Shown: positions 1 through 64,000 of the stretch, in pieces | Numbering within the stretch: position 1 is the stretch's first letter | Layout of the letters: each line of letters begins with the position of its first letter | From: Lactobacillaceae bacterium | GTDB lineage: Bacteria > Bacillota > Bacilli > Lactobacillales > Lactobacillaceae | Direction: 5' to 3' | Length of the DNA stretch: 64,000 bases | Assembly: GCA_031289015.1 (NCBI GenBank) | Contig: JAITQG010000048.1 | Span: forward strand, 1-64,000 | Translations under genes and position numbers: made by a program | Notes under the pieces: model-generated | The model's input: only the letters and a program-made list of their open reading frames with translations | Database searches by the model: none | Told to the model about the DNA's origin: nothing

Positions 1-135
1 GGTGGAGATGGCGGAGCATTGCTAGCATAGTGGTGGAATAAGCGAGGTAGGAGCACCAACGTGGTCTTAGGGAGTTGGTTTTGCGTTTACGCGAAGCCGA
101 ATCCCTTAGACTAGTGGGACTCTGTCGCCCACCTC
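1..135 (+). ncRNA. Possible structured RNA (family unknown), may extend left of the window
   Basis: Long rod-like fold: GGTGG..CGGAG pairs with CTCTG..CCACC; inner hairpin GTCTTAGGGA..GGTTTTGCG-TTTA-CGCGAAGCC..TCCCTTAGAC. G-U wobbles are valid only on the + strand. No convincing ORF. Confidence 0.3.
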
Positions 136-245
136 TATGCCAGCAACACGGAGCCATTTCCCCCAGCAACTCAAAATACCTTGGCCCAAAGGGACAAAGA
201 AAACAAAAGACGCCGACCAAACCCACAATCGACATCTAGAAAATG

Positions 246-671
246 CTATATCTCCAAATCCGGGAACCAAATCTTAATCTCGCGTTGAGCATGCTCAACC
301 GAATCAGACCCATGCGAAACATTCCGAACCTCATCCCCAGGCCAATCACGAGCAAAATCTCCGCGAATCGTCCCCGGCGCAGCTTCAGAAGGATTAGTCG
401 ACCCCATCAAAGTCCGCCACCCCTTAATGACGTTGTCCCCCTCAACAACCATCACCACAACCGGGCTCTCCATCATATAGCGCAGTAACCCCGGAAAGAA
501 CGGCTTATCCACCAAGTCACTATAATGTTCTCGTAACAAAGTCTCATTTGGTGTGACCATCCGCAAAGCAATTAAATCATAAGCTTTGCGTTCAATCCGC
601 CGAATAATTTCGCCTACTTTCTTTTGTTGCACGCCGTCTGGTTTAATAATCACAAGTGTCCGTTCTGTCAT
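246..671 (-). CDS. ndk: Nucleoside diphosphate kinase
   Basis: TLVIIKPDGVQ start and NVSHGSDSVEHAQREI catalytic His region. Confidence 0.95.
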   Translation of the reverse strand: MTERTLVIIKPDGVQQKKVGEIIRRIERKAYDLIALRMVTPNETLLREHYSDLVDKPFFPGLLRYMMESPVVVMVVEGDNVIKGWRTLMGSTNPSEAAPGTIRGDFARDWPGDEVRNVSHGSDSVEHAQREIKIWFPDLEI

Positions 672-739
672 CCTTACACCCTCATCCTTCTAACAATTAA
701 TACTTTTATTGTACCGTATTTTGAAAGCGGTTTCAGTAT

Positions 740-3202
740 TTATTCATTTATTTTAAGAGCTTCAATCATGTTGATGTTTTTTAGTTTGAAGTGAATAATC
801 AACATCACAATTAACGAAAATCCAATCGTGAGCAGCCCAGCACATCCAAAGCTCAACAAGTGAATTGTAGGACTGTACATGATATTGTCGAGCTCGGTTG
901 TCGCCAGAATCAGGCCATGCAAACCAATGCCCAGCCCCCAACCGATAACAATGCCGATCAGCGTCAAAATCCAATTCTCACGATAGACATAACTCGTGAC
1001 TTCACGATCATAAAAACCAAGGACCTTAATCGTTGATAATTCACGCATCCGTTCGGCGACATTAATATTCGTCAAATTATACAACACGACAAACGCCAAT
1101 AGCCCCGCAAAGACAATAATCACAATCACGACAACATTAATGCTGTCCAATGTGACTTTCATGATTTCACGGTTCTTGTTCATGAAATTGACGTTTAAAA
1201 TATTGGGGTCTTGCATTAACGTGCTGCTGACCTTATCTTCACCACTTGCCGGTAACTCCTTGAATTTCATCAGTGCGGTCGTGTAGCGCGGTTGTGCATG
1301 CATGACGGTTTGATAATATTGTGCCGTCATATAAATCGCGTGGCCACTATATTGTTCTGTGATGCCCCCGACTTTGAGGCGATATTGTTTGCCATCAATT
1401 GTCTTGGCGGTAAATGTTTTGCCAACCTTTAACTTAAAGAGCTTGGCAAATTTTTCAGTCACCACGGCGCTGTGGTTGTCGAGCTTAATCGCTTGCCCGG
1501 TTTGCCGATCGCGCAACGTCACGTATTTGGTAAATTGTTCAGGCTTGTCTGTCACCATTAGCGTTGCGGACTGCGTATCAACTTGCTTGGCCTTTTTCTC
1601 CAGGTTGCCCACGCTGACTGGCGTATACGCGTCAAAGTGTTTGGTATCCTTGAGCACTGCTTTTACAGCTGGTGTCAGTTCAGTTGTCGTCACGGTCGCT
1701 TGGTAATGATAGACGGTTTTGAATTGCAGATTTAAAATGTCGCCGATCGAATTACGCAAACCAAAGCCCGCCACCATCAAAGCTGTACAGCCCGCCACCC
1801 CAACGATGACCATGATCATGCGAGTTTTGTACCTAAACAAATTACGTACCGTGACTTTTTGCAAGAAGGTCAAGTGCCGCCAGATGAACACGATCCGTTC
1901 GAGCAAAATGCGCTTACCTGATTTCGGCGCCTTGGGTTGCATCAAGGCCGCTGGGTTCGCTTGTAAATCCCAGCGAAGAACAAACAAACTCACGCCCAAC
2001 GTGCAGATCAACGCCACCACTACACTAATCGCCGACAAACTCCATGAATGGACTGGGATAAATTCGCTGATGTTGTAGACCCCCGAAAAGGCATCCACAA
2101 TCACGTAAGCCAAGCCGTATTCACCAATCAAAATCCCAATAACCGCGCCAAATAAACCGGTCAACACGGCATATAAGATATATTTCTTAGCGATGTCACC
2201 ACTCTGATACCCCAATGCTTTAAGGGTCCCAATTTGCATGCGATTTTCTTCGACCATGCGCGTCATCGTAGTCATCACGATGAGGACGGCCACCAATAAG
2301 AAGAACAACGGGAAAACGAGTGCGATTTTTTCAACACTTGTCGAATTGTCGCGGTATTCATTATAGCCAGGATTGTCAGCGCGCAAAAAAGTATAAATCT
2401 TACTTTGCACTTGAACTGGCAGACCTTGTGATAAACGCGTTGATACCGTTTTTGCCGCAACTTTGCTGACTTGTTTTGCGGTTTGCTTGGCTAATTTATT
2501 ATAGGCACTCGTGTATGCAACGTATTTGTGGGGGTTTTGCAACGTGATTTGTGCCGTTGTCGCCCCTGCGAGATTCAGCGCGGCCGGTTTGACAATGGCA
2601 AAATAATCCACAACACCCTTGCCGACAGTTGCATTGCCCCGACTCTTATTGTCAATAAATCGTGGCGAATTTACGAAGCCAACAATTTTGAATTTATGGT
2701 CACCTAATACGGCCGGTGAAATTCCACTCGCGCCTTGCATCTGGCTCATGTTTGGGGTTAATGAAATCTTCTGCCCAAGCTTAAAGCCAAACTTTTCTTT
2801 GGTAATTTGATCGAGGCTGATTTCCGTTTTGGTCTGCGGCATCCGACCAGATACGATGGCATATTGTTGCTTGTCAGGCTCTGGAATAAAATCGATGACG
2901 GCGTTGTGCTCCTTGACAGCCAAGGTGATTTCTTTGGTCAGCTTAACGCTTTGCACCCCTGCCACTTGCTTGAGCTTTTTAGCATCGGCTTGAGTGAAGC
3001 CATATTGGGAACTCAAGCGAAAATCTGCTAATTCATGCTGGGTAAAATAGTGCTGGGCGCGCACCAATAAATCGGCACTCGAAATCGTGAGGCCGGCATA
3101 AATGGCGACCCCAATAAAAATAATTCCGACAATTGACAAAAAGCGGGTCGGCGACTGAAAAATTTCTTTCCAACCAATTTTACTTAATGCTGTCTTTTTC
3201 AT
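740..3202 (-). CDS. FtsX-like ABC transporter permease (about 820 aa)
   Basis: Two FtsX-type TM blocks with large extracellular domain; next to an ATPase gene; start chosen at MKKTALSK. Confidence 0.88.
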   Translation of the reverse strand: MKKTALSKIGWKEIFQSPTRFLSIVGIIFIGVAIYAGLTISSADLLVRAQHYFTQHELADFRLSSQYGFTQADAKKLKQVAGVQSVKLTKEITLAVKEHNAVIDFIPEPDKQQYAIVSGRMPQTKTEISLDQITKEKFGFKLGQKISLTPNMSQMQGASGISPAVLGDHKFKIVGFVNSPRFIDNKSRGNATVGKGVVDYFAIVKPAALNLAGATTAQITLQNPHKYVAYTSAYNKLAKQTAKQVSKVAAKTVSTRLSQGLPVQVQSKIYTFLRADNPGYNEYRDNSTSVEKIALVFPLFFLLVAVLIVMTTMTRMVEENRMQIGTLKALGYQSGDIAKKYILYAVLTGLFGAVIGILIGEYGLAYVIVDAFSGVYNISEFIPVHSWSLSAISVVVALICTLGVSLFVLRWDLQANPAALMQPKAPKSGKRILLERIVFIWRHLTFLQKVTVRNLFRYKTRMIMVIVGVAGCTALMVAGFGLRNSIGDILNLQFKTVYHYQATVTTTELTPAVKAVLKDTKHFDAYTPVSVGNLEKKAKQVDTQSATLMVTDKPEQFTKYVTLRDRQTGQAIKLDNHSAVVTEKFAKLFKLKVGKTFTAKTIDGKQYRLKVGGITEQYSGHAIYMTAQYYQTVMHAQPRYTTALMKFKELPASGEDKVSSTLMQDPNILNVNFMNKNREIMKVTLDSINVVVIVIIVFAGLLAFVVLYNLTNINVAERMRELSTIKVLGFYDREVTSYVYRENWILTLIGIVIGWGLGIGLHGLILATTELDNIMYSPTIHLLSFGCAGLLTIGFSLIVMLIIHFKLKNINMIEALKINE

Positions 3203-3207
3203 GGCGC

Positions 3208-3909
3208 CTACCACTCAATCGTTTCAACATCTGTTGGCGTCGTGTTGGTGATAATTTCTTGCACCTTTGCATCATGAATGCGAATCACGCGGTCGGCCAT
3301 AGGCGCAATCGCTGAATTGTGGGTAATCACAATCACCGTCGTGCCGGTTTGATCACAAATGTCACGCAACGCCTTTAAAATCAGCTTTCCCGTCGTATAG
3401 TCAAGTGCACCCGTTGGCTCATCACACAACAACAACTTGGGCTTCTTGGCAATCGCGCGTGCAATCGTTACCCGTTGTTGCTCACCACCGGATAATTGCG
3501 CAATAAAATTATCTTGCCGATCAGCCAAGCCAACCGCGGCCAATGCTTCATGTGAATCCATGGCATCCGTGACAATTTGATTCGCTAAGTCGACATTTTC
3601 TTGTGCCGTTAAGTTCGGCACCAAATTATAAAATTGAAAAACAAACCCAACATCATCGCGCCGATATTGCGTTAATTGTTTTTGCGTAAAAGCCGCAATA
3701 TCGATGCCATCTACCAAAATTTGCCCGCTCGTTGGTTTGTCCATCCCACCGAGCATGTTGAGTGCCGTTGACTTACCCGAGCCACTCGGTCCAAGGATGA
3801 TCGCAAATTCACCCTGTTCAATTTGAAAATTCACGCCGTTATTAGCCGCGATGGTCGTATTACCAACGTGATATAGACGCTGCACATCTTTAAATTCGAT
3901 ATAACTCAT
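3208..3909 (-). CDS. ABC transporter ATP-binding protein (MacB/LolD-like)
   Basis: [35 protein letters not shown] motifs. Confidence 0.93.
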
Positions 3910-4165
3910 AATCTGCTCACTTTCAAAAAATGCTTCTCTTATAATTTAGCAAAAACTCGCAAATAAGCTGTGTTGAAACTCTTCGTGTATGCATCGACTT
4001 TTCATAGATTCGCTTTGAATTGTCTTTTTTATTAGTATATCGAATATTAAATTTTAATGTAACATCGTTTAGCTTTTTAAATTATTTTCTTTTGTAAATC
4101 ATTTTTTCATGAAATAAGCTAAAACAAAAATGATTGGCACGAGATTTATCCTCGCGTCAATCAAA

Positions 4166-5290
4166 TTATCCTGATGTGAATGCAGATTTTGCTTGCATAT
4201 GATTTTGAGCAGTACGAATTGTATAAAGCAACACAATATACGCTAATGTAACCAAGCACCCGTTGCTAAAATTAACCGCCGGATTCAAAGCTTCTTTTGC
4301 GACGTGTTGATTAACAATTAAGCCCCCTTGTAAATAAACGCCAGGCACCCATTTTAAAATCGGATCCAAAACTGGCAAGATGATTGGGGCGGCGATTTGC
4401 GCCATTGTTACTAACAAGGTCACCATAATCGTCAACAATTGATGTTTGAAAATACTCCCAATAACTTGTGCAAATAGTAGAAAACCAATAATGCCAAGAA
4501 GTTGCAATACTCCCCCTTCAACAATTACTTTCCAGATTGGAATTGCAGTATACGCCACAGTATTTTGCAACACCTCTGGATACGCTAGGTGTCCTGGACC
4601 AAAAAATATAGTTCCCAGTCCAAACGCAATCACCAGGACAGCACCATAAACCAGTACCCCAGCTGCAAAAGTCGAACATAACAGATAATTATCTAAGTGG
4701 TTGGTCTTGATCGGTAAAATCAAATCCATATTTTTATTACGTTGATATTTTTTGGTTAAATCAGCTGTCAGCATGAAAATCATCAACGCAATAATAATTT
4801 CTGGCAGCAACGAATTCATGACTGAACTAACATAATTAACCCCGGATACGCCATCACCGCGCATATCTGGATAAACATTATGTTCCTCGATAAACTTTAG
4901 CTTGGCGAGTTTTGCCTGCTGAGCATTATCGTTACTAATTTTTGCTTGGTCATCAGCATTATTTGCTGCATCTAGTTTAAGCAACGCCAGTTTGGACTTT
5001 GCCACTTTGCTCCATTGTTTATTCGTAAATGCTTTTTTAATTTTTGTTTCAATGGCATAGCGTTGCGTAAGCTTCTCATCAACTGGTTGATTATGAGCTT
5101 TTGACTTTGCAATCGCTTGTTTTTCACTGGCCATGTTAATGTTTAATGCTCCATCAAATTGTGATAGATTACTGGCATTATATTGCAGGTGAAAATATCC
5201 GCCTAACAACAACATTATGACCAACAATGGGATATAGAAGTGCCTTTTCTTAATCAACGCCATGAATTCAATTCTTATTATTTTGTTCAA
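4166..5290 (-). CDS. ABC-2-like membrane protein, paralogue of 5629..6777
   Basis: LNKIIRIEFMALIKKRHFYIPLLVIMLLLGGYF aligns with MNKISRLDFIALIRKKIFYIPLLLIVIIIGGFY; TTG start at 5290 preceded by AAGGAG. Confidence 0.7.
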   Translation of the reverse strand: MNKIIRIEFMALIKKRHFYIPLLVIMLLLGGYFHLQYNASNLSQFDGALNINMASEKQAIAKSKAHNQPVDEKLTQRYAIETKIKKAFTNKQWSKVAKSKLALLKLDAANNADDQAKISNDNAQQAKLAKLKFIEEHNVYPDMRGDGVSGVNYVSSVMNSLLPEIIIALMIFMLTADLTKKYQRNKNMDLILPIKTNHLDNYLLCSTFAAGVLVYGAVLVIAFGLGTIFFGPGHLAYPEVLQNTVAYTAIPIWKVIVEGGVLQLLGIIGFLLFAQVIGSIFKHQLLTIMVTLLVTMAQIAAPIILPVLDPILKWVPGVYLQGGLIVNQHVAKEALNPAVNFSNGCLVTLAYIVLLYTIRTAQNHMQAKSAFTSG

Positions 5291-5337
5291 GACGAGCTCC
5301 TTGCTGAACCGCATTACCATTCAGTCGCATCAAATAT

Positions 5338-5616
5338 TTAATTAATTCTGTGATACCGCCAAATTTGTTGCCAACGATCATAATTCCATCCACCAGCAGC
5401 GTCAATTTCTTCAAGTGTTCTACCTGAATATTGAAAAGTAACATCACGTTTGTGCCAGGCCCCATAAGTTATTTCTGAAGTGATTTTATTTTTATCTTTA
5501 TAGCGCCAATCATCAACTGATTCTGCCTGTGCCATAACAGATTGAAAAACTATGCCTACTGAAAATCCAATAATTACAATACCTAGCAAACTGAGTAATA
5601 CTTTAAATTTTTTCAT
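5338..5616 (-). CDS. Small secreted peptide, bacteriocin-like (Sec signal peptide + about 61-aa Trp/Tyr-rich mature part)
   Basis: MKKFKVLLSLLGIVIIGFSVGIVFQSVMAQA^ES signal peptide; AGGAGTT ribosome-binding site; mature part has 5 Trp and no Cys; lies between two permease genes. Confidence 0.6.
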   Translation of the reverse strand: MKKFKVLLSLLGIVIIGFSVGIVFQSVMAQAESVDDWRYKDKNKITSEITYGAWHKRDVTFQYSGRTLEEIDAAGGWNYDRWQQIWRYHRIN

Positions 5617-5628
5617 AAATAACTCCTA

Positions 5629-6777
5629 TTATTCATTATCATTAATTAGCAAATGTTGACTGGTTTTTTTTTCTATTTTTTGTTGAGACATCCGTATACT
5701 TAAAAGGACAAATATCCAGATTATCGACACAAGCACTCCTTGATCATATGTAATGGCATGATTATTTGTAATTGTTGCAATATGATTATTAACTACGAAG
5801 CCACCCGTTAAATACATTTCTGGAATTATATGCATAATCGAATAAAACGAAGTAAATACTATAGGCGCGACGGATTGAAATACGGTCACTAGTACAGTAA
5901 TCATAATGGTCAATACGGTGTTTTTGAATATTCCACTAAATATTTGTGCGAGTAACAAAACAGCAAAAATACCAAGAATTTGGAGTGACATGGTCTTCAA
6001 TAGGACAATCCAAATTGGAATCGATTTTATACTTTTAGCCGTTTCAAAAATAATTGGATATTGAAAATGGCCCAGTCCATTAAAAATTGTACCTATTAAT
6101 AAAGTGCTAGCTATTATTACGAAATAAACAACAATGGCCGCAGTAAAACTAGTAATTAGCTTTGAATTATCCATAACATTAGATTTTAGCGGGAAAAGTA
6201 AATTTACATTTTTTTTGTTTTGATATTTTTTTGTTAAATTCCCAACCACCATAAATATAATGATTACCACAAACAATTCAGGAAATAATATATTTAATGT
6301 ATCCAACGTAAAGTTTAATCCTGATAATGCACTATTGTTAATATTTGGGTAGACGTTATGGCTTTTTACGAATTGTAAAATCAATTTTTGACGCTGAAAA
6401 TAAATTAAGCCTGGATCTTCCTTGGCAGTAATATGATATTTTTTCGCATAAGCAGCATCAATATCAATTAATGTTATACGATCTTTAGCAACCTGGCTCC
6501 ACTCATGCTTATCAAACGAAACTTGAATTCTTTTCATTAATTTTTGTTCTTTTGATAACCATGCGGGTATTGCTTTACCACTCTTCTTAATCTCTTTTAT
6601 TTGTTTATCATTGAAAGAAATGTTATCCGTTAATAATCCAGCGACACTTCTAGTTGAGCTAGAAGTATACTGTCCAGCATAAAACCCCCCGATAATAATT
6701 ACAATTAACAACAGAGGAATATAAAAAATTTTCTTACGTATTAAGGCGATGAAATCAAGCCTACTAATCTTGTTCAA
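5629..6777 (-). CDS. ABC-2-like membrane protein (permease)
   Basis: About 6 TM segments, long extracellular N-terminal loop; overlaps the end of the ATPase gene. Confidence 0.7.
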   Translation of the reverse strand: MNKISRLDFIALIRKKIFYIPLLLIVIIIGGFYAGQYTSSSTRSVAGLLTDNISFNDKQIKEIKKSGKAIPAWLSKEQKLMKRIQVSFDKHEWSQVAKDRITLIDIDAAYAKKYHITAKEDPGLIYFQRQKLILQFVKSHNVYPNINNSALSGLNFTLDTLNILFPELFVVIIIFMVVGNLTKKYQNKKNVNLLFPLKSNVMDNSKLITSFTAAIVVYFVIIASTLLIGTIFNGLGHFQYPIIFETAKSIKSIPIWIVLLKTMSLQILGIFAVLLLAQIFSGIFKNTVLTIMITVLVTVFQSVAPIVFTSFYSIMHIIPEMYLTGGFVVNNHIATITNNHAITYDQGVLVSIIWIFVLLSIRMSQQKIEKKTSQHLLINDNE

Positions 6778-7366
6778 TTAGCTCACCTCCCCGCAAGGTC
6801 AGTAATTTAGATTCAATTAAAGCCAAGTCGTCTGGCTGATGGGTAACAAATATAATCAGCTTATTTTTTTTACTCATTTCAGAAGTCAAAATTAAGATTA
6901 ATTTTTCGAGATTAACTTCATCTAAACCGTTATTTAACTCATCAATCAACCAATATTTGGTATCACTAACCAAATATAAAGCCAACGTGAGCATTTTATG
7001 CATTCCCAGCGAATATGAACTAACACGCCGTTTTATATATTCAGTCATGTTTAGTTCAGTGACGACGTGATCAATTACAACATCACTTTTCCAAATAAAT
7101 TTAATGTATTCCAAATAGTCTATCCCGGTCATTGTGGAATCAAATTCAAAATCATTAGGTAAATAAAACACATTACGTTGTGGCACTGATGCATAAATTT
7201 TGCCAGTAAATGGGACAAGTCCAAAAATAGCGTTTAACAAGGTAGACTTACCAGAACCATTGCGCGCTTTAATGAGATAAAATTCATTTTCAAGAAAAGA
7301 ATAATTGACGTTATTTAATACATTTAACTTATTAAAGGAAACGCCGAGATTGCTGATTTCAATCAT
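6764..7366 (-). CDS. ABC transporter ATP-binding protein
   Basis: ARNGSGKSTLL Walker A, YSLGM signature, WLIDELNNGLD Walker B. Confidence 0.85.
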   Translation of the reverse strand: MIEISNLGVSFNKLNVLNNVNYSFLENEFYLIKARNGSGKSTLLNAIFGLVPFTGKIYASVPQRNVFYLPNDFEFDSTMTGIDYLEYIKFIWKSDVVIDHVVTELNMTEYIKRRVSSYSLGMHKMLTLALYLVSDTKYWLIDELNNGLDEVNLEKLILILTSEMSKKNKLIIFVTHQPDDLALIESKLLTLRGGELIEQD

Positions 7367-7467
7367 ATTATGTACCCGTGAACTTATTGATTAAATTACC
7401 ATTCAAACTGTCTTAAATATACTAACATAAGTATTTATAAATTACTGCTAATATCTATAAAAAATAT

Positions 7468-7483
7468 AAAAACCACGTTAACT
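7468..7483. repeat. Copy of the left arm of the 7811..7846 terminator
   Basis: aaaaaccacgttaact is identical to 7809..7824. Confidence 0.7.
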
Positions 7484-7700
7484 AATTATTTAGCTCGTTT
7501 TCTGTCGATTTATTTGATTTGATTACTTTATTAAGGGACAACTGCTTATCAACCCCATTACAAATGAAAATCAAAGCCAAACATACCCGTTGAATCCATA
7601 AGTTTTTCTCACCAACAATAAAGCTGGCTAATATAACAAAACCTACAGTACTCCACAAGATAATAAATTTGTTTTTAATTTGTTCCTTCATCATTGCCAC
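7482..7700 (-). CDS. Small two-TM hydrophobic protein, possible immunity protein
   Basis: 72 aa; two hydrophobic segments; first gene of the peptide/ABC cluster. Confidence 0.5.
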   Translation of the reverse strand: MAMMKEQIKNKFIILWSTVGFVILASFIVGEKNLWIQRVCLALIFICNGVDKQLSLNKVIKSNKSTENELNN

Positions 7701-7810
7701 CCTGCGTCTTTTATTCGCTCATGATGCTTCTTAGAAAATAAACTATAAACCGTATTTTATAACATTGTTTTTAATTAAGCAATTAATATCCTTATTCTCG
7801 GAATATCTAA

Positions 7811-7846
7811 AAACCACGTTAACTTGTTAGCTAGTTAACGTGGTTT
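7811..7846 (-). terminator. Rho-independent terminator of the 7877 gene
   Basis: aaaccacgttaact-8 nt-agttaacgtggttt perfect 14-bp stem, T-run on the minus strand. Confidence 0.8.
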
Positions 7847-7876
7847 CATCGTGATACATTTTTTTAGTTAGGCCAC

Positions 7877-8746
7877 TTACTTCGTTGGTACAATCCGCAA
7901 GCCTAAATGACGACGGCCATAAATGGGTTGCTTGCGGGTTTCCATTCCTGTTAAATACACCAATTCGCGTTGCTCTGAATATGGCTTGCGGGCTGGTTGA
8001 CGATTCGTTGTTGGGCTGGGTTTATTACCACTTGTTGCCACTGGCTTATCATCGCGTTTTTCAAAGCGCTTCTTAATTGAGCCTTCAACTGATTGATTGG
8101 TCTTAGCAAACTTTGGTTGTTCAGGCCGTTTTTCAATTGGTTGATGCGTGCGCACGGCCGCAGTTGATACCGGTATGCTTGTCAAACTTGCAACACTTGA
8201 AGCAACCACGTTTTCACTGGCCGCACTGCTCGAGCTGGCAACTGAAACTGGCTCCGTAACAACGTTAACTGTTGATTCGGTCACTTCAGCAACAACTGAT
8301 TCTGCGATAACCTCGCTAACTGGTGCTGCCACTACTGCAACTACCGGTTGAGCTGATTGTTCAACTACCACCGCTGCTGTTTCAACTAAGCTAGCACCTG
8401 CAGATTCAGCTGGAACTTCACTTGTCTCAACCACCGGTGCGGGCGTTGGCTCCACCTTGGCCACGCTCGGCACAATATCAATATAGGCATACGTTTCCAC
8501 GTCCCGCCATTGCCACTTGCCTTTAAATTGCGTCAAAGCTTTGCGCCACTTAATCAAGTACGCTACGGCCAATTCGTTTTTCATCGTTGGTGCTAGCGCG
8601 GTCGCCGTGACGGTATACTTTGCTAAAACTTGTAATTCAGTATTCCCAGCCAACCACGCCTCCAAGACGTCGCGAACGCTTGCTTGTTTGTCAGCGACTG
8701 AGCCAATTTTGACCCAGTTCACCTTCGTATTAGTCTTATTTACCAT
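7877..8746 (-). CDS. Hypothetical protein with Val/Ala/Ser low-complexity centre and basic C-terminus
   Basis: ORF in tandem with the TPR gene; ATG at 8746. Confidence 0.65.
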   Translation of the reverse strand: MVNKTNTKVNWVKIGSVADKQASVRDVLEAWLAGNTELQVLAKYTVTATALAPTMKNELAVAYLIKWRKALTQFKGKWQWRDVETYAYIDIVPSVAKVEPTPAPVVETSEVPAESAGASLVETAAVVVEQSAQPVVAVVAAPVSEVIAESVVAEVTESTVNVVTEPVSVASSSSAASENVVASSVASLTSIPVSTAAVRTHQPIEKRPEQPKFAKTNQSVEGSIKKRFEKRDDKPVATSGNKPSPTTNRQPARKPYSEQRELVYLTGMETRKQPIYGRRHLGLRIVPTK

Positions 8747-8760
8747 TTGCAATATCCATT

Positions 8761-10029
8761 CTATAGGCTTTGATCGTAAAGTTCAGCCATTTCATAATCT
8801 TCAGGGTTCAAGCGGACGTAATTCGCCAAGGCTTCAGCGGCCAACGCGGTTTCGCCTTCTTCGCGGAAATAATAATAGGCTGGCTTCAAGAAATTAATGT
8901 CATCAATGAAGAATGGCAAGGCGGCATTCCAATACTTCGTTGCCATCTCAAAGTCTTCTAAGGCCGCATATGATTGCGCCAAGTTCCAATACAATTGCGG
9001 ATCGATTTCAAAATCATCGTCTTCCATGTATTGGTTCAACAAATTAATATTGCCCACGTGATCAGCAATCCCAACTAATAAGCTTGAATAGCCAATAAGC
9101 AACGGCATCGCTTCAGGGTTAATCTTCAAGCCTTGACGATACAACTTGTCGGCTTCATCGATTTCACCCAAACTTTGCGCCGCCCGGGCTGCCAAGGCAT
9201 ACAATTTTTCATTGAATTCATCAACAGCAAGGCCAGCTTGATACGTCAACAACGCCTTTTCGAGGTTACCTTTGGCTTCATACAATGCCCCCAATGGTTC
9301 ATACAAACCACCATATGAGGCATCCAATTCTTCCAAACCTTCTAAGACCTCAATCGCTTGGTCATGCGTTTCTTCATCAGAGGCATAGACCAAACCAAGC
9401 TGGAAGCGCACGTCTGGCGTTAAATCAGTTTCCTTAATTTGTTCCAAGTAAGCGCGGGCATTTTCGACGTTACCGACTAATGCATACGCAACGCCTAAAC
9501 GCGAAGCCAAATCTAACCCAGACACAAAGCGCGTCCCATTTTGCAACAAGTCCCGATACAATGGAATCGCATCTTGATAGCGACTTGAAACATTGTAAAA
9601 TTCAGCCAAGGCAAATTGCACGATGGCTTCTTCTGGTGCTAATTCAGCAGTTTCTAACAACTTGGCTTCAGCTGCTTCAACCAAGCCTTCTGATTGATAC
9701 AAATCCGCACTAACTAACAGCGCTTGCAAGTATGCATCAGAATCTGGTGTGATATCGGCCAAATATTCCAAGGCCACGTCAGTTTCATCTTCATCAATGG
9801 CGATATCCGCCAAGGCCGTGCGTAATTGATCTTCATCAGGGTACTTAGCTAATAATTTTGTATAGGCGCGTTTGGCTTGGGCAGAGAACCCTAACGCGTA
9901 CAACTCTTCGGCCAATGAATACACGGTGTCATCGTCGTCATATCGTAATGCTGAAGCAAATGATTTTTGGGCGTCCTCTAATTGGCCCCCACTCAATTCA
10001 TCAAGCATCCGTTCTGCAAATGTTGCCAT
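8761..10029 (-). CDS. Tetratricopeptide repeat protein
   Basis: Multiple degenerate TPR units (ALAYLADITPDSDAYLQ.., PLYRDLLQNG.., KLYRQGLKINPEAMPL). Confidence 0.85.
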   Translation of the reverse strand: MATFAERMLDELSGGQLEDAQKSFASALRYDDDDTVYSLAEELYALGFSAQAKRAYTKLLAKYPDEDQLRTALADIAIDEDETDVALEYLADITPDSDAYLQALLVSADLYQSEGLVEAAEAKLLETAELAPEEAIVQFALAEFYNVSSRYQDAIPLYRDLLQNGTRFVSGLDLASRLGVAYALVGNVENARAYLEQIKETDLTPDVRFQLGLVYASDEETHDQAIEVLEGLEELDASYGGLYEPLGALYEAKGNLEKALLTYQAGLAVDEFNEKLYALAARAAQSLGEIDEADKLYRQGLKINPEAMPLLIGYSSLLVGIADHVGNINLLNQYMEDDDFEIDPQLYWNLAQSYAALEDFEMATKYWNAALPFFIDDINFLKPAYYYFREEGETALAAEALANYVRLNPEDYEMAELYDQSL

Positions 10030-10044
10030 GGTTGTCTACCTCAT

Positions 10045-10182
10045 CTATTTTGTCTGGAGTTTTGCTTTGGCAGCGGCCAGTAAAGCTAGTTTGGCCGCTT
10101 TCTTCTCTTCTGATGTTACCACGCCTTTTGGAGCAGCTCCACGAGAAAAGTCATTGTGTTTAATCGAACCTTTTGTCCCCAT
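10045..10182 (-). CDS. Small basic/Ala-rich 45-aa protein (below the ORF-track cutoff)
   Basis: MGTKGSIKHNDFSRGAAPKGVVTSEEKKAAKLALLAAAKAKLQTK; fits the fetB-TPR gap; AGGA upstream. Confidence 0.55.
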   Translation of the reverse strand: MGTKGSIKHNDFSRGAAPKGVVTSEEKKAAKLALLAAAKAKLQTK

Positions 10183-10191
10183 CCTCTTATC

Positions 10192-10971
10192 CTACGCTTT
10201 CTTTGCGGGCATCACAATTTGCCACTCGTTATTAAAGAATTTCTTATACGCCATAAAGCTGGCAAACACCGATGAAATCCCCGTCGCTGACAATAACATA
10301 AAGACGACCATGATTTGGTATTTAATCGCGTGCACCGGATCAACCCCAGCCATAATCAAGCCCGACATCATCCCCGGTAAGGAAACCAAGCCATACGTCC
10401 GCACGGAATCAATGGTCGGCTGCATCCCAAACCGAATGGCTTCACGCGCAATGTGGCCAGCCGCTAACTTAGGTGACGCACCCAAGGCCAAGCGTTCAAA
10501 GACTTCTTCGTGTTGATCATGAAACATCTGATTCAATGAACGATAGACTAACCCGACCGCTGTCATTGAATTACCGGCCACCATCCCCGTCACCGGAATC
10601 AATTGGAACGGTTCAAACTTCAAGACGCCCGTCAAAACCAGAATACTCATCGTAATTGTCGTTGATAGTAACAACGCCCACCAAGCAATCCCAAAGGCAC
10701 CCGGAATCCCCTGGGCACGCTTTTTACCGTTGCGGGCAGCATTAAAGATAATAAAAATCATCATCGCAAACGTCAAAAACACATTATCAACGTTGAAAAT
10801 GAATTTCAAAATAAACCCAACGATAATTAATTGCACAATCGCGCGCACAACGGAAATTAGTGTATCTTTTTCAAGCCGCAGTTTTTCTTTATAACTGATG
10901 CCTAAGGAAATAACGACTAAAATCACCGCCAACGCTAATGACCAATTTGAAACGTCAATCGCATTATTCAT
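10192..10971 (-). CDS. fetB: FetB/UPF0014 family iron-export ABC permease
   Basis: Family-typical MVAGNSMTAVGLVYRSLNQ; FATFERLALGAS-like loop; next to fetA; start chosen at MNNAIDVSNW. Confidence 0.88.
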   Translation of the reverse strand: MNNAIDVSNWSLALAVILVVISLGISYKEKLRLEKDTLISVVRAIVQLIIVGFILKFIFNVDNVFLTFAMMIFIIFNAARNGKKRAQGIPGAFGIAWWALLLSTTITMSILVLTGVLKFEPFQLIPVTGMVAGNSMTAVGLVYRSLNQMFHDQHEEVFERLALGASPKLAAGHIAREAIRFGMQPTIDSVRTYGLVSLPGMMSGLIMAGVDPVHAIKYQIMVVFMLLSATGISSVFASFMAYKKFFNNEWQIVMPAKKA

Positions 10972-11608
10972 GATTAAATACCACCTTTCCATCACCAACC
11001 GTCAATACCCACTTAGCTTGGGCGATTTCGGCTTCATCGTGGGTCACTGACATCACCGCAAAATGATGCTCAGTTTGCAAGTGTTCAATCGTCTGCCAAA
11101 TCGTTTCTTTGGTCTGTGCATCCAACCCCGTTGTAATCTCATCGAGCAACAAAACTTGCGGTGGGAAAATCAAATTGCGCAATAAGCCGACTCGTTGGCG
11201 CTCCCCACCAGATAATTCTTCAATTGGCTTATCCAAAAATTCTGGGGCCAACGCCATTAAAGTTAAGCCGGCAATTTGTTTTTGTTCATCGGGTACTAAT
11301 TGGCGAACTTCAAATGGTAGATTCAAATTTTCCCGCACCGTTTTACCAAATAAATGTGCGGATTGGACGGCATATGAGACTGCTTGGCGATACGCACTAA
11401 TGTTAGCTGCCCCTTCAACAAGCGTAACCGTCCCAGTGGTCGCAGTTTGTAGCCCAGCCACAATCTTAAGCAAGGTACTTTTACCACCCCCAGATGGCCC
11501 AACCACGGTCAACCATGCGTCTGATTGCAATGTAAACGACAAGTCGTCAAATAACGTTTGCTCCGTTAATGACATCCCTAACTTATCAAGTTTAATAATA
11601 TCTTTCAT
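10964..11608 (-). CDS. fetA: FetA-like ABC ATPase
   Basis: GPSGGGKSTLLK, LSGGERQRVGLLRN motifs; overlaps fetB. Confidence 0.85.
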   Translation of the reverse strand: MKDIIKLDKLGMSLTEQTLFDDLSFTLQSDAWLTVVGPSGGGKSTLLKIVAGLQTATTGTVTLVEGAANISAYRQAVSYAVQSAHLFGKTVRENLNLPFEVRQLVPDEQKQIAGLTLMALAPEFLDKPIEELSGGERQRVGLLRNLIFPPQVLLLDEITTGLDAQTKETIWQTIEHLQTEHHFAVMSVTHDEAEIAQAKWVLTVGDGKVVFNHE

Positions 11609-11704
11609 TTAAACCACCTCACATACTATTTTACATTAATTTAGCCTTGAAATGATATGAATAACCAATCGAAAACAGCTCCCAACAAAAGTGGAAGCTG
11701 TAAT

Positions 11705-12913
11705 TTAGTGTACTTGTAAATGTTTAGTTGTAGCAACGATAAAGCCCATCACGATGAGCACGAGCATCACCCCAACAAAGATATAATTTTGCAAATTGCC
11801 AACAGGATCAATTTCAAATGCGATTCCATATAAAACCGGTCCGGTGGCTGCGATACTATAACCACCTGCTTGGGCCATGCCGGCTAGTTTTGCAGTTTCT
11901 AACGCATTATTGGTCTTAACTGAGAATAACGTCATGGCCGCTAAGAAATAAATCCCGGTGGTCACACCGATACCACTACTAATCAACGCCCAATACCAAA
12001 AATTATTCGTGTCTTGCCAAAATAAGAAAATAGCCGACACTAAGCCAATGGCCCCGGCACTCGACAAGATAATCAGTAAGCCGCGAGTTTTAACATTCGC
12101 AATAATACTGGGCAATAAGATCGACAACGGCAACGCAATCAAAGCATATAACGTCATGATTAAGCCAATTGAAACCAACGACACATGATGGCGCACCATG
12201 AGCGCTGGGAACCAGGCCACAAACGTATAATTAATCAACGATTGGGCACCAAAGAGAATCAAAAATGGCCAGGCCCGCAAATTGGTCCAGACTTTAAAAT
12301 TTGCATCGCCAGTTTCAGCGTGTTTTTGCCCCCACGTATTTGTGAAGGTGATTAAGTTATTTTGCATAATCAACCAAATCACAATGACCAAAACTGGGAC
12401 GGCTAACAACAAAATCATCATCGCATACCACCCCATTGTGGCAGTGACAGGGGCCGTAATAAAGTTAAAGACCCCCGATCCCAACATCAACGCCAGCGAA
12501 TACACAGAGGTATACACCCCTATGCGACTGGGAAAGTATTGGGTCACTAGCGCTGGCATCAATACGTTTAGGTGCGCAATCCCCAGCCCAATTAAAATCG
12601 TGCCAATAAAGACGGTGGGAATCGTAACCACAACGCGCAACAACGAGCCAAGCACAATCGCAGCTAAGGCTAACGTGACGGCGCGCTTCAAGCCAAAAAT
12701 GGCAATGGTTTTAGCGGCCACATTTGATATCAAGACAAACATAATCAATGGAATCGTCGTTAACATGCCCAAATTTTGTTGGGATACATGTAATTCACGG
12801 GCCAAATCGCCCACCATTAGTGGTAAGGTCGTGATTGGCACACGCATGATGAACCCAATCATAAAAATACTAGTCACAAATAACAGCATAAAAAAGCGGG
12901 TATTTTGTTTCAT
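11705..12913 (-). CDS. MFS transporter (CynX/NimT-like)
   Basis: 12-TM MFS pattern. Confidence 0.8.
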   Translation of the reverse strand: MKQNTRFFMLLFVTSIFMIGFIMRVPITTLPLMVGDLARELHVSQQNLGMLTTIPLIMFVLISNVAAKTIAIFGLKRAVTLALAAIVLGSLLRVVVTIPTVFIGTILIGLGIAHLNVLMPALVTQYFPSRIGVYTSVYSLALMLGSGVFNFITAPVTATMGWYAMMILLLAVPVLVIVIWLIMQNNLITFTNTWGQKHAETGDANFKVWTNLRAWPFLILFGAQSLINYTFVAWFPALMVRHHVSLVSIGLIMTLYALIALPLSILLPSIIANVKTRGLLIILSSAGAIGLVSAIFLFWQDTNNFWYWALISSGIGVTTGIYFLAAMTLFSVKTNNALETAKLAGMAQAGGYSIAATGPVLYGIAFEIDPVGNLQNYIFVGVMLVLIVMGFIVATTKHLQVH

Positions 12914-12941
12914 TAGTGTTTAAATCCCCCTTTTCTGCAAG

Positions 12942-13463
12942 CTAATTCACCTGTGCCAACATTGGTTTGATGGCAAAATTAATGGCCGTAGCTAAGAGCA
13001 CACCGGCAAAGACTTGTAATAAATTACCAAAGACATCCGCCAACGAAACAAAAATCGCGGCTTCAAGTTGCACATGATTAAGCAGTTGTAAGCCAATCCC
13101 ACCAACAAAATAGCCGGTAACCATGACCATCCCACCCAAAATAACGGTTAAGGCCCTTTCAGATGGTGTGGCGTCTTTGCCATGATAACCAAAGACGGCT
13201 CCCTCTGCGCCATGAGTGACTAATGATATCAGCATCCACTGCGGATAGCCAGACAATAGGTCCAACAACAACCCCGTGAGGCCGCCAACTAACATCCCAC
13301 CTTTGGCCCCGAGATTCCAGGCGGCCAACACAATCCCAGTTTCAACTAAACTGATGAAGCCGGTTGGGGTTGGTACGCGCAAGAAAAAATTTAACACTAA
13401 ATTCAAGGCGATAATAATCCCGATGAGCGCAATTTTTTTTGAAGTTAAATACGTTTTATTCAT
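12942..13463 (-). CDS. ECF transporter S component (HMP/pyridoxine-type)
   Basis: Hydrophobic S-component pattern; directly follows a ThiD/PdxK kinase gene. Confidence 0.75.
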   Translation of the reverse strand: MNKTYLTSKKIALIGIIIALNLVLNFFLRVPTPTGFISLVETGIVLAAWNLGAKGGMLVGGLTGLLLDLLSGYPQWMLISLVTHGAEGAVFGYHGKDATPSERALTVILGGMVMVTGYFVGGIGLQLLNHVQLEAAIFVSLADVFGNLLQVFAGVLLATAINFAIKPMLAQVN

Positions 13464-14263
13464 TAGTTATCTCCGTTCAACCGGCGAGCGGCTTGCCATA
13501 CATTCCCAAAGGCCGCGTCTTGTAAGCACACGCCATGGTTAATGCCTTGCGCCACGAAAGCTTTGGCATCTGTGACCGCAGCTAAGACGGGTTGTTGCAA
13601 TGCCAAGCCACTGGCAATGGCCGAGGCAAATGTGCACCCCGCCCCATTGTTATACGGCACGGCCAATTTGGTAGTATTTAATGGCGTCGTGGCACTTGGG
13701 GTGACCAACACATCTAAGGCCGTTGCCCCGGCTAACCGCGCACCCCCTTTGACAACTACATTTGTGACTTGGTGTTGTAAAGTTTGCGCGCCGGCTATCA
13801 AACTAGCCTCATCATTGATTGTCAAATCCGTCAATAATTCAGCTTCCGTTAAATTCGGTGTGATAATCGTCGCCAATGGGAACAGCAAAGTTTGCATCGC
13901 TTGTTTAATTTCAGCGACTTGACTGGCCCCCGCTTCTTTAAACACCATCACAGGATCGATGATGATGGGAATTTTGCCCACAAAGGCTTCTAGAAAAGCG
14001 CTAACTTGTTGAATCGCCGCCACACTGGGCACCAACCCAACCTTAATCGCTGCAAACTCAATATCTTGCACTGATGCTAATTGTTGGGCCAAAACGGCAC
14101 TGTCAACCTCATGCACGGTAAAATCCTCACCAATCACCGTCACAATGCTAGTAATCACGCTCATGCCAAATAATCCATACTCGTTAAACGTCGCCAAGTC
14201 TGCTTGAATGCCACCGCCAGCTAATATGTCTGAACCAGCAATTGTTAATATTTTCTTAGGCAT
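13463..14263 (-). CDS. ThiD/PdxK family hydroxymethylpyrimidine/pyridoxine kinase
   Basis: ILTIAGSDILAGGGIQADL, IIDPVMV, NGAGCTFASAIA. Confidence 0.88.
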   Translation of the reverse strand: MPKKILTIAGSDILAGGGIQADLATFNEYGLFGMSVITSIVTVIGEDFTVHEVDSAVLAQQLASVQDIEFAAIKVGLVPSVAAIQQVSAFLEAFVGKIPIIIDPVMVFKEAGASQVAEIKQAMQTLLFPLATIITPNLTEAELLTDLTINDEASLIAGAQTLQHQVTNVVVKGGARLAGATALDVLVTPSATTPLNTTKLAVPYNNGAGCTFASAIASGLALQQPVLAAVTDAKAFVAQGINHGVCLQDAAFGNVWQAARRLNGDN

Positions 14264-14383
14264 CCTTGCATCCTCCAGTCGTTTTTTATCCTTTTAATCG
14301 TACCCAAATCGGCGGGCTATTTCAAGAGCGCACATATTACAAACAAAAATAGCCGTCAGCGCGACGACTATTTGTAGACTCAA

Positions 14384-15253
14384 TTATTTTGTATCAGCTG
14401 TTTTGATGGTTGGCTTTGGGGCACCCTTCCAAGCAGCGATTGAAGTTCCATTGTTTTCTTTGTTGATATAGTTACCAACATTCTTTTTGTGGTAGGCCTT
14501 AACCAAGTCCTTGATGTACCACTTGTTCTTGTTCTTCTTTTGAGCAGCAATGATGTTGATCCATTGGTGCGTGTTCTTGTTGTTGGCCGTCCAAACGTAA
14601 ATGGCTGAGTTTGGATCCTTCTTAGCAGCTTCCACGAACGTTGCTGAAATCACTGCGGCATCAACTGAATTCAAAGAAGCCAACGTTTGATCAGCAGCCA
14701 ATTCCTTGACTTGCACCTTTGATCCAGCCAAAACATCCTTGACCGTTGGGCTTTCAACACCCTTCTTCAACTTGATCAAGCCTGCTGACTTAAGCAAGAA
14801 CAACGCGCGGGCTTCATTAGTTGGGTCATTTGCAACCGCCACTGTGCCACCTTCTGGAATGTCTTTAACACTCTTGTACTTGTTTGAGTACAAACGGCCA
14901 GGGCCAAGCGTCGTTTCACCAACAGCGACCAAATCGGTATCATGGGCCTTGTTCCAATCCTTCAAATAGGCGTAGTGTTGGAAGGCATTGGCATCCAAAT
15001 TACCTTCAGCCAAGGCTTGGTTGGGTTGGTTGAAATCCGTAAAGGTCACTAACTTAATCTTCAAGTTGTACTTAGCGGCGTTTTTCTTAACCAACTTCCA
15101 GACCCCTTCATCAACCTTAGATGGTGAATTGATCCCCACTTTAATGGTCTTTGGGGCATGCTTTTTAGCTGCTGAAGCCACGGCTGGGGTAGCTGCTGAT
15201 GCGACTGATGCAACCGTCAAAACAGTTGCAAATGCTGTAAATACTTTTTTCAT
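14384..15253 (-). CDS. MetQ/NlpA family substrate-binding protein
   Basis: KVGINSPSKVDEGVWKLV, LDANAFQHYAYLKDW; start MKKVFTAF with AGGAGA. Confidence 0.88.
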   Translation of the reverse strand: MKKVFTAFATVLTVASVASAATPAVASAAKKHAPKTIKVGINSPSKVDEGVWKLVKKNAAKYNLKIKLVTFTDFNQPNQALAEGNLDANAFQHYAYLKDWNKAHDTDLVAVGETTLGPGRLYSNKYKSVKDIPEGGTVAVANDPTNEARALFLLKSAGLIKLKKGVESPTVKDVLAGSKVQVKELAADQTLASLNSVDAAVISATFVEAAKKDPNSAIYVWTANNKNTHQWINIIAAQKKNKNKWYIKDLVKAYHKKNVGNYINKENNGTSIAAWKGAPKPTIKTADTK

Positions 15254-15325
15254 AATCAAAAATCTCCTCAGATTCAAAACAAACATAATAGCAACGTTCC
15301 CAAGCCGGCCAAGCTTGGGGAAATA

Positions 15326-15625
15326 AAAAACCGGTGCCGTCAGCAAATTGCTAACAACACCGGGACGATTTCTCGTGGTACCACTCGGATTCCATGGCTG
15401 ATACGTAAGCCATGCTCATTTAGTACGCCTTGCACTGGATGCATCAACAGCTCCGGATATACTAATTCGCGATAACGGGCGAACCCGGGCAGGGCTAACT
15501 TAATAATAAGCTCACCCTGCCAAAAATGACTCGAAGACCATTTTCAAACACTGCCGTTCATCGACTTACACCAAGCATCGACTCTCTTTGCAACTTTCAT
15601 GTTTTACTTCATCTCGTCGTTGTCA
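15326..15625 (-). promoter_or_regulatory. T-box riboswitch, probable Met specifier
   Basis: Minus strand has GAGTGGTACCACGAGAAATCGTCCCGGTG T-box and a CCGGTG...CACCGGTTTTTT terminator; candidate specifier in GAAAATGGTC. Confidence 0.88.
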
Positions 15626-15695
15626 TCAACAAATAGAATCATATCACTAACAATATTGTATGTAAACACCGAGTTTTAATTTTTTTAATTTAACG

Positions 15696-16166
15696 CTAAT
15701 TTATGAAAAAAGTCATGAAGATATCATCAACAAATTGACCATTTAGGTAAAATTGTTGCTGCAATGTGCCCTCAATTTCAAAGCCATTCCGTTGATAAAA
15801 ACGAATCGCCCCTGGATTAGTTCCCAGCACCCGTAAATTGATCTTAATAATTTGGTGTTCTTTAGCATACGCTTTTAGCCAATTGATAAGTTGCTTCCCT
15901 AACCCTTGATTTCGGGCCTGTTCACTAATCACAATGCCCATGCTCAATGTGTGGGCGCGAAAAGCTTCCCCACGTCTAAATTCCAATACGCCTAACACAG
16001 TAGCTTGCTGAGTAGCCAACACAAACTGGGCTCCCGCACTGATCATTTTTGCAATGACGGCCGCTGTATATTCTTCCAAATGTGGCGTATTCGTAATGTC
16101 CCAGCCGGCGTTATAGATGTCGGCGACTTGTTGATAATCATTTTGCGTAATTAGTCTAATTTCCAT
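15696..16166 (-). CDS. GNAT family N-acetyltransferase
   Basis: QARNQGLGKQLINWLKAYA; NPGAIRFYQRNGFEIEG. Confidence 0.9.
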   Translation of the reverse strand: MEIRLITQNDYQQVADIYNAGWDITNTPHLEEYTAAVIAKMISAGAQFVLATQQATVLGVLEFRRGEAFRAHTLSMGIVISEQARNQGLGKQLINWLKAYAKEHQIIKINLRVLGTNPGAIRFYQRNGFEIEGTLQQQFYLNGQFVDDIFMTFFIN

Positions 16167-16303
16167 AGTACCCTCCACTAATGAATTTTGTCATCATTGT
16201 AAGCTAAATTTGTGACTTAAACAACAAAAAACGCATTCACTAATGAAAGTAAACACGTTAATTGAGTATAACCCTGACGCCCAGTAATTGTTGCGAGCAA
16301 CAA

Positions 16304-16576
16304 TTACTTAACAGCGTCCTTCAATCCCTTACCAGGCTTGAATGCTGGAATCGTTGAAGCTGGGATGTCGATTTCTTCGTTAGTTTGTGGGTTGCGACCC
16401 TTACGAGCTGCACGTGAACGAACTTCAAAAGTACCGAAACCGATCAATTGAACCTTTTCTCCCTTTGCCAATAAATCTGAGATGGCAGTGAAAGTAGCGT
16501 CAACTGCAGTAGTTGCATCCTTCTTGCTGAAACCTGCTTCAGCGACCTTGTTGATCAAGTCTTGCTTATTAGCCAT
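16304..16576 (-). CDS. hup: HU family DNA-binding protein
   Basis: [21 protein letters not shown]...[20 protein letters not shown]. Confidence 0.95.
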
Positions 16577-16747
16577 TAGACTAATCCTCCTATGGTGTGT
16601 TATACACAATAATATTTGCATAAGACTAAAAACCTTATGTTGGTATAAATATATCAAAACCACGCCTAGCATGCAAGGATTTTACCATGAAAAACGTTGT
16701 TATATTGCGGTTTGAAAGCATTTACATGAAAATTTGATGCAAAAAAA

Positions 16748-16784
16748 GCCGATTTATGGGATTTACTCCAAAAATCGGCGCTAT
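16748..16784 (-). terminator. Rho-independent terminator of der
   Basis: GCCGATTT..AAATCGGC stem with T-run on the minus strand. Confidence 0.75.
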
Positions 16785-16791
16785 TTTGTGT

Positions 16792-18102
16792 TTAAGTTCG
16801 GGCCCGCTTAATGATATGAATTGGCGTTCCGGTGAAATCAAAGGCTTTACGAATTTGATTTTCTAAGAAACGTTGATACGAGAAATGCATCAATTCAGGT
16901 TCATTAACGAAGACCACAAAGGTTGGTGGTTGAATGGCGACTTGGGTTGCATAATAAACTCGCAAGCGCTTTCCATTCATATTTGGTGCTGGGTTCAAAG
17001 CCAACGCATCCATAATGACATCATTCAAGGTTGAAGATTGAATCCGTCGTTGATGATTGTCATTAACTTGCTTGATCAATTCAGGCAACTTATTCAAACG
17101 TTGCTTTGTCACTGCCGAAACAAAGACGATTGGTGCATATGACAAATATTGGAACTCCGCACGAATCAAGTCTTCAAACTCTTTCATCGTGTGGTTGTCT
17201 TTTTCAAGGGTGTCCCACTTGTTGACGACAATCACAATCGCCCGACCAGCTTCGTGCGCATAACCTGCGACGTGCTTGTCTTGGTCGCGAATGCCTTCTT
17301 CAGCATTCAAAACCATCAAGACTACATTTGAATCATCAATGGCCCGCATGGCCCGCATGACTGAGTACTTTTCAGTATTTTCGTAGACCTTACCACGCTT
17401 ACGAATTCCAGCCGTGTCGACCATCGTGAATTCATCACCTTCAGGCGTCGTAAACTTGGTATCGATAGCATCCCGAGTAGTTCCTGCAATGTCTGACACG
17501 ATTACGCGGTCTTCACCCAAAATGGCGTTAACCAATGATGACTTACCAACATTAGGTCGGCCGATGAATGAGAAACGAATCGTATCATCATCAGGCACCC
17601 CTTCATCTGTTGGGAAATGCTTAACGATTTCATCCAACAAATCGCCCAAACCAGTGCCGTGCGAACCAGAAATTGGGAATGGTTCCCCAAAGCCTAATGC
17701 GTAAAAGTCATAAATGTCATTACGCATCTCGATATTGTCGACTTTATTAACCGCCAAGACAACCGGCTTGTTTGAACGATACAAAATTTTAGCAACTTGT
17801 TCGTCAGCGTCAGTCAAACCTTCACGTCCACTAACCATCAACACAATGACGTCGGCTTCATCAATCGCGATTTCGGCTTGTTGAATGATTTCAGTCATAA
17901 ATGGCTGGTCACTCATTTCAATTCCACCTGTGTCAATCAAACGGAATTGCTTAGTTAACCATTCGGCACGCGTGTAAATTCGATCACGAGTGACTCCAGG
18001 CGTATCTTCGACGATGGAAATTCGATCACCGGCGATACGATTAAAAATAGTTGATTTTCCAACGTTGGGACGTCCCACGATGGCGACAACAGGATAGGCC
18101 AT
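16792..18102 (-). CDS. der: Ribosome-associated GTPase Der/EngA
   Basis: Two GTPase domains ([19 protein letters not shown]). Confidence 0.97.
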
Positions 18103-18240
18103 AGCTACCTCTTTCTATGTCATCACGACATAACTTACTTAATAACTGATTCTTGTATTATAGCATTTTTTCGGGATGACTAAGCGAATCAAGGCATAAT
18201 TTACTAATTTATTTATAGGGCTTCAGTTGATTGGCAAAGA

Positions 18241-18268
18241 AAAAGACTGAGTTTTTGCTCAGTCTTTT
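18241..18268 (-). terminator. Rho-independent terminator of rpsA
   Basis: aaaagactgag-tttttg-ctcagtctttt. Confidence 0.8.
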
Positions 18269-18286
18269 TAGTCGCACATGTAAAGA

Positions 18287-19531
18287 TTAATCAAAATCCT
18301 TCAAGTTGAACAAGTCACCCAAAGTTGCTGAACCTTCTTCTTCTTGCGTTGAATAGTTCATTGGAGCGCTGTTACGACTCTTGTTATTGTTATTGTTGTT
18401 TTGACGACGTGGGCGACGTTCTCCGTCACCGTTGCTGCCAGCCTCACGTGCAGGGGCTTCTTCCAATGCCTTGATTGACAATGACAAACGTTGCTTGTCA
18501 GAGTTAACTTCTAAGACCTTGACCTTAACCTTGTCTCCCGCCTTCAAAACATCTGAAGGGTTTTCAACGTGCTTGTGTGAGATTTGTGAAACGTGGACCA
18601 AACCTTCAACGCCTGGGAATACTTCCACAAAGGCACCAAAGTCAACGACACGCTTAACAGTTCCTTCAAGTACAGTACCTTCTGGAGCTTCTTCAGCGGC
18701 CTTGTCCCAAGGTCCAGCTTGCGTAGCCTTGATTGACAATGAGATACGTTCCTTCTCCTTGTCCAAGCCCAAAACCTTAACCTTAACTTCTTCACCAACT
18801 GACAATACGTCTGATGGTTGTGAAACGCGTTCGTGTGAGATTTCTGAAACGTGAACCAAACCGTCAACGCCACCCAAATCAATAAAGGCACCAAAGTTAG
18901 TCATACGAGCAACCTTACCTTCGACAATGTCACCTTCTGACAAGTTGTCAAAGACTTCTGCCAATGCAGCTGAGCGTTCTGCGTTCAATACATCACGACG
19001 TGACAAGATCAAACGGTTCTCAGATGCGTTGATTTCGATAATCTTTGCCTTGATTGTTTGAGCCTTGTATTGGTTCAAATCTTGGACAAAGCGGTTTTCG
19101 ATCATTGATGCAGGTACGAATCCACGTACACCGTTAACATCAACAACCAATCCACCCTTAACGACTTGGGTAACAGGAGCTTCAACAATGTCGCCCTCGT
19201 TCAACTTGCTTGCAGCTTCTTCCCAAGCACGACGAGCATCCAAGGCCTTCTTTGAAAGAATGTATGAATATCCCGTAGTTTCTGATGTAACAGGCATCTT
19301 AACCACAGCTTCAACCTTGTCACCTACTTTGATCAAGTCCTCAACATTTGCGTCGCGGTCTGAAGTCAATTCACGTGCAGGGATAACACCCTCAACACCT
19401 GTACCATCAATACCAACCACCACTTGACGGTCGTTATCAATAGCCAATACTTCACCCGTTACTACGCTACCAACTTCAACAGTTGGTTGTGCGTCAAGGG
19501 CTGCCAATAGCTCGTTGTTCTCTTCGTTCAT
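18287..19531 (-). CDS. rpsA: 30S ribosomal protein S1 homologue
   Basis: Four S1 domains. Confidence 0.95.
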
Positions 19532-19657
19532 TACAATAAATCCTCCTGGTCACACGACTCTTTATTTTACATATTATACGGGAACAAAACCGTAAATACT
19601 AGTAGTACAGTGTGACAATTTCAACATTAATTTCTAACTATAAAAGTTAGGTTTACG

Positions 19658-20332
19658 CTACTTCACAACTTGGTCGTGGATAATATCTTTGGCGACATTG
19701 ACCACATCTGGAATTGAAAGTCCCGTAGTATCTAATTCTACCGCATCTTCCGCTTTTTTTAAAGGACTAATTTCACGATGTGAGTCTAAATAGTCTCTTT
19801 TTTCGACGGCGGCCTCGATTTCCGCCAATGTTTCGGGCATTCCTTTGGCTTGATTTTCCTTGAAACGCCGGGCTGCACGCTCTTTTACCGAGGCAATCAA
19901 AAAGATTTTGACTTCCGCATTTGGCAAAACCGTGGTCCCAATATCGCGGCCATCCATGACCACACCACCTTGCAAAGCGATCTCACGTTGCAAATCAACC
20001 ATCGCGGTGCGCACTGGCCCATAGGCTGAAACGGCTGAAACGTTGGCCGTGACTGCAGTTGAGCGGATTTCTTCGGTAATTTCAACATCATTTAGAAAAA
20101 CTTTTTGGCCATCCACACTTGGCGCAAAACTAATTTTAAGCTTGGGTAACAACGCCACCACTTGGGCTTCATCGTTAATATCGACCTTGGCTGATAACGC
20201 TGCATACGTGACGGCCCGATACATCGCACCGGTGTCAACGTAGACAAAATTTAAATCAGTGGCGAGAATTTTGGCGATGGTGGATTTTCCAGCAGATGCC
20301 GGCCCGTCAATGGCAATTTGAATTTGTCGCAT
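19658..20332 (-). CDS. cmk: Cytidylate kinase
   Basis: [23 protein letters not shown]. Confidence 0.96.
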
Positions 20333-20419
20333 ATCTTCCATCCTATTTATTATTTACAAGTAACTATTTTAACACAAAAAGCCCCCCAGTTTAACGGGTG
20401 GCTTTGCATTCTTTTAAAA

Positions 20420-21223
20420 TTATGGTTGCTTTCCGATGTAGGCGAGAATTCCACCATCAACGTAGAGCACGTGCCCGTTGACAAAATCCGATGCCGGACT
20501 TGCTAAGAACACTGCGGGCCCTTGCAAATCCTTGGTTTCACCCCACCGTTCGGCCGGCGTCTTAGCGATGATGAATTGATCAAAGGGATGCCGTGATCCA
20601 TCTGCTTGCAATTCACGTAAAGGCGCCGTTTGTGGTGTGGCAATGTAGCCGGGCCCGATGCCGTTACATTGGATATTAAATTGCCCGTATTCTGACGCAA
20701 TATTACGCGTCAACATCTTGAGCCCACCCTTAGCTGCGGCATAGGCGGAAACGGTTTCGCGCCCCAACTCACTCATCATTGAACAAATGTTGATGATTTT
20801 ACCACCACCGTTTTTAATCATGCCCGGAATCACCGACTTAGCGACAATAAATGGCCCGTTCAAGTCGATATCAACGACTTGGCGGAATTCCGCGGCACTC
20901 ATCTCAATCATCGGCACCCGCTTAATAATCCCGGCGTTGTTCACCAAGATATCAATCGCACCGACTTCTGCTTCGATTTGATCAACCATGGCTTGTACCC
21001 CGGTCTCATCGGTCACATCACACACATAACCGTGGGCGTCGATGCCAAGTGCTTGATACGCGGCAGCACCTTTGGCCACCCCTTCTTCAGTCCGGTCATT
21101 GTAGACGATGGTCGCCCCTGCAGCGGCATAACTCTCCGCAATTGCCAAGCCAATCCCATACACGGCCCCAGTAATCAACGCAATTTTTCCATCTAAGCGA
21201 AAATTATTATTATCAAAACTCAT
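20420..21223 (-). CDS. SDR oxidoreductase, KduD-like
   Basis: Rossmann motif, YAAAK, next to kduI. Confidence 0.85.
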   Translation of the reverse strand: MSFDNNNFRLDGKIALITGAVYGIGLAIAESYAAAGATIVYNDRTEEGVAKGAAAYQALGIDAHGYVCDVTDETGVQAMVDQIEAEVGAIDILVNNAGIIKRVPMIEMSAAEFRQVVDIDLNGPFIVAKSVIPGMIKNGGGKIINICSMMSELGRETVSAYAAAKGGLKMLTRNIASEYGQFNIQCNGIGPGYIATPQTAPLRELQADGSRHPFDQFIIAKTPAERWGETKDLQGPAVFLASPASDFVNGHVLYVDGGILAYIGKQP

Positions 21224-21250
21224 AATTGAACTCCTCTGTCGTGGCACAAG

Positions 21251-22090
21251 TTACTTCAAATCGTCCATGGCAACCATATCCATGTCCGTGTAGGTGATAT
21301 TTTCCCCACACATCGCCCAGATAAAGCTGTAATTGCTCGTTCCTACGCCGGTGTGAATCGACCAACTTGGACTGATAATCGCTTGTTCATTATCAACGAC
21401 CAAATGCTTAGTCGCGTCAGGTTGGCCCATCATATGAAAGACCTTGTTAGGGGCCGCCATATCAAAGTAGACATAAGCTTCCATCCGGCGTTCATGCGTA
21501 TGACACGGCATTGTATTCCAGGCACTACCAGGTTCCAAAATCGTATAGCCCATTTGCAATTGACATGAATCACACACATTGGGGTGGATATATTGATAAA
21601 TATTGCGTTCATTCATCGTCAATGGTTCACCAGTATTCATTGGTTTGATGTCATCGATGCTAATTTTCACGTTGGGATACTTGTGATGCGCTGGCGTTGA
21701 ACTGATGTAGAACTTAGCAGGAGTTGCTGCATCCACAGAACTAAACACAACATGCTCAGTTGCCTTGCCGATGTAATAGCCATCTTGTTTCTTCATTGAT
21801 TCTTTAACACCATCAATTTCAATAAAACCGTCGCCACCAATGTTGATCACGCCAAGTTCGCGCCGTTCTAAGAAATATTCCACGCCCAATTCAGTCGACA
21901 AAACAATTTCTAGCGGCTCCGTGCTTGGCGTAACCCCACCAAAAATCATCCGATCATTGTGTGTATACGTTAAATTAATTTCGCCAGGTACAAAGACCTT
22001 TTCAACTAAGAATTCACGCCGTAAATCCTCAGTCGCATAATTTTTAATATCTTCTGGACTATGTGTATAGCGCGTTGTCATCTTTTGCAT
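21251..22090 (-). CDS. kduI: 5-dehydro-4-deoxy-D-glucuronate isomerase
   Basis: MPCHTHERRMEAYVYFD cupin motif. Confidence 0.93.
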   Translation of the reverse strand: MQKMTTRYTHSPEDIKNYATEDLRREFLVEKVFVPGEINLTYTHNDRMIFGGVTPSTEPLEIVLSTELGVEYFLERRELGVINIGGDGFIEIDGVKESMKKQDGYYIGKATEHVVFSSVDAATPAKFYISSTPAHHKYPNVKISIDDIKPMNTGEPLTMNERNIYQYIHPNVCDSCQLQMGYTILEPGSAWNTMPCHTHERRMEAYVYFDMAAPNKVFHMMGQPDATKHLVVDNEQAIISPSWSIHTGVGTSNYSFIWAMCGENITYTDMDMVAMDDLK

Positions 22091-22091
22091 G

Positions 22092-23300
22092 TTATTTTTC
22101 CTCTGCCTTTCGTAAAGCTTGCATTTCAGCACTTACCAACAAAAATGGGCCGTAACCCTTGTGATCATTAGCGACAATCGGGGTTTCCATATAATACGCA
22201 TATGAACCATCACGACCCGGGAAATTGCCCCCCAGCCCCGCCATTTGGCAAATCTTGTTGACGTTCACCCATTGCACTTCTTCACCAATCGCATGACCGC
22301 GTGTTTTGATTGATAGGAACTGTTCAAGCGCATTGGTCCAAGCCTTATCGCGAATCGGTGCAAAGGTTTTTGCATCGATATAATCCAAGCGAATTGCCTT
22401 GGCCAGCGCGGCGGTAATCATTAATGACCCCGAACTCTCCAAATAATTCAGTGGCCGGGTGCCTGCATCAACAATTTGATACCATAAGCCCGTTTTTTCA
22501 CACGTGTGCTGACTCAGAGCCGTCAATAACTTAGCAAGATTGGCTTGAATTTGACGGGTACCCGCATCTTCAGGCAAATACTCAATTGTATCGACCATCG
22601 CCATGACAAACCACCCAATCGAGCGTAACCAGAAATGCGGTGATAAGCCGGTCTCTTTATCGGCCCAAGGTTGTTGCTTAGCTTCGTCATAAACGTGATA
22701 ACACAGCCCGGTGTCGGCATCGACGGTGTTTTTATACGCGTTGATGAATTGCAATTGACAATCTTTAAACGTCCCGACTTCAACCGTGCCTAATTCAGCC
22801 GTTTCATAAAATAAACCAGTGGGCTGTTCACCAAACAAATTCAGGTAACGCGTGTAAAAGACGGACCCCATGTACAAGCCATCCAACCAACATTGATATG
22901 GATAGATGCCCTTGTGCCAAAAAGTGCCATCATTTAAGCGGGGCTGATGAATCAGTTGTGAAAACAATAAATCCGCCGCATCCCGATATTTTTGCTCGCC
23001 AGTTTCGGCCAACAAATCAAGCACGGCTTTCCCATTATTGACGTGATCCAAATTGAACTCGTCATAGTTGTAGCCTTTAATTTGCGCATCATCACCAACG
23101 AATTGATCAATATTTTGCTTGATATACGCCATATATTGTGGCTTTGGGTCAAGCTGATAAATCGCATATAGTCCATTTAACGTCAACCCGTCTTCATACT
23201 CCCATTTACCTTTGAGATTGATATTAGGTTCCCGTGCCAACAAGGTATCAGCGCCCAATTGCGCCCAGTTGGTACTTAAATCACCATAACTTTTCGCCAT
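22092..23300 (-). CDS. GH105-like unsaturated rhamnogalacturonyl hydrolase
   Basis: GIYPYQCWLDGLYMGSVFYTRY; HFWLRSIGWFVMAMVDTIEYLP. Confidence 0.88.
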   Translation of the reverse strand: MAKSYGDLSTNWAQLGADTLLAREPNINLKGKWEYEDGLTLNGLYAIYQLDPKPQYMAYIKQNIDQFVGDDAQIKGYNYDEFNLDHVNNGKAVLDLLAETGEQKYRDAADLLFSQLIHQPRLNDGTFWHKGIYPYQCWLDGLYMGSVFYTRYLNLFGEQPTGLFYETAELGTVEVGTFKDCQLQFINAYKNTVDADTGLCYHVYDEAKQQPWADKETGLSPHFWLRSIGWFVMAMVDTIEYLPEDAGTRQIQANLAKLLTALSQHTCEKTGLWYQIVDAGTRPLNYLESSGSLMITAALAKAIRLDYIDAKTFAPIRDKAWTNALEQFLSIKTRGHAIGEEVQWVNVNKICQMAGLGGNFPGRDGSYAYYMETPIVANDHKGYGPFLLVSAEMQALRKAEEK

Positions 23301-23326
23301 GTCATTCCTCTACTATCTGCAGGAGC

Positions 23327-24859
23327 TTAGGATTGCACCTTGCTCTTATAGCCAACGTTGTTATTACCAAAGCAATCTTCATACTTCCAGCCCGTCAAAT
23401 CTTCAACAACTTGGCGCGCATCAGGCGTCACATCTTCAGGTGCCCCGCCTTCTTTACGCCGCTTGATTTCAGCAAGCAATTGTTGATGAATTTGCGTATT
23501 CAAGCGCATCTTTTGGGCAAAGAACATCCCAATCACGGCCATCAAACAAACGAAGAAAGCCACCCCGATAATCGCATTCAAAGCAGATTGGGGCTGGACT
23601 TCCAGATTGGCATCAAAGCCAAAGAAGGACAATGCCACGCCCAAGCCCATGATTAACCAGGCGCGGACTAATTTACCAACCATGGTCATGGCTCCAGCAT
23701 ACACGCCGGCCCGATGCCGCCCGGTCAAGGCTTCATCGATATCGGCCATAAACGTGTACGTTGACCAAGGAATGTAATACACACCCCCAGTTCCAATTCC
23801 AAAGAAGATCGTGATGCCCATAACGATGGCATAGACACCCACGGTTCCGGCACCCGTAAAGCCTGCCATGTACACAAAGCAGTACGCCAAAATCGAAATG
23901 ACCACAATCATCAAACTGGCTTGCATCGGCCGCCGATAGCCCTTTTTGGCCACCCAAATCATCACGATAAAAGTTGAGACAATTTGTAAAATACTTGACC
24001 AAGAATTCAACAACGCCACGCCCGACTTTGCCAAACCTAAGATATAGACCACAAAGAATGTGAATGTCGAGGCCCACAACCATTCAGCCCCAAAGCCAAA
24101 CAAGTACATCCCGAGTTGGGTTCTAAATGCCTTAACGCGCAACGTTGAAAAGACGTCGATGAAGAGTTTTTTCATGTTTTCTAACAATGAGCCAGCTTCA
24201 GGTTCATGCACCTCTTCAGGTGAACGTTCCCATGAATTCTTATACAAAGCAAAGACAGCGACCATCATGATGATTCCAAATGAAATCCCAGTCAGTGCAA
24301 AGGCCCATTGGTTGTTTTCGCCCAAGCGCCAAAAGAAGAAGGCGGGGATGATTTGTGACAAGAAATTAGCCAACTTACCAAAAATGGCTTTGGTACCCGT
24401 CAAAGTGGCGCGATCTTCGAAATTATCAGTCATTTCAGGCGCTAATGACTCGTATGGAATCATAATCATCGTGTACACACATTCAAACAAAATGTAGGTC
24501 ACGAGGTAGAAAATCCATTTCGCATCGGTTGGAATCCCACCAGGGAGCGGAATATAAACCAATGGATACAAGACAATCAAAGGGATTCCGATTAGCAAGA
24601 AGAAGCGGCGTCGACCAAAGCGCCGACCGATTTTGAACCGATAAAAATTGTCTGAAATGTATCCCATGATTGGGTTTGTGATTACGTCCAAATTGGTGGC
24701 AATCGTGAAAATCAACGCGGCTTTCCACGCTTCAATTCCAACGACGGTCGTATAAAAAATCAACAACCAAGTTTGCGCCATGGCCAGTGAACCTGACCCC
24801 AATAAATTAACTGAACCATAACTCAACTGATGAATCAGGCCAATCTTTTTCTTTTCCAT
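23327..24859 (-). CDS. GPH/MelB family glycoside transporter
   Basis: NPIMGYISDNFYRFKIGRRFGRRR; about 12 TM. Confidence 0.87.
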   Translation of the reverse strand: MEKKKIGLIHQLSYGSVNLLGSGSLAMAQTWLLIFYTTVVGIEAWKAALIFTIATNLDVITNPIMGYISDNFYRFKIGRRFGRRRFFLLIGIPLIVLYPLVYIPLPGGIPTDAKWIFYLVTYILFECVYTMIMIPYESLAPEMTDNFEDRATLTGTKAIFGKLANFLSQIIPAFFFWRLGENNQWAFALTGISFGIIMMVAVFALYKNSWERSPEEVHEPEAGSLLENMKKLFIDVFSTLRVKAFRTQLGMYLFGFGAEWLWASTFTFFVVYILGLAKSGVALLNSWSSILQIVSTFIVMIWVAKKGYRRPMQASLMIVVISILAYCFVYMAGFTGAGTVGVYAIVMGITIFFGIGTGGVYYIPWSTYTFMADIDEALTGRHRAGVYAGAMTMVGKLVRAWLIMGLGVALSFFGFDANLEVQPQSALNAIIGVAFFVCLMAVIGMFFAQKMRLNTQIHQQLLAEIKRRKEGGAPEDVTPDARQVVEDLTGWKYEDCFGNNNVGYKSKVQS

Positions 24860-24860
24860 T

Positions 24861-24889
24861 ATAGATACCTATCTATGTCAATGTGACAT
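24861..24889. promoter_or_regulatory. Two adjacent palindromes before the GPH transporter gene
   Basis: ATAGATA-cc-TATCTAT (24861..24876) and ATGTCA-atg-TGACAT (24875..24889). Confidence 0.35.
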
Positions 24890-24908
24890 GTTGTTTAGTG
24901 GCGTAGCA

Positions 24909-25895
24909 TTAATGTTTCGTTGGGACAATTGGCCGGCCGAGTTTGCGGGCCCGCTTTTCAAAATACATCGTGACTAATGGCGTTAAAATCGACGACACTA
25001 GCACACTTGTTGCGACAATCGCCGTGGCATTCACCGCAATGGGTGCAAATTTTGGTGCCATATCAGCAATCGCTGTTGGCACGGCCACCGCTGCACCGGC
25101 CGTTGATGACGCCGCCCAACCGGCCACCCCATCACTCCCCGTCACAAAGCGATCGACAATTGACAAAACGCCACCCGAAATTGCGACCACGGCCACGCCC
25201 ATCAAGATACCCATGAAGCCAGATTGGACAATCGCACCTAAATTGATGCTAAAGCCTAATGTGAAGGCAAAGAAGGGAATCAAGACTGGTACGGCTGGGC
25301 CAAAGAACTTACGAAAATCCTGATCCAATGAACCCAACATAATTCCTAAAGCAAACGGAATCAGCGTTGAAATCAAGGCCGTTACGGGGAATTGGGCCAT
25401 GCCGGCAATCCCCATGGTGATCATCGTCATGAATGGCCCCGACTCAATACTGATGAACGGGAAGCCCGCCGCGTCTTCATCACGCTTCAATGACGTCATC
25501 AACGCCATGTACAAGCCGCCGTTGGTTTCATTAAACGAAGCAATCACGGCCAAGGCTGACAACCCGGCAAACAAACCGGATGTGATGCCTTCTGTGGGCA
25601 ACAAATGGCCAATGATGACTCCTAAGACGCCGGCTAAAATAACTTTTGAAATTAATAATGACAAGCCTTTTTTGGCAATATAGCCCGACGATTTGAGATT
25701 AATGGTCGTCCCGACACAAAAGAAGAAGACGAACAAGATAACTGAGGTCCCCGTCAGATAATGCCCGGTAAACCCTGGCAAAAACGCCGTGGGTTCGACT
25801 GGATTGGGATAAATCGCGCGGGTCAGCGTCCCAATAAATAGAGGAACAATCATCATCCCGCCCGGAATTTTTTCAATCCGTTGTTTAATTCGCAT
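24909..25895 (-). CDS. kdgT: 2-keto-3-deoxygluconate permease
   Basis: MRIKQRIEKIPGGMMIVPLFIGTLTRAIYPNP; KdgT signature. Confidence 0.9.
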   Translation of the reverse strand: MRIKQRIEKIPGGMMIVPLFIGTLTRAIYPNPVEPTAFLPGFTGHYLTGTSVILFVFFFCVGTTINLKSSGYIAKKGLSLLISKVILAGVLGVIIGHLLPTEGITSGLFAGLSALAVIASFNETNGGLYMALMTSLKRDEDAAGFPFISIESGPFMTMITMGIAGMAQFPVTALISTLIPFALGIMLGSLDQDFRKFFGPAVPVLIPFFAFTLGFSINLGAIVQSGFMGILMGVAVVAISGGVLSIVDRFVTGSDGVAGWAASSTAGAAVAVPTAIADMAPKFAPIAVNATAIVATSVLVSSILTPLVTMYFEKRARKLGRPIVPTKH

Positions 25896-25916
25896 ATGTA
25901 TACCACCTTTTTTATT

Positions 25917-25930
25917 TGTGCACGTGCACA
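25917..25930. promoter_or_regulatory. Operator-like perfect palindrome TGTGCACGTGCACA
   Basis: 14-bp perfect palindrome upstream of kdgT; relative at 28737..28750. Confidence 0.6.
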
Positions 25931-25945
25931 TTTCATGCTTGCGGA

Positions 25946-26776
25946 TTAGCTTTGCACGATCAATTTGGCCGCGACTGGGATTTTGGCGTCTTGGGTTTGC
26001 TCCATGACCACGTAAACGAACGGTTTATGTTGCCGGATAATCGCCAGCATCCCCGCCAGATCCATCACTCCGTCGCCAATTGCGGTGGGGACAATTTGTC
26101 CATTGACCACATTGAAATCTTTGAGATGAATCGCCACAATTTTTGCCCCAAATAAATCAAAAGCGCGTTGCAAGAGTGCGGTTTGCTCTTGATATGTCGT
26201 TGCTGTAATCAAATTTGTAGCGTCCAAGATAATGCCTAATTGCGGTGAATCAATCCGTTTGAGGAGTTCCACCGTTTGATCTAATGAATAAATCGGATGG
26301 TTTAACCCCGGCTCAATCCCAATTAATATGTTGTGTTGTTCCCCCGCCTTGACTAACCGCTGAATCGAGGCAACAGCTAATTCAAAGGCTGCGGGCGTAA
26401 AGTTTTGTTCGGTGTATTGAATTTCTGGTAAAACATTGCCAGTTTCTGAAGCGACCATACTTGCCCCAAAATATTTGGCATGGGCGACATAGGCTTCAAA
26501 CTTTTGTAAAAGTTGTTCACGTGTGGCCAAATTTGGGTGAATCATATTGATGTAGCAACTCAACAGCGCAATTTGTACATCGGCTTGTTGAAATTGCTGC
26601 TTGATGAATGTGCCGTAGCCCGGTGATAAATCAGGCGCGCCACTCGGTAAATCCGGAAACGATTTACCTAGGGCTAACTGCACATTTTTGATGCCGTACG
26701 CCTTGATTTTTTGCGGTAGTTCCAGATATGAATGGCAGTCTGTCACATCATGGCCGCGAATCGTCAAATTATCCAT
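25946..26776 (-). CDS. Sugar phosphate isomerase/epimerase (AP endonuclease 2 family)
   Basis: TIM-barrel pattern LGIILDATNLI, IGIEPGLNHPI; start MDNLTIRG. Confidence 0.8.
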   Translation of the reverse strand: MDNLTIRGHDVTDCHSYLELPQKIKAYGIKNVQLALGKSFPDLPSGAPDLSPGYGTFIKQQFQQADVQIALLSCYINMIHPNLATREQLLQKFEAYVAHAKYFGASMVASETGNVLPEIQYTEQNFTPAAFELAVASIQRLVKAGEQHNILIGIEPGLNHPIYSLDQTVELLKRIDSPQLGIILDATNLITATTYQEQTALLQRAFDLFGAKIVAIHLKDFNVVNGQIVPTAIGDGVMDLAGMLAIIRQHKPFVYVVMEQTQDAKIPVAAKLIVQS

Positions 26777-26843
26777 ATAAACTCCTTTGTAAGCTAGTTT
26801 CATTCTACTTAAACTAGCGCTAAAAGTGTTGTTAGAACTATGC

Positions 26844-28709
26844 TTATTCGGCCGTTTCAAAGAAGTTTTCAACTGTCCAATTCAATTGCAGATAACTAAA
26901 TGTATACAGGCTCAAATTGGTATGATTGTTCCAGGCATGCACGTTTTGAATGGTGCCGATTGGATTTGAATTCGATGACACGCCGCTCGCCAAATTACCG
27001 TAACTCAATGAATCACGGAGCACGTGGTTGACACTCATGCCTTCACCACCTAATTTAAAGCCATTGCCATCACCCGTGATGGCAATGTTGTCGGTCCAAC
27101 CATTGTCGTGGGCCAACGAATTGGTAATTAAGACGGCGCCGATTTTGCCGATACCAACTTTATTATATAAATCATAACCATCATCGATATTGCGATACGC
27201 GCTGACATGATCAAGGTGGTTATTGGCACCTGACCGCAACTTGACTGCAAAGCCATCTGCATTGTTGTGGCTTGGATCCTCATTTAAGTAGCTGGCACAA
27301 TAGCGCACTAAATTATCGTGAGGCCAATAGGTTGTTTTCAATACATCATCACTGAGTCCTACCAGCAAGCCTGAGTCGCCATTATGATGGAAGGTCGAGT
27401 TTTCAACGACATTATGACTCCCGGCGATTTGTAAGCCGACCGTATTCGCTAGTGAGTTTTTGATTTCAACCCCCGACACGATCCAATAATCAGCATCCAA
27501 GACGATACTTTTGGTTTGCTGATTCAAATTCAACACCACTGGTAGCGTGCCTGGATTATCAAACGTCACCAAGTTAGGATTGCTCTGCGTATATTGAGCC
27601 GCACTAATCAACGTGACTGGCTTTGTTGCGGTCCCAGACACGTTGTAATTAATATAGAGTTGTTGGTCCAAATTGTACTCACCACCTTGGAGCACAATGG
27701 TTTGCCCAGGATTCACACAAGCCGTGGCCGTATAGATGTCAACTGGTTGTGCGGCCGTCCCTGTGCCTTGTCCAGTGGCGGTTGGCGCAACATAAATCGT
27801 GTCACCCACAAATGTCCGCGTGTTCATACGTGGTTGGGCAATTTTGTCTTTAGGCTCAACGGGCAAGACTGGATGCGGATCATCAACTTTGGGCCGGTCA
27901 GTCTTTGTATTAGATGTTTTTAGTTGGACATTTTTGACCACAATCTCGGCATTGCGCGCAGTATAAAAACCAACTGTATAATCAGTTGTTTGCACGCTCA
28001 ACAAATCAGGCGTATAGAAAAAATCATTACGCCCAGTAATCCACTTGCCGTGGCGGTCCACGATGCCGCCCTTAAAGCCAGAATTGTTTTTCACAAGCCG
28101 GACATTATATGTATAGTTATTGGCGGGCATGGTTGGGCTGGTGGCATCAATCACAGTTTGCTTGAGCCCCTTGGAACCTTCGCCAATCATGGAGGTCACC
28201 CCCGTCCGCTCAAAGAAAGCGGATTTACCACTAGCGCCCTTGTCTTTAACAAAGCCTCCCACAGCCACGATATTTGAAGCAATCAGATCGTCGTTATCAG
28301 TCGTCCCAATCACATCCCGCGCCATGATGCCAAAACCTTCTTGCCCATCATATGTACCACCGTTGACGTCTTCTTTGCCAAAATGTTGCACGGTAACGGT
28401 CGCCGTCAAATCAAAGTTTTTCGTTTTTGGTAATTTGGTGTAATAATATGAAATTCCATCATGATCACCCGTGATTTTACCACCGTTATTTTTAGAAAAT
28501 AAATGCACATTGCCATTGCGTAACTTTTCAACTAGATTTTTACCAGCTGCAATATTTGCACTTTGTCCAAATACCGTGGATTTCCAAGTCGTTGGCGTGC
28601 ATTTGTTAATGGTCTGGGCCGTCATGGTGGTTGGCTGCCCAAGCATGACCCCACCACAAACCAACGTGGTCAGGCCAATCATCAAAGCCCCTTGATAAGT
28701 TTTTTTCAT
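26844..28709 (-). CDS. Secreted right-handed beta-helix protein, pectate lyase-like (PL9-like)
   Basis: Signal peptide; VDIYTATACVNPGQTIVLQGGEY; HNGDSGLLVGLSDD; DGFAVKLRSGANNHLDHVSAYRNIDDGYDLYNK. Confidence 0.82.
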   Translation of the reverse strand: MKKTYQGALMIGLTTLVCGGVMLGQPTTMTAQTINKCTPTTWKSTVFGQSANIAAGKNLVEKLRNGNVHLFSKNNGGKITGDHDGISYYYTKLPKTKNFDLTATVTVQHFGKEDVNGGTYDGQEGFGIMARDVIGTTDNDDLIASNIVAVGGFVKDKGASGKSAFFERTGVTSMIGEGSKGLKQTVIDATSPTMPANNYTYNVRLVKNNSGFKGGIVDRHGKWITGRNDFFYTPDLLSVQTTDYTVGFYTARNAEIVVKNVQLKTSNTKTDRPKVDDPHPVLPVEPKDKIAQPRMNTRTFVGDTIYVAPTATGQGTGTAAQPVDIYTATACVNPGQTIVLQGGEYNLDQQLYINYNVSGTATKPVTLISAAQYTQSNPNLVTFDNPGTLPVVLNLNQQTKSIVLDADYWIVSGVEIKNSLANTVGLQIAGSHNVVENSTFHHNGDSGLLVGLSDDVLKTTYWPHDNLVRYCASYLNEDPSHNNADGFAVKLRSGANNHLDHVSAYRNIDDGYDLYNKVGIGKIGAVLITNSLAHDNGWTDNIAITGDGNGFKLGGEGMSVNHVLRDSLSYGNLASGVSSNSNPIGTIQNVHAWNNHTNLSLYTFSYLQLNWTVENFFETAE

Positions 28710-28736
28710 TATTCTTCTCCGTTACTTCGCATTAAA

Positions 28737-28750
28737 TGTTCACGTGAACA
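28737..28750. promoter_or_regulatory. Operator-like perfect palindrome TGTTCACGTGAACA
   Basis: 14-bp perfect palindrome upstream of the pectate lyase-like gene. Confidence 0.65.
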
Positions 28751-28846
28751 ATCAGCAACAAACTATCCGTTTAAACGCCTTCAGTATAGCATAGCCACTA
28801 GTTTTTAGTGTGGTTTAGCGCTTGTGTTTATTGGCAAAATAAAAAG

Positions 28847-28871
28847 CCTGAAAATCACGCTGATTTTCAGG
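28847..28871. terminator. Rho-independent terminator
   Basis: cctgaaaatca-cgc-tgattttcagg followed by T-run. Confidence 0.8.
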
Positions 28872-28917
28872 TTTTCTAAATAATGGTGAACCGATGCTGT
28901 TAGCACGGGCTTGTCAA

Positions 28918-29481
28918 TTATTTAATTTTAATTTCTTTACCAATATACGTTGACCAATTATCAGCGTTCATGCCTGGATTTAAGGCGTAAATCGCTTCTG
29001 GTGTGGTATTGTGCGCCTTCGACCAGCTAAAGAGCATTTGACCGTTGCTTAGTTCGAGCTTAGCAGTATTTTGCGCAGCTTCTGAACTCGACTTAGCAGC
29101 AGCCTCAGACTTGCTCTTGGCTTCAGCAGCGGCTTGTGATGAAGCCTTGGCTGCTGAGGCTTGCTTAGCTGCAGCAGCTTTCTTGGCAGCGGCTTTCTTT
29201 TGTGCTTTCGTCTTAGTCTCAACTTTACTCTCAGACGTGGTTGTCTTGTCCACGGCTAAAGAAGACACGGCCGTAGCATCAGCGGGCTTATTTAACTCTT
29301 GTAGGTAATTATAAACCGGCACAAAAGCCAATAACAAAATAATTGTCACTAGTACCCCAACAACGAGACTGACACGTTGGGTGCGCTTACGATTAGCTGA
29401 ACGTGAATACTTGCGTACCGGATCATCATCACTAAAAGAAGCATCCCATGGCTTAGGGTTATTTTTATCTTGATTATCCAT
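28918..29481 (-). CDS. Membrane-anchored protein with C-terminal LysM-like domain
   Basis: TM segment VSLVVGVLVTIILLLAFVPVY; Ala/Lys/Ser linker; MLFSWSKAHNTTPEAIYALNPGM..YIGKEIKIK. Confidence 0.75.
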   Translation of the reverse strand: MDNQDKNNPKPWDASFSDDDPVRKYSRSANRKRTQRVSLVVGVLVTIILLLAFVPVYNYLQELNKPADATAVSSLAVDKTTTSESKVETKTKAQKKAAAKKAAAAKQASAAKASSQAAAEAKSKSEAAAKSSSEAAQNTAKLELSNGQMLFSWSKAHNTTPEAIYALNPGMNADNWSTYIGKEIKIK

Positions 29482-29561
29482 GGTTTTCTCCTTATTTGTA
29501 GTTTTCATTACAAATAAGTTACCACATTAAGAAGCCCAATACTATCAGACTTAGTGCCTCT

Positions 29562-31001
29562 TTACCTTAAATTAAAAAGTTCGTCGATTTGGGCCTGCCA
29601 TTTTGGGATTTTTAGCTGTTTGGCGCTAAAATCAGCCGGTTGTTGCAAGCCTAACTTAGCCAAATCCAAATTCACTGACCCCACGGCCTCATAAGTGCCA
29701 TCAAAGCTTGTTGCATCTGCAAAGGCGGCTAATAATTGTGCCCGCAAAGCACCAGTGGCTTGTGCGTACTTAATCATCTGCATTAAGGCTTGTTCACGCG
29801 CAATTTCGCGTTGGGCAAAGATTTCTAGGCTTTGTTCCAACGAATACTGATGCGTGCGATAAAAATCTAGCACATTAAACTGATTGCTTCCGACATCTTC
29901 GGCCGTTAATTGATTGGCGTACACACCCCGGATCGCAGCTTCATTTGGAATCGTCCCATGAATCATCAGATATTGGACCTGTTCATCACCAGGGGCATAT
30001 AAGAGCGTGGCTAAGGCTGGTTGGCCATCACGCCCCGCCCGCCCAATTTCTTGGAGATAATCGGCGAGACTATTGCTGAGATGATAATGAATCACAAAGC
30101 GCACGTCATCTTTATCAATCCCCATGCCAAATGCTGACGTGGCCGTAATGATATCAAGCTTGCCAAACATGAATTGCTGTTGGATGCGCTGGCGGTCATT
30201 GCTATCCAACCCGGCATGGTAAGCGGCGACCCGCAAGCCGGTCTGCTCGGCCAACCACTCAGCCATACTCGTCGCTAATTTACGTGAGGCAAAGTAAATA
30301 ATCCCCGGACCTTTAGTTTGGCGCACTAACTCAGCTAATCGCGCGCGCTTGGCACCTTCATTAGGTAATTGTTCAGTATGCAAAAAAATGTTTGGCCGAT
30401 CCACCGAACGTTGATACAACTCGATATTATCTGCTGGAAAAGCAAAATGTTGCACCATCGCATTTAACATTGATGGTGTTGCCGTCGCGGTCATTAACAA
30501 GGTTTGGGGCGCGTTTAACTGTTGATAAATATGGTTTAAATTCAAATACTCAGGTCGAAAATCCGGCCCCCAACTGACCAATGTGTGAGCTTCATCGATG
30601 ACCAATAAATTAATTGGCACTTGTTGGATGGCGGTTTGGACATCGGCTTGACTCAGGGTTTCAGGGGATACAAATAAGAACCGATATTGTTGGAGTTGGC
30701 GCAAAATTAAATTACGACTCTCCCGATTAAGCAGCGAGTTGAGCGCCACCACGCGATTTTCACCGGTAAAATTCAAGCGGGCCACTTGATCTTGCATCAA
30801 GGATAGCAGTGGCGTCACAATAATGATGAGGCCGGGGCGTAATTGGCCCATCATTTGATAAATCAAGCTTTTGCCGCCCCCTGTTGGCAACATCGCTACC
30901 ATGTTTTTACCGGCTAATAAACTCGTTAAAATCTCGCGTTGACCGGGCTTAAAACTGGTAAAACCAAATTGGGTTTGTAAAACTTTGTCGATTGACTGCA
31001 T
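29562..31001 (-). CDS. recQ: RecQ family ATP-dependent DNA helicase
   Basis: MLPTGGGKSLIYQ, DEAH, EIGRAGRDGQ. Confidence 0.92.
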   Translation of the reverse strand: MQSIDKVLQTQFGFTSFKPGQREILTSLLAGKNMVAMLPTGGGKSLIYQMMGQLRPGLIIIVTPLLSLMQDQVARLNFTGENRVVALNSLLNRESRNLILRQLQQYRFLFVSPETLSQADVQTAIQQVPINLLVIDEAHTLVSWGPDFRPEYLNLNHIYQQLNAPQTLLMTATATPSMLNAMVQHFAFPADNIELYQRSVDRPNIFLHTEQLPNEGAKRARLAELVRQTKGPGIIYFASRKLATSMAEWLAEQTGLRVAAYHAGLDSNDRQRIQQQFMFGKLDIITATSAFGMGIDKDDVRFVIHYHLSNSLADYLQEIGRAGRDGQPALATLLYAPGDEQVQYLMIHGTIPNEAAIRGVYANQLTAEDVGSNQFNVLDFYRTHQYSLEQSLEIFAQREIAREQALMQMIKYAQATGALRAQLLAAFADATSFDGTYEAVGSVNLDLAKLGLQQPADFSAKQLKIPKWQAQIDELFNLR

Positions 31002-32066
31002 TTATTTAGCCCCCAATTTGCTTTGATAGATTTGATACAACCGAAAATACATAAACTCACTTGGATCATCGGTTTTATGCACCGTCGCAAACTCCCATGT
31101 ATCTATGGGCCCCGTTAATTGCTCTGCGAATTCAGCGGTTAATGATGGCGTCAAAAATTTAGCATACGGAAACACCTCAACTGGTAACCAAATGGCCGCC
31201 GCTAACCAGTGTTCACGAATGGTACTTTCTTTGACCCGTAATGCCTGGCTTAATTGAGCAACCGATTGATCGTGTAATAACCCGTCAAAACTTTTTTTGG
31301 CTGAGACTGGCAAAATCGATTTAGGCACCAAGACCTGCCACAATAATTTCAACGGCGAATTACTTGTTGTGTTCAGCGTGGCAACCCATTTGGCGTATAA
31401 ATCAAGTTCCCAAAAGCGCCGATCCAATTGATTCCAAGTCGCTGGCAAATCAAGTTGCGCCAGTGCCAACCCCGGCGTTTGATGCCCTAGCCACGTCGAC
31501 ACAAAGAAATCAGCTTCTTGAGCACTCAACGTTTCCAACCAATTTTTGATGATTGAATACCAGGCACCAACCAAATTGGGATTATTAACTTGCTTAACCC
31601 ACTGTTTGACCAGCAACATTGTTTTTAAATCAGTTTGAAACGGATAATAGCGCTTATTTTGATACGCCAGCTCCGACACAACTTGATTGGCCAGTAAAAA
31701 ACCTTGCCGGAAATTGACAATGTCAAAATTCAACATGGTGTTTAATTGTTGGGGTAAATAATGCTGTTCTGCATAGGTCTGTTGCGCCTTTGCACCCAAT
31801 TCAGTCAATTGATAAATCCCCGGTTCGGTTGCCACCAACAGGCCCGCCTTAACAAACTTTTGCAACCGTGCCTCATAATCGGGCAATTGTAATTCAGGCA
31901 TAATGCCAGTGATTGATAATAGTTCGTAGCGCAACCCTAAATACAAGTGCGACACGCTTTTTTGATTTTTGAGCAATGAAAAAATCACCCGGTTTCGGCG
32001 CGGTTGCTGCTTAGAAAACAAGGTGATTAAAAAATCGTCAGTCATATGCATTGCCCCACTTTCCAA
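31002..32066 (-). CDS. RecQ-linked hypothetical protein with helix-turn-helix-like C-terminus
   Basis: One base separates it from recQ; QALRVKESTIREHWLAAA. Confidence 0.7.
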   Translation of the reverse strand: MESGAMHMTDDFLITLFSKQQPRRNRVIFSLLKNQKSVSHLYLGLRYELLSITGIMPELQLPDYEARLQKFVKAGLLVATEPGIYQLTELGAKAQQTYAEQHYLPQQLNTMLNFDIVNFRQGFLLANQVVSELAYQNKRYYPFQTDLKTMLLVKQWVKQVNNPNLVGAWYSIIKNWLETLSAQEADFFVSTWLGHQTPGLALAQLDLPATWNQLDRRFWELDLYAKWVATLNTTSNSPLKLLWQVLVPKSILPVSAKKSFDGLLHDQSVAQLSQALRVKESTIREHWLAAAIWLPVEVFPYAKFLTPSLTAEFAEQLTGPIDTWEFATVHKTDDPSEFMYFRLYQIYQSKLGAK

Positions 32067-32122
32067 AAATTATCTGCTATGTTCAGTGTAGATAATTCGC
32101 GTTAGTCTGACAAGGGCGAGGT

Positions 32123-32698
32123 TTAAGAATGCATGGCTTGATTCGTCGTCGTGATGAATTTGCGCATCAAACTGTACACAATTAAGCCCAACACTGACAA
32201 GATCAACCCTTCTAACAAATTAAATGGCAAGACCGCCCCCACCATATAGTTTTGTAAACCGAGCGTGGCACTGATGTCAAAATTAGCAAATTTAGCGTAC
32301 AACGGAATGGCAAAAAAGTAATTCAAAATCAGCATACTTAAGGTCAGTGCTAGCGTGCCCAAGCCGACCCCAAGTGTTGTTTGGCGCCAGTTGCCCTTCT
32401 TCACGAAGATATATAGTACCGTCAACAACACGCCAAAACCAATTACATTCATCGGCAAGCCGATCATGTCATTTACCCCCGCATTGTTTAATAAGAGCTT
32501 TAACAACGTGCGAATCAGCAAAATCACATACCCGCTTTTTAAATCGAGCATCAAGGCCCCGATGAAAATTGGAATAAATGAGAGATCAATTTTTAAAAAG
32601 CTAACCACTGGAATCAGGGGAAATGCAGCAAAAACCATTAAAATAAAGGCAATTGCCGCCATCACTGCGATAATCGTTAACCGGCGTGTTTGATTCAT
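32123..32698 (-). CDS. ribU: ECF transporter S component, RibU-like riboflavin transporter
   Basis: SFLKIDLSFIPIFIGALMLDLKSGYVILLIRTLLKLLLN; downstream of an FMN riboswitch. Confidence 0.9.
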   Translation of the reverse strand: MNQTRRLTIIAVMAAIAFILMVFAAFPLIPVVSFLKIDLSFIPIFIGALMLDLKSGYVILLIRTLLKLLLNNAGVNDMIGLPMNVIGFGVLLTVLYIFVKKGNWRQTTLGVGLGTLALTLSMLILNYFFAIPLYAKFANFDISATLGLQNYMVGAVLPFNLLEGLILSVLGLIVYSLMRKFITTTNQAMHS

Positions 32699-32784
32699 AA
32701 TAATTTTCCTCTGTAGTCGTAAATAAAAACGCTTTTTTGTACAGGGCATGCACAAAAAAGCGAATAAGTTTCGTCTTACTGCCT

Positions 32785-32910
32785 TCTTTATACCAGACTT
32801 TACTGTCGGTGCTGGAATCACACCAGCTCGGCCACGTTGCGTGGGTCGTGGACTACTTGTTACCAAGATTACCACCGGTTGGGAATTACACCCGCCCCTG
32901 AAGATCATAT
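32785..32910 (-). promoter_or_regulatory. FMN riboswitch (RFN element)
   Basis: ATCTTCAGGGGCGGGTGTAATTCCCAACCGGTGGT..AGTCCACGACC..GAGCTGGTGTGATTCCAGCACCGACAGTAAAGTCTGG. Confidence 0.95.
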
Positions 32911-32958
32911 TCAATTATTAGTTAACATTGTACCGCATCATGAGCTATCAAGACAAGC

Positions 32959-33705
32959 TTATAGGCGCCCTGATGACTTGCGATATTGCTTACCGTTCTT
33001 GAGTTGTTGCACTTCTTCATAACGCAATTCGCGATATTCACCAGACAACAAATCATTGACTTCTAACATCCCATAGCGCTCACGGTGCAGCTTCAACACG
33101 GGATGGCCCACGGCTTTGAGCATTTCTTTGACTTGGTGATAACGACCTTCATGGATTGTCAATTGTACCGTGGCAGTCCCCTTTTTCTTGTCAAATTTCA
33201 AAATATCGGCGCGGGCTTCAGCAGTTTTCTTACCACCAACTAGCACGCCCAAACGCAATTCCTTTAATTCATCATTGGTTGGAATCCCGCGGACTTTGGC
33301 GATATAGACCTTGTCAATCTTATACCGTGGGTGCATCAGCATGTTTGCCAATTCACCATCGTTAGTCAACAACAACGCCCCGGTCGTATCGTAATCCAAG
33401 CGGCCGACCGGATACACACGTTCGCGGACTTCATCCAACACATCGATGACCGTGCGGCGATTTTTATCATCTGAGGCGGCCGTGATGACTCCGCGGGGCT
33501 TGTTCAACAAGAAATAAACAATCTTTTCTTGGCCTTCAATGGGCGAACCCTTGACTTCAATCTTGTCCGTTGGTTCGACCTTGGTCCCTAATTCGTGAAT
33601 CGTGACCCCGTTGACGGTCACCATGCCATCAGTAATCAACTTTTCAGAGGCGCGCCGTGAAGCGACCCCTGCTTGTGCCATGACCTTTTGTAAACGTTCA
33701 GCCAT
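32959..33705 (-). CDS. rluB: Pseudouridine synthase RluB
   Basis: [38 protein letters not shown]. Confidence 0.93.
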
Positions 33706-34327
33706 TATCATTCTCCGTATTTTCTGTTAACTCAGCGTCTTGAGCGCCAAATAAGGTATCCGCATCATTCATCAGCGGCATGCTATCGTTTTGATGTGAA
33801 CGCAAATCATCCAAGGTTTGCGCATTCACGAGTGGCGGCAATTCTTGGAGCGCCGTCAAGCCAAAGTAGTTCAAGAAGTAATCTGTCGTCCCATATAAAT
33901 TCGGGCGCCCGGGTTGGTTAGCGTGGCCGAGGCTTTGCACTAAATTGCGCATGACCAACTTTTGAATCGTGGCATTAGATTGCACGCCCCGAATTTCATC
34001 GATTTCCACACGGGTAATCGGTTGCCGATACGCAATGATTGCCAAGACTTCCAATGAAGCAGTTGACAGTGCCGTCGTTAATGGTGCGGTGAAATACTTG
34101 TGCAGCAAGCCAGCCAAATCAGCCTTCGTCACTAATTGATAGCGGTCTTCAGTTTGTAAAATCGCCACCGCACTATCGGGGTCTTGGTCGTATTTGATCG
34201 CCAACTCTTCTAACAAGCCCAACACGGCCGGTTTCTCAAAGTCCGTGGCATTGGTGATTTCAGCAATCGTAATCCCCTCATCACCTGCCACGAATAACAG
34301 GGATTCAATTTGTTGCATACTCGTCAT
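33698..34327 (-). CDS. scpB: Segregation and condensation protein B
   Basis: [18 protein letters not shown]. Confidence 0.94.
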
Positions 34328-35111
34328 CGGCGGACGCTCCTTCTTCACTCTCATCAAAGTATGGGATTTCACCCAAACTCAATGTGATCGTGCCAAATTC
34401 TTCAGCTTGTTGCACTAATAAATGTTGATGCCGGACTAACTCGAGCATCGCCAAAAAGGTCGTGACCAATAAATCGCGGTCGTTGGTTTTTCCAAAGAAC
34501 GCCGCAAACGGCTTGGTCTCACCTGGTTTAAGCTTGTGCATCATTTTAGTCATTTGCGAACTAATTGACCAATTTTCACGTTGCATCGTGCGGGGATGGA
34601 CTTGTTTTTGCGTCCGCTTGGTCAACATGTCATTAAAAGCCAATTGTAAATCAATCAACGCCAAGCCCTCGGGCAACGGCGCCACATCAATATCATCGGG
34701 TAATAACATCGGCGCCCGGCCAAATTGGAGTTGCCGGCCTTCTTCACGGTCACGCAAATCTCCCGCCGCTTGTTGGTAGCGTTGATATTCTAACAACTGT
34801 TCCATCAAAGCTTGGCGTGGATCGAGTTCGGCATCATCAATCACCGCGGCCAAATCAGCATCAAATTCTAATTCTGGTTTAGGCAATAAATAGCGTGACT
34901 TGATACTCATCAAAGTTGCGGCCATCACTAAAAACTCACCAGCGATATCCAAATTACGCGCTTCTTCTTGATGCAAAAATGCGAGATATTGGGCCGTGAT
35001 GGTCACAATCGGAATATCCATGATGTCCATTTCGTTGACCTTGATGAGATGTAACAACAAATCTAATGGGCCATCGAAGTCTTTTAAGTGATAGGTTAAT
35101 TCTTCATTCAT
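34305..35111 (-). CDS. scpA: Segregation and condensation protein A
   Basis: [24 protein letters not shown]. Confidence 0.94.
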
Positions 35112-35475
35112 GATTTAATGCATACCATTCATTAATGATTTCTTGGGTCGCAATGGTCCCCATGATAAATTTGTCGGGATACCGGCTCAACAACCCTTGA
35201 TAAATTGCTTTACCAACTTGCGCCTTATTCTCCGGATTGACTTCGGTCCCAAAAGCCAACATCCGCAATAACACGGAATCATAGACCTTTTCAACGCCCA
35301 ACACGGCCACATAGTGCATCGTGTCGGGTTCCCGCCATAACAAGAGGTCACGCGACTTATCGGCATGATACCAGTCGATTTCGCGCTTCACAGCGGCTAA
35401 GTTATTCAATTTGGGGATATATGACATCAAACCCATCGCAATTTTTGGTTGTTCATCTTGGACAACGATTAACAT
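35104..35475 (-). CDS. ribT: RibT-like protein
   Basis: MGLMSYIPKLNNL; conserved position next to scpA. Confidence 0.7.
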   Translation of the reverse strand: MLIVVQDEQPKIAMGLMSYIPKLNNLAAVKREIDWYHADKSRDLLLWREPDTMHYVAVLGVEKVYDSVLLRMLAFGTEVNPENKAQVGKAIYQGLLSRYPDKFIMGTIATQEIINEWYALNHE

Positions 35476-35496
35476 GCTGTGACCTCTCTTTCATAA

Positions 35497-36405
35497 TTAT
35501 GCGCGGGGATGCGCGTTTTCATAAACTTCCATCATCCGTTTTTTGGAAATGTGTGTGTAAATCTGCGTAGTTGAAATATCGGCGTGCCCAAGCAGTTCTT
35601 GGACAATCCGCAAATCAGCGCCATTTTCCAAAATATGCGTGGCAAACGAGTGCCGCAACGTGTGCGGTGACACGTCTTTGGTAATCCCAGCGGCTAACAC
35701 CCACTGCTTAATCAGCTTCCAAACCCCTTGGCGCGTCAATTGATGGCCGTGATCATTTAAAAAAATTACCGCATCATCTTGGGCTTTACCAAGCAATGGC
35801 CGCGCTTCGGTTAGATACTTCAATAACCAATGCGCCGCCACATCGCCAATCGGGATAATGCGTTCCTTATCACCCTTACCAATGGTTTGAATCAAGCCCA
35901 ATTCCAAATGTAAATTGTCCAACTTGAGGTTCACCAACTCGCTCACCCGCAGCCCTGTTGCATACATGACTTCTAGCATAGCGCGGTTGCGAATCCCGAG
36001 TTTAGTCGTTGTATCGGGCACCTCAATCAAGCGTTCGACCTCTTCAAGCGTCAAAACGGCTGGTAAATGTTGCGCCTTTTTTGGTGGGTCGACCTGCGTC
36101 ATCGGATCAACGGCGACCCAATGACTGGTGACGCCATATTGAAAGAATTTACGCAGCGTGGACACCATATGAATCACCGAATTACGTGATTGGCCTTGAT
36201 CACTGAGAAATTCTAAAAAGTTCAAAATCACAAAGCGATCCACGTCAGCAATTGGCAATTCAGCCTTTTGCTCTTGTAAATACAGAAAAAACTTATGCAA
36301 ATCTTGGCGATAAGACGTGCGGGTATTGGCTGATAGCCCGCGTTCAACAGTGACGAAATGCAGATAATCAGCGATGTAATCATCATATTTAGCAATTTGC
36401 GTCAT
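35497..36405 (-). CDS. xerD: Tyrosine recombinase XerD
   Basis: ATGLRVSEL, HTLRHSFATHIL, LGHADISTTQIYTH. Confidence 0.9.
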   Translation of the reverse strand: MTQIAKYDDYIADYLHFVTVERGLSANTRTSYRQDLHKFFLYLQEQKAELPIADVDRFVILNFLEFLSDQGQSRNSVIHMVSTLRKFFQYGVTSHWVAVDPMTQVDPPKKAQHLPAVLTLEEVERLIEVPDTTTKLGIRNRAMLEVMYATGLRVSELVNLKLDNLHLELGLIQTIGKGDKERIIPIGDVAAHWLLKYLTEARPLLGKAQDDAVIFLNDHGHQLTRQGVWKLIKQWVLAAGITKDVSPHTLRHSFATHILENGADLRIVQELLGHADISTTQIYTHISKKRMMEVYENAHPRA

Positions 36406-36407
36406 CT

Positions 36408-37283
36408 TTACGCCTCGCTATCGGTAACCAAATAAATTCCGTTGGCATCTTGGGTAATCCGGCGTTGCTTGTAGAGATTACCAACTGCCCGCTTGAATTG
36501 ACCCTTACTCATTCCAAAATACTTTTGAATGTCAGCAGGGTCAGATTTGTCAGTGTAAGGCAATGAATGGCTAGCTGAACGTTCCAACAAGGCCAACAAC
36601 ATTTGCGCATCTTCACCAATGGCCTTGTAAGCTAACGGCTTGAGCGTCATATTTAACAACCCATCAGGGCGCACCCCAATAATGCGGGCCGTGATTTCTT
36701 CACCCAAGCGCGGTTCACGTAGGCGTTCACTGGGATGGATAAAGCCAAACTTGTAATCGGCGGTGATCACCAATGTCCCAACCATCTTTAAGCGATACAC
36801 GGTGGCTTTGATGTCCTTTTTGCCCTTCATATCAGGCTTGGCAGGAATCCGCACGGCATTTAAGATTTCATTGGTGACTAATTCGCCCCACAACCGATCT
36901 TTGTTATCAATGCGCAAAGTGACCATCAAGCGATCACCTTTGCGTGGCCAGAGTTCTTTGATCGTGGGCAGTTCGTCTAAGGAAACGACCACGTCTTTAT
37001 TCGGCAAGCCAATATCAACGAACACGCCCAAATCACGACGAATGTCAGTCACCGTGCCCCATGCATAATGGCCCAAGCGTACGTCAGGAATCTTTTTGGT
37101 GATTTCTAAGCGGTTATCTTTATTTTCATACGCAAACCCAGTCACTAAGCCACCAATGTTTAAAGGCTTTTCCAACTCAGTTTTGGCGATTTCATACGTT
37201 ACGCCCTCGACTTGGGCGTAATAAAATTTATCATTTTCATCCGTTACTTTAGCCGTGATGATGGCCCCAATTTTGTGTATCAT
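36408..37283 (-). CDS. CvfB-like S1 RNA-binding protein
   Basis: S1-like repeats; DIGLPNKDVVVSLDELP. Confidence 0.85.
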   Translation of the reverse strand: MIHKIGAIITAKVTDENDKFYYAQVEGVTYEIAKTELEKPLNIGGLVTGFAYENKDNRLEITKKIPDVRLGHYAWGTVTDIRRDLGVFVDIGLPNKDVVVSLDELPTIKELWPRKGDRLMVTLRIDNKDRLWGELVTNEILNAVRIPAKPDMKGKKDIKATVYRLKMVGTLVITADYKFGFIHPSERLREPRLGEEITARIIGVRPDGLLNMTLKPLAYKAIGEDAQMLLALLERSASHSLPYTDKSDPADIQKYFGMSKGQFKRAVGNLYKQRRITQDANGIYLVTDSEA

Positions 37284-37354
37284 GCTCTTCTCACTTTACT
37301 TGTTAACTTTATATTCATAGTCTATAAGTTTTATGTCAACTTATAGTATAACAA

Positions 37355-37378
37355 AAAACGCCATCAAAATGGCGTTTT
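37355..37378 (-). terminator. Rho-independent terminator of the nusA-infB-rbfA operon
   Basis: aaaacgcc-atcaaaat-ggcgtttt. Confidence 0.8.
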
Positions 37379-37383
37379 GGGTC

Positions 37384-37740
37384 TTAATCTGTGCTGTTTA
37401 ATTTACGAATCAAATCATCAATTTTGTTACCATATTGGACTGATTCATCCTGCTTGAAAAATAATTCAGGCGTTTTGTAAATTCTCAAGCGCGCACCTAA
37501 TTCTTTGCGAATCAGGCCTTTTGCTGCATCTAACCCAGTAGCAGCTTTTTGGTTAACGGAAGCCAATTCTGACAACAGTGAATAATAAATCGTGGCTTGT
37601 TGCAAGTCACCAGTTACCTCGACACCTGTCACCGTAATACCCTCAACCCGCGGATCACGTACCCGCTTTAAAAGAATATCATTGACTTCACGTTGGATTT
37701 CTTGCTCCAACCTTCCAACACGGAAATTTTGTTGAGCCAT
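37384..37740 (-). CDS. rbfA: Ribosome-binding factor A
   Basis: FRVGRLEQEIQREVNDILLKRVRDPR. Confidence 0.96.
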   Translation of the reverse strand: MAQQNFRVGRLEQEIQREVNDILLKRVRDPRVEGITVTGVEVTGDLQQATIYYSLLSELASVNQKAATGLDAAKGLIRKELGARLRIYKTPELFFKQDESVQYGNKIDDLIRKLNSTD

Positions 37741-37771
37741 TTTAGCTCCTCCATTTCATTGACTAGCTGTC

Positions 37772-40315
37772 TTACTTAGGCTTTACTTCAATCATTTCAT
37801 ACGCTTCGATTTGGTCACCGACACGTTCGTCGTTGTAGTTTTCGATCGTCAAACCGAATTCGTAACCATTCTTAACTTCCTTGACATCGTCTTTGAAACG
37901 ACGCAATGAACCAAGTTGACCATCATAAATGACGATGCCATCACGGATTAAGCGAACCTTTGAGTTACGCGTAATCTTTCCAGACATCACAATTCCACCA
38001 ACGATCGTCCCAATCTTTGAAACCTTGAACAACTCGTTGATATCGGCAGTTCCGACCACTTGTTCTTCAAAGACAGGTTCCAATTGACCCTTCATTGCGG
38101 CTTCGATTTCATCAATCGCATTATAAATCACTGAATGCAAACGAATATCGACAGAATCTGAATCCGCTTGTTGCCGGGCAATCGGCGTTGGTCGGACGTT
38201 AAAGCCGATCACAATCGCACCAGATGCTTCCGCCAAAGTGACGTCAGATTCGTTGATTGCTCCAACGGCCGTGTGAATGATGTCAACCTTAACACCTTCA
38301 ACGTCGATCTTGTTAAATGATCCAGCCAAGGCTTCAACAGAACCTTGCACGTCGGCCTTGATGATAACGGGCACTGACTTCATTTGCTTTTCAGCCATCT
38401 TGTTGAACAAGTCAGCCACTGACACCACGTTATTACGTTGGCGATCAGCAATCAAAGCCCGCTTAGCACGTTCTTCACCAGCTGCACGCGCCGTCTTGTC
38501 GTCTTCAAAGACCACGAAACGATCGCCAGCATGTGGCACATCATTCAACCCAGTAATTTCGACTGGTGTTGATGGCTTAGCTTCCTTGATACGACGACCA
38601 CGATCATTAGTCATCGTCCGGACCTTACCAAATGTGTTACCCACAACGATTGGATCACCGATGCGCATCGTACCTTGTTGAACCAAGACAGTCGCCACAG
38701 TTCCGCGACCCTTATCCAAACGTGCTTCGATAACTGAACCAGCAGCGCGTTGATCAGGATTGGCCTTTAATTCAAGCACGTCTGATTGCAACAGTACCAT
38801 TTCCAACAATTCATCAATATTTTGCCCAAACTTGGCTGAAATATTCACGAAGATGGTGTCACCACCGAATTCTTCTGGAATCAATTCGTATTGCATCAAT
38901 TGCGTGATCACGTTTTCTGGGTTGGCACCAGGCTTATCAATCTTGTTAACGGCCACGATGATTGGTGTACCAGCGGCCTTAGCGTGGTTAATCGCTTCGA
39001 TCGTTTGTGGCATTACGCCATCATCGGCGGCAACAACTAGGATCGTGATATCAGTAATATCCGCTCCACGGGCACGCATCGCCGTAAAGGCCGCGTGACC
39101 AGGGGTGTCCAAGAACGTGATGACCCGGTCTTGCAACTTAACTTGGTAGGCACCAATATGTTGCGTGATGCCACCAGCTTCACCCTCAGTAATGTGTGAG
39201 TTACGCAAGTAGTCAAGCAACGTGGTCTTACCATGATCGACGTGACCCATGATCGTAACAACTGGTGCACGAGGCACTTGGTTGTCACTATTTTGGTTTT
39301 CTTCTTCAAAGAACTTGTCGATATCGGCAATGTCGACTTCGACCTTAGCTTCGGCTTCAATCCCGTAATCCAAGGCCAACAATTCGATCGTATCACCATC
39401 CAAGGCTTGGTTTTGGTTAACCATAATTCCTTGCATGAACAACTTCTTGATGATTTCGGTTGCATCACGGTGAATGAGCTTAGCAATATCTTGCACGTTC
39501 ATGCCGATTGAATAAACCAATACTTCTGGAAGTGGTTGTTCCTTACGAACTGTTGGTGCTGCCTTAGGTTCTTCACGGCGGTTATTGCGCTTGTTCTTGC
39601 CCTTTTTACCACCGCGGTTGTTACCAGCGCCACGATTGTCATTCCAACCACCACGGCCGTTGTTGTTACCACCACGATTGTTGTTTGGACGATTTTGGCC
39701 ACCACCGTTACCACCACCATTGTTGCTTGAGCGGTTTTCATTACGTACCGCACGCACTGGTGCAGCTTCACGCTTAGGTGCTGAAGTTGAACTTGCAGCT
39801 GGGCGTGGCGCATTGTTAGTAGGCTTTGTGCCAGCTGGCTTTGGTGCTGCTGGCCGAGCTGAAGTTTGTTGTGCAGGCTTTGCAGTTTGAGCTGGCTTTG
39901 GAGCTTGTGAGGCTTGCGCCGGCTTTGGTGCAGCTGACTTAGCGATTGGTGCTGTTGACTTAGGTGCTTCCTTAACTGGCGCAGGTGCTGCAGACTTCAC
40001 TGCAGCTGGCTTAGGCGTTTCCTTAGGGGCAACAGGCTTGTTTGCTTGCCGTGCAGGGTTAGGCCGGTTTTGACCAGTACTTACACTGCGGTTCTTCTTC
40101 AAGTTTTCGTTTTTAACAACTTTGATTTCGATCGGCTTTTTGACAGCTGGCTTTTCTTCAGCTTTCTTGCCACCATTCTTCAAAGTTGCTTCTTGGGCAG
40201 CATCAATCGTTGACATGTGTGACTTCACATCCATGCCTGACTTTTGTGCGGTTTCAACGAGTTCCTTGGATGATACGTTCATTTCTTTTGCTAATTCAAA
40301 AATTCGCTTAGACAT
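37772..40315 (-). CDS. infB: Translation initiation factor IF-2
   Basis: [29 protein letters not shown]. Confidence 0.98.
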
Positions 40316-40325
40316 GTTCATCCTC

Positions 40326-40631
40326 CTAATTTTCTAAATATTCCCGCATTTTCTTGGCAAACCCACGATCGGCCACAGCAATTACTGTTCGGGCCATGCC
40401 GGTTGCATCAGCTAATTCTTGACGGGTCAATGCGGTCGAAAATGCCACGTCATAGCTATTGGTTTTATCAGTAAATTTCTTTAAACTACTTGCGCCCCCA
40501 TCCGCGGCAAAGAAAACGATGCTTGCTTTGCCATTGCGGATTGCCGTCAAGACCATGTCTTCGCCGGTAACTAATTTACCAGCTCGCCGGGCCAGACCCA
40601 AGAGGTTTAATAATTTTTGTTTATTGTTCAT
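40326..40631 (-). CDS. L7Ae-family ribosomal protein YlxQ
   Basis: [19 protein letters not shown]; operon position. Confidence 0.88.
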
Positions 40632-40923
40632 CGGCGAATAATTCCTTACGTGCTTGTTGGTGATCGACATAAGCAATTAATTCATCGTAGAAAGTATCAG
40701 TTAAAGTTGTTTCAAAGACGCGGTCAAACGTGCGCTTGGCTTTGGCTTGTTGAGCAACTTTGACGTCTAAACTCAGATATGCGCCCCGGCCGTTTGCACG
40801 GTTAGTCGGGTCGAGTTCCACGCTACCTTCAGGCGTGCGTACAATCCGCACCAATTCCTGCTTGGGCACCATTTCACCAGTGACGATATCTTTGCGCATT
40901 GGTATTTTACGTTGTTTCATCAC
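40621..40923 (-). CDS. YlxR family protein (DUF448)
   Basis: RKIPMRKDIVTGEMVPKQELVRIVR. Confidence 0.9.
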   Translation of the reverse strand: MMKQRKIPMRKDIVTGEMVPKQELVRIVRTPEGSVELDPTNRANGRGAYLSLDVKVAQQAKAKRTFDRVFETTLTDTFYDELIAYVDHQQARKELFADEQ

Positions 40924-40944
40924 GTGTCCTCTTGCGCTTTCTAA

Positions 40945-42120
40945 TTACTCAGCGGCATCCAAGTCAACATTGGCAAACGCTTCATCGGCATCTGCTTCAG
41001 CTTCAAATGGGGTGGCCCGAGGACCGTTGATTGCTTCGTCCGCCTTTTGTTGCAAGGCTGCAATCACATTATCACGTTCTGATTCAGGCTTGATGTCAAT
41101 TGAGAAGCCAGTCAACCGAGCAGCCAACCGCGCATTTTGTCCACGCTTACCAATCGCCAATGACAATTGATAATCAGGGACCAACACCGTTACACCACGT
41201 TCGTTGATTGGGTCAAAGATGACTTCTTCAACTTCGGCTGGGCTCAACGCGTTCATGATGAACAACGCTGGATCTTCTTCCCATTCGATGATGTCCATGT
41301 TTTCACCAGACAACTCGTTAACCACAGCTTGTACTCGGTTACCACCTTGACCAACCATTGTTCCCACCGGATCCAAATCTCTTTGGTGTGAGAAGACGGC
41401 AACCTTGGCCCGATCCCCAGCTTCACGGGCGATGGCTTTGATTTCAATCACGCCTTGCTCGATTTCTGGGACTTCATTTTCAAACAAACGCTTAACCAAG
41501 TTGTCAGCCGTGCGGGACACAAAGATTTGTGGGCCCTTTTTAACTTCACTTTCAACTTCAGTGACCAACACCTTGATTCGATCACCCATGTTGTAGTTTT
41601 CGTTTGGCATTTGGTCATTGGGCTTCATGGCTGCAGCTTGTTGGCCACCTGGCAAGATGACATACAAGTAGCGCGTGTCTTCACGTTCGACTTCACCCGT
41701 CACGACTTCATCAATGTACTTTGAGAAGTTGTCATAGACGATGCCACGTTCAGCTTCACGCACCTTTTGCAAAATGATTTGCTTAGCGGTTTGAATCGCG
41801 AACCGACCGAAATCCTTAGGGGTTTGGTCAAACTTGATTTCATCGCCAACTTCATAGGCGCGGTTGATTTCCAAGGCATCCGTTAATGAAATCTGCTTGT
41901 TGAGATCTTCAATTTCGTCATCGGCAACAACCACCTTAACCGCGTAGGCCTTGATCGTTCCCTTTTCCAAATTGAAGTTTACGACGATATTGTCAGCCTC
42001 ATCGTGATCTTTTTCATAGGCTTTGGCCAAAGCAGTTTCAATTGCTTCAGCTAACACTTCTGCCTTAATGCCTTTTTCTTGCTCTAGGGCATTTAGCGCA
42101 GTTACTAATTCCTTACTCAT
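40945..42120 (-). CDS. nusA: Transcription termination factor NusA
   Basis: S1 and KH domains; GKRGQNARLAARLTG. Confidence 0.97.
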   Translation of the reverse strand: MSKELVTALNALEQEKGIKAEVLAEAIETALAKAYEKDHDEADNIVVNFNLEKGTIKAYAVKVVVADDEIEDLNKQISLTDALEINRAYEVGDEIKFDQTPKDFGRFAIQTAKQIILQKVREAERGIVYDNFSKYIDEVVTGEVEREDTRYLYVILPGGQQAAAMKPNDQMPNENYNMGDRIKVLVTEVESEVKKGPQIFVSRTADNLVKRLFENEVPEIEQGVIEIKAIAREAGDRAKVAVFSHQRDLDPVGTMVGQGGNRVQAVVNELSGENMDIIEWEEDPALFIMNALSPAEVEEVIFDPINERGVTVLVPDYQLSLAIGKRGQNARLAARLTGFSIDIKPESERDNVIAALQQKADEAINGPRATPFEAEADADEAFANVDLDAAE

Positions 42121-42132
42121 GAGAAATCTCCA

Positions 42133-42819
42133 TTAAAAATTATTTGCATGCGAAGCTCGGGCGATGGCTGCGCGCGGAATGGTGAATTCAACTTCGGCAT
42201 CATCTGCCACCGTCAATTCATCAGCCGTCACACCCACTAACTCACCCTCAAATTCTTTTTTACCATCAATCTTTTGATACGTTGTTACCCGTACCAATTT
42301 GTTCAACGCCCAATCAAAATCGGCGTCGGTCGTCAAAATCCGATCCATCCCAATGATGAGGTGGGCTGATTTTACAGCAGCCCGCGCAAGCTCAACGGTT
42401 TGGCGTTTTGACTTAACCATGACTGCGAGTGTCAAAGTGTCAGCATCAACTGCCACTAATTCACCATCTAATACAGTTTGGCCATTGACTTCACTGGTCA
42501 ACTCGACGTGAATAAATTTCTCCACGGCCCAATCAAAATCCTTGGCCCGCTTTAATTCACGTTCGGCGCCCGGTGAAGCCACGTCCATTAGATATGCTTC
42601 TGGGAATGGATCTGGTGTAATACCATCAACCACATCACCAATCAACTCAGTCAACATCACCAAGTCATCCATGGAAATGGCACCATCTAAGCGATCAACG
42701 AGGACGCGGAGCACCATTTCTGAGCCCAACTTCTCGTACGCTACATTCCACAGGTCAAATCCTTTGGTCGTCAACTCAGGCTCGAGCACGGCTTGTACAG
42801 TTTCTACAACGTTTGCCAC
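42133..42819 (-). CDS. rimP: Ribosome maturation factor RimP with apparently duplicated C-terminal domain
   Basis: RimP N-domain (YLMDVASPGAERELK) then two DFDWA(V/L)xK...GELVxVxADxLT repeats. Confidence 0.92.
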   Translation of the reverse strand: MANVVETVQAVLEPELTTKGFDLWNVAYEKLGSEMVLRVLVDRLDGAISMDDLVMLTELIGDVVDGITPDPFPEAYLMDVASPGAERELKRAKDFDWAVEKFIHVELTSEVNGQTVLDGELVAVDADTLTLAVMVKSKRQTVELARAAVKSAHLIIGMDRILTTDADFDWALNKLVRVTTYQKIDGKKEFEGELVGVTADELTVADDAEVEFTIPRAAIARASHANNF

Positions 42820-42995
42820 AAGACTATCTCCCTTCGCTCAATGTCCAATCTTACTAGGTCCAACTCAATAAAATGAGCGGCCGAGGAACTCGTTCCTGGG
42901 CCACTCAACTAAGAGCTATTCATCAACATTAAATATTATAGCGTAAGTCCTGTTGTAATGCAAGTTTAACGGGATATTGCGACCGTTTGTGATGC

Positions 42996-44339
42996 CTAAT
43001 TCTTGAACGAATGAATCGGTGCTGGAATGTGGCCACCCCGATTGATAAAATCCGCTGACGACTTATTGACCACCGGCATGACTGGTGCGGCGCCTAATAG
43101 ACCACCGTATTCGACCATTTCCCCGACTGCATAGCCTGGGGATGGCAAGATGCGCACCGCTGTGGTCTTATTGTTTTGTACTCCAATTGCCGCTTCATCA
43201 GCAATCATGCCAGCAATCGTGGTAGCGGGCACATCACCTGGAATCGCAATCATGTCCAAGCCAACGGAACACACCGCTGTCATTGCTTCTAACTTAGCCA
43301 ATGACAACGTCCCGGCCTTGACCGCATCGATCATGCCCGCGTCTTCAGAAACTGGGATAAAGGCCCCTGACAAACCACCGACCCGTTGTGAGGCCATCAC
43401 GCCGCCCTTTTTAACCGCGTCGTTTAATAACATCAAAGTCGCCGTCGTACCATGGGCACCGACTTGTTCCAGGCCAATTGCTTCGAGCACTTCGGCCACC
43501 GAGTCACCCCGTTCGGCCGTGGGTGCCAAACTCAAATCAACAATTCCAAATTCAACGCCAAGCTTTTCCGCCGCTAAACTACCGATAAATTGTCCGATTC
43601 TAGTAATCTTAAAGGCTGTACGTTTGATGGTTTCAGCCACCTTGTCAATCGGCTCACCTTGGCATTTGCTAATCGCGTTTTTCACCACACCAGGGCCAGA
43701 AACCCCAACGTTGATCACCACGTCCGGTTCACTGACACCGTGGAAAGCGCCGGCCATGAACGGATTGTCCTCGACCGCATTGGCAAAAATTACCATCTTG
43801 GCATTGGCTGTACCCGAGATTTCACTAATCGCCTTGACCGTTTCACCCATCAACTTGACCGCATCCAGATTAATCCCGGCCTTGGTTGAACCGATATTGA
43901 TTGAGCTCATCACCAAATCAGTATTCGTCAGCACTTCAGGCAATGACTTGATTAAGGCCAAGTCGCCATTTGAGAAGCCCTTTTGCACCAAGGCTGAGTA
44001 CCCACCGATGAAGTCGACCCCGACCGCTTTGGCTGCATCGTCTAAAGCCTTGGCGAGAATCAACATTTCTTCTGGCTTAGCACGCCCAGCAATCAAAGCC
44101 ACTGGTGTCACCGAAATCCGCTTGTTGGTAATTGGAATCCCATAATCGCGCTCGATTTCATTGGCTACAGCAACCAAATTAGCTGCTTTCGTCGTGATTT
44201 TGGCGTAAACGTTTTTAGCTGTCTCTTCGACCGTGCCCCCGATTGTATCGAGCAAAGAAATCCCCATCGTCACCGTGCGGATATCCATGTGCTCTTCGGC
44301 GACCATCTTAATCGTTTCTTGTATATGACTCGTATCCAT
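42996..44339 (-). CDS. PFL family protein (UPF0210/DUF711)
   Basis: [29 protein letters not shown]. Confidence 0.92.
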
Positions 44340-44350
44340 GATTGTACCGC

Positions 44351-44623
44351 CTAGACTTGTGACATCGTGTTGAAGAGTTCTTCGCGTTGAGTGTGCACTT
44401 CAACGCCAAGTTGCCCACCAACTACATCCAAATCAGTTTGCAGCGTCGCAAAATTCTCATTGAGCGTCGTCACGTCCACTAACATACTCATCGTGAAAAT
44501 GTCATCCATCAAAGTTTGGCTCAAATCCAAAATGTTTGCTTGGTGGTCAGCCAACGTGTTTGCAACCTTGGCGATGATGCCAGGGTGATCCTTACCAACT
44601 ACTGTAACTACTGCTCGTTGCAT
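44351..44623 (-). CDS. ACT domain protein (UPF0237)
   Basis: [34 protein letters not shown]. Confidence 0.93.
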
Positions 44624-44727
44624 ATCGTTTTCCTCGTTTTCTGTTTATGCCTGTATTATAACAAAGAATGTGCTGATTAATCCTTAGCACTTGATTAATC
44701 CTTGCGATCCGGTCGGCGTAGTGGCAA

Positions 44728-44837
44728 AAAACAAAAGAAAAGAGCTTGACGACTAGTACGCCAAGCTCAAATCCCAAATCACTAACCCTCTTATGAAATT
44801 ATCTTCGAGGGCGACGGGGCTAACCCGCCTTTCCTTA
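44728..44837 (-). ncRNA. Putative small RNA, copy 1
   Basis: TTGATT-17-TAGTAT promoter (44844..44872), no ORF, gagcttg hairpin with T-rich tail at 44728..44768; near-identical to 45145..45251. Confidence 0.7.
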
Positions 44838-45144
44838 CTTAAAATACTAACATGGTGATTCCATAAAATCAATCATTTTTTCGCCTGGATTTACAATCTA
44901 GGGAGAATCAAGTTACGTCGATTGTGAGCGATGTGAGCATGATCATTTAAATTCGCCATTTAAAATATTACTACATTTTTCAGATAAAACTAAACTCCCC
45001 CAAACGCCTATAAGACAGTGTTTAGAGATACATTATTCTAAATCAAGTGTCACACTTTTGATTATTGTAATTAATTTTCGATGCTAAATCCTTAGTGCTT
45101 TGATTTTTATCTGTCCAAAACGATACTGTCCGCAGAATTGCCAA

Positions 45145-45251
45145 CACAAAAGAAAAGAGCTTGACGACTAGTACGCCAAGCTTAGATCCCGAATCACTAA
45201 CCCTCTTGTGAAATTATCTTCGAAGGCGACGGGGCTAACCCGCCTTTCCAT
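45145..45251 (-). ncRNA. Putative small RNA, copy 2
   Basis: TTGATA-17-TATATT promoter (45258..45286), same body and hairpin as copy 1 with about 6-7 differences. Confidence 0.7.
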
Positions 45252-45313
45252 ATACTTAATATATCATTACACTTACATATTATCAAGCTTTTTCCTATGG
45301 AATTAATTAATAT

Positions 45314-45478
45314 TTATTCCAAGGCCGCAATTACACCTTGCTTTCGATTAGCCTCGTTAGCAACATATTTCATTAACGTGCTGTATTCACGAGCCGTTGC
45401 CTTTTCATCAAACTCTGCATAGCTATGATGATATTTTTCAGCAATCTCATTTGCTAGTTTCTTTTGTTATTCGTCCAT
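45314..45478 (-). pseudogene. Homologue of the 54-aa protein at 45542..45706, stop at codon 4
   Basis: MDE*QKKLANEIAEKYHHSYAEFDEKATAREYSTLMKYVANEANRKQGVIAALE. Confidence 0.75.
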
Positions 45479-45541
45479 CTCTTGAGCCTTATTTATTCTA
45501 TCTTTGCAATGAAAGTTAGCGCTACCCTATAAAAACTTGCA

Positions 45542-45706
45542 TTAATCTAATCCAGCTATTTTTCGTTGCTTCAAGTTAGCTTGATCAACAATGTACTTTA
45601 ATAAAATTGAAAATTCCATTGAGGTGGCATTTTTAGAAAATTGCACATAGTTGTGGTGATACTTTTCAGCAATTTCAAAGGCTAATTGTTTTTCTTCATC
45701 AGTCAT
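45542..45706 (-). CDS. 54-aa protein overlapping the zeta toxin gene, possible antitoxin/partner
   Basis: MTDEEKQLAFEIAEKYHHNYVQFSKNATSMEFSILLKYIVDQANLKQRKIAGLD; 8-nt overlap with the zeta ORF; below the ORF-track cutoff. Confidence 0.7.
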   Translation of the reverse strand: MTDEEKQLAFEIAEKYHHNYVQFSKNATSMEFSILLKYIVDQANLKQRKIAGLD

Positions 45707-46130
45707 CGAGTAATTCCTCCAATTGTTCTTTAGTATAAATCGCAGGTATCAGTAATTCAATGTTTTGCATAGTTCTGCCATGGGAAAATGTACCATCTAA
45801 AATAAATGAATAGTTTTTCTTAATCAGATAAGTAAAGGTGTGATCAACTAGCCACGATGCACCGTGTTGAAAATCGCTGGAATTAGCTCCATTGTAGCCT
45901 GGAAAGGACTCACGAAACACATCTGCATCAATAATACTCAAATTATCTCCTAGCATTTCAGATATGCTAACTGCCACTTCTGTTTTACCAGCTCCAGGTG
46001 TACCAGCCATGAAAATTGCTAGTTTATCTTCTTCAGGGATACGATGACCAATCACTTGTTCAACAAATTCACGTTTGTGAGCTTTTGCATATTCCAGAGT
46101 TTTCTCATCAATATTTTTTTCTGCTGTCAT
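45699..46130 (-). CDS. Zeta toxin family protein, apparently internally deleted (143 aa)
   Basis: FMAGTPGAGKTEVAVSI Walker A; IIDADVFRESFPGYNG; QHGASWLVD; ends abruptly HGRTMQNIELL|IPAIYTKEQLEELLDD. Confidence 0.75.
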   Translation of the reverse strand: MTAEKNIDEKTLEYAKAHKREFVEQVIGHRIPEEDKLAIFMAGTPGAGKTEVAVSISEMLGDNLSIIDADVFRESFPGYNGANSSDFQHGASWLVDHTFTYLIKKNYSFILDGTFSHGRTMQNIELLIPAIYTKEQLEELLDD

Positions 46131-46197
46131 CTCATCACCTCCCATTTATCAATTATTATCTCACACAAATTAATATAACCCTAGTCAATCAATTAAT

Positions 46198-47385
46198 TCA
46201 ATATGCCTTAGCAATCATCTTAGCCGTCGCTTTCAGTAATCGCATATACGCATCATAATCAGGGGCTGTGCCCGCTATTAAGTTTGCATCAAAGACATCC
46301 GAGCGCACCAAATCTGAGCGCAAGTCTGTGTCTGAGTAGCGTGTCAATGTAATCTTGGCTTGGCGGCGGGCGATATAAACTTGGTCGCCACGCACTAAAT
46401 CATCCAGCAACGCCGAATAGTGCGTGCTAAAGATCAACGTCGCCTGCTGTTGATTGATTCTTTGATCGGCAAACATTTCGATGAATGTCCGCACAATTGC
46501 GTGATTGAAGTGGTTTTCTAGTTCATCAATGAATAGATAGCCACCTTTCTTCAACGTGATTAACGCCTGGGAGTAAATCGTAATTCCCTTCGCCGTCCCT
46601 GATGACAAATAGCGCGTGATATTGGCAAAATTGTTATCCGTTATTTCACGTGGCAATCCCTTAAATTTCAACCTGAACACGGATTGATGATTCTCTAGTC
46701 GATCAATTTTTAGGTATTCAACCGTTGAATCTAAATATTCCAAAATCTGCGTGGGCACTTCATCTTGCGCTGACACCAAAAAATTCAGGTCGGTAAACGT
46801 TAAATTATCCACGACGGCCGTTGGTTGATACTTATTGTGGGCAATCACGGTTCGGAAAATGGAATCATCAGGCGACAAAACGAGTGAGGCGATTCCGTCT
46901 AACTTGGAACGATCAGCAAAAACTTCCGCCTCAGTAAAGTTAAACAGGCTTTTTTTGGCGTCATTAACTTTGGCCGTTTTGACCTTAATCACTTCCTGGT
47001 CAATGTACCAAGCCCCTTGCTGGCTATCCCAGGCGAAAGTGAGCACGTCTTGATAGATTTGCTTGTTCGTGCCGTAAAAGTACATTTCGACTGTCACTGG
47101 CGCGTCCCCAAGCAACACCTCAACCAGTCTGGTCTGCGTGATTGAATTATTTCCCAGCAACAAAGACAACATCCCCAACGTGAACTTCATGAGCGTAGTT
47201 TTACCCGCCGCGTTCCGCCCAGCTAAGGTTGTGATGTTATTGACCCAGTTACGTCCGAACAAATGAATCATTTGCTCCTCATCGCCTTCTTGGACGCGTT
47301 GATCAGAGACAAGCGAGAACGCTGTATTGGTTTGGATTAGGGGATGGTTATTGATGACGATTTTTAAAAAACGTAATTCAGCCAT
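46198..47385 (-). CDS. AAA (AAA_15/OLD-like) ATPase
   Basis: GRNAAGKTTLMKF Walker A, GYLFIDELENHFNH Walker B, LIFSTHY. Confidence 0.8.
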   Translation of the reverse strand: MAELRFLKIVINNHPLIQTNTAFSLVSDQRVQEGDEEQMIHLFGRNWVNNITTLAGRNAAGKTTLMKFTLGMLSLLLGNNSITQTRLVEVLLGDAPVTVEMYFYGTNKQIYQDVLTFAWDSQQGAWYIDQEVIKVKTAKVNDAKKSLFNFTEAEVFADRSKLDGIASLVLSPDDSIFRTVIAHNKYQPTAVVDNLTFTDLNFLVSAQDEVPTQILEYLDSTVEYLKIDRLENHQSVFRLKFKGLPREITDNNFANITRYLSSGTAKGITIYSQALITLKKGGYLFIDELENHFNHAIVRTFIEMFADQRINQQQATLIFSTHYSALLDDLVRGDQVYIARRQAKITLTRYSDTDLRSDLVRSDVFDANLIAGTAPDYDAYMRLLKATAKMIAKAY

Positions 47386-47415
47386 GGTATTTACCTCTGA
47401 CAACATCATAACACA

Positions 47416-47456
47416 AAAACACACTTCATACGAGATTGCCGTATGAAGTGTGTTTT
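47416..47456. terminator. Bidirectional 17-bp hairpin terminator
   Basis: aaaacacacttcatacg-agattgc-cgtatgaagtgtgtttt. Confidence 0.85.
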
Positions 47457-47535
47457 ATTTGTATCACCTAACAAAAGGCTTTGTTGCAGTAATTACCATG
47501 ATCAACTAAACGGAAGAACATCAATTGCGACAATG

Positions 47536-47826
47536 CTACTCATCCACCCACGTAACCTCTTTGAACACTTCGTTGATGTTTTTGCCATCAAACAACTTAG
47601 CCTTCAAAAAGTTAGTCCTAGTTACCTCAGGGTCAGGATCCTCGAAATAGTATTTCTCCACGTACTCTTGCCCGTCATTAAATACATCTAAGACATCGAC
47701 AACATGTACGTCATTAGCGCTGTGATAATTCGTTTCAACAAATATCTTGGAGCCTTTATAGATGAAGTACATGGCATCACCGTAGTAAAGGAATTCCATT
47801 AGCTGTGCGCGTTCGACTTCTTCCAT
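47536..47826 (-). CDS. Acidic 96-aa hypothetical protein
   Basis: Intact ORF bounded by a terminator; no family recognised. Confidence 0.6.
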   Translation of the reverse strand: MEEVERAQLMEFLYYGDAMYFIYKGSKIFVETNYHSANDVHVVDVLDVFNDGQEYVEKYYFEDPDPEVTRTNFLKAKLFDGKNINEVFKEVTWVDE

Positions 47827-47984
47827 TTCGGCTCCAGTTCTTACTTTAGGTTTTTATCGCCCTTTGAAACATATTATTATTGCAACGCGACCATTTTAAT
47901 CAACATTTCATTAATGTGCAACATTTACCACCTTTTCATATATTCTCAGGTCTCAGAAATTTAATGCTGCCTGTTTAATAAATA

Positions 47985-48455
47985 TCAGCTTGACAAATCA
48001 TCTTGCGTACTTATGACTGCAGATACAAAAAACCACATTGTGTGAATTATTGAAATAAAATAGCCAAATACAATTGAAATCCAAATTATTATTACAAAGT
48101 ATGGATAATTATTAATCAGCTGCAACACCGTACTTCCAAATAAAATGATAAATGAAAATATAATTGATTCCCATACACGCCATTTATACTGGTTAAATCC
48201 TCCAGATAACATCTTTAGCCTTTTAAATATTGGCATAACTTCTTTAGTAAGTACTATCCCAAACATTGTTCCGTAAAATCCAACAAAAATGGACGCAATC
48301 GTCTGCAAACTAGTTAACATGGTCTCAAAATCATGAATATGCACCTTAAAGTTACCTTGTGCAAGCTTTAAAATTACTAATTGACTTATTAATAGTAAGA
48401 TAGCCGAAACGATTTCTTTTTTCGAGTAATACCAAACGAATTTTAGTTTATTCAT
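47985..48455 (-). CDS. Four-TM membrane protein, defence-island candidate
   Basis: Four hydrophobic segments; start MNKLKFVWYY; 25 nt after the 48481 gene. Confidence 0.6.
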   Translation of the reverse strand: MNKLKFVWYYSKKEIVSAILLLISQLVILKLAQGNFKVHIHDFETMLTSLQTIASIFVGFYGTMFGIVLTKEVMPIFKRLKMLSGGFNQYKWRVWESIIFSFIILFGSTVLQLINNYPYFVIIIWISIVFGYFISIIHTMWFFVSAVISTQDDLSS

Positions 48456-48480
48456 ATTAAGTCTAGCTCCTAAAATTAGA

Positions 48481-49404
48481 TTAATTTTTGGCTTTTTCCT
48501 CATATTTCTTAATATTGGCCATCATAACTTTTTTTATTTCATTCACTGGAACACTTTCTTTGGGTTCATGGGTGAATTTTTCTGAGTATTTTAATACAGA
48601 ATCTAATAAATTTAGTACTTCTTTTTGACCCGACACGGTCTCGTCAAATTCAACTTCGGCCTTTCCAATTTGCATTGGGTTTGAAGTTATTTCATCAGCA
48701 ATTGCGTTGATAGTAGCTTCATTTAAGTATTTATTTGATCTGGGTTTTGGCTTCAGTACCACTTCTACCGAATATGCTTCTGTTAAATGCATTAAGTTAA
48801 ATCCCGCTTTCAGTGTAGCAGGGTCTTCTTCTTTAGGATTTGTGTAGAGTACACTTTCTGCATCAAATTTGTAATGTAGTTTTTTAAATCCCATCACTTT
48901 TTGCAATCGATTTCTAACATCAACCTTAACTGGAACAAGATTTATTTTAGCGTCACTATCAAGAAATACATTAATATATTCTTGTATATGTTGGTCTGAA
49001 ACTGCATTACGATTTGCTTGAATCATCATAAAACTATTATTGGGATCAAAAACTACATTTGTATCTAACGCGACATACTCTTCATTCTTCAATTCAATAG
49101 TACTTACTTCATCGCTCGATACATTAGATTTCATTACACCACGCTCAGTGTGCTTTGTGAAGTGAAGCCATTCTAGTCTACCTTGTTTTTCAAAGTCATC
49201 AACATGAATTATTCCTGATGAGATTCTAACATTTCGATATTGACCATTGGTCGAGTTGCCTATTTTTTCAGTAGAATCACCCATTTCAACTGGTAAACTA
49301 TTGGTATACCAGTCTTCCAATGAAAATCTTTTTAATTGAGAAAAATCATTACCTATATAAACTTTGTAAAAAAAGAAATTAATAATTTGTGTTTTCTTGG
49401 CCAT
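48481..49404 (-). CDS. Hypothetical cytosolic protein (about 307 aa), partner of the 4-TM protein
   Basis: MAKKTQIINFFFYKVYIG..; operon with the 4-TM gene. Confidence 0.6.
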   Translation of the reverse strand: MAKKTQIINFFFYKVYIGNDFSQLKRFSLEDWYTNSLPVEMGDSTEKIGNSTNGQYRNVRISSGIIHVDDFEKQGRLEWLHFTKHTERGVMKSNVSSDEVSTIELKNEEYVALDTNVVFDPNNSFMMIQANRNAVSDQHIQEYINVFLDSDAKINLVPVKVDVRNRLQKVMGFKKLHYKFDAESVLYTNPKEEDPATLKAGFNLMHLTEAYSVEVVLKPKPRSNKYLNEATINAIADEITSNPMQIGKAEVEFDETVSGQKEVLNLLDSVLKYSEKFTHEPKESVPVNEIKKVMMANIKKYEEKAKN

Positions 49405-49552
49405 TCTATCATCCTTAAACTTGATTTTGCAAAACAAATAATTATCATATCAATCTGCTGGTTATACCCGATTATCATCCTTGCACTAGCTTACCGAGGT
49501 AGGCTAGTGCAATATGTCACCTTTTATAAAAGATCTTGTAGAGTTCCGAAAA

Positions 49553-50326
49553 TTATTCAATAGTTGAATTATCTAATATATCAAATAAATTAACAGAAAC
49601 TTTTTTTGAAAAAGGCTCATCAAACTTCGTAAAACGCATCATTTTCGTTTCCATTTGTAATAAATGCCCTTCGATCGGTTCTTTTATAAACGTAATAAAT
49701 CTAAATTCATACTGTTCTTTAAATTTCTTGCTTTTAACAAATAATTCACCATATGCGGTGACTAATTCAGTATTTTCCTTATAAATTTCTAAAATATTTC
49801 CATAATGAATAGGGGAATAACTGGAGTCCAACTGTTGTTTTTTTGCTGCGATTTCAAAAGCGTCTATTAAATCTTGCAATACAACTATTACACCAAACCG
49901 TTTCTCATTGTAAGTTTGATAAACCTGTTGAACAAATTTTGTATCCAGTTCATACTTCCCAACTTCATAATTAAATATCAAGTGTTTATTAGGTATCAGT
50001 GTCCATGATGAAATATATGCATCACCCGTTAATGATGATGGCATTTTAAGAGCTGTCACATTCTCATCAACTTCCGTCTTGTATATATCACCATTTCCAT
50101 CATCGAAATTAAGTATGATTCGCATATTATTAATTCGTTCTGAATTAACTGTACCCTCACCATAATCATTTATTCCATTTCCGGTAGTGTCTTCCGTCTT
50201 ATATGACGTTAAATTACGCATATAAAATCCGCCACGAAAAAAATCATTTCTATGCTCATCTGTATCGAAAAAGCGCATTAAAAAAATTGGACTTTTCATG
50301 TGATTAAGATTCAGCTTACTTTGCAT
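49553..50326 (-). CDS. Hypothetical protein next to hsdR
   Basis: 257-aa ORF, IFLMRFFDTDEHRNDFFRGGFYMRNL. Confidence 0.6.
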   Translation of the reverse strand: MQSKLNLNHMKSPIFLMRFFDTDEHRNDFFRGGFYMRNLTSYKTEDTTGNGINDYGEGTVNSERINNMRIILNFDDGNGDIYKTEVDENVTALKMPSSLTGDAYISSWTLIPNKHLIFNYEVGKYELDTKFVQQVYQTYNEKRFGVIVVLQDLIDAFEIAAKKQQLDSSYSPIHYGNILEIYKENTELVTAYGELFVKSKKFKEQYEFRFITFIKEPIEGHLLQMETKMMRFTKFDEPFSKKVSVNLFDILDNSTIE

Positions 50327-50485
50327 TATTAAATATATCCTTTTTGATAATTAAGAGATTATCTTCATATGGTTTCATAAAAATAGTAAGTTTTCAACAT
50401 CATTCTTGTACTCACTATTTTATTTTGAACAAACTATAAGCTCAGTTTTCAAGAACACCTAAACTACATAATTATAAAAGTCCAT

Positions 50486-53400
50486 TTATTCACCATTATC
50501 ACGCAAAGCCATCAGCTCAGCCTGTTCAACTACAGTATCAATGGCTTCCTTGGCAAAATCAGGCGGATAACCAAACTGACGGAGAAGCTTTTTAACAGCA
50601 ATCCGCATGTTAGCTTTAACATTCGCACGTCGAGACCAATCAGTACCTGCGTTCTTTTTAACTTCAACAACTAAGGCCGCTGCAAGTTGATGAAGCTTAA
50701 CTTCACCCATCTCTTGAATGGCTCGTTCATGATCCGACAACGCATCATAAAAAGCAATTTCTTCAGGTGACAAACCTAAATCTTCACCTTCTTTTTTTGC
50801 AACGTTAATTTCTTTAGCCATCTCAATGAGTTGCCGGATTACAATTTCAGTGTTTAATCCGCGTGTATTGTAGCTCTCAATTGCTGCCTCCAAGGCCTCT
50901 TGGAACTTACGTGCTTTTACCATATTGGAGCGTGACAAATAACGCACTTGCCCTTTTAATAACCGTTCCAAAAGGTTCAAAGCGGTATTCTTTTGTGGTA
51001 GCTTTTCAACTTCCGCCAAGAACTCGTCTGACAAAAGATTCAAATCAGGCCGATCAAGTCCGAGTTCCGTATACAAATCTACAACGTCACCAGGCAAAAT
51101 TGACTTGTCCAAAAGTTGGCGCATTCGATAATCAATCTCTCTCCCACTAATTGCACCATCCGTCGCATTCAACTTGGCGATTGCATTTTTCAAAGCGACG
51201 AAAAATGCCAATTCCTCAGCAACGTCTACTGCTTCTGGTTGAGTTGCAACCAACGCAAAAGCTTTTTGAAATTGTGTTGTCACATCCTGGAATGCTTTAA
51301 TCTCATCTTTTCCAAGTGCAAGAATGTCGTTCAATGTATTTCTGAATGTTTCCATACGTATGGCACGATCACTCGAATTAAATTCGTGATAGTCCATTCC
51401 GTACAGATAATCATTGGTAATGATTTGATACTTTTCAAGCATTATAGATACTGCTTTTTCAATGTTAATACCTGCTTGTCCTTGATCCGAAGGTGTGTAT
51501 TGTTGCAATGCTTGCTTTAGACTATCTGCAATCCCGATGTAATCAACAACCAACCCATTTTCCTTGTCTTTGAAAACGCGGTTAACTCGCGCAATCGCTT
51601 GCATCAAGTTATGACCATGCATCGGCTTATCAACATACATTGTATTTGTTGCAGGGGCGTCAAACCCAGTCAACCACATATCGACGACAATAACGATTTG
51701 TAATTCATCATCATTGTTTTTCATGCGAAGTTGTAGCTTTTCACGTTCTTTTTTATTAGTGTGGTGCTTAGATAAGGCTTCATCATCGGACGCAGCTGTC
51801 GTCATAACAATTTTGATTTTACCTTTGTCTAGGTCATCACTATGCCAATCAGGTCGGAGTTTAATAATTTCGTCATAAATTTTAACTGCATTACGTCGAG
51901 ACATGGCGACAATCATTGATTTCCCATATTCCAATTTTTGACGAGCTTCAAAATGCTTAATAAAGTGTGCAGCTAGCGTCTTAACTCGTGGCGTTGATCC
52001 AGCAATAGATTCCAACCGAGTTAACTCACGCTCACGTTTGGCATTTGGACTCAAGCCATCAATAGACTCATCATCCATGCCTGTTTCGCGAAGTAAATCA
52101 TCATATTCAGCTTGTGCGTTTGGGTCCAGTGAAAGCGGAATGATATGACCTTCATAGAAAATTTTAACAGTCGCGTGGTCTTCAACTGCACGAGTCATAT
52201 CATAAACATCAATATAGTCGCCAAAAACACCCTTGGTTGACTTATCAGCTTGATCAATTGGCGTTCCGGTAAAACCAATGTATGACGCATTTGGTAGCGC
52301 ATCCCGAAGATATCGTGCATACCCGTATGTCGCTCCTTTTTCATCAGAATACTTTGATGAAAGGCCGTATTGCGTCCGGTGCGCTTCATCAGCAATGACA
52401 ATAACATTTGAACGTTCAGTCAATACTGGCATTTCAGTTTCACCATTCTTGAAATCTGGCGCGAATTTTTGCATAGTTGTAAAAACGATTCCGCCTGAGT
52501 TCACAGATAGTAATTCACGCATATCTTCACGTCCAGTGAGACCATTATGTTCCGTAGCTTGGGTGGGCTTCTGGCCCAATAATTCTTTGGCGGCGGCGAA
52601 GGTACCAGAAAGTTGGTCATCCAAATCGTTGCGATCATTAATGACCACAATTGTTGGATTACCAAGTTTTCGACTCACAATTCCAGTGTAGAAGACCATT
52701 GAAAGTGATTTACCAGAACCTTGAGTATGCCAAACTACTCCGATTCGGTTGTCGCTCGGATCGGCAATGGTTGTTTCTGTCTTTTCAACTGCCTTATTCA
52801 CCATATAGTACTGATGATACGCAGCTAAAATTTTGAAAGTTTTATCACCATCTGATTCAAAGATTATGAAATTTTGAATTAAGTCCAACAAAGTTTCAGG
52901 ACTCATCATCCCCTCAATCAAACTTTCCATCTGCATACCAGAAGAAAATCCATTTTTCACTTCATTTGGGAGACGCCATTGCATAAAGCGGTCTTCACCA
53001 GCGGTTAACGAACCAGCTCGGGCAACGACTCCATCAGTAATCACTAAAATTTCATTGTATTGCATATAATTAGATATTTCACGTTTATATGTTTGAAATT
53101 GATTCCATGCATCAGAAATACCAACATTATCGTTATCCAAGTCTTTAAACTCAAACGTAACTAACGGTAGCCCGTTCACAAATAAGGTAACGTCCGGGCG
53201 TCGATTATGATCACCTTGAATTACCGTGTATTGATTAGTTACTACAAAATCATTGTCCAGCGGGTTTTCAAAGTCGATTGGGTACATTGTTATTGTGCGT
53301 TGTTCTCCCAATATCGAACGAGTGACCTTGGCACCTCCAATAATCAATTTGTGCATGAAATGATTATTAATCATCATATCTGGACTATCAGCTAACTTTT

Positions 53401-53641
53401 CAAATTGCGCAACGGCTTCGGTGTATATATCATCCGAATGACCCGGATTATTCTTTTCCAACGCTTTATAAAGGCGGGCTTTCAAAATGATGTTTCGTTC
53501 ATCATTACCTCGTTCAGCGTTAATTTCAGGATTTGGATTCTTATAATCTGGGCTTAGGTAGGCTGTGTAGCCTTGTTCAATTAGTTGATCTATGGCGGCT
53601 TGTTCAACGTCGTCTTCAGTAGTGAATGAATTTGATTTCAT
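50486..53641 (-). CDS. hsdR: Type I restriction endonuclease HsdR
   Basis: VWHTQGSGKSLSM, DEAHRTQYG, VVDMWLTGFDAPATNTMYVDK. Confidence 0.96.
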   Translation of the reverse strand: MKSNSFTTEDDVEQAAIDQLIEQGYTAYLSPDYKNPNPEINAERGNDERNIILKARLYKALEKNNPGHSDDIYTEAVAQFEKLADSPDMMINNHFMHKLIIGGAKVTRSILGEQRTITMYPIDFENPLDNDFVVTNQYTVIQGDHNRRPDVTLFVNGLPLVTFEFKDLDNDNVGISDAWNQFQTYKREISNYMQYNEILVITDGVVARAGSLTAGEDRFMQWRLPNEVKNGFSSGMQMESLIEGMMSPETLLDLIQNFIIFESDGDKTFKILAAYHQYYMVNKAVEKTETTIADPSDNRIGVVWHTQGSGKSLSMVFYTGIVSRKLGNPTIVVINDRNDLDDQLSGTFAAAKELLGQKPTQATEHNGLTGREDMRELLSVNSGGIVFTTMQKFAPDFKNGETEMPVLTERSNVIVIADEAHRTQYGLSSKYSDEKGATYGYARYLRDALPNASYIGFTGTPIDQADKSTKGVFGDYIDVYDMTRAVEDHATVKIFYEGHIIPLSLDPNAQAEYDDLLRETGMDDESIDGLSPNAKRERELTRLESIAGSTPRVKTLAAHFIKHFEARQKLEYGKSMIVAMSRRNAVKIYDEIIKLRPDWHSDDLDKGKIKIVMTTAASDDEALSKHHTNKKEREKLQLRMKNNDDELQIVIVVDMWLTGFDAPATNTMYVDKPMHGHNLMQAIARVNRVFKDKENGLVVDYIGIADSLKQALQQYTPSDQGQAGINIEKAVSIMLEKYQIITNDYLYGMDYHEFNSSDRAIRMETFRNTLNDILALGKDEIKAFQDVTTQFQKAFALVATQPEAVDVAEELAFFVALKNAIAKLNATDGAISGREIDYRMRQLLDKSILPGDVVDLYTELGLDRPDLNLLSDEFLAEVEKLPQKNTALNLLERLLKGQVRYLSRSNMVKARKFQEALEAAIESYNTRGLNTEIVIRQLIEMAKEINVAKKEGEDLGLSPEEIAFYDALSDHERAIQEMGEVKLHQLAAALVVEVKKNAGTDWSRRANVKANMRIAVKKLLRQFGYPPDFAKEAIDTVVEQAELMALRDNGE

Positions 53642-53686
53642 TTTGGCTCCTTTCTTTGTACGTTCTTTTTTTAGTTTTCAAGTTTG

Positions 53687-53705
53687 GTAAATGATAATTT
53701 AGTCG
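53687..53705 (+). repeat. hsdS recombination repeat, copy 1 (gtaaatgataatttagtcg)
   Basis: Identical 19 nt to copy 2. Confidence 0.9.
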
Positions 53706-54805
53706 CCTAACTCTATTGATCCGTTTAATAGTTTAGGTAAAAGAGTATCTCGAATCTTGGTTAAATATTCAATTTCAATAATGTTCTCAGCGTACTTTTT
53801 AAACAATGGTGAAACTTTTTTTGAAAATGATAATTGTTTGGCTATATCAACCACTTTCATCGGCATCGATTCAATATGAGAGGGATAAATATGCGGTTGT
53901 GCCGAGCCGGTTTGTAAATCAAATATTTCAGATTGACGTTTTCGTAACATGACATACCAGAAATAAACCGATTCGCTAATTCTTTCATCTATGAAGGATG
54001 AATCAGATGACCAAACTGGTTCAGTCCAAATATTTACGAACCCAGCATTAGCACCCGATGCTGAAATTGTCACAACTGGTGCTTTTGTATTGGCTACATT
54101 ATGATATGTTGCAGGTGATAGGCCACCTGCAATCACTGGAATAGACCCTGGAATTGCATCCTTCGATAAAAGCCCTTTGCCACGCTTAGGGTTAATATAA
54201 TAACCAATTGTTGTTTCAGCATTAGTTATATCTGGAAAATCAGAACTGAACATAGTTGTTGCTAGCTCAAGTAAATTATCATTTATAGCCTTGTTCAAGG
54301 TTATTTTTTTATCAATCGGCTCAAGAATTGATACTATTTTTTTCTGAACATTAACTGAAGTTTCCATCAGTTCAACAGATCCCAAAGCATTAATAGTGAG
54401 CGCTTGTTGAGTAGAACCAATAACCTTTTCGTTAATTGAATTTTGACCCAGTGCAGATTCTAGATAATACTTTAAAAATTGAGGATATATTCTGTCTGTA
54501 TCAAAGTCAGTAATCTGTGTTACGTTACCGTCTTTATAGTAAAAGGGTAGGTCTTGTATTTTAGCCTGAAATATTGAACCAATTGTACCAACTGACGTGA
54601 CAAATATATCGTCAGCTTCAGGTACCCCAAACCTATCAGAAATTTCTTTATATCTTTGTTCTGAAATGAACAGCGGATTTACGTTGCTTCCTTTTGACTT
54701 TAAGGTAATTTCTTTGCCCCTAAAAAATGGTATTCCCTCTACAACATACTCGCTAGCAAATATACGCTTACTGGATTTAACACTAGCAACTTCTTCAATT
54801 CGCAT
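53699..54805 (-). CDS. hsdS: Type I specificity subunit HsdS2 (two TRDs)
   Basis: Central INDNLLELATTMF; C-terminal IRDTLLPKLLNGSIELGD; good RBS (AGGAG) before ATG 54805. Confidence 0.9.
   Translation of the reverse strand: MRIEEVASVKSSKRIFASEYVVEGIPFFRGKEITLKSKGSNVNPLFISEQRYKEISDRFGVPEADDIFVTSVGTIGSIFQAKIQDLPFYYKDGNVTQITDFDTDRIYPQFLKYYLESALGQNSINEKVIGSTQQALTINALGSVELMETSVNVQKKIVSILEPIDKKITLNKAINDNLLELATTMFSSDFPDITNAETTIGYYINPKRGKGLLSKDAIPGSIPVIAGGLSPATYHNVANTKAPVVTISASGANAGFVNIWTEPVWSSDSSFIDERISESVYFWYVMLRKRQSEIFDLQTGSAQPHIYPSHIESMPMKVVDIAKQLSFSKKVSPLFKKYAENIIEIEYLTKIRDTLLPKLLNGSIELGD
54272..54285 (-). repeat. hsdS recombination repeat, copy 4 (inverted; taaattatcattta)
   Basis: Reverse complement of the core taaatgataattta; encodes INDNL of HsdS2. 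Confidence 0.85.
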
Positions 54806-54815
54806 TTTTTCTCTC

Positions 54816-55799
54816 CTATCCAATAAATTTTCTATGTGCATTTTTAACATTGGTTTGATTAACCATTGCGTAATGCAACGTTGTATCAATCCTTACATGC
54901 CCAAGTAATCTTTGCACTTGCTCAACCGGCATTCCTTTGTCAATTGCTTTTGTAGCCAATGTACGTCTGAATCGATGCGGATGCACTTTTGTAATTTTTG
55001 CTCGAGAACCAAGCTCTCTCAACATACTTTCCACACCACTAATACTCAATCTTGTATTCGGATGCTTCTTAGACACCCATAGCGCTTCGTTATTATCAAC
55101 GCGACTATCAAGATAGTTCAGAATGTGAAGCTTGCTTCTTGCATCAAAGTACACTTCACGCTGCGAGTTACCTTTTCCTAGAACAATACACGATCTTTCA
55201 TTAAAGTTGATATCGCTACGATTTAGTTTCACCAACTCACCCACACGTACCCCGGTTGAATTTAGAAACTCAACTATCGTGAGATCACGAATATTGTCTG
55301 TACTGTCTCGTAGTATTTCAACATTTTCGTCGGTAAACGCTTCGTTCACAACTTTCATTTGCTTAACCTTGTGAATACGTCGCACAGGGCTTTTGCCAAT
55401 ATAATCTTCGTCTTCAAGCCAGGAAAAGAAACTAGAAAATATGCGTCGAATGTTATCCATAGTGACATTACTTGAGCCATTCGCATCTTGATATTCTGCA
55501 AGATACTCTCGTAAATCATTTGTTGAAATCAATTTAATCCATTTATCTATGCTTTCTAACAGCTTACGAATCGTGTTTTCATAGTATTTTAGCGACTTTT
55601 CAGAACACCCTTCCACCTTCTTGGCTGCTATAAACGCCCCGACAAAATCCTGGTTTGACATGGTAGTTGAATCTGTTGCGACCGTCATTTCATAACCATT
55701 TAGTCTAGCATCCATTATTTGTGCGACAATATCACATTGTGTGGTGGATAGTTGCCCCTGAAGTTCTGAAACAACATCCTGAATAAACTTATCTTTCAT
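54816..55799 (-). CDS. Tyrosine recombinase linked to hsdS
   Basis: STGVRVGELVKLNRSD, HPHRFRRTLATKA, LLGHVRIDTTLHYA. Confidence 0.93.
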   Translation of the reverse strand: MKDKFIQDVVSELQGQLSTTQCDIVAQIMDARLNGYEMTVATDSTTMSNQDFVGAFIAAKKVEGCSEKSLKYYENTIRKLLESIDKWIKLISTNDLREYLAEYQDANGSSNVTMDNIRRIFSSFFSWLEDEDYIGKSPVRRIHKVKQMKVVNEAFTDENVEILRDSTDNIRDLTIVEFLNSTGVRVGELVKLNRSDINFNERSCIVLGKGNSQREVYFDARSKLHILNYLDSRVDNNEALWVSKKHPNTRLSISGVESMLRELGSRAKITKVHPHRFRRTLATKAIDKGMPVEQVQRLLGHVRIDTTLHYAMVNQTNVKNAHRKFIG

Positions 55800-55862
55800 C
55801 GTGACGCTCCCTTGGCTTAATGAAAGAATTATACCAAGCGACATCGATTCGCTAGTTAGCGA

Positions 55863-55881
55863 GTAAATGATAATTTAGTCG
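55863..55881 (+). repeat. hsdS recombination repeat, copy 2
   Basis: gtaaatgataatttagtcg. Confidence 0.9.
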
Positions 55882-56519
55882 AGTTGGCTTTATCATTATT
55901 TGATCAGGAAATTAATTTGCACAGGTTAAATTGTAAAAAAATAGAGTTACAGTCTTTAGTGGAAGTTCGGGATGGAACACATGATTCACCAAAAAATACT
56001 TCAGATGGATATCCACTGGTAACTTCAAAACATATTAAAGGTAATTCAATTGATTTTAGTACAACAAAGAAAATATCAAAATTTGATTACTTGAATATTA
56101 ACCAAAGAAGTAAAGTCGATATTGGAGATATATTGATTTCCATGATTGGAACTGTTGGTATTGTCCATCTTGTTCGTAATATGGATTTAAAATATGCAAT
56201 AAAAAATATTGGACTCATCAAAACATCGGTGGATAATCAATTTAAATACTTGATTTATTTATCAATGCTATCGCAGTATGGCCAAGATTATGTTAAACAA
56301 CATTTAGCTGGGAGTACTCAGCAATATCTAAGTCTAACTGAACTACGCAAATTTCAAATTCCGATGTTACCCGAAGAAAAACTAGAAATGTTTAATGATA
56401 CAGTTATCCCAATTTTCAATGAAATATCATCTTTATCTGATCAAATTTTATGGTTAACCGAATTACGAGATACCCTACTTCCCAAACTACTCAATGGTGA
56501 GATCGATTTAAGCAACTAA
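55866..56519 (+). pseudogene. Silent, inverted HsdS C-terminal half-cassette (TRD2-A)
   Basis: In-frame NDNLVELALSLFDQEI...LTELRDTLLPKLLNGEIDLSN*; no RBS/ATG; only convincing + strand coding segment in the window. Confidence 0.9.
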
Positions 56520-57017
56520 ATTATCATTTATCTTTTTATTCTTCGCTATCTTTCTATCAAGCGACTGTAATGTATTACCAATTTTTTCTTGGATTAACCT
56601 ATCATCAGGAATCGTAATTTCCAAGCTAGCCATTTCCTTTTTATTAATAGAAGTGAATACCGTCCCATTAGATTGCGAATCCACAACACCACCAATACTT
56701 TTGAGGGTATAGAAAAGAAATGTTTGATCCACTTTTTTTGAATGTACGGCTGCGAGTCCTCTACCAATCGCAATTTTTCTATCAGCCCAGTTCACATTCC
56801 CAACGGGAGCTCTAACGCTAAATAAAATATCCCCTTCTTCAGCTTCTCTATTGAATTCAGTAGTAAACGTGTCAAATTGGGGAACCAAATCACCAAAGGT
56901 TCTAACACCTTGCAAAAACTCAATTCCATTTCCAGAATGGTTGAAAAAATCTGATTTCGGTGATTGTCCCATTGTAATATTCGCAACATCTCCCAACCTA
57001 ACTTTACTAAATTTCAT
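56508..57017 (-). CDS. hsdS: HsdS1, truncated single-TRD form in this orientation
   Basis: MKFSKVRLGDVANITMGQSPKSDFF...IAKNKKINDNLVA*; start overlaps the hsdM end. Confidence 0.88.
   Translation of the reverse strand: MKFSKVRLGDVANITMGQSPKSDFFNHSGNGIEFLQGVRTFGDLVPQFDTFTTEFNREAEEGDILFSVRAPVGNVNWADRKIAIGRGLAAVHSKKVDQTFLFYTLKSIGGVVDSQSNGTVFTSINKKEMASLEITIPDDRLIQEKIGNTLQSLDRKIAKNKKINDNLVA
56515..56530 (-). repeat. hsdS recombination repeat, copy 3 (inverted; actaaattatcattta)
   Basis: Reverse complement of taaatgataatttagt; encodes the end of HsdS1. Confidence 0.9.
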
Positions 57018-58539
57018 ACCCAATCGCCCCCAAAGCTTGTCGAATATCATCTTCCAACTTAGCAGACTCCTTGAACTGTGACGATAATTCACTCGTCAAA
57101 CGGGCCATCTTTTCTTCAAATGGCTCACCATCATCCTCCACTTCAGCCAATCCCACATAACGACCAGGTGTCAAAACATAGTCATTATTGGCAATTTCTT
57201 CAAGCGTGGCAGCTTTGCTAAAGCCTTCGATATCAACATATTCTTGATCATTAGTTCCCTTATATGCGTGATATGTGTCGGCAATTTTAGCGATATCTTC
57301 GGCTGAAAATTCCTTAGTCGTACGATCCGCCATAAATCCAAGATTACGAGCGTCTATGAACAAAGTTTTACCACGTCGATCATTCTCGTTTTTACTATTT
57401 TTACTGTTGTCGATAAACCAAAGCGAAACTGGAATTTGCGTCGAATAAAACATTTGCCCGGGCATACTTACGATCGCATCAATCTTGTCAGCTTCAAGCA
57501 AGGCCTTGCGAATTGCATACTCTTCCCTGGTTGATGTTGAAAGTGCACCATTGGCGAGGACAAATCCAGCAGTACCATCCGGTGCCAATTTAGAAACAAT
57601 GTGTTCAATCCATGCATAGTTAGCATTATTTTCTGGAGGTACTCCGTATGCCCAACGTGCATCTTCACGTAACTGATCACCACCCCATTTTTTCAAATTA
57701 AATGGTGGATTTGCCATGATATAGTCAAAACGAACACCCTTGTGTAAATCATTAGTGAAGGTATCACCTTGATGTGGTCCGAAGTCGTTATCAATCCCTC
57801 GAATAGCCAAATTCATTTTTGCTAACTTCCATGTGGTCGGATTTGATTCTTGTCCATAAACAGACAAGTCTCCAATTTTACCTTGATGCTCAAGAACGAA
57901 TTCTTCAGAGGATACAAACATCCCCCCAGAACCAGCCGCTGGATCATAAATTCGGCCTTTGTACGGTTCCAGCATTTCAACTAATGTCCGCACGATTGAA
58001 CGTGGCGTGTAAAATTCACCGCCGTTCTTACCTTCAGCGCTTGCAAATTTGCTAAGAAAAAATTCATAAACTCGGCCGAGCACGTCATTTTTACGTGACT
58101 CTGCATTTCCAACTTTGATATTTGAAATCAAATCAATGACCGCACCAAGCCGTACCTTATCTAAGTCAGGTGACGCATAGTTTTTAGGTAACACTCCCTT
58201 GATAGCGCTGTTTTCACGTTCGATCTCTGTCATGGCCTTATCAATAACATCACCAATTGCAGGTGTTTTTGAAGCAGCGTTGATAATTTCCCACCGTGCT
58301 GCTTTAGGTAACCAAAAAATGTTTTTAGCCATATATTGGTCTTTATCTTCAGCATCTTCTGGATATTCACTTGCTAGCAATTCTTGATATTTTTCCTCGA
58401 ATGAATCTGATACATATTTCAAAAAAATTAATCCTAATACCACGTTTCGATATTCTGAAGCATCCATACTTCCGCGCAATTCATCTGCCGCTGCCCATAA
58501 TTGATCTTCAATTTTAAGTTCGTTTGACTTAGTTGCCAT
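57007..58539 (-). CDS. hsdM: Type I methyltransferase HsdM
   Basis: YDPAAGSGGMFV motif I, MANPPF motif IV. Confidence 0.96.
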   Translation of the reverse strand: MATKSNELKIEDQLWAAADELRGSMDASEYRNVVLGLIFLKYVSDSFEEKYQELLASEYPEDAEDKDQYMAKNIFWLPKAARWEIINAASKTPAIGDVIDKAMTEIERENSAIKGVLPKNYASPDLDKVRLGAVIDLISNIKVGNAESRKNDVLGRVYEFFLSKFASAEGKNGGEFYTPRSIVRTLVEMLEPYKGRIYDPAAGSGGMFVSSEEFVLEHQGKIGDLSVYGQESNPTTWKLAKMNLAIRGIDNDFGPHQGDTFTNDLHKGVRFDYIMANPPFNLKKWGGDQLREDARWAYGVPPENNANYAWIEHIVSKLAPDGTAGFVLANGALSTSTREEYAIRKALLEADKIDAIVSMPGQMFYSTQIPVSLWFIDNSKNSKNENDRRGKTLFIDARNLGFMADRTTKEFSAEDIAKIADTYHAYKGTNDQEYVDIEGFSKAATLEEIANNDYVLTPGRYVGLAEVEDDGEPFEEKMARLTSELSSQFKESAKLEDDIRQALGAIGYEI

Positions 58540-58664
58540 TTAAAAGCCACCTTCTTTTTTGTACGCCAATTAACAGCGCCATTAATACTATTAATTATAC
58601 ATGTTCCTTTATTTATAAACACTCGTTGGGTGCTATCCAACACTTACTGAATATTCCAAGATTC

Positions 58665-60233
58665 TTAATAGTGATTCTTAACTGAATCCACAAGAGATTC
58701 AACACCCAGGTGAGAATCATCATCGTTTGAAGTAAATTGACGAAGCAGCTCCATAATCTGGCTCTCAGTCTTAACGATCTCATCATCCAACTCTGCAAGC
58801 TCCTTAGCAACAGCGACAATATCTAATTGCTCTTCAGCTGCAAAGTTTTCAACGTAACGCGGAATATTTAGATTAAAATCATTGGCCTCAATTTCATCCC
58901 ATGATGCTAAATGCGCAAAATCTTGAATGTCTTCACGCTGCTTATAAGCATCGTAAATGCTATAAATATTTTCTTCAGTCATGATGTTTTGGCGACGGAC
59001 CTTTTCAAATTGCTCTGAGGCGTCAATAAACAAGACATCTCTTTCAGCTCGCTGCTTCTTCAAAACTAATATGACAGTTGGAATGGCTGTATCTAGCATA
59101 ATGTTTCCAGGCAACCCAATCACCGCCTCAATATGGCCATCATACAATAAATGTTCGCGAATCCTACCTTCAGATCCACCACGGAATAACACACCTAATG
59201 GCATCGATACCACCATTGTGCCGGTATCTGCTAAGTGATCAAGGCCTTCAAGAATGAAAGCATAATCTGATTTTGATTTTGGTGGCACAATGCCATCGAC
59301 TAAATCAAACCGCGCAATATTAAGCTTTGATTCAGCATCCCATGCCGTTGAATATGGCGGGTGCATCAAGACAGCATCAAACTTTTTAACGGCTTGTTTG
59401 TCCCAATCGCGCAACAATGTATTTTCATTGGCGATTGTTTCCTCATTGAATTCAACCCCATGCAAAATCAAGTTCATGCGGGCAATGTTATAAGCTTCTG
59501 TCGATAATTCAGTGCCGTATAAGGTAACATCACGACCATAACCCGCCTTTGCTCGTGCATGAAGTAGTAGTGATCCGACTCCCATCGTAGGATCATATAT
59601 TGCTAGGGAATTACTTGTTTTTTGATCATCCAGGGCGATTAATGATAGCAATTCCGAAACAGCAGCTGTGCTATAAAATCCGGCCTGTCGCTTTCCAACC
59701 ATAGTAGCCGCCCTGTCAAGCAATTCACTAAACACTGCGCCGATACGGTTAAAACTGTAATCAGGTAATTCCAAGCGTGATATTTCTGTCATCAATACGT
59801 TGAAATTTAATGATCGCGTCTTTAAATCAACCCCGAATTCTGTGAAGTTCATATCAAGATCGCTAAAAATGTCCGCCATGTTTTCAGAGTCTTCTTCGAC
59901 CAGCTGAAGTGTTTTAGAAAACCGCTCCAACCATTCATCCTCCGAATAATTTCCATTCGCTCCAAAGCTAGTGGTACTAGGGCTTAAGTAATAATTCGAA
60001 TGAACAAAAACATGCTTAAATTCTCCATTTTGATACGCTCGTTGGATATTCCATACATTCGTGTCTTCAAAGCCAGCTTCCTTCCCCAATTGTTCCAAAA
60101 AGTGGGCTGAAAGCAAATGGTAAAAGGTCATGGGAATAAGGTATTTGATGATGATTTTTGTATTAACGTGACTCCGAAGTAATTGAGTTGTATCTAGTAA
60201 TAAGTCTTCAACCATGCTATTTGTTTTAGGCAT
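58665..60233 (-). CDS. Second HsdM-like N6-adenine methyltransferase
   Basis: YDPTMGVGSLLLHA motif I; motif IV reads HPPY. Confidence 0.88.
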   Translation of the reverse strand: MPKTNSMVEDLLLDTTQLLRSHVNTKIIIKYLIPMTFYHLLSAHFLEQLGKEAGFEDTNVWNIQRAYQNGEFKHVFVHSNYYLSPSTTSFGANGNYSEDEWLERFSKTLQLVEEDSENMADIFSDLDMNFTEFGVDLKTRSLNFNVLMTEISRLELPDYSFNRIGAVFSELLDRAATMVGKRQAGFYSTAAVSELLSLIALDDQKTSNSLAIYDPTMGVGSLLLHARAKAGYGRDVTLYGTELSTEAYNIARMNLILHGVEFNEETIANENTLLRDWDKQAVKKFDAVLMHPPYSTAWDAESKLNIARFDLVDGIVPPKSKSDYAFILEGLDHLADTGTMVVSMPLGVLFRGGSEGRIREHLLYDGHIEAVIGLPGNIMLDTAIPTVILVLKKQRAERDVLFIDASEQFEKVRRQNIMTEENIYSIYDAYKQREDIQDFAHLASWDEIEANDFNLNIPRYVENFAAEEQLDIVAVAKELAELDDEIVKTESQIMELLRQFTSNDDDSHLGVESLVDSVKNHY

Positions 60234-60798
60234 TGGTAAGCTCCTTTTCAATCAATGCGAATGTGAGTTTTGTTTGTAATTGTTGTTGTGCATCCCTCAA
60301 GGCATTGCGGTGCAGTGTCTTGATATAGGTTTCGCCAAGCTGCCGTTGTAATGCTGGATCAACAAGTGGAATATCAATTCCACCTAAATCACGCAGGTTA
60401 ATCGACTTTACTAGTGCGGATCCCTGGGTAGCTTTTTCGATTTGGCGCCGCACAGCCGAATTTTCATTGAATAGATAGACGAAGTACCAACTATCAATGG
60501 TTTCGTCTGAAAATTCTACCAATACGAAGTGGCCGGACAATTTGACCGTACCAGACAATTCACTGACAACTGCAGCTTTACGGGTGTTTGTGCTAATGAC
60601 GACACTACCTGGTGTGACTTTTTCAGTGACATTTGAAGGTTCCACGGTTGTTTGTTGGATGTGAAGTCGTGGATTTTCAGTAACCACCGTCAAATCACGA
60701 TCAAACATTTTGATGTCATACAGTGTGTTTGAGCTTTCAGACTTACGAGCAGTTGCTGCAAACCCTTTAGATAGTGTTGCTAATTCAGTTAATTTCAT
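60226..60798 (-). CDS. Single-TRD HsdS-like protein (190 aa)
   Basis: KLTELATLSKGFAATARK.. start, C-terminal helix LRDAQQQLQTKLTFALIE; overlaps HsdM-2. Confidence 0.8.
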   Translation of the reverse strand: MKLTELATLSKGFAATARKSESSNTLYDIKMFDRDLTVVTENPRLHIQQTTVEPSNVTEKVTPGSVVISTNTRKAAVVSELSGTVKLSGHFVLVEFSDETIDSWYFVYLFNENSAVRRQIEKATQGSALVKSINLRDLGGIDIPLVDPALQRQLGETYIKTLHRNALRDAQQQLQTKLTFALIEKELTNA

Positions 60799-60872
60799 TT
60801 CTTCGCCTCTTATTTTAGTTTTTCAGTTTTTGTGTTGTAACGTTACATTGCTTATTTAGTTATCTTTTCGAG

Positions 60873-60886
60873 AACTTAGCTATGTT
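60873..60886. promoter_or_regulatory. Operator-like repeat aacttagctatgtt, copy 1
   Basis: 14-nt direct repeat of 60940..60953; near-palindromic GAAC-N8-GTTC. Confidence 0.5.
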
Positions 60887-60939
60887 CAAATAACTTAAGC
60901 ATATATTTAGTGTAGCATAACATTTTCGTTTTGCAAGTA

Positions 60940-60953
60940 AACTTAGCTATGTT
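60940..60953. promoter_or_regulatory. Operator-like repeat aacttagctatgtt, copy 2
   Basis: The two copies bracket a minus-strand promoter TTGCAA-16-TACACT. Confidence 0.5.
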
Positions 60954-61060
60954 TGTGTGAATTGAATTTAGCACAAATTTGAAAAATCATTGTAAACTAT
61001 TGTACCATCAGCCTTCTTCCCCATTATTCGAATATTCATTTATCACCAATAAATTAAAAA

Positions 61061-61084
61061 ATGCACCTGATTTCTCAGGTGCAT
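61061..61084 (-). terminator. Rho-independent terminator of the DUF262 gene
   Basis: atgcacctga-tttc-tcaggtgcat, T-run on the minus strand. Confidence 0.8.
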
Positions 61085-61136
61085 CCATCATAACTATTGA
61101 AACAAAAAGGCCAACCCATGTTGACCAATCAGAACC

Positions 61137-63182
61137 TTATTGTTTTCTCAAAGTATCATCAATAAGATTCCCTTCAAAATCTGTCCAGGCTGACCAACCA
61201 TTAATCTTTCCTCCAATTAATAGAGACGCCGCATTTGAGGGAGAGCTCGCGATATACTCTTGAACAAATATAATCCCGCCAATTTCTTCTTGGATTATCT
61301 CTTTCTCAAGTAACTCATCTCTAACTTCCTTCAAAGTATCAGACTCAATATCGCTAGCATTGGAACGAACTTGAGCGCCTGGATAAATTTTTACAGTATC
61401 ATCTTCGTTTAGGTATCCTTCTGCTTTAATTCCTGACTTATTAAGATAGATATTACGACTGCCATCATCATCGTATGTTCCGGCAGCTCGTTGATAAGGG
61501 TACATCTTTATTAACTCACTAATTAATTTATTGCTTCGTTCCTCAATAGACTGATTAGTCCACTCTCCCATATTATACAAATCTTTGTTCATCTGAATAT
61601 GCAATGTATCCTCAAAGATTTTTTTCTTCGTTTCAAAATCTTTGTTACCCGCTGCTGAGTTGTCGATTTTCGATACCAACGTCAAATTACCAACCGTGTT
61701 CACAAGCTCTGTATATTCTTCGCCAGATACGCCTGCCTTTTTCTCCCAATATGGAGTACTGGTTTGAGGCATAATGTGTTCAACCGATAAGGAATCCAAA
61801 TCAACTTTAGCTGTGTTATTAATATTTTCGAGTTTTTCCAAGAACCAACGAATCAGCTTACTTTTAGCGTACGCATTCATGTTTATCATGTTTGATTTCA
61901 AAGCCTTGTCTATTGGCATTGCCATGTTATTGGACTTGTTATTCTCTACAAGAACATACTTGACTATATCTATAAAGTTTTCAGATCCTTCATCAGCCAC
62001 ATATTTTTTTACATTCTTTAGAAATGTTGGAAATGCCCTCGCAACTCGGCTAGTATCATCACCATTAAAGCTACGTCGAATTTGATATACGTTTACTATT
62101 TCGAGCATCTTATAAAACTGATTTTCTGTTATTTTCTGTTCTTCACGAAGCCACTCCGACATTTCCAGCACAAATGGCGCAGGCATCATACTTTCTTGAC
62201 TTTGGAAGTCAGACAAAATCTCCTTATATTGACCAGAAGGTTGCTTATAGTACAGGATTTCAAAGTACTTGGCATATCTAACAACTTTCTTTATTAATTC
62301 TTCGTCAGATGAGCTTTTCACTTTTTCCAACCAATAATTCTTAAATGCAGAATACAACAAATTCTTGGCTGTGTACTCCCCCGTCACTGCAGCTAAGTAA
62401 TACCGGAAAAAGTCTTCCATATGTTTGGAGTCGACAAAAATATCTTCTAATTTTTGCCAATACTTATTGTAAAGTTCAGTCTGTTCCTCATTACTTTTAT
62501 TCATCATTATAAAGTTACGCATTAAGTCAGAGGCAGTGAGCCGTTCCCCTGTAGAGTTAATACTTTCAAAGATTTGTTGGGCATTATCTTTCTCGTCCAA
62601 TTCTATATAAACAATTTCAAATCGTTTTAATGCATACAACACTCGATCAAAAGAGTATATCTCAATCAACTTGCCAAGCTCACTCTGTAAATACAGAAAA
62701 TTTTGCGTAATATTGCTGTTACTTGACTTATCCAATTGATCATAGCGGTTGCTAGCAATTAATGAGTATTCCTTTCCATCTGCAACAGCTGGATACAGTC
62801 GTTGATAAAACTTACTATCCTTTGGCTCAGCTTGATTAGTCAAATAGGTATTGTCAAGCTCTTTTTTTCGATAAATATCAGCGGCAAATGTTCGCATGGC
62901 ATGCACAATGAGGAACATAGTAACTAATCTTTGTTGCCCATCAACAACTGAACGTTCAGTTTTGTAGTTACTATTGATTAGCTTTAAATACACGATTGTC
63001 CCTAAGAAATGTCCTTTTGCATCATTTTCGTCCTCAATTAGTTTTACAAGGTCACTCATCAACTGGACAAGTTGTTTTTTTACCGTCCAAGTATATTTCC
63101 GCTGATATACAGGAATTACAAATTGTTTTCCAATTGCTTCAGGAATAAACTCATCTAGTAATTTTCTTGGTTTTGAATCCAT
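61137..63182 (-). CDS. GmrSD-like DUF262 + DUF1524 (HNH) protein with DUF4357-like C-terminus
   Basis: SVVDGQQRLVTMFLI; SVEHIMPQT..NTVGNLTLVSKIDNSAAGNK; NGWSAWTDFEGNLID. Confidence 0.88.
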   Translation of the reverse strand: MDSKPRKLLDEFIPEAIGKQFVIPVYQRKYTWTVKKQLVQLMSDLVKLIEDENDAKGHFLGTIVYLKLINSNYKTERSVVDGQQRLVTMFLIVHAMRTFAADIYRKKELDNTYLTNQAEPKDSKFYQRLYPAVADGKEYSLIASNRYDQLDKSSNSNITQNFLYLQSELGKLIEIYSFDRVLYALKRFEIVYIELDEKDNAQQIFESINSTGERLTASDLMRNFIMMNKSNEEQTELYNKYWQKLEDIFVDSKHMEDFFRYYLAAVTGEYTAKNLLYSAFKNYWLEKVKSSSDEELIKKVVRYAKYFEILYYKQPSGQYKEILSDFQSQESMMPAPFVLEMSEWLREEQKITENQFYKMLEIVNVYQIRRSFNGDDTSRVARAFPTFLKNVKKYVADEGSENFIDIVKYVLVENNKSNNMAMPIDKALKSNMINMNAYAKSKLIRWFLEKLENINNTAKVDLDSLSVEHIMPQTSTPYWEKKAGVSGEEYTELVNTVGNLTLVSKIDNSAAGNKDFETKKKIFEDTLHIQMNKDLYNMGEWTNQSIEERSNKLISELIKMYPYQRAAGTYDDDGSRNIYLNKSGIKAEGYLNEDDTVKIYPGAQVRSNASDIESDTLKEVRDELLEKEIIQEEIGGIIFVQEYIASSPSNAASLLIGGKINGWSAWTDFEGNLIDDTLRKQ

Positions 63183-63329
63183 TACTCACACTCACCTCTA
63201 CGATTAATAAATTTTATTATTATAAATCCATACTATCACCTAACATCTCAAAATGCATACTCAAGGGATTGTCGAGGACAGTATAAAAAATTCCACACGA
63301 GTTACCGCATGAAACATTTAATTTATTAA

Positions 63330-64000
63330 TTAATCATTCTCAAGCAACCATTCATAAATCGGTGTAACCGCCACACCCTGAATATCACGCACGCCGAGAT
63401 CATTCCCTGTAATCAACGTTTTTGGATAGTTGTCCTGAATCTCCAGTAAATTATCGATTTCTCGATTTGAATTTTGTGGCATCTCTAAGGCGACTTGGAA
63501 ATATTCCCGCTTGCCACGCTTTGCAGCCACAAAATCGATTTCTTTATCGTCAATTTTGCCATATTTTACGTCGTACCCACGGCGCAACAATTCAAGCAAT
63601 ACAATATTTTCCAACTGATTACCCAGGTTAGTATTGCGGTTATCAATCTGCGAATTCCACAAGCCATTATCGACCATGTAGTACTTATCGTTGGTACGCA
63701 GCCGTTGACTACCACGAATATTCACTTCGCCAACTTTGTAAAACAAATAGGCTTGTTCCAACAAGTCCAAATAATTGCGAATCGAAGTTGCATTTAGATT
63801 AAATCCAGCATGATTCAAGCGATTATTTAATTTGGTCACGTTGACTTCACTAGAAATCGAATCCATCAGCAACAATGCGATGGTCCGAATAATGACCGTG
63901 TTTTTATCATTAGCGCGACTCGACACATCCCGCAACAAAATACTGTCATAGATGTCTGACAAGTCATTAATTTTTTCAAACTCCGTATCATCAATATTGA
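63330..64000 (-). CDS. ATP-binding protein with DUF4143 C-terminus, 5' end cut by window edge
   Basis: Frame stays open to 64000 (..DDTEFEKINDLSDIYDSILLRDV); LGNQLENIVLLELLRRGYDVKYGKIDDKEIDFVA. Confidence 0.85.
   Translation of the reverse strand, partial: NIDDTEFEKINDLSDIYDSILLRDVSSRANDKNTVIIRTIALLLMDSISSEVNVTKLNNRLNHAGFNLNATSIRNYLDLLEQAYLFYKVGEVNIRGSQRLRTNDKYYMVDNGLWNSQIDNRNTNLGNQLENIVLLELLRRGYDVKYGKIDDKEIDFVAAKRGKREYFQVALEMPQNSNREIDNLLEIQDNYPKTLITGNDLGVRDIQGVAVTPIYEWLLEND

Follow-up and report, generated by a model that had tools for sequence, protein, structure and literature searches.

The window, the whole stretch of 64,000 nucleotides that was analyzed, contains a cluster of five open reading frames on the minus strand, all present where the earlier note had placed them except for the start of one permease. 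The 200-residue ABC ATPase (6764–7366) matches ABC_tran (PF00005, E = 3.5e-15) and has an intact Walker A motif (ARNGSGKST), a YSLGM signature region, an LIDE Walker B motif and a VTH H-loop. The gene of the ABC-2-like permease A (5629–6777, 382 residues) overlaps the end of the ATPase gene and starts at TTG 6777 behind GGAGG. It is followed by the gene of a secreted peptide precursor of 92 residues (5338–5616), with a ribosome-binding site AGGAG at 5627–5623, and by that of permease B (4166–5290). The most probable start codon of permease B is TTG 5290 rather than ATG 5320, giving 374 instead of 384 residues, since AAGGAG (5302–5297) lies ahead of this codon in the same manner as GGAGG precedes the TTG of permease A. 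Neither permease matched a Pfam or NCBIfam model above the cut-off; a match to ABC2_membrane_3 was obtained for 2 of 20 members of the permease family.

The fifth frame, encoding a 2-TM-like protein of 72 residues (7482–7700), lies upstream, about 115 bases from the ATPase gene. It had been counted as part of the operon, but no convincing relative was found among 151 genomes, which leaves its membership unsupported. It is probably not a functional part, and its candidacy as an immunity component was rejected on the same ground. An imperfect direct repeat (7466–7483 and 7807–7824), which is one arm of the terminator hairpin of the upstream gene, flanks this frame and may mark the edge of an acquired low-GC segment. 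The GC content is 0.31–0.34 in the cassette, 0.38 in permease B and 0.42 in the window, and the cassette is missing from the other 14 genomes sampled within the genus. Both features suggest that the cassette was acquired, as would fit the interpretation favored below. After the module, positions 740–3909 of the window encode a separate MacB/FtsX-type ABC pair of normal GC content (a permease of 824 residues and an ATPase of 233). Several streptococcal loci (L108, L163, L166, L174) likewise have a similar 233-residue ATPase after the module.

The peptide precursor begins with a Sec-type signal peptide, MKKFKVLLSLLGIVIIGFSVGIVFQSVMAQA (5524–5616), whose n-, h- and c-regions and AQA before ES can be read directly from the sequence. 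The mature part (5341–5523) comprises 61 residues, is predicted to form four β-strands and contains the motif GGWNYDRW. The signal sequence and the Cys-free mature part of about 61 residues described earlier are both confirmed. That the gene is a chance open reading frame was ruled out with a leave-one-out HMM, with which the peptide was the only frame in the window to reach significance (E = 1.8e-12 for the full length, 3.3e-6 for the mature part only). With a second HMM built without the window peptide, the latter was the only match in the whole genome (E = 1.8e-4). No Pfam or NCBIfam model matched it above the cut-off.

Relatives of the peptide were sought in several ways. Searched with the peptide sequence alone, 301 Lactobacillaceae genomes yielded weak matches, one of them a secreted peptide of 94 residues encoded beside a similar permease. 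A search of plasmids with permease A returned a Weissella confusa plasmid encoding an ATPase, a permease and a secreted peptide of 87 residues that ends in SSGWNYDRWEYGYNYY; the genes are ordered like those of the ATPase, permease A and peptide of the window. The record of this plasmid (L011, NZ_CP120517.1, 15.9 kb) resembles a head-to-tail dimer of a plasmid of about 7.9 kb; the ATPase is annotated shorter in one copy and the permease in the other, as if frameshifted. Loci were collected with the permease through the 301 Lactobacillaceae genomes, and then with a peptide profile through the Lactobacillales, where 36 of 398 genomes matched, and through a named genome collection, which yielded 29 loci. 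Named hosts include Streptococcus suis, S. mitis, S. oralis and S. pneumoniae, as well as Vagococcus fluvialis, Lentilactobacillus hilgardii, Lacticaseibacillus zeae, L. mingshuiensis and Holdemanella biformis. The family consensus reads K-S-Y-R-Y-D-x-N ... N-Y-H-x-Y-x-Y-x-x-I-P ... G-W-N-Y-x-R-Y ... N-Y-Y-S-G-G-Y. A class-wide search of 301 genomes found the window and one streptococcus only, a count that may understate the spread because a narrower model of the mature peptide was used there and the full-length model in the order-wide search. Matches on the Lactococcus plasmids pMRC01 and pUCCL629C were discarded; their identity is low, they overlap other annotated genes, and the annotation shows no ABC partner of the window's type next to them. 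A set of 17 peptide sequences had no match beyond chance in Pfam and NCBIfam, and a literature search by peptide motif returned none. The peptide is not an orphan; it is a member of a family that has no Pfam or NCBIfam model.

AlphaFold2 predicted four long strands for the mature window peptide (residues 2–12, 18–24, 32–44 and 48–59; pLDDT 85.9) and likewise for an S. suis relative (pLDDT 88.8), each run of five models including two to three of low confidence. The two models resemble no solved structure in Foldseek at E ≤ 0.001. The consistent β-fold of two members speaks for the bacteriocin interpretation favored below; the lack of a solved counterpart, the low-confidence models and the identity of only 13–30% between the window peptide and its relatives speak against it.

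The earlier note had likened the layout to that of Sec-dependent bacteriocins with a dedicated ABC immunity transporter, and several observations on the relatives sustain this part of its proposal. The same small ATPase and the ABC-2-like permease both lie within 4 kb of the peptide gene in 55 of 58 loci, a count in which a few loci are doubled as two collections overlap (e.g., L095 and L147). Of the three exceptions, one has a fragmented ATPase, one lies at a contig end and one carries a deletion. The permease served to find the Lactobacillaceae loci; in the order-wide search and the named collection only the peptide was used, so that linkage in those loci does not follow from the search itself. 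The cassette on the W. confusa plasmid also favors a bacteriocin.

The peptide is lost far more often than the pump. Among 24 streptococcal loci, the ATPase is intact in 22 and the permease in 22, and the peptide in 7, although its gene is by far the shortest of the module. As the peptide served as the query for these loci, the sampling is biased against the observation of peptide loss, not for it. Decay of the peptide with conservation of the pump looks like the pattern expected when a toxin is lost and its immunity kept; the streptococcins, for which loss of the peptide and conservation of the partner genes have been reported (PMC6120550), behave alike. The peptide also evolves faster than the ABC proteins. 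In close pairs of intact mitis-group loci, the mature peptides are 58–79% identical and the ABC proteins 88–94%; in a tandem double copy (L099), the peptides are 37% identical and the permeases 75%. In genome G376, two separate copies of the module (L101) lie about 5.7 kb from each other, and their mature peptides are 66% identical.

Of 21 Lactobacillaceae ABC loci inspected, 13 had no recognizable peptide. Wide occurrence of the cluster without the peptide had been put forward as a finding that would speak against a bacteriocin. These loci bear this out in part, but an immunity pump is expected to be found alone. Their existence nevertheless weakens the bacteriocin interpretation, as the pump might have another substrate. 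The same loci could be explained if the pump exports an unrelated substance, with the peptide acting as a pump accessory or as a secreted protein of protective function, such as an immunity or envelope-stress factor. This is quite unlikely: an accessory should persist with its pump, the opposite of what is seen in streptococci, and should not diverge faster than the pump does.

Most mitis-group loci have the module between comEC and infC, as named from context; the SP_0958/SP_0959 leader (PMC2887815) was used in this placement. RNA sequencing of the pneumococcal strain D39V showed that comEA, comEC, SPV_2256, the ABC ATPase SPV_2257 and SPV_0846 are induced during competence (PMC6560143). SPV_2256 corresponds by position to the pneumococcal peptide frame, and such an induction is in keeping with a bacteriocin. 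The small size of the secreted peptide and the proximity of competence genes in streptococci could also evoke a signaling molecule or a self-sensed cue, which the ABC module would sense or take up. We consider this very unlikely, because no kinase or receptor gene recurs among the inspected loci and the pump outlives the loss of the peptide. Moreover, a β-fold peptide of about 60 residues exceeds the known streptococcal pheromones in size.

The part of the earlier proposal that did not hold is the likeness to lactococcin 972. The PF09683 profile, which does recover genuine members from other genomes of the order, matched neither the window peptide nor its relatives. An hhalign comparison with 28 lactococcin 972 members gave P = 0.062 in a wrong register, and 5 of 100 shuffles scored equally well or better. 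In an uncalibrated fold comparison, the lactococcin 972 structures 2lgn and 9hkj, both in the PDB, did not appear among the best 50 matches of the two models. The window ATPase and permeases do not match the TIGR01654/TIGR03608 models of the lactococcin 972 ABC pair; the ABC type differs as well. This pair was found only beside two related loci (L048 and L096): at one S. suis locus, the module is followed by a peptide of the lactococcin 972 family and the TIGR01654/TIGR03608 pair, and at a Lactobacillaceae locus (G098) by the pair alone. Such neighbors speak for a bacteriocin, and the two loci could also be invoked for a highly diverged PF09683 protein that binds lipid II. The size, Sec export, absence of Cys and predicted all-β structure are alike, and SNY and G-x-W...YY elements recur in the relatives when compared by eye. 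Such a kinship is nonetheless unlikely given the results above and the lack of the GG-x-W-x-YG start. The peptide is not a detectable relative of lactococcin 972, and its membership of that family is not shown.

The two permeases of the window are paralogues, as had been claimed, with 36–37% identity. In the permease tree, they form a sister pair (support 100/99) next to the permeases of W. confusa and G300. The unfamiliar arrangement of two permeases around the peptide gene is therefore accounted for by a local duplication, with NisFEG as a functional parallel. Sister or closely related permeases are also paired in L099, L106, L114 and L. hilgardii; L054, L059 and L061 retain an old pair. Elsewhere, permease pairs have evolved repeatedly. 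A third, partial permease of the family (263 residues, L043 4792–5583, contig C65 of the same genome) has no adjacent cognate ATPase and is probably a remnant.

Taken together, the module is likely to consist of a Sec-exported bacteriocin-like peptide, the activity of which is predicted, and a dedicated LanFEG-like immunity pump. The peptide would be synthesized with its Sec signal, cut after AQA and freed as a Cys-free all-β peptide of 61 residues. As the peptide has a Sec signal, the transporter would not be required for its export. The peptide would act on related Gram-positive bacteria, with the cell envelope as its most likely target, and the transporter would protect the producer by clearing the producer's envelope of the peptide. 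The transporter is presumed to assemble from an ATPase dimer and a heterodimer of permeases A and B in the NisF2EG manner, the second permease having arisen as a local duplicate of the first. On balance, we favor the broader view that the peptides constitute an undescribed family of Sec-exported, unmodified, four-stranded β bacteriocins, apart from lactococcin 972 and associated with a LanFEG-like ABC-2 immunity pump, which would extend from Lactobacillales to Erysipelotrichales and be linked to competence in mitis-group streptococci.

If so, a new class of unmodified bacteriocins with a widespread dedicated pump would be present in food lactobacilli and human streptococci, easily recognized by GWNYxRY near the C-terminus. 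It would provide a substrate for the pneumococcal transporter SP_0957/SP_0958, for which the substrate is listed as unknown (PMC11559097). It becomes testable what the ABC transporter encoded behind comEC protects the pneumococcus against, and why competence induces it. The step from one permease to a pair is, in addition, a repeated evolutionary event.

Three known systems can be compared with that of the window. PmtC, from the PmtABCD exporter of phenol-soluble modulins, is the best NCBIfam similarity of the ATPase, with a score (67.8 bits) far below the cut-off of 375. With its two ATPases, the Pmt system exports leaderless helical peptides, in contrast to the window peptide with its Sec signal and predicted all-β structure. 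Lactococcin 972 and streptococcin loci likewise combine, in three genes, a Sec-exported, Cys-free peptide of 60–70 residues with a dedicated ABC pair. They share with the family plasmid and chromosomal copies, loss of the peptide with retained partners and, in one case, streptococcin B, competence-linked expression (PMC11796350). They differ by a TIGR01654 protein of about 680 residues, in place of the ABC-2-like permease of about 390 residues, and by another ATPase subtype. The second-best similarity of the ATPase, at 63.9 bits against a cut-off of 309.75, is to LanF (TIGR03740). The NisE and NisG permeases are smaller than those of the window, and a lantibiotic has a Cys-containing core, whereas the window peptide has no Cys and hence no lanthionine. 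LanFEG transporters nevertheless share with the window the combination of one small ATPase and two paralogous permeases, and NisFEG, built on the NisF2EG plan, removes nisin from the membrane (PMC4234265), a precedent for the immunity function proposed here.

Follow-up and report, generated by a model that had tools for sequence, protein, structure and literature searches.

Genes and neighbourhood of the locus

We report that the window (the whole stretch of DNA analysed, 64,000 nucleotides) carries a type I restriction-modification (R-M) locus in which hsdR, hsdM and hsdS are all present and intact, and that a tyrosine recombinase gene is situated within it (Table 1). Starting at hsdM, the parts follow one another as TRD1a - site - 2B (reversed) - site - recombinase - TRD1b - site - 2A - site - hsdR. 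The recombinase and hsdS pieces proposed in a first-pass annotation, as well as hsdM and hsdR, were upheld by Pfam and NCBIfam. In addition, the recombinase matches the XerC-like structure 4a8e (4.8e-22), and HsdS2 matches the MG438 HsdS structure 1ydx over residues 74-360 (7e-08). Three Methylase_S matches were obtained in the genome, all inside this locus. An ATG is present in hsdS1, the recombinase gene and hsdS2, and hsdS2, which lies close behind the recombinase gene, has a clear Shine-Dalgarno sequence (GGATAGGAGAGAAAAAATG).

Table 1. Predicted genes, cassettes and recombination sites of the hsd locus (positions in the window)
Feature	Position	Strand	Evidence
hsdM, 510 aa	57007..58539	-	Pfam N6_Mtase 1.4e-108, HsdM_N 1.8e-26
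hsdS1 half gene (TRD1a and central region), 169 aa, end KKINDNLVA*	56508..57017	-	Methylase_S 6.6e-20; frame read
Recombination site 1 (core TAAATGATAATTTA)	56517..56530	-	Repeat and core searches, genome count
Half-HsdS1 tail Val-Ala-stop, dual-coded with the last codons of cassette 2B (L-S-N)	56508..56516	-	Sequence; kept in relatives
Silent TRD2B cassette in opposite orientation to hsdS1; reading frame open from 55860 on, across the site	55884..56519	+	Methylase_S 2e-09
Recombination site 2	55864..55877	+	Repeat and core searches, genome count
Tyrosine recombinase, XerA type, ATG at 55799	54816..55799	-	Phage_integrase 1.5e-30; NF040815 9.2e-70, above cut-off
hsdS2, full length, 368 aa: TRD1b (5' half) and TRD2A cassette (3' half, from 54271 down)	53699..54805	-	Methylase_S 2.2e-14
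Recombination site 3, within hsdS2	54272..54285	-	Repeat and core searches, genome count
Recombination site 4, overlapping the hsdS2 stop codon	53688..53701	+	Repeat and core searches, genome count
hsdR, 1051 aa	50486..53641	-	TIGR00348 hsdR 3.5e-170

The first-pass annotation implied that the locus is inactive until a segment is flipped, but HsdS2 (TRD1b-2A) is already complete. It also considered the silent cassette the sole convincing coding segment on the plus strand, as expected after a recent inversion. The former part holds, the cassette being the only plus-strand ORF of more than 100 aa in the window without a longer minus-strand ORF over it, while for this genome a recent inversion is conjectural.

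Just upstream of hsdM, on the minus strand, are genes for a second, hsdM-like N6-methyltransferase of 528 aa (58665-60251) and for a 190-aa half-HsdS-like protein (60226-60798), a pair that is possibly an accessory partner. The L. salivarius locus discussed below is preceded by a comparable half-S and methylase pair (methylase about 31% identical), and in Lactococcus plasmids the equivalent upstream place is taken by an N-6 DNA methylase; in two of these plasmid loci (L008/L016, 9216-10712) a DUF3800 gene lies between the last site and hsdR. A gene for a GmrSD-type (type IV) restriction enzyme (61137-63182, minus strand) adjoins the locus, and since a 65% identical enzyme is found beside one homologous locus (L160) this looks like a shared defence island.

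Recombination sites and predicted layouts

The four repeats reported in the first-pass annotation are exact in a 14-nt core, TAAATGATAATTTA, and alternate in orientation. These are the only copies in the whole 2,082,588-base genome, and the reversed pattern, used as a control for this count, gave no match in the 2.08 Mb; chance is no reasonable explanation for the four repeats. A 19-nt version of the repeat is identical at 53687 and 55863, which constitute a direct pair, and the longest exact inverted pair in the locus is a perfect 16-nt one at 55864/56515. The sites read (I)-N-D-N-L in the hsdS frame and are located at the hsdS central-domain junctions, such that identical repeats of opposite orientation mark the TRD boundaries in frame. 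A search for alternative junctions in the genome's own assembly gave none, only the four cores being present. By the tested features the locus belongs among the recombinase-linked invertible hsdS loci.

Enumerating all inversions between opposite sites in silico resulted in 16 layouts, every one in frame, with four full HsdS products (1a-2A, 357 aa; 1a-2B, 380 aa; 1b-2A, 368 aa; 1b-2B, 391 aa) and half products of 169 and 180 aa. Flipping 55864-56530 gave the 380-aa HsdS1 ending LLNGEIDLSN that had been predicted. The pairing 53687/56530, previously listed among the predicted junctions, merely turns the whole block and does not by itself change HsdS1.

Homologous loci with four sites

A close relative of the recombinase was identified in 15 of 401 genomes of the family (the present one included) and in 9 of 40 genera, with further ones in the order and phylum, and in none of the 28 other genomes of the genus. 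A megablast of the whole region against plasmids gave no match. Recombinases that are 56-60% identical and lie between hsdS pieces are encoded on plasmids of Enterococcus faecium, Lactococcus cremoris, Ligilactobacillus salivarius and Latilactobacillus sakei (pRV500).

Sites were predicted around approximately 120 recombinase relatives by searching for any repeated inverted 12-mer, with no sequence assumed. The sequence AAAYNNNNATTT was recovered in 39 of the 40 loci having a repeated inverted word, and it occurs as a quartet (+ - + -) in about 40 loci, mostly from Bacillota and including Lactobacillaceae, Enterococcus, Lactococcus and Clostridia; for a few loci that carry metagenome labels from outside Bacillota, the copies may be due to binning. 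The usual positions, counted from the recombinase start, are about -735 (+), -82 (-), +1510 (+) and +2094 (-), and the flanking ORFs are Methylase_S in 37 of 41 tested. Within a locus the copies are alike, and between loci the four central bases vary (GATA, CATC, ACTA, GAAA, AATA), as expected of strand-exchange sites. The suggestion that layout and repeat may be new is therefore not supported, both layout and core being common to these loci and L. reuteri LreRMII being a published relative (PMC6122466).

No quartet was found in loci where the recombinase is approximately 52% identical and accompanied by two codirectional full hsdS genes, or in probable Streptococcus-type loci, and both groups were excluded from the state counts below. 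Loci from Bacteroidales (L025-L093) were handled as a separate design: these recombinase relatives are associated with tandem codirectional TAAATGATAATTTA sites and with another core, TAAATGAGAATTTA, at the cassette ends, an arrangement that suggests loss and gain of cassettes rather than inversion.

Rearrangements in homologous loci

One genome (G301) is available as a single contig in which bases 1-51252 correspond to 2121540-2172769 at 99.9% identity, i.e. a 51-kb end overlap of the kind left in an uncircularised chromosome. At its two ends the locus has different layouts: segments 1 and 3 have changed places and are inverted, segment 2 is the same in both, all segments match at 100% identity, and the breakpoints fall at the identical TAAATGATAATTTA core. 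One of the swapped cassettes has an insertion-like extra of approximately 0.95 kb. We also considered a terminal duplication in place of an uncircularised contig; in either case the same DNA has two layouts. Similar untrimmed overlaps (here L128-L133) could be mined for invertible loci.

The same swap distinguishes the Lactococcus plasmids pJM2A/pUC073A from pUCCL627F, with all segments 100% identical and breakpoints at the equivalent sites. In both cases the two cassettes were exchanged and the orientation of the recombinase gene was kept. A third layout, with an inverted cassette, is present in pJM1A, the segment 1 cassette of which is the exact inverse of that of pJM2A. The TRD at the two cassette positions of pJM1A (L016, 6274-9179) is one and the same (635 nt, 100% identity), and this plasmid has thus lost one specificity, perhaps through exchange between plasmid copies.

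As read from the sequences, G301 and the plasmid pairs are direct comparative evidence of site-specific rearrangement in homologous loci, as distinct from the strain of the window. The central proposal of the first-pass annotation, an invertible hsdS locus that is linked to a recombinase and has C-terminal TRD cassettes open to exchange, is supported by homologous loci with the same or an equivalent core, which have rearranged exactly at such sites.

A suggested rule of one complete HsdS at a time

The states of hsdS1 and hsdS2 were scored in 32 complete quartets with the recombinase gene codirectional with hsdM. The combination was half/full in 15 and full/half in 15, with one half/half, one in which a full orientation is interrupted by an insertion (IS-broken), and no full/full. 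For the 31 intact quartets exclusivity is significant (Fisher P = 6e-8), as it is with one quartet per recombinase cluster (23 clusters; worst case 22/23, P = 3e-6); the null is independent and equally likely states, which shared ancestry weakens, yet both classes occur within clusters. These data suggest, at the level of gene layout, that this type of locus keeps exactly one complete recognition gene at once, although the exclusivity could derive from selection or shared ancestry instead of mechanism, and single inversions do occur, because the recombinase gene is reversed relative to hsdM in four relatives (L010, L019, L023 and L063).

An inversion through the outer pair of sites combined with one through the inner pair keeps the rule of one full HsdS and reproduces both observed changes. 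We consider it likely that the locus is a self-rearranging type I R-M locus in which rearrangement usually amounts to exchanging both cassettes. Each cassette would either continue TRD1a (behind hsdM) or TRD1b (behind the recombinase gene) in frame, or sit reversed and silent, and exchange via the outer and inner pairs would leave one full and one half HsdS. In the present genome TRD1b-2A (368 aa) would become TRD1b-2B (391 aa), which would change the sequence that is methylated and restricted. We infer from the sequence that the locus of this genome switches and that specificity changes with it, and, from synteny and by analogy, that its own recombinase is the presumptive agent. In S. pneumoniae the tyrosine recombinase PsrA/CreX is required for hsdS inversion at a 15-bp repeat (PMC4948785, PMC6620402), and some SpnIII inversions do not need the local recombinase (PMC6620402).

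The first-pass annotation had a simple flip of 55863-56530 as the main switch. Inversion of 55864-56530 alone would join TRD2B to HsdS1, and the locus would alternate between one and two full HsdS. The in-frame 380-aa product, the perfect 16-nt inverted pair and the exactly inverted segment 1 cassette of pJM1A are all in keeping with this. A single flip would, however, break the rule: the two-full state that it would yield is absent from the 32 complete quartets and half/half is seen just once, both clonal comparisons show exchange instead, and the other cassette of pJM1A differs too. As the main switch it is thus unlikely. Somewhat less likely still is excision and reintegration via the direct pairs (53688/55864 or 54272/56517), which would move cassettes without inverting them. 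The direct 19-nt pair is present, the process would keep both one full HsdS and the orientation of the recombinase gene, the tandem direct sites of the Bacteroidales relatives seem built for it, and the mechanism is known from pneumococcal SpnIV/tvr (PMC6265443), but the cassettes in the two cases seen were inverted in addition to being moved, which excision alone would not do. That the repeats are remnants of a locus now fixed is improbable: it would fit the lack of an alternative junction in the own assembly and of a close recombinase in the 28 other genomes of the genus, but the recombinase frame is intact, the four cores are exact, all frames are open, and relatives with the identical core show different layouts within one assembly.

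The C-terminal tail of the half-HsdS

A reversed cassette leaves a truncated HsdS that, for 60 of 77 ends, stops exactly six codons inside the site; the half-HsdS almost always ends NxNL-[A/V]-[A/V]-stop. At the cassette ends of the Bacteroidales loci the six-codon stop is less regular, and these ends are mostly LAV. The last two residues of the 54 distinct six-codon ends, for which the stop was the selection criterion and hence is no independent evidence, are AA (28), VA (13), VV (5), AS (3), IA (2) and others (3), i.e. LAA and LVA constitute 41 of the 54. The tail codons are the reverse complement of the last codons of the cassette (dual coding). On the cassette strand the third position is C in 50 of 54 at each of codons -2 and -1, where the codon usage of the loci themselves predicts 12.9 and 11.0, respectively, and the cassette residue at -1 is variable (R, Y, H, N, S, C, K, D), in contrast to the A or V of the half-HsdS. 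Judged by this excess of third-position C together with the variable cassette residue, selection appears to act on the half-HsdS tail.

Active dimers of half-HsdS subunits are possible. We therefore put forward, tentatively and as less likely than the cassette exchange itself, that the tail of the silent half-HsdS, a subunit produced whatever the layout, acts as a dual-coded C-terminal degron, such that the half subunit would be degraded by ClpXP or another protease and no active half-dimers would form; together with the exchange rule this would give a single specificity at any time. The resemblance to ssrA-type degrons makes this plausible: ssrA tags commonly end LAA, with LVA as a variant that also works (PMC9382460). 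In the present host clpX is present and the tmRNA tag is AKNSNNMAVAA.

Alternatives to a degron are a role in packing or an accessory site at the DNA level, and the tail sequence GYNGCTTAR might be such a site, one-sided in this case. We also considered that the tail is merely part of the recombination site; at 5' cassette ends, however, this core occurs with no GYNGCTTAR, and the core thus does not need the tail sequence.

Relation to known systems

By gene order the nearest published system is LreRMII/lsrA of L. reuteri, with hsdR-hsdS-recombinase-hsdS-hsdM in both; its TRDs were seen in experiments to rearrange, which the authors credit to lsrA and inverted repeats (PMC6122466). Compared by description, LreRMII differs from the present locus in that both HsdSA and HsdSB are reported to have two TRDs and 5' TRDs to be exchanged too (PMC6122466). 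Lactobacillaceae loci with the LreRMII gene order and an approximately 52% identical recombinase (L119, L120) are without a quartet.

The pneumococcal SpnIII/Spn556II system with PsrA (CreX) likewise has a tyrosine recombinase, inversion at a 15-bp repeat inside hsdS and exchange of C-terminal TRDs (PMC4948785, PMC6620402). Unlike the present locus, SpnIII has the proposed core ATTATGGGAA and two long repeats (85 and 298-333 bp) in place of a four-site quartet (PMC6620402), and one transcribed hsdS with silent donors. Here the core is TAAATGATAATTTA, the longest exact inverted pair is 16 nt, and the complete gene is not the hsdM-linked one but hsdS2 behind the recombinase gene. With its different core and layout, the locus does not belong to the SpnIII/CreX subtype.

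The loci in the REBASE survey of invertible hsdS genes by Atack et al. 2020 are alike in having duplicated hsdS genes and inverted repeats within one type I locus, but there the hsdM-linked hsdS is functional, whereas here it is a half gene (PMC7394358). Only exact repeats of 20 bp or longer qualified for the survey (PMC7394358); with 16 nt as the longest exact inverted repeat, the present class would be missed by that rule. The plasmid loci of L. sakei (pRV500), L. salivarius, E. faecium and L. cremoris share the genes and the quartet layout, with other TRDs, and are annotated only as separate hsdS genes; in pRV500 there are two sites, whose core is identical to that studied here. We found no description of the four-site architecture in the open-licence literature, and one may exist beyond it.

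Taken together, the locus is genuine and probably active; its kind is known, and its four-site architecture is distinct and conserved across many loci. For phase-variable type I systems, an exchange over four sites that retains one full HsdS at a time provides a compact rule that can be tested, and the site and tail motifs let such loci be found and their layouts be called from long reads. If the tail is a degron, overlapping antisense coding would silence the off-state product, and this would explain how cells remain without unwanted palindromic specificities from half-HsdS dimers.
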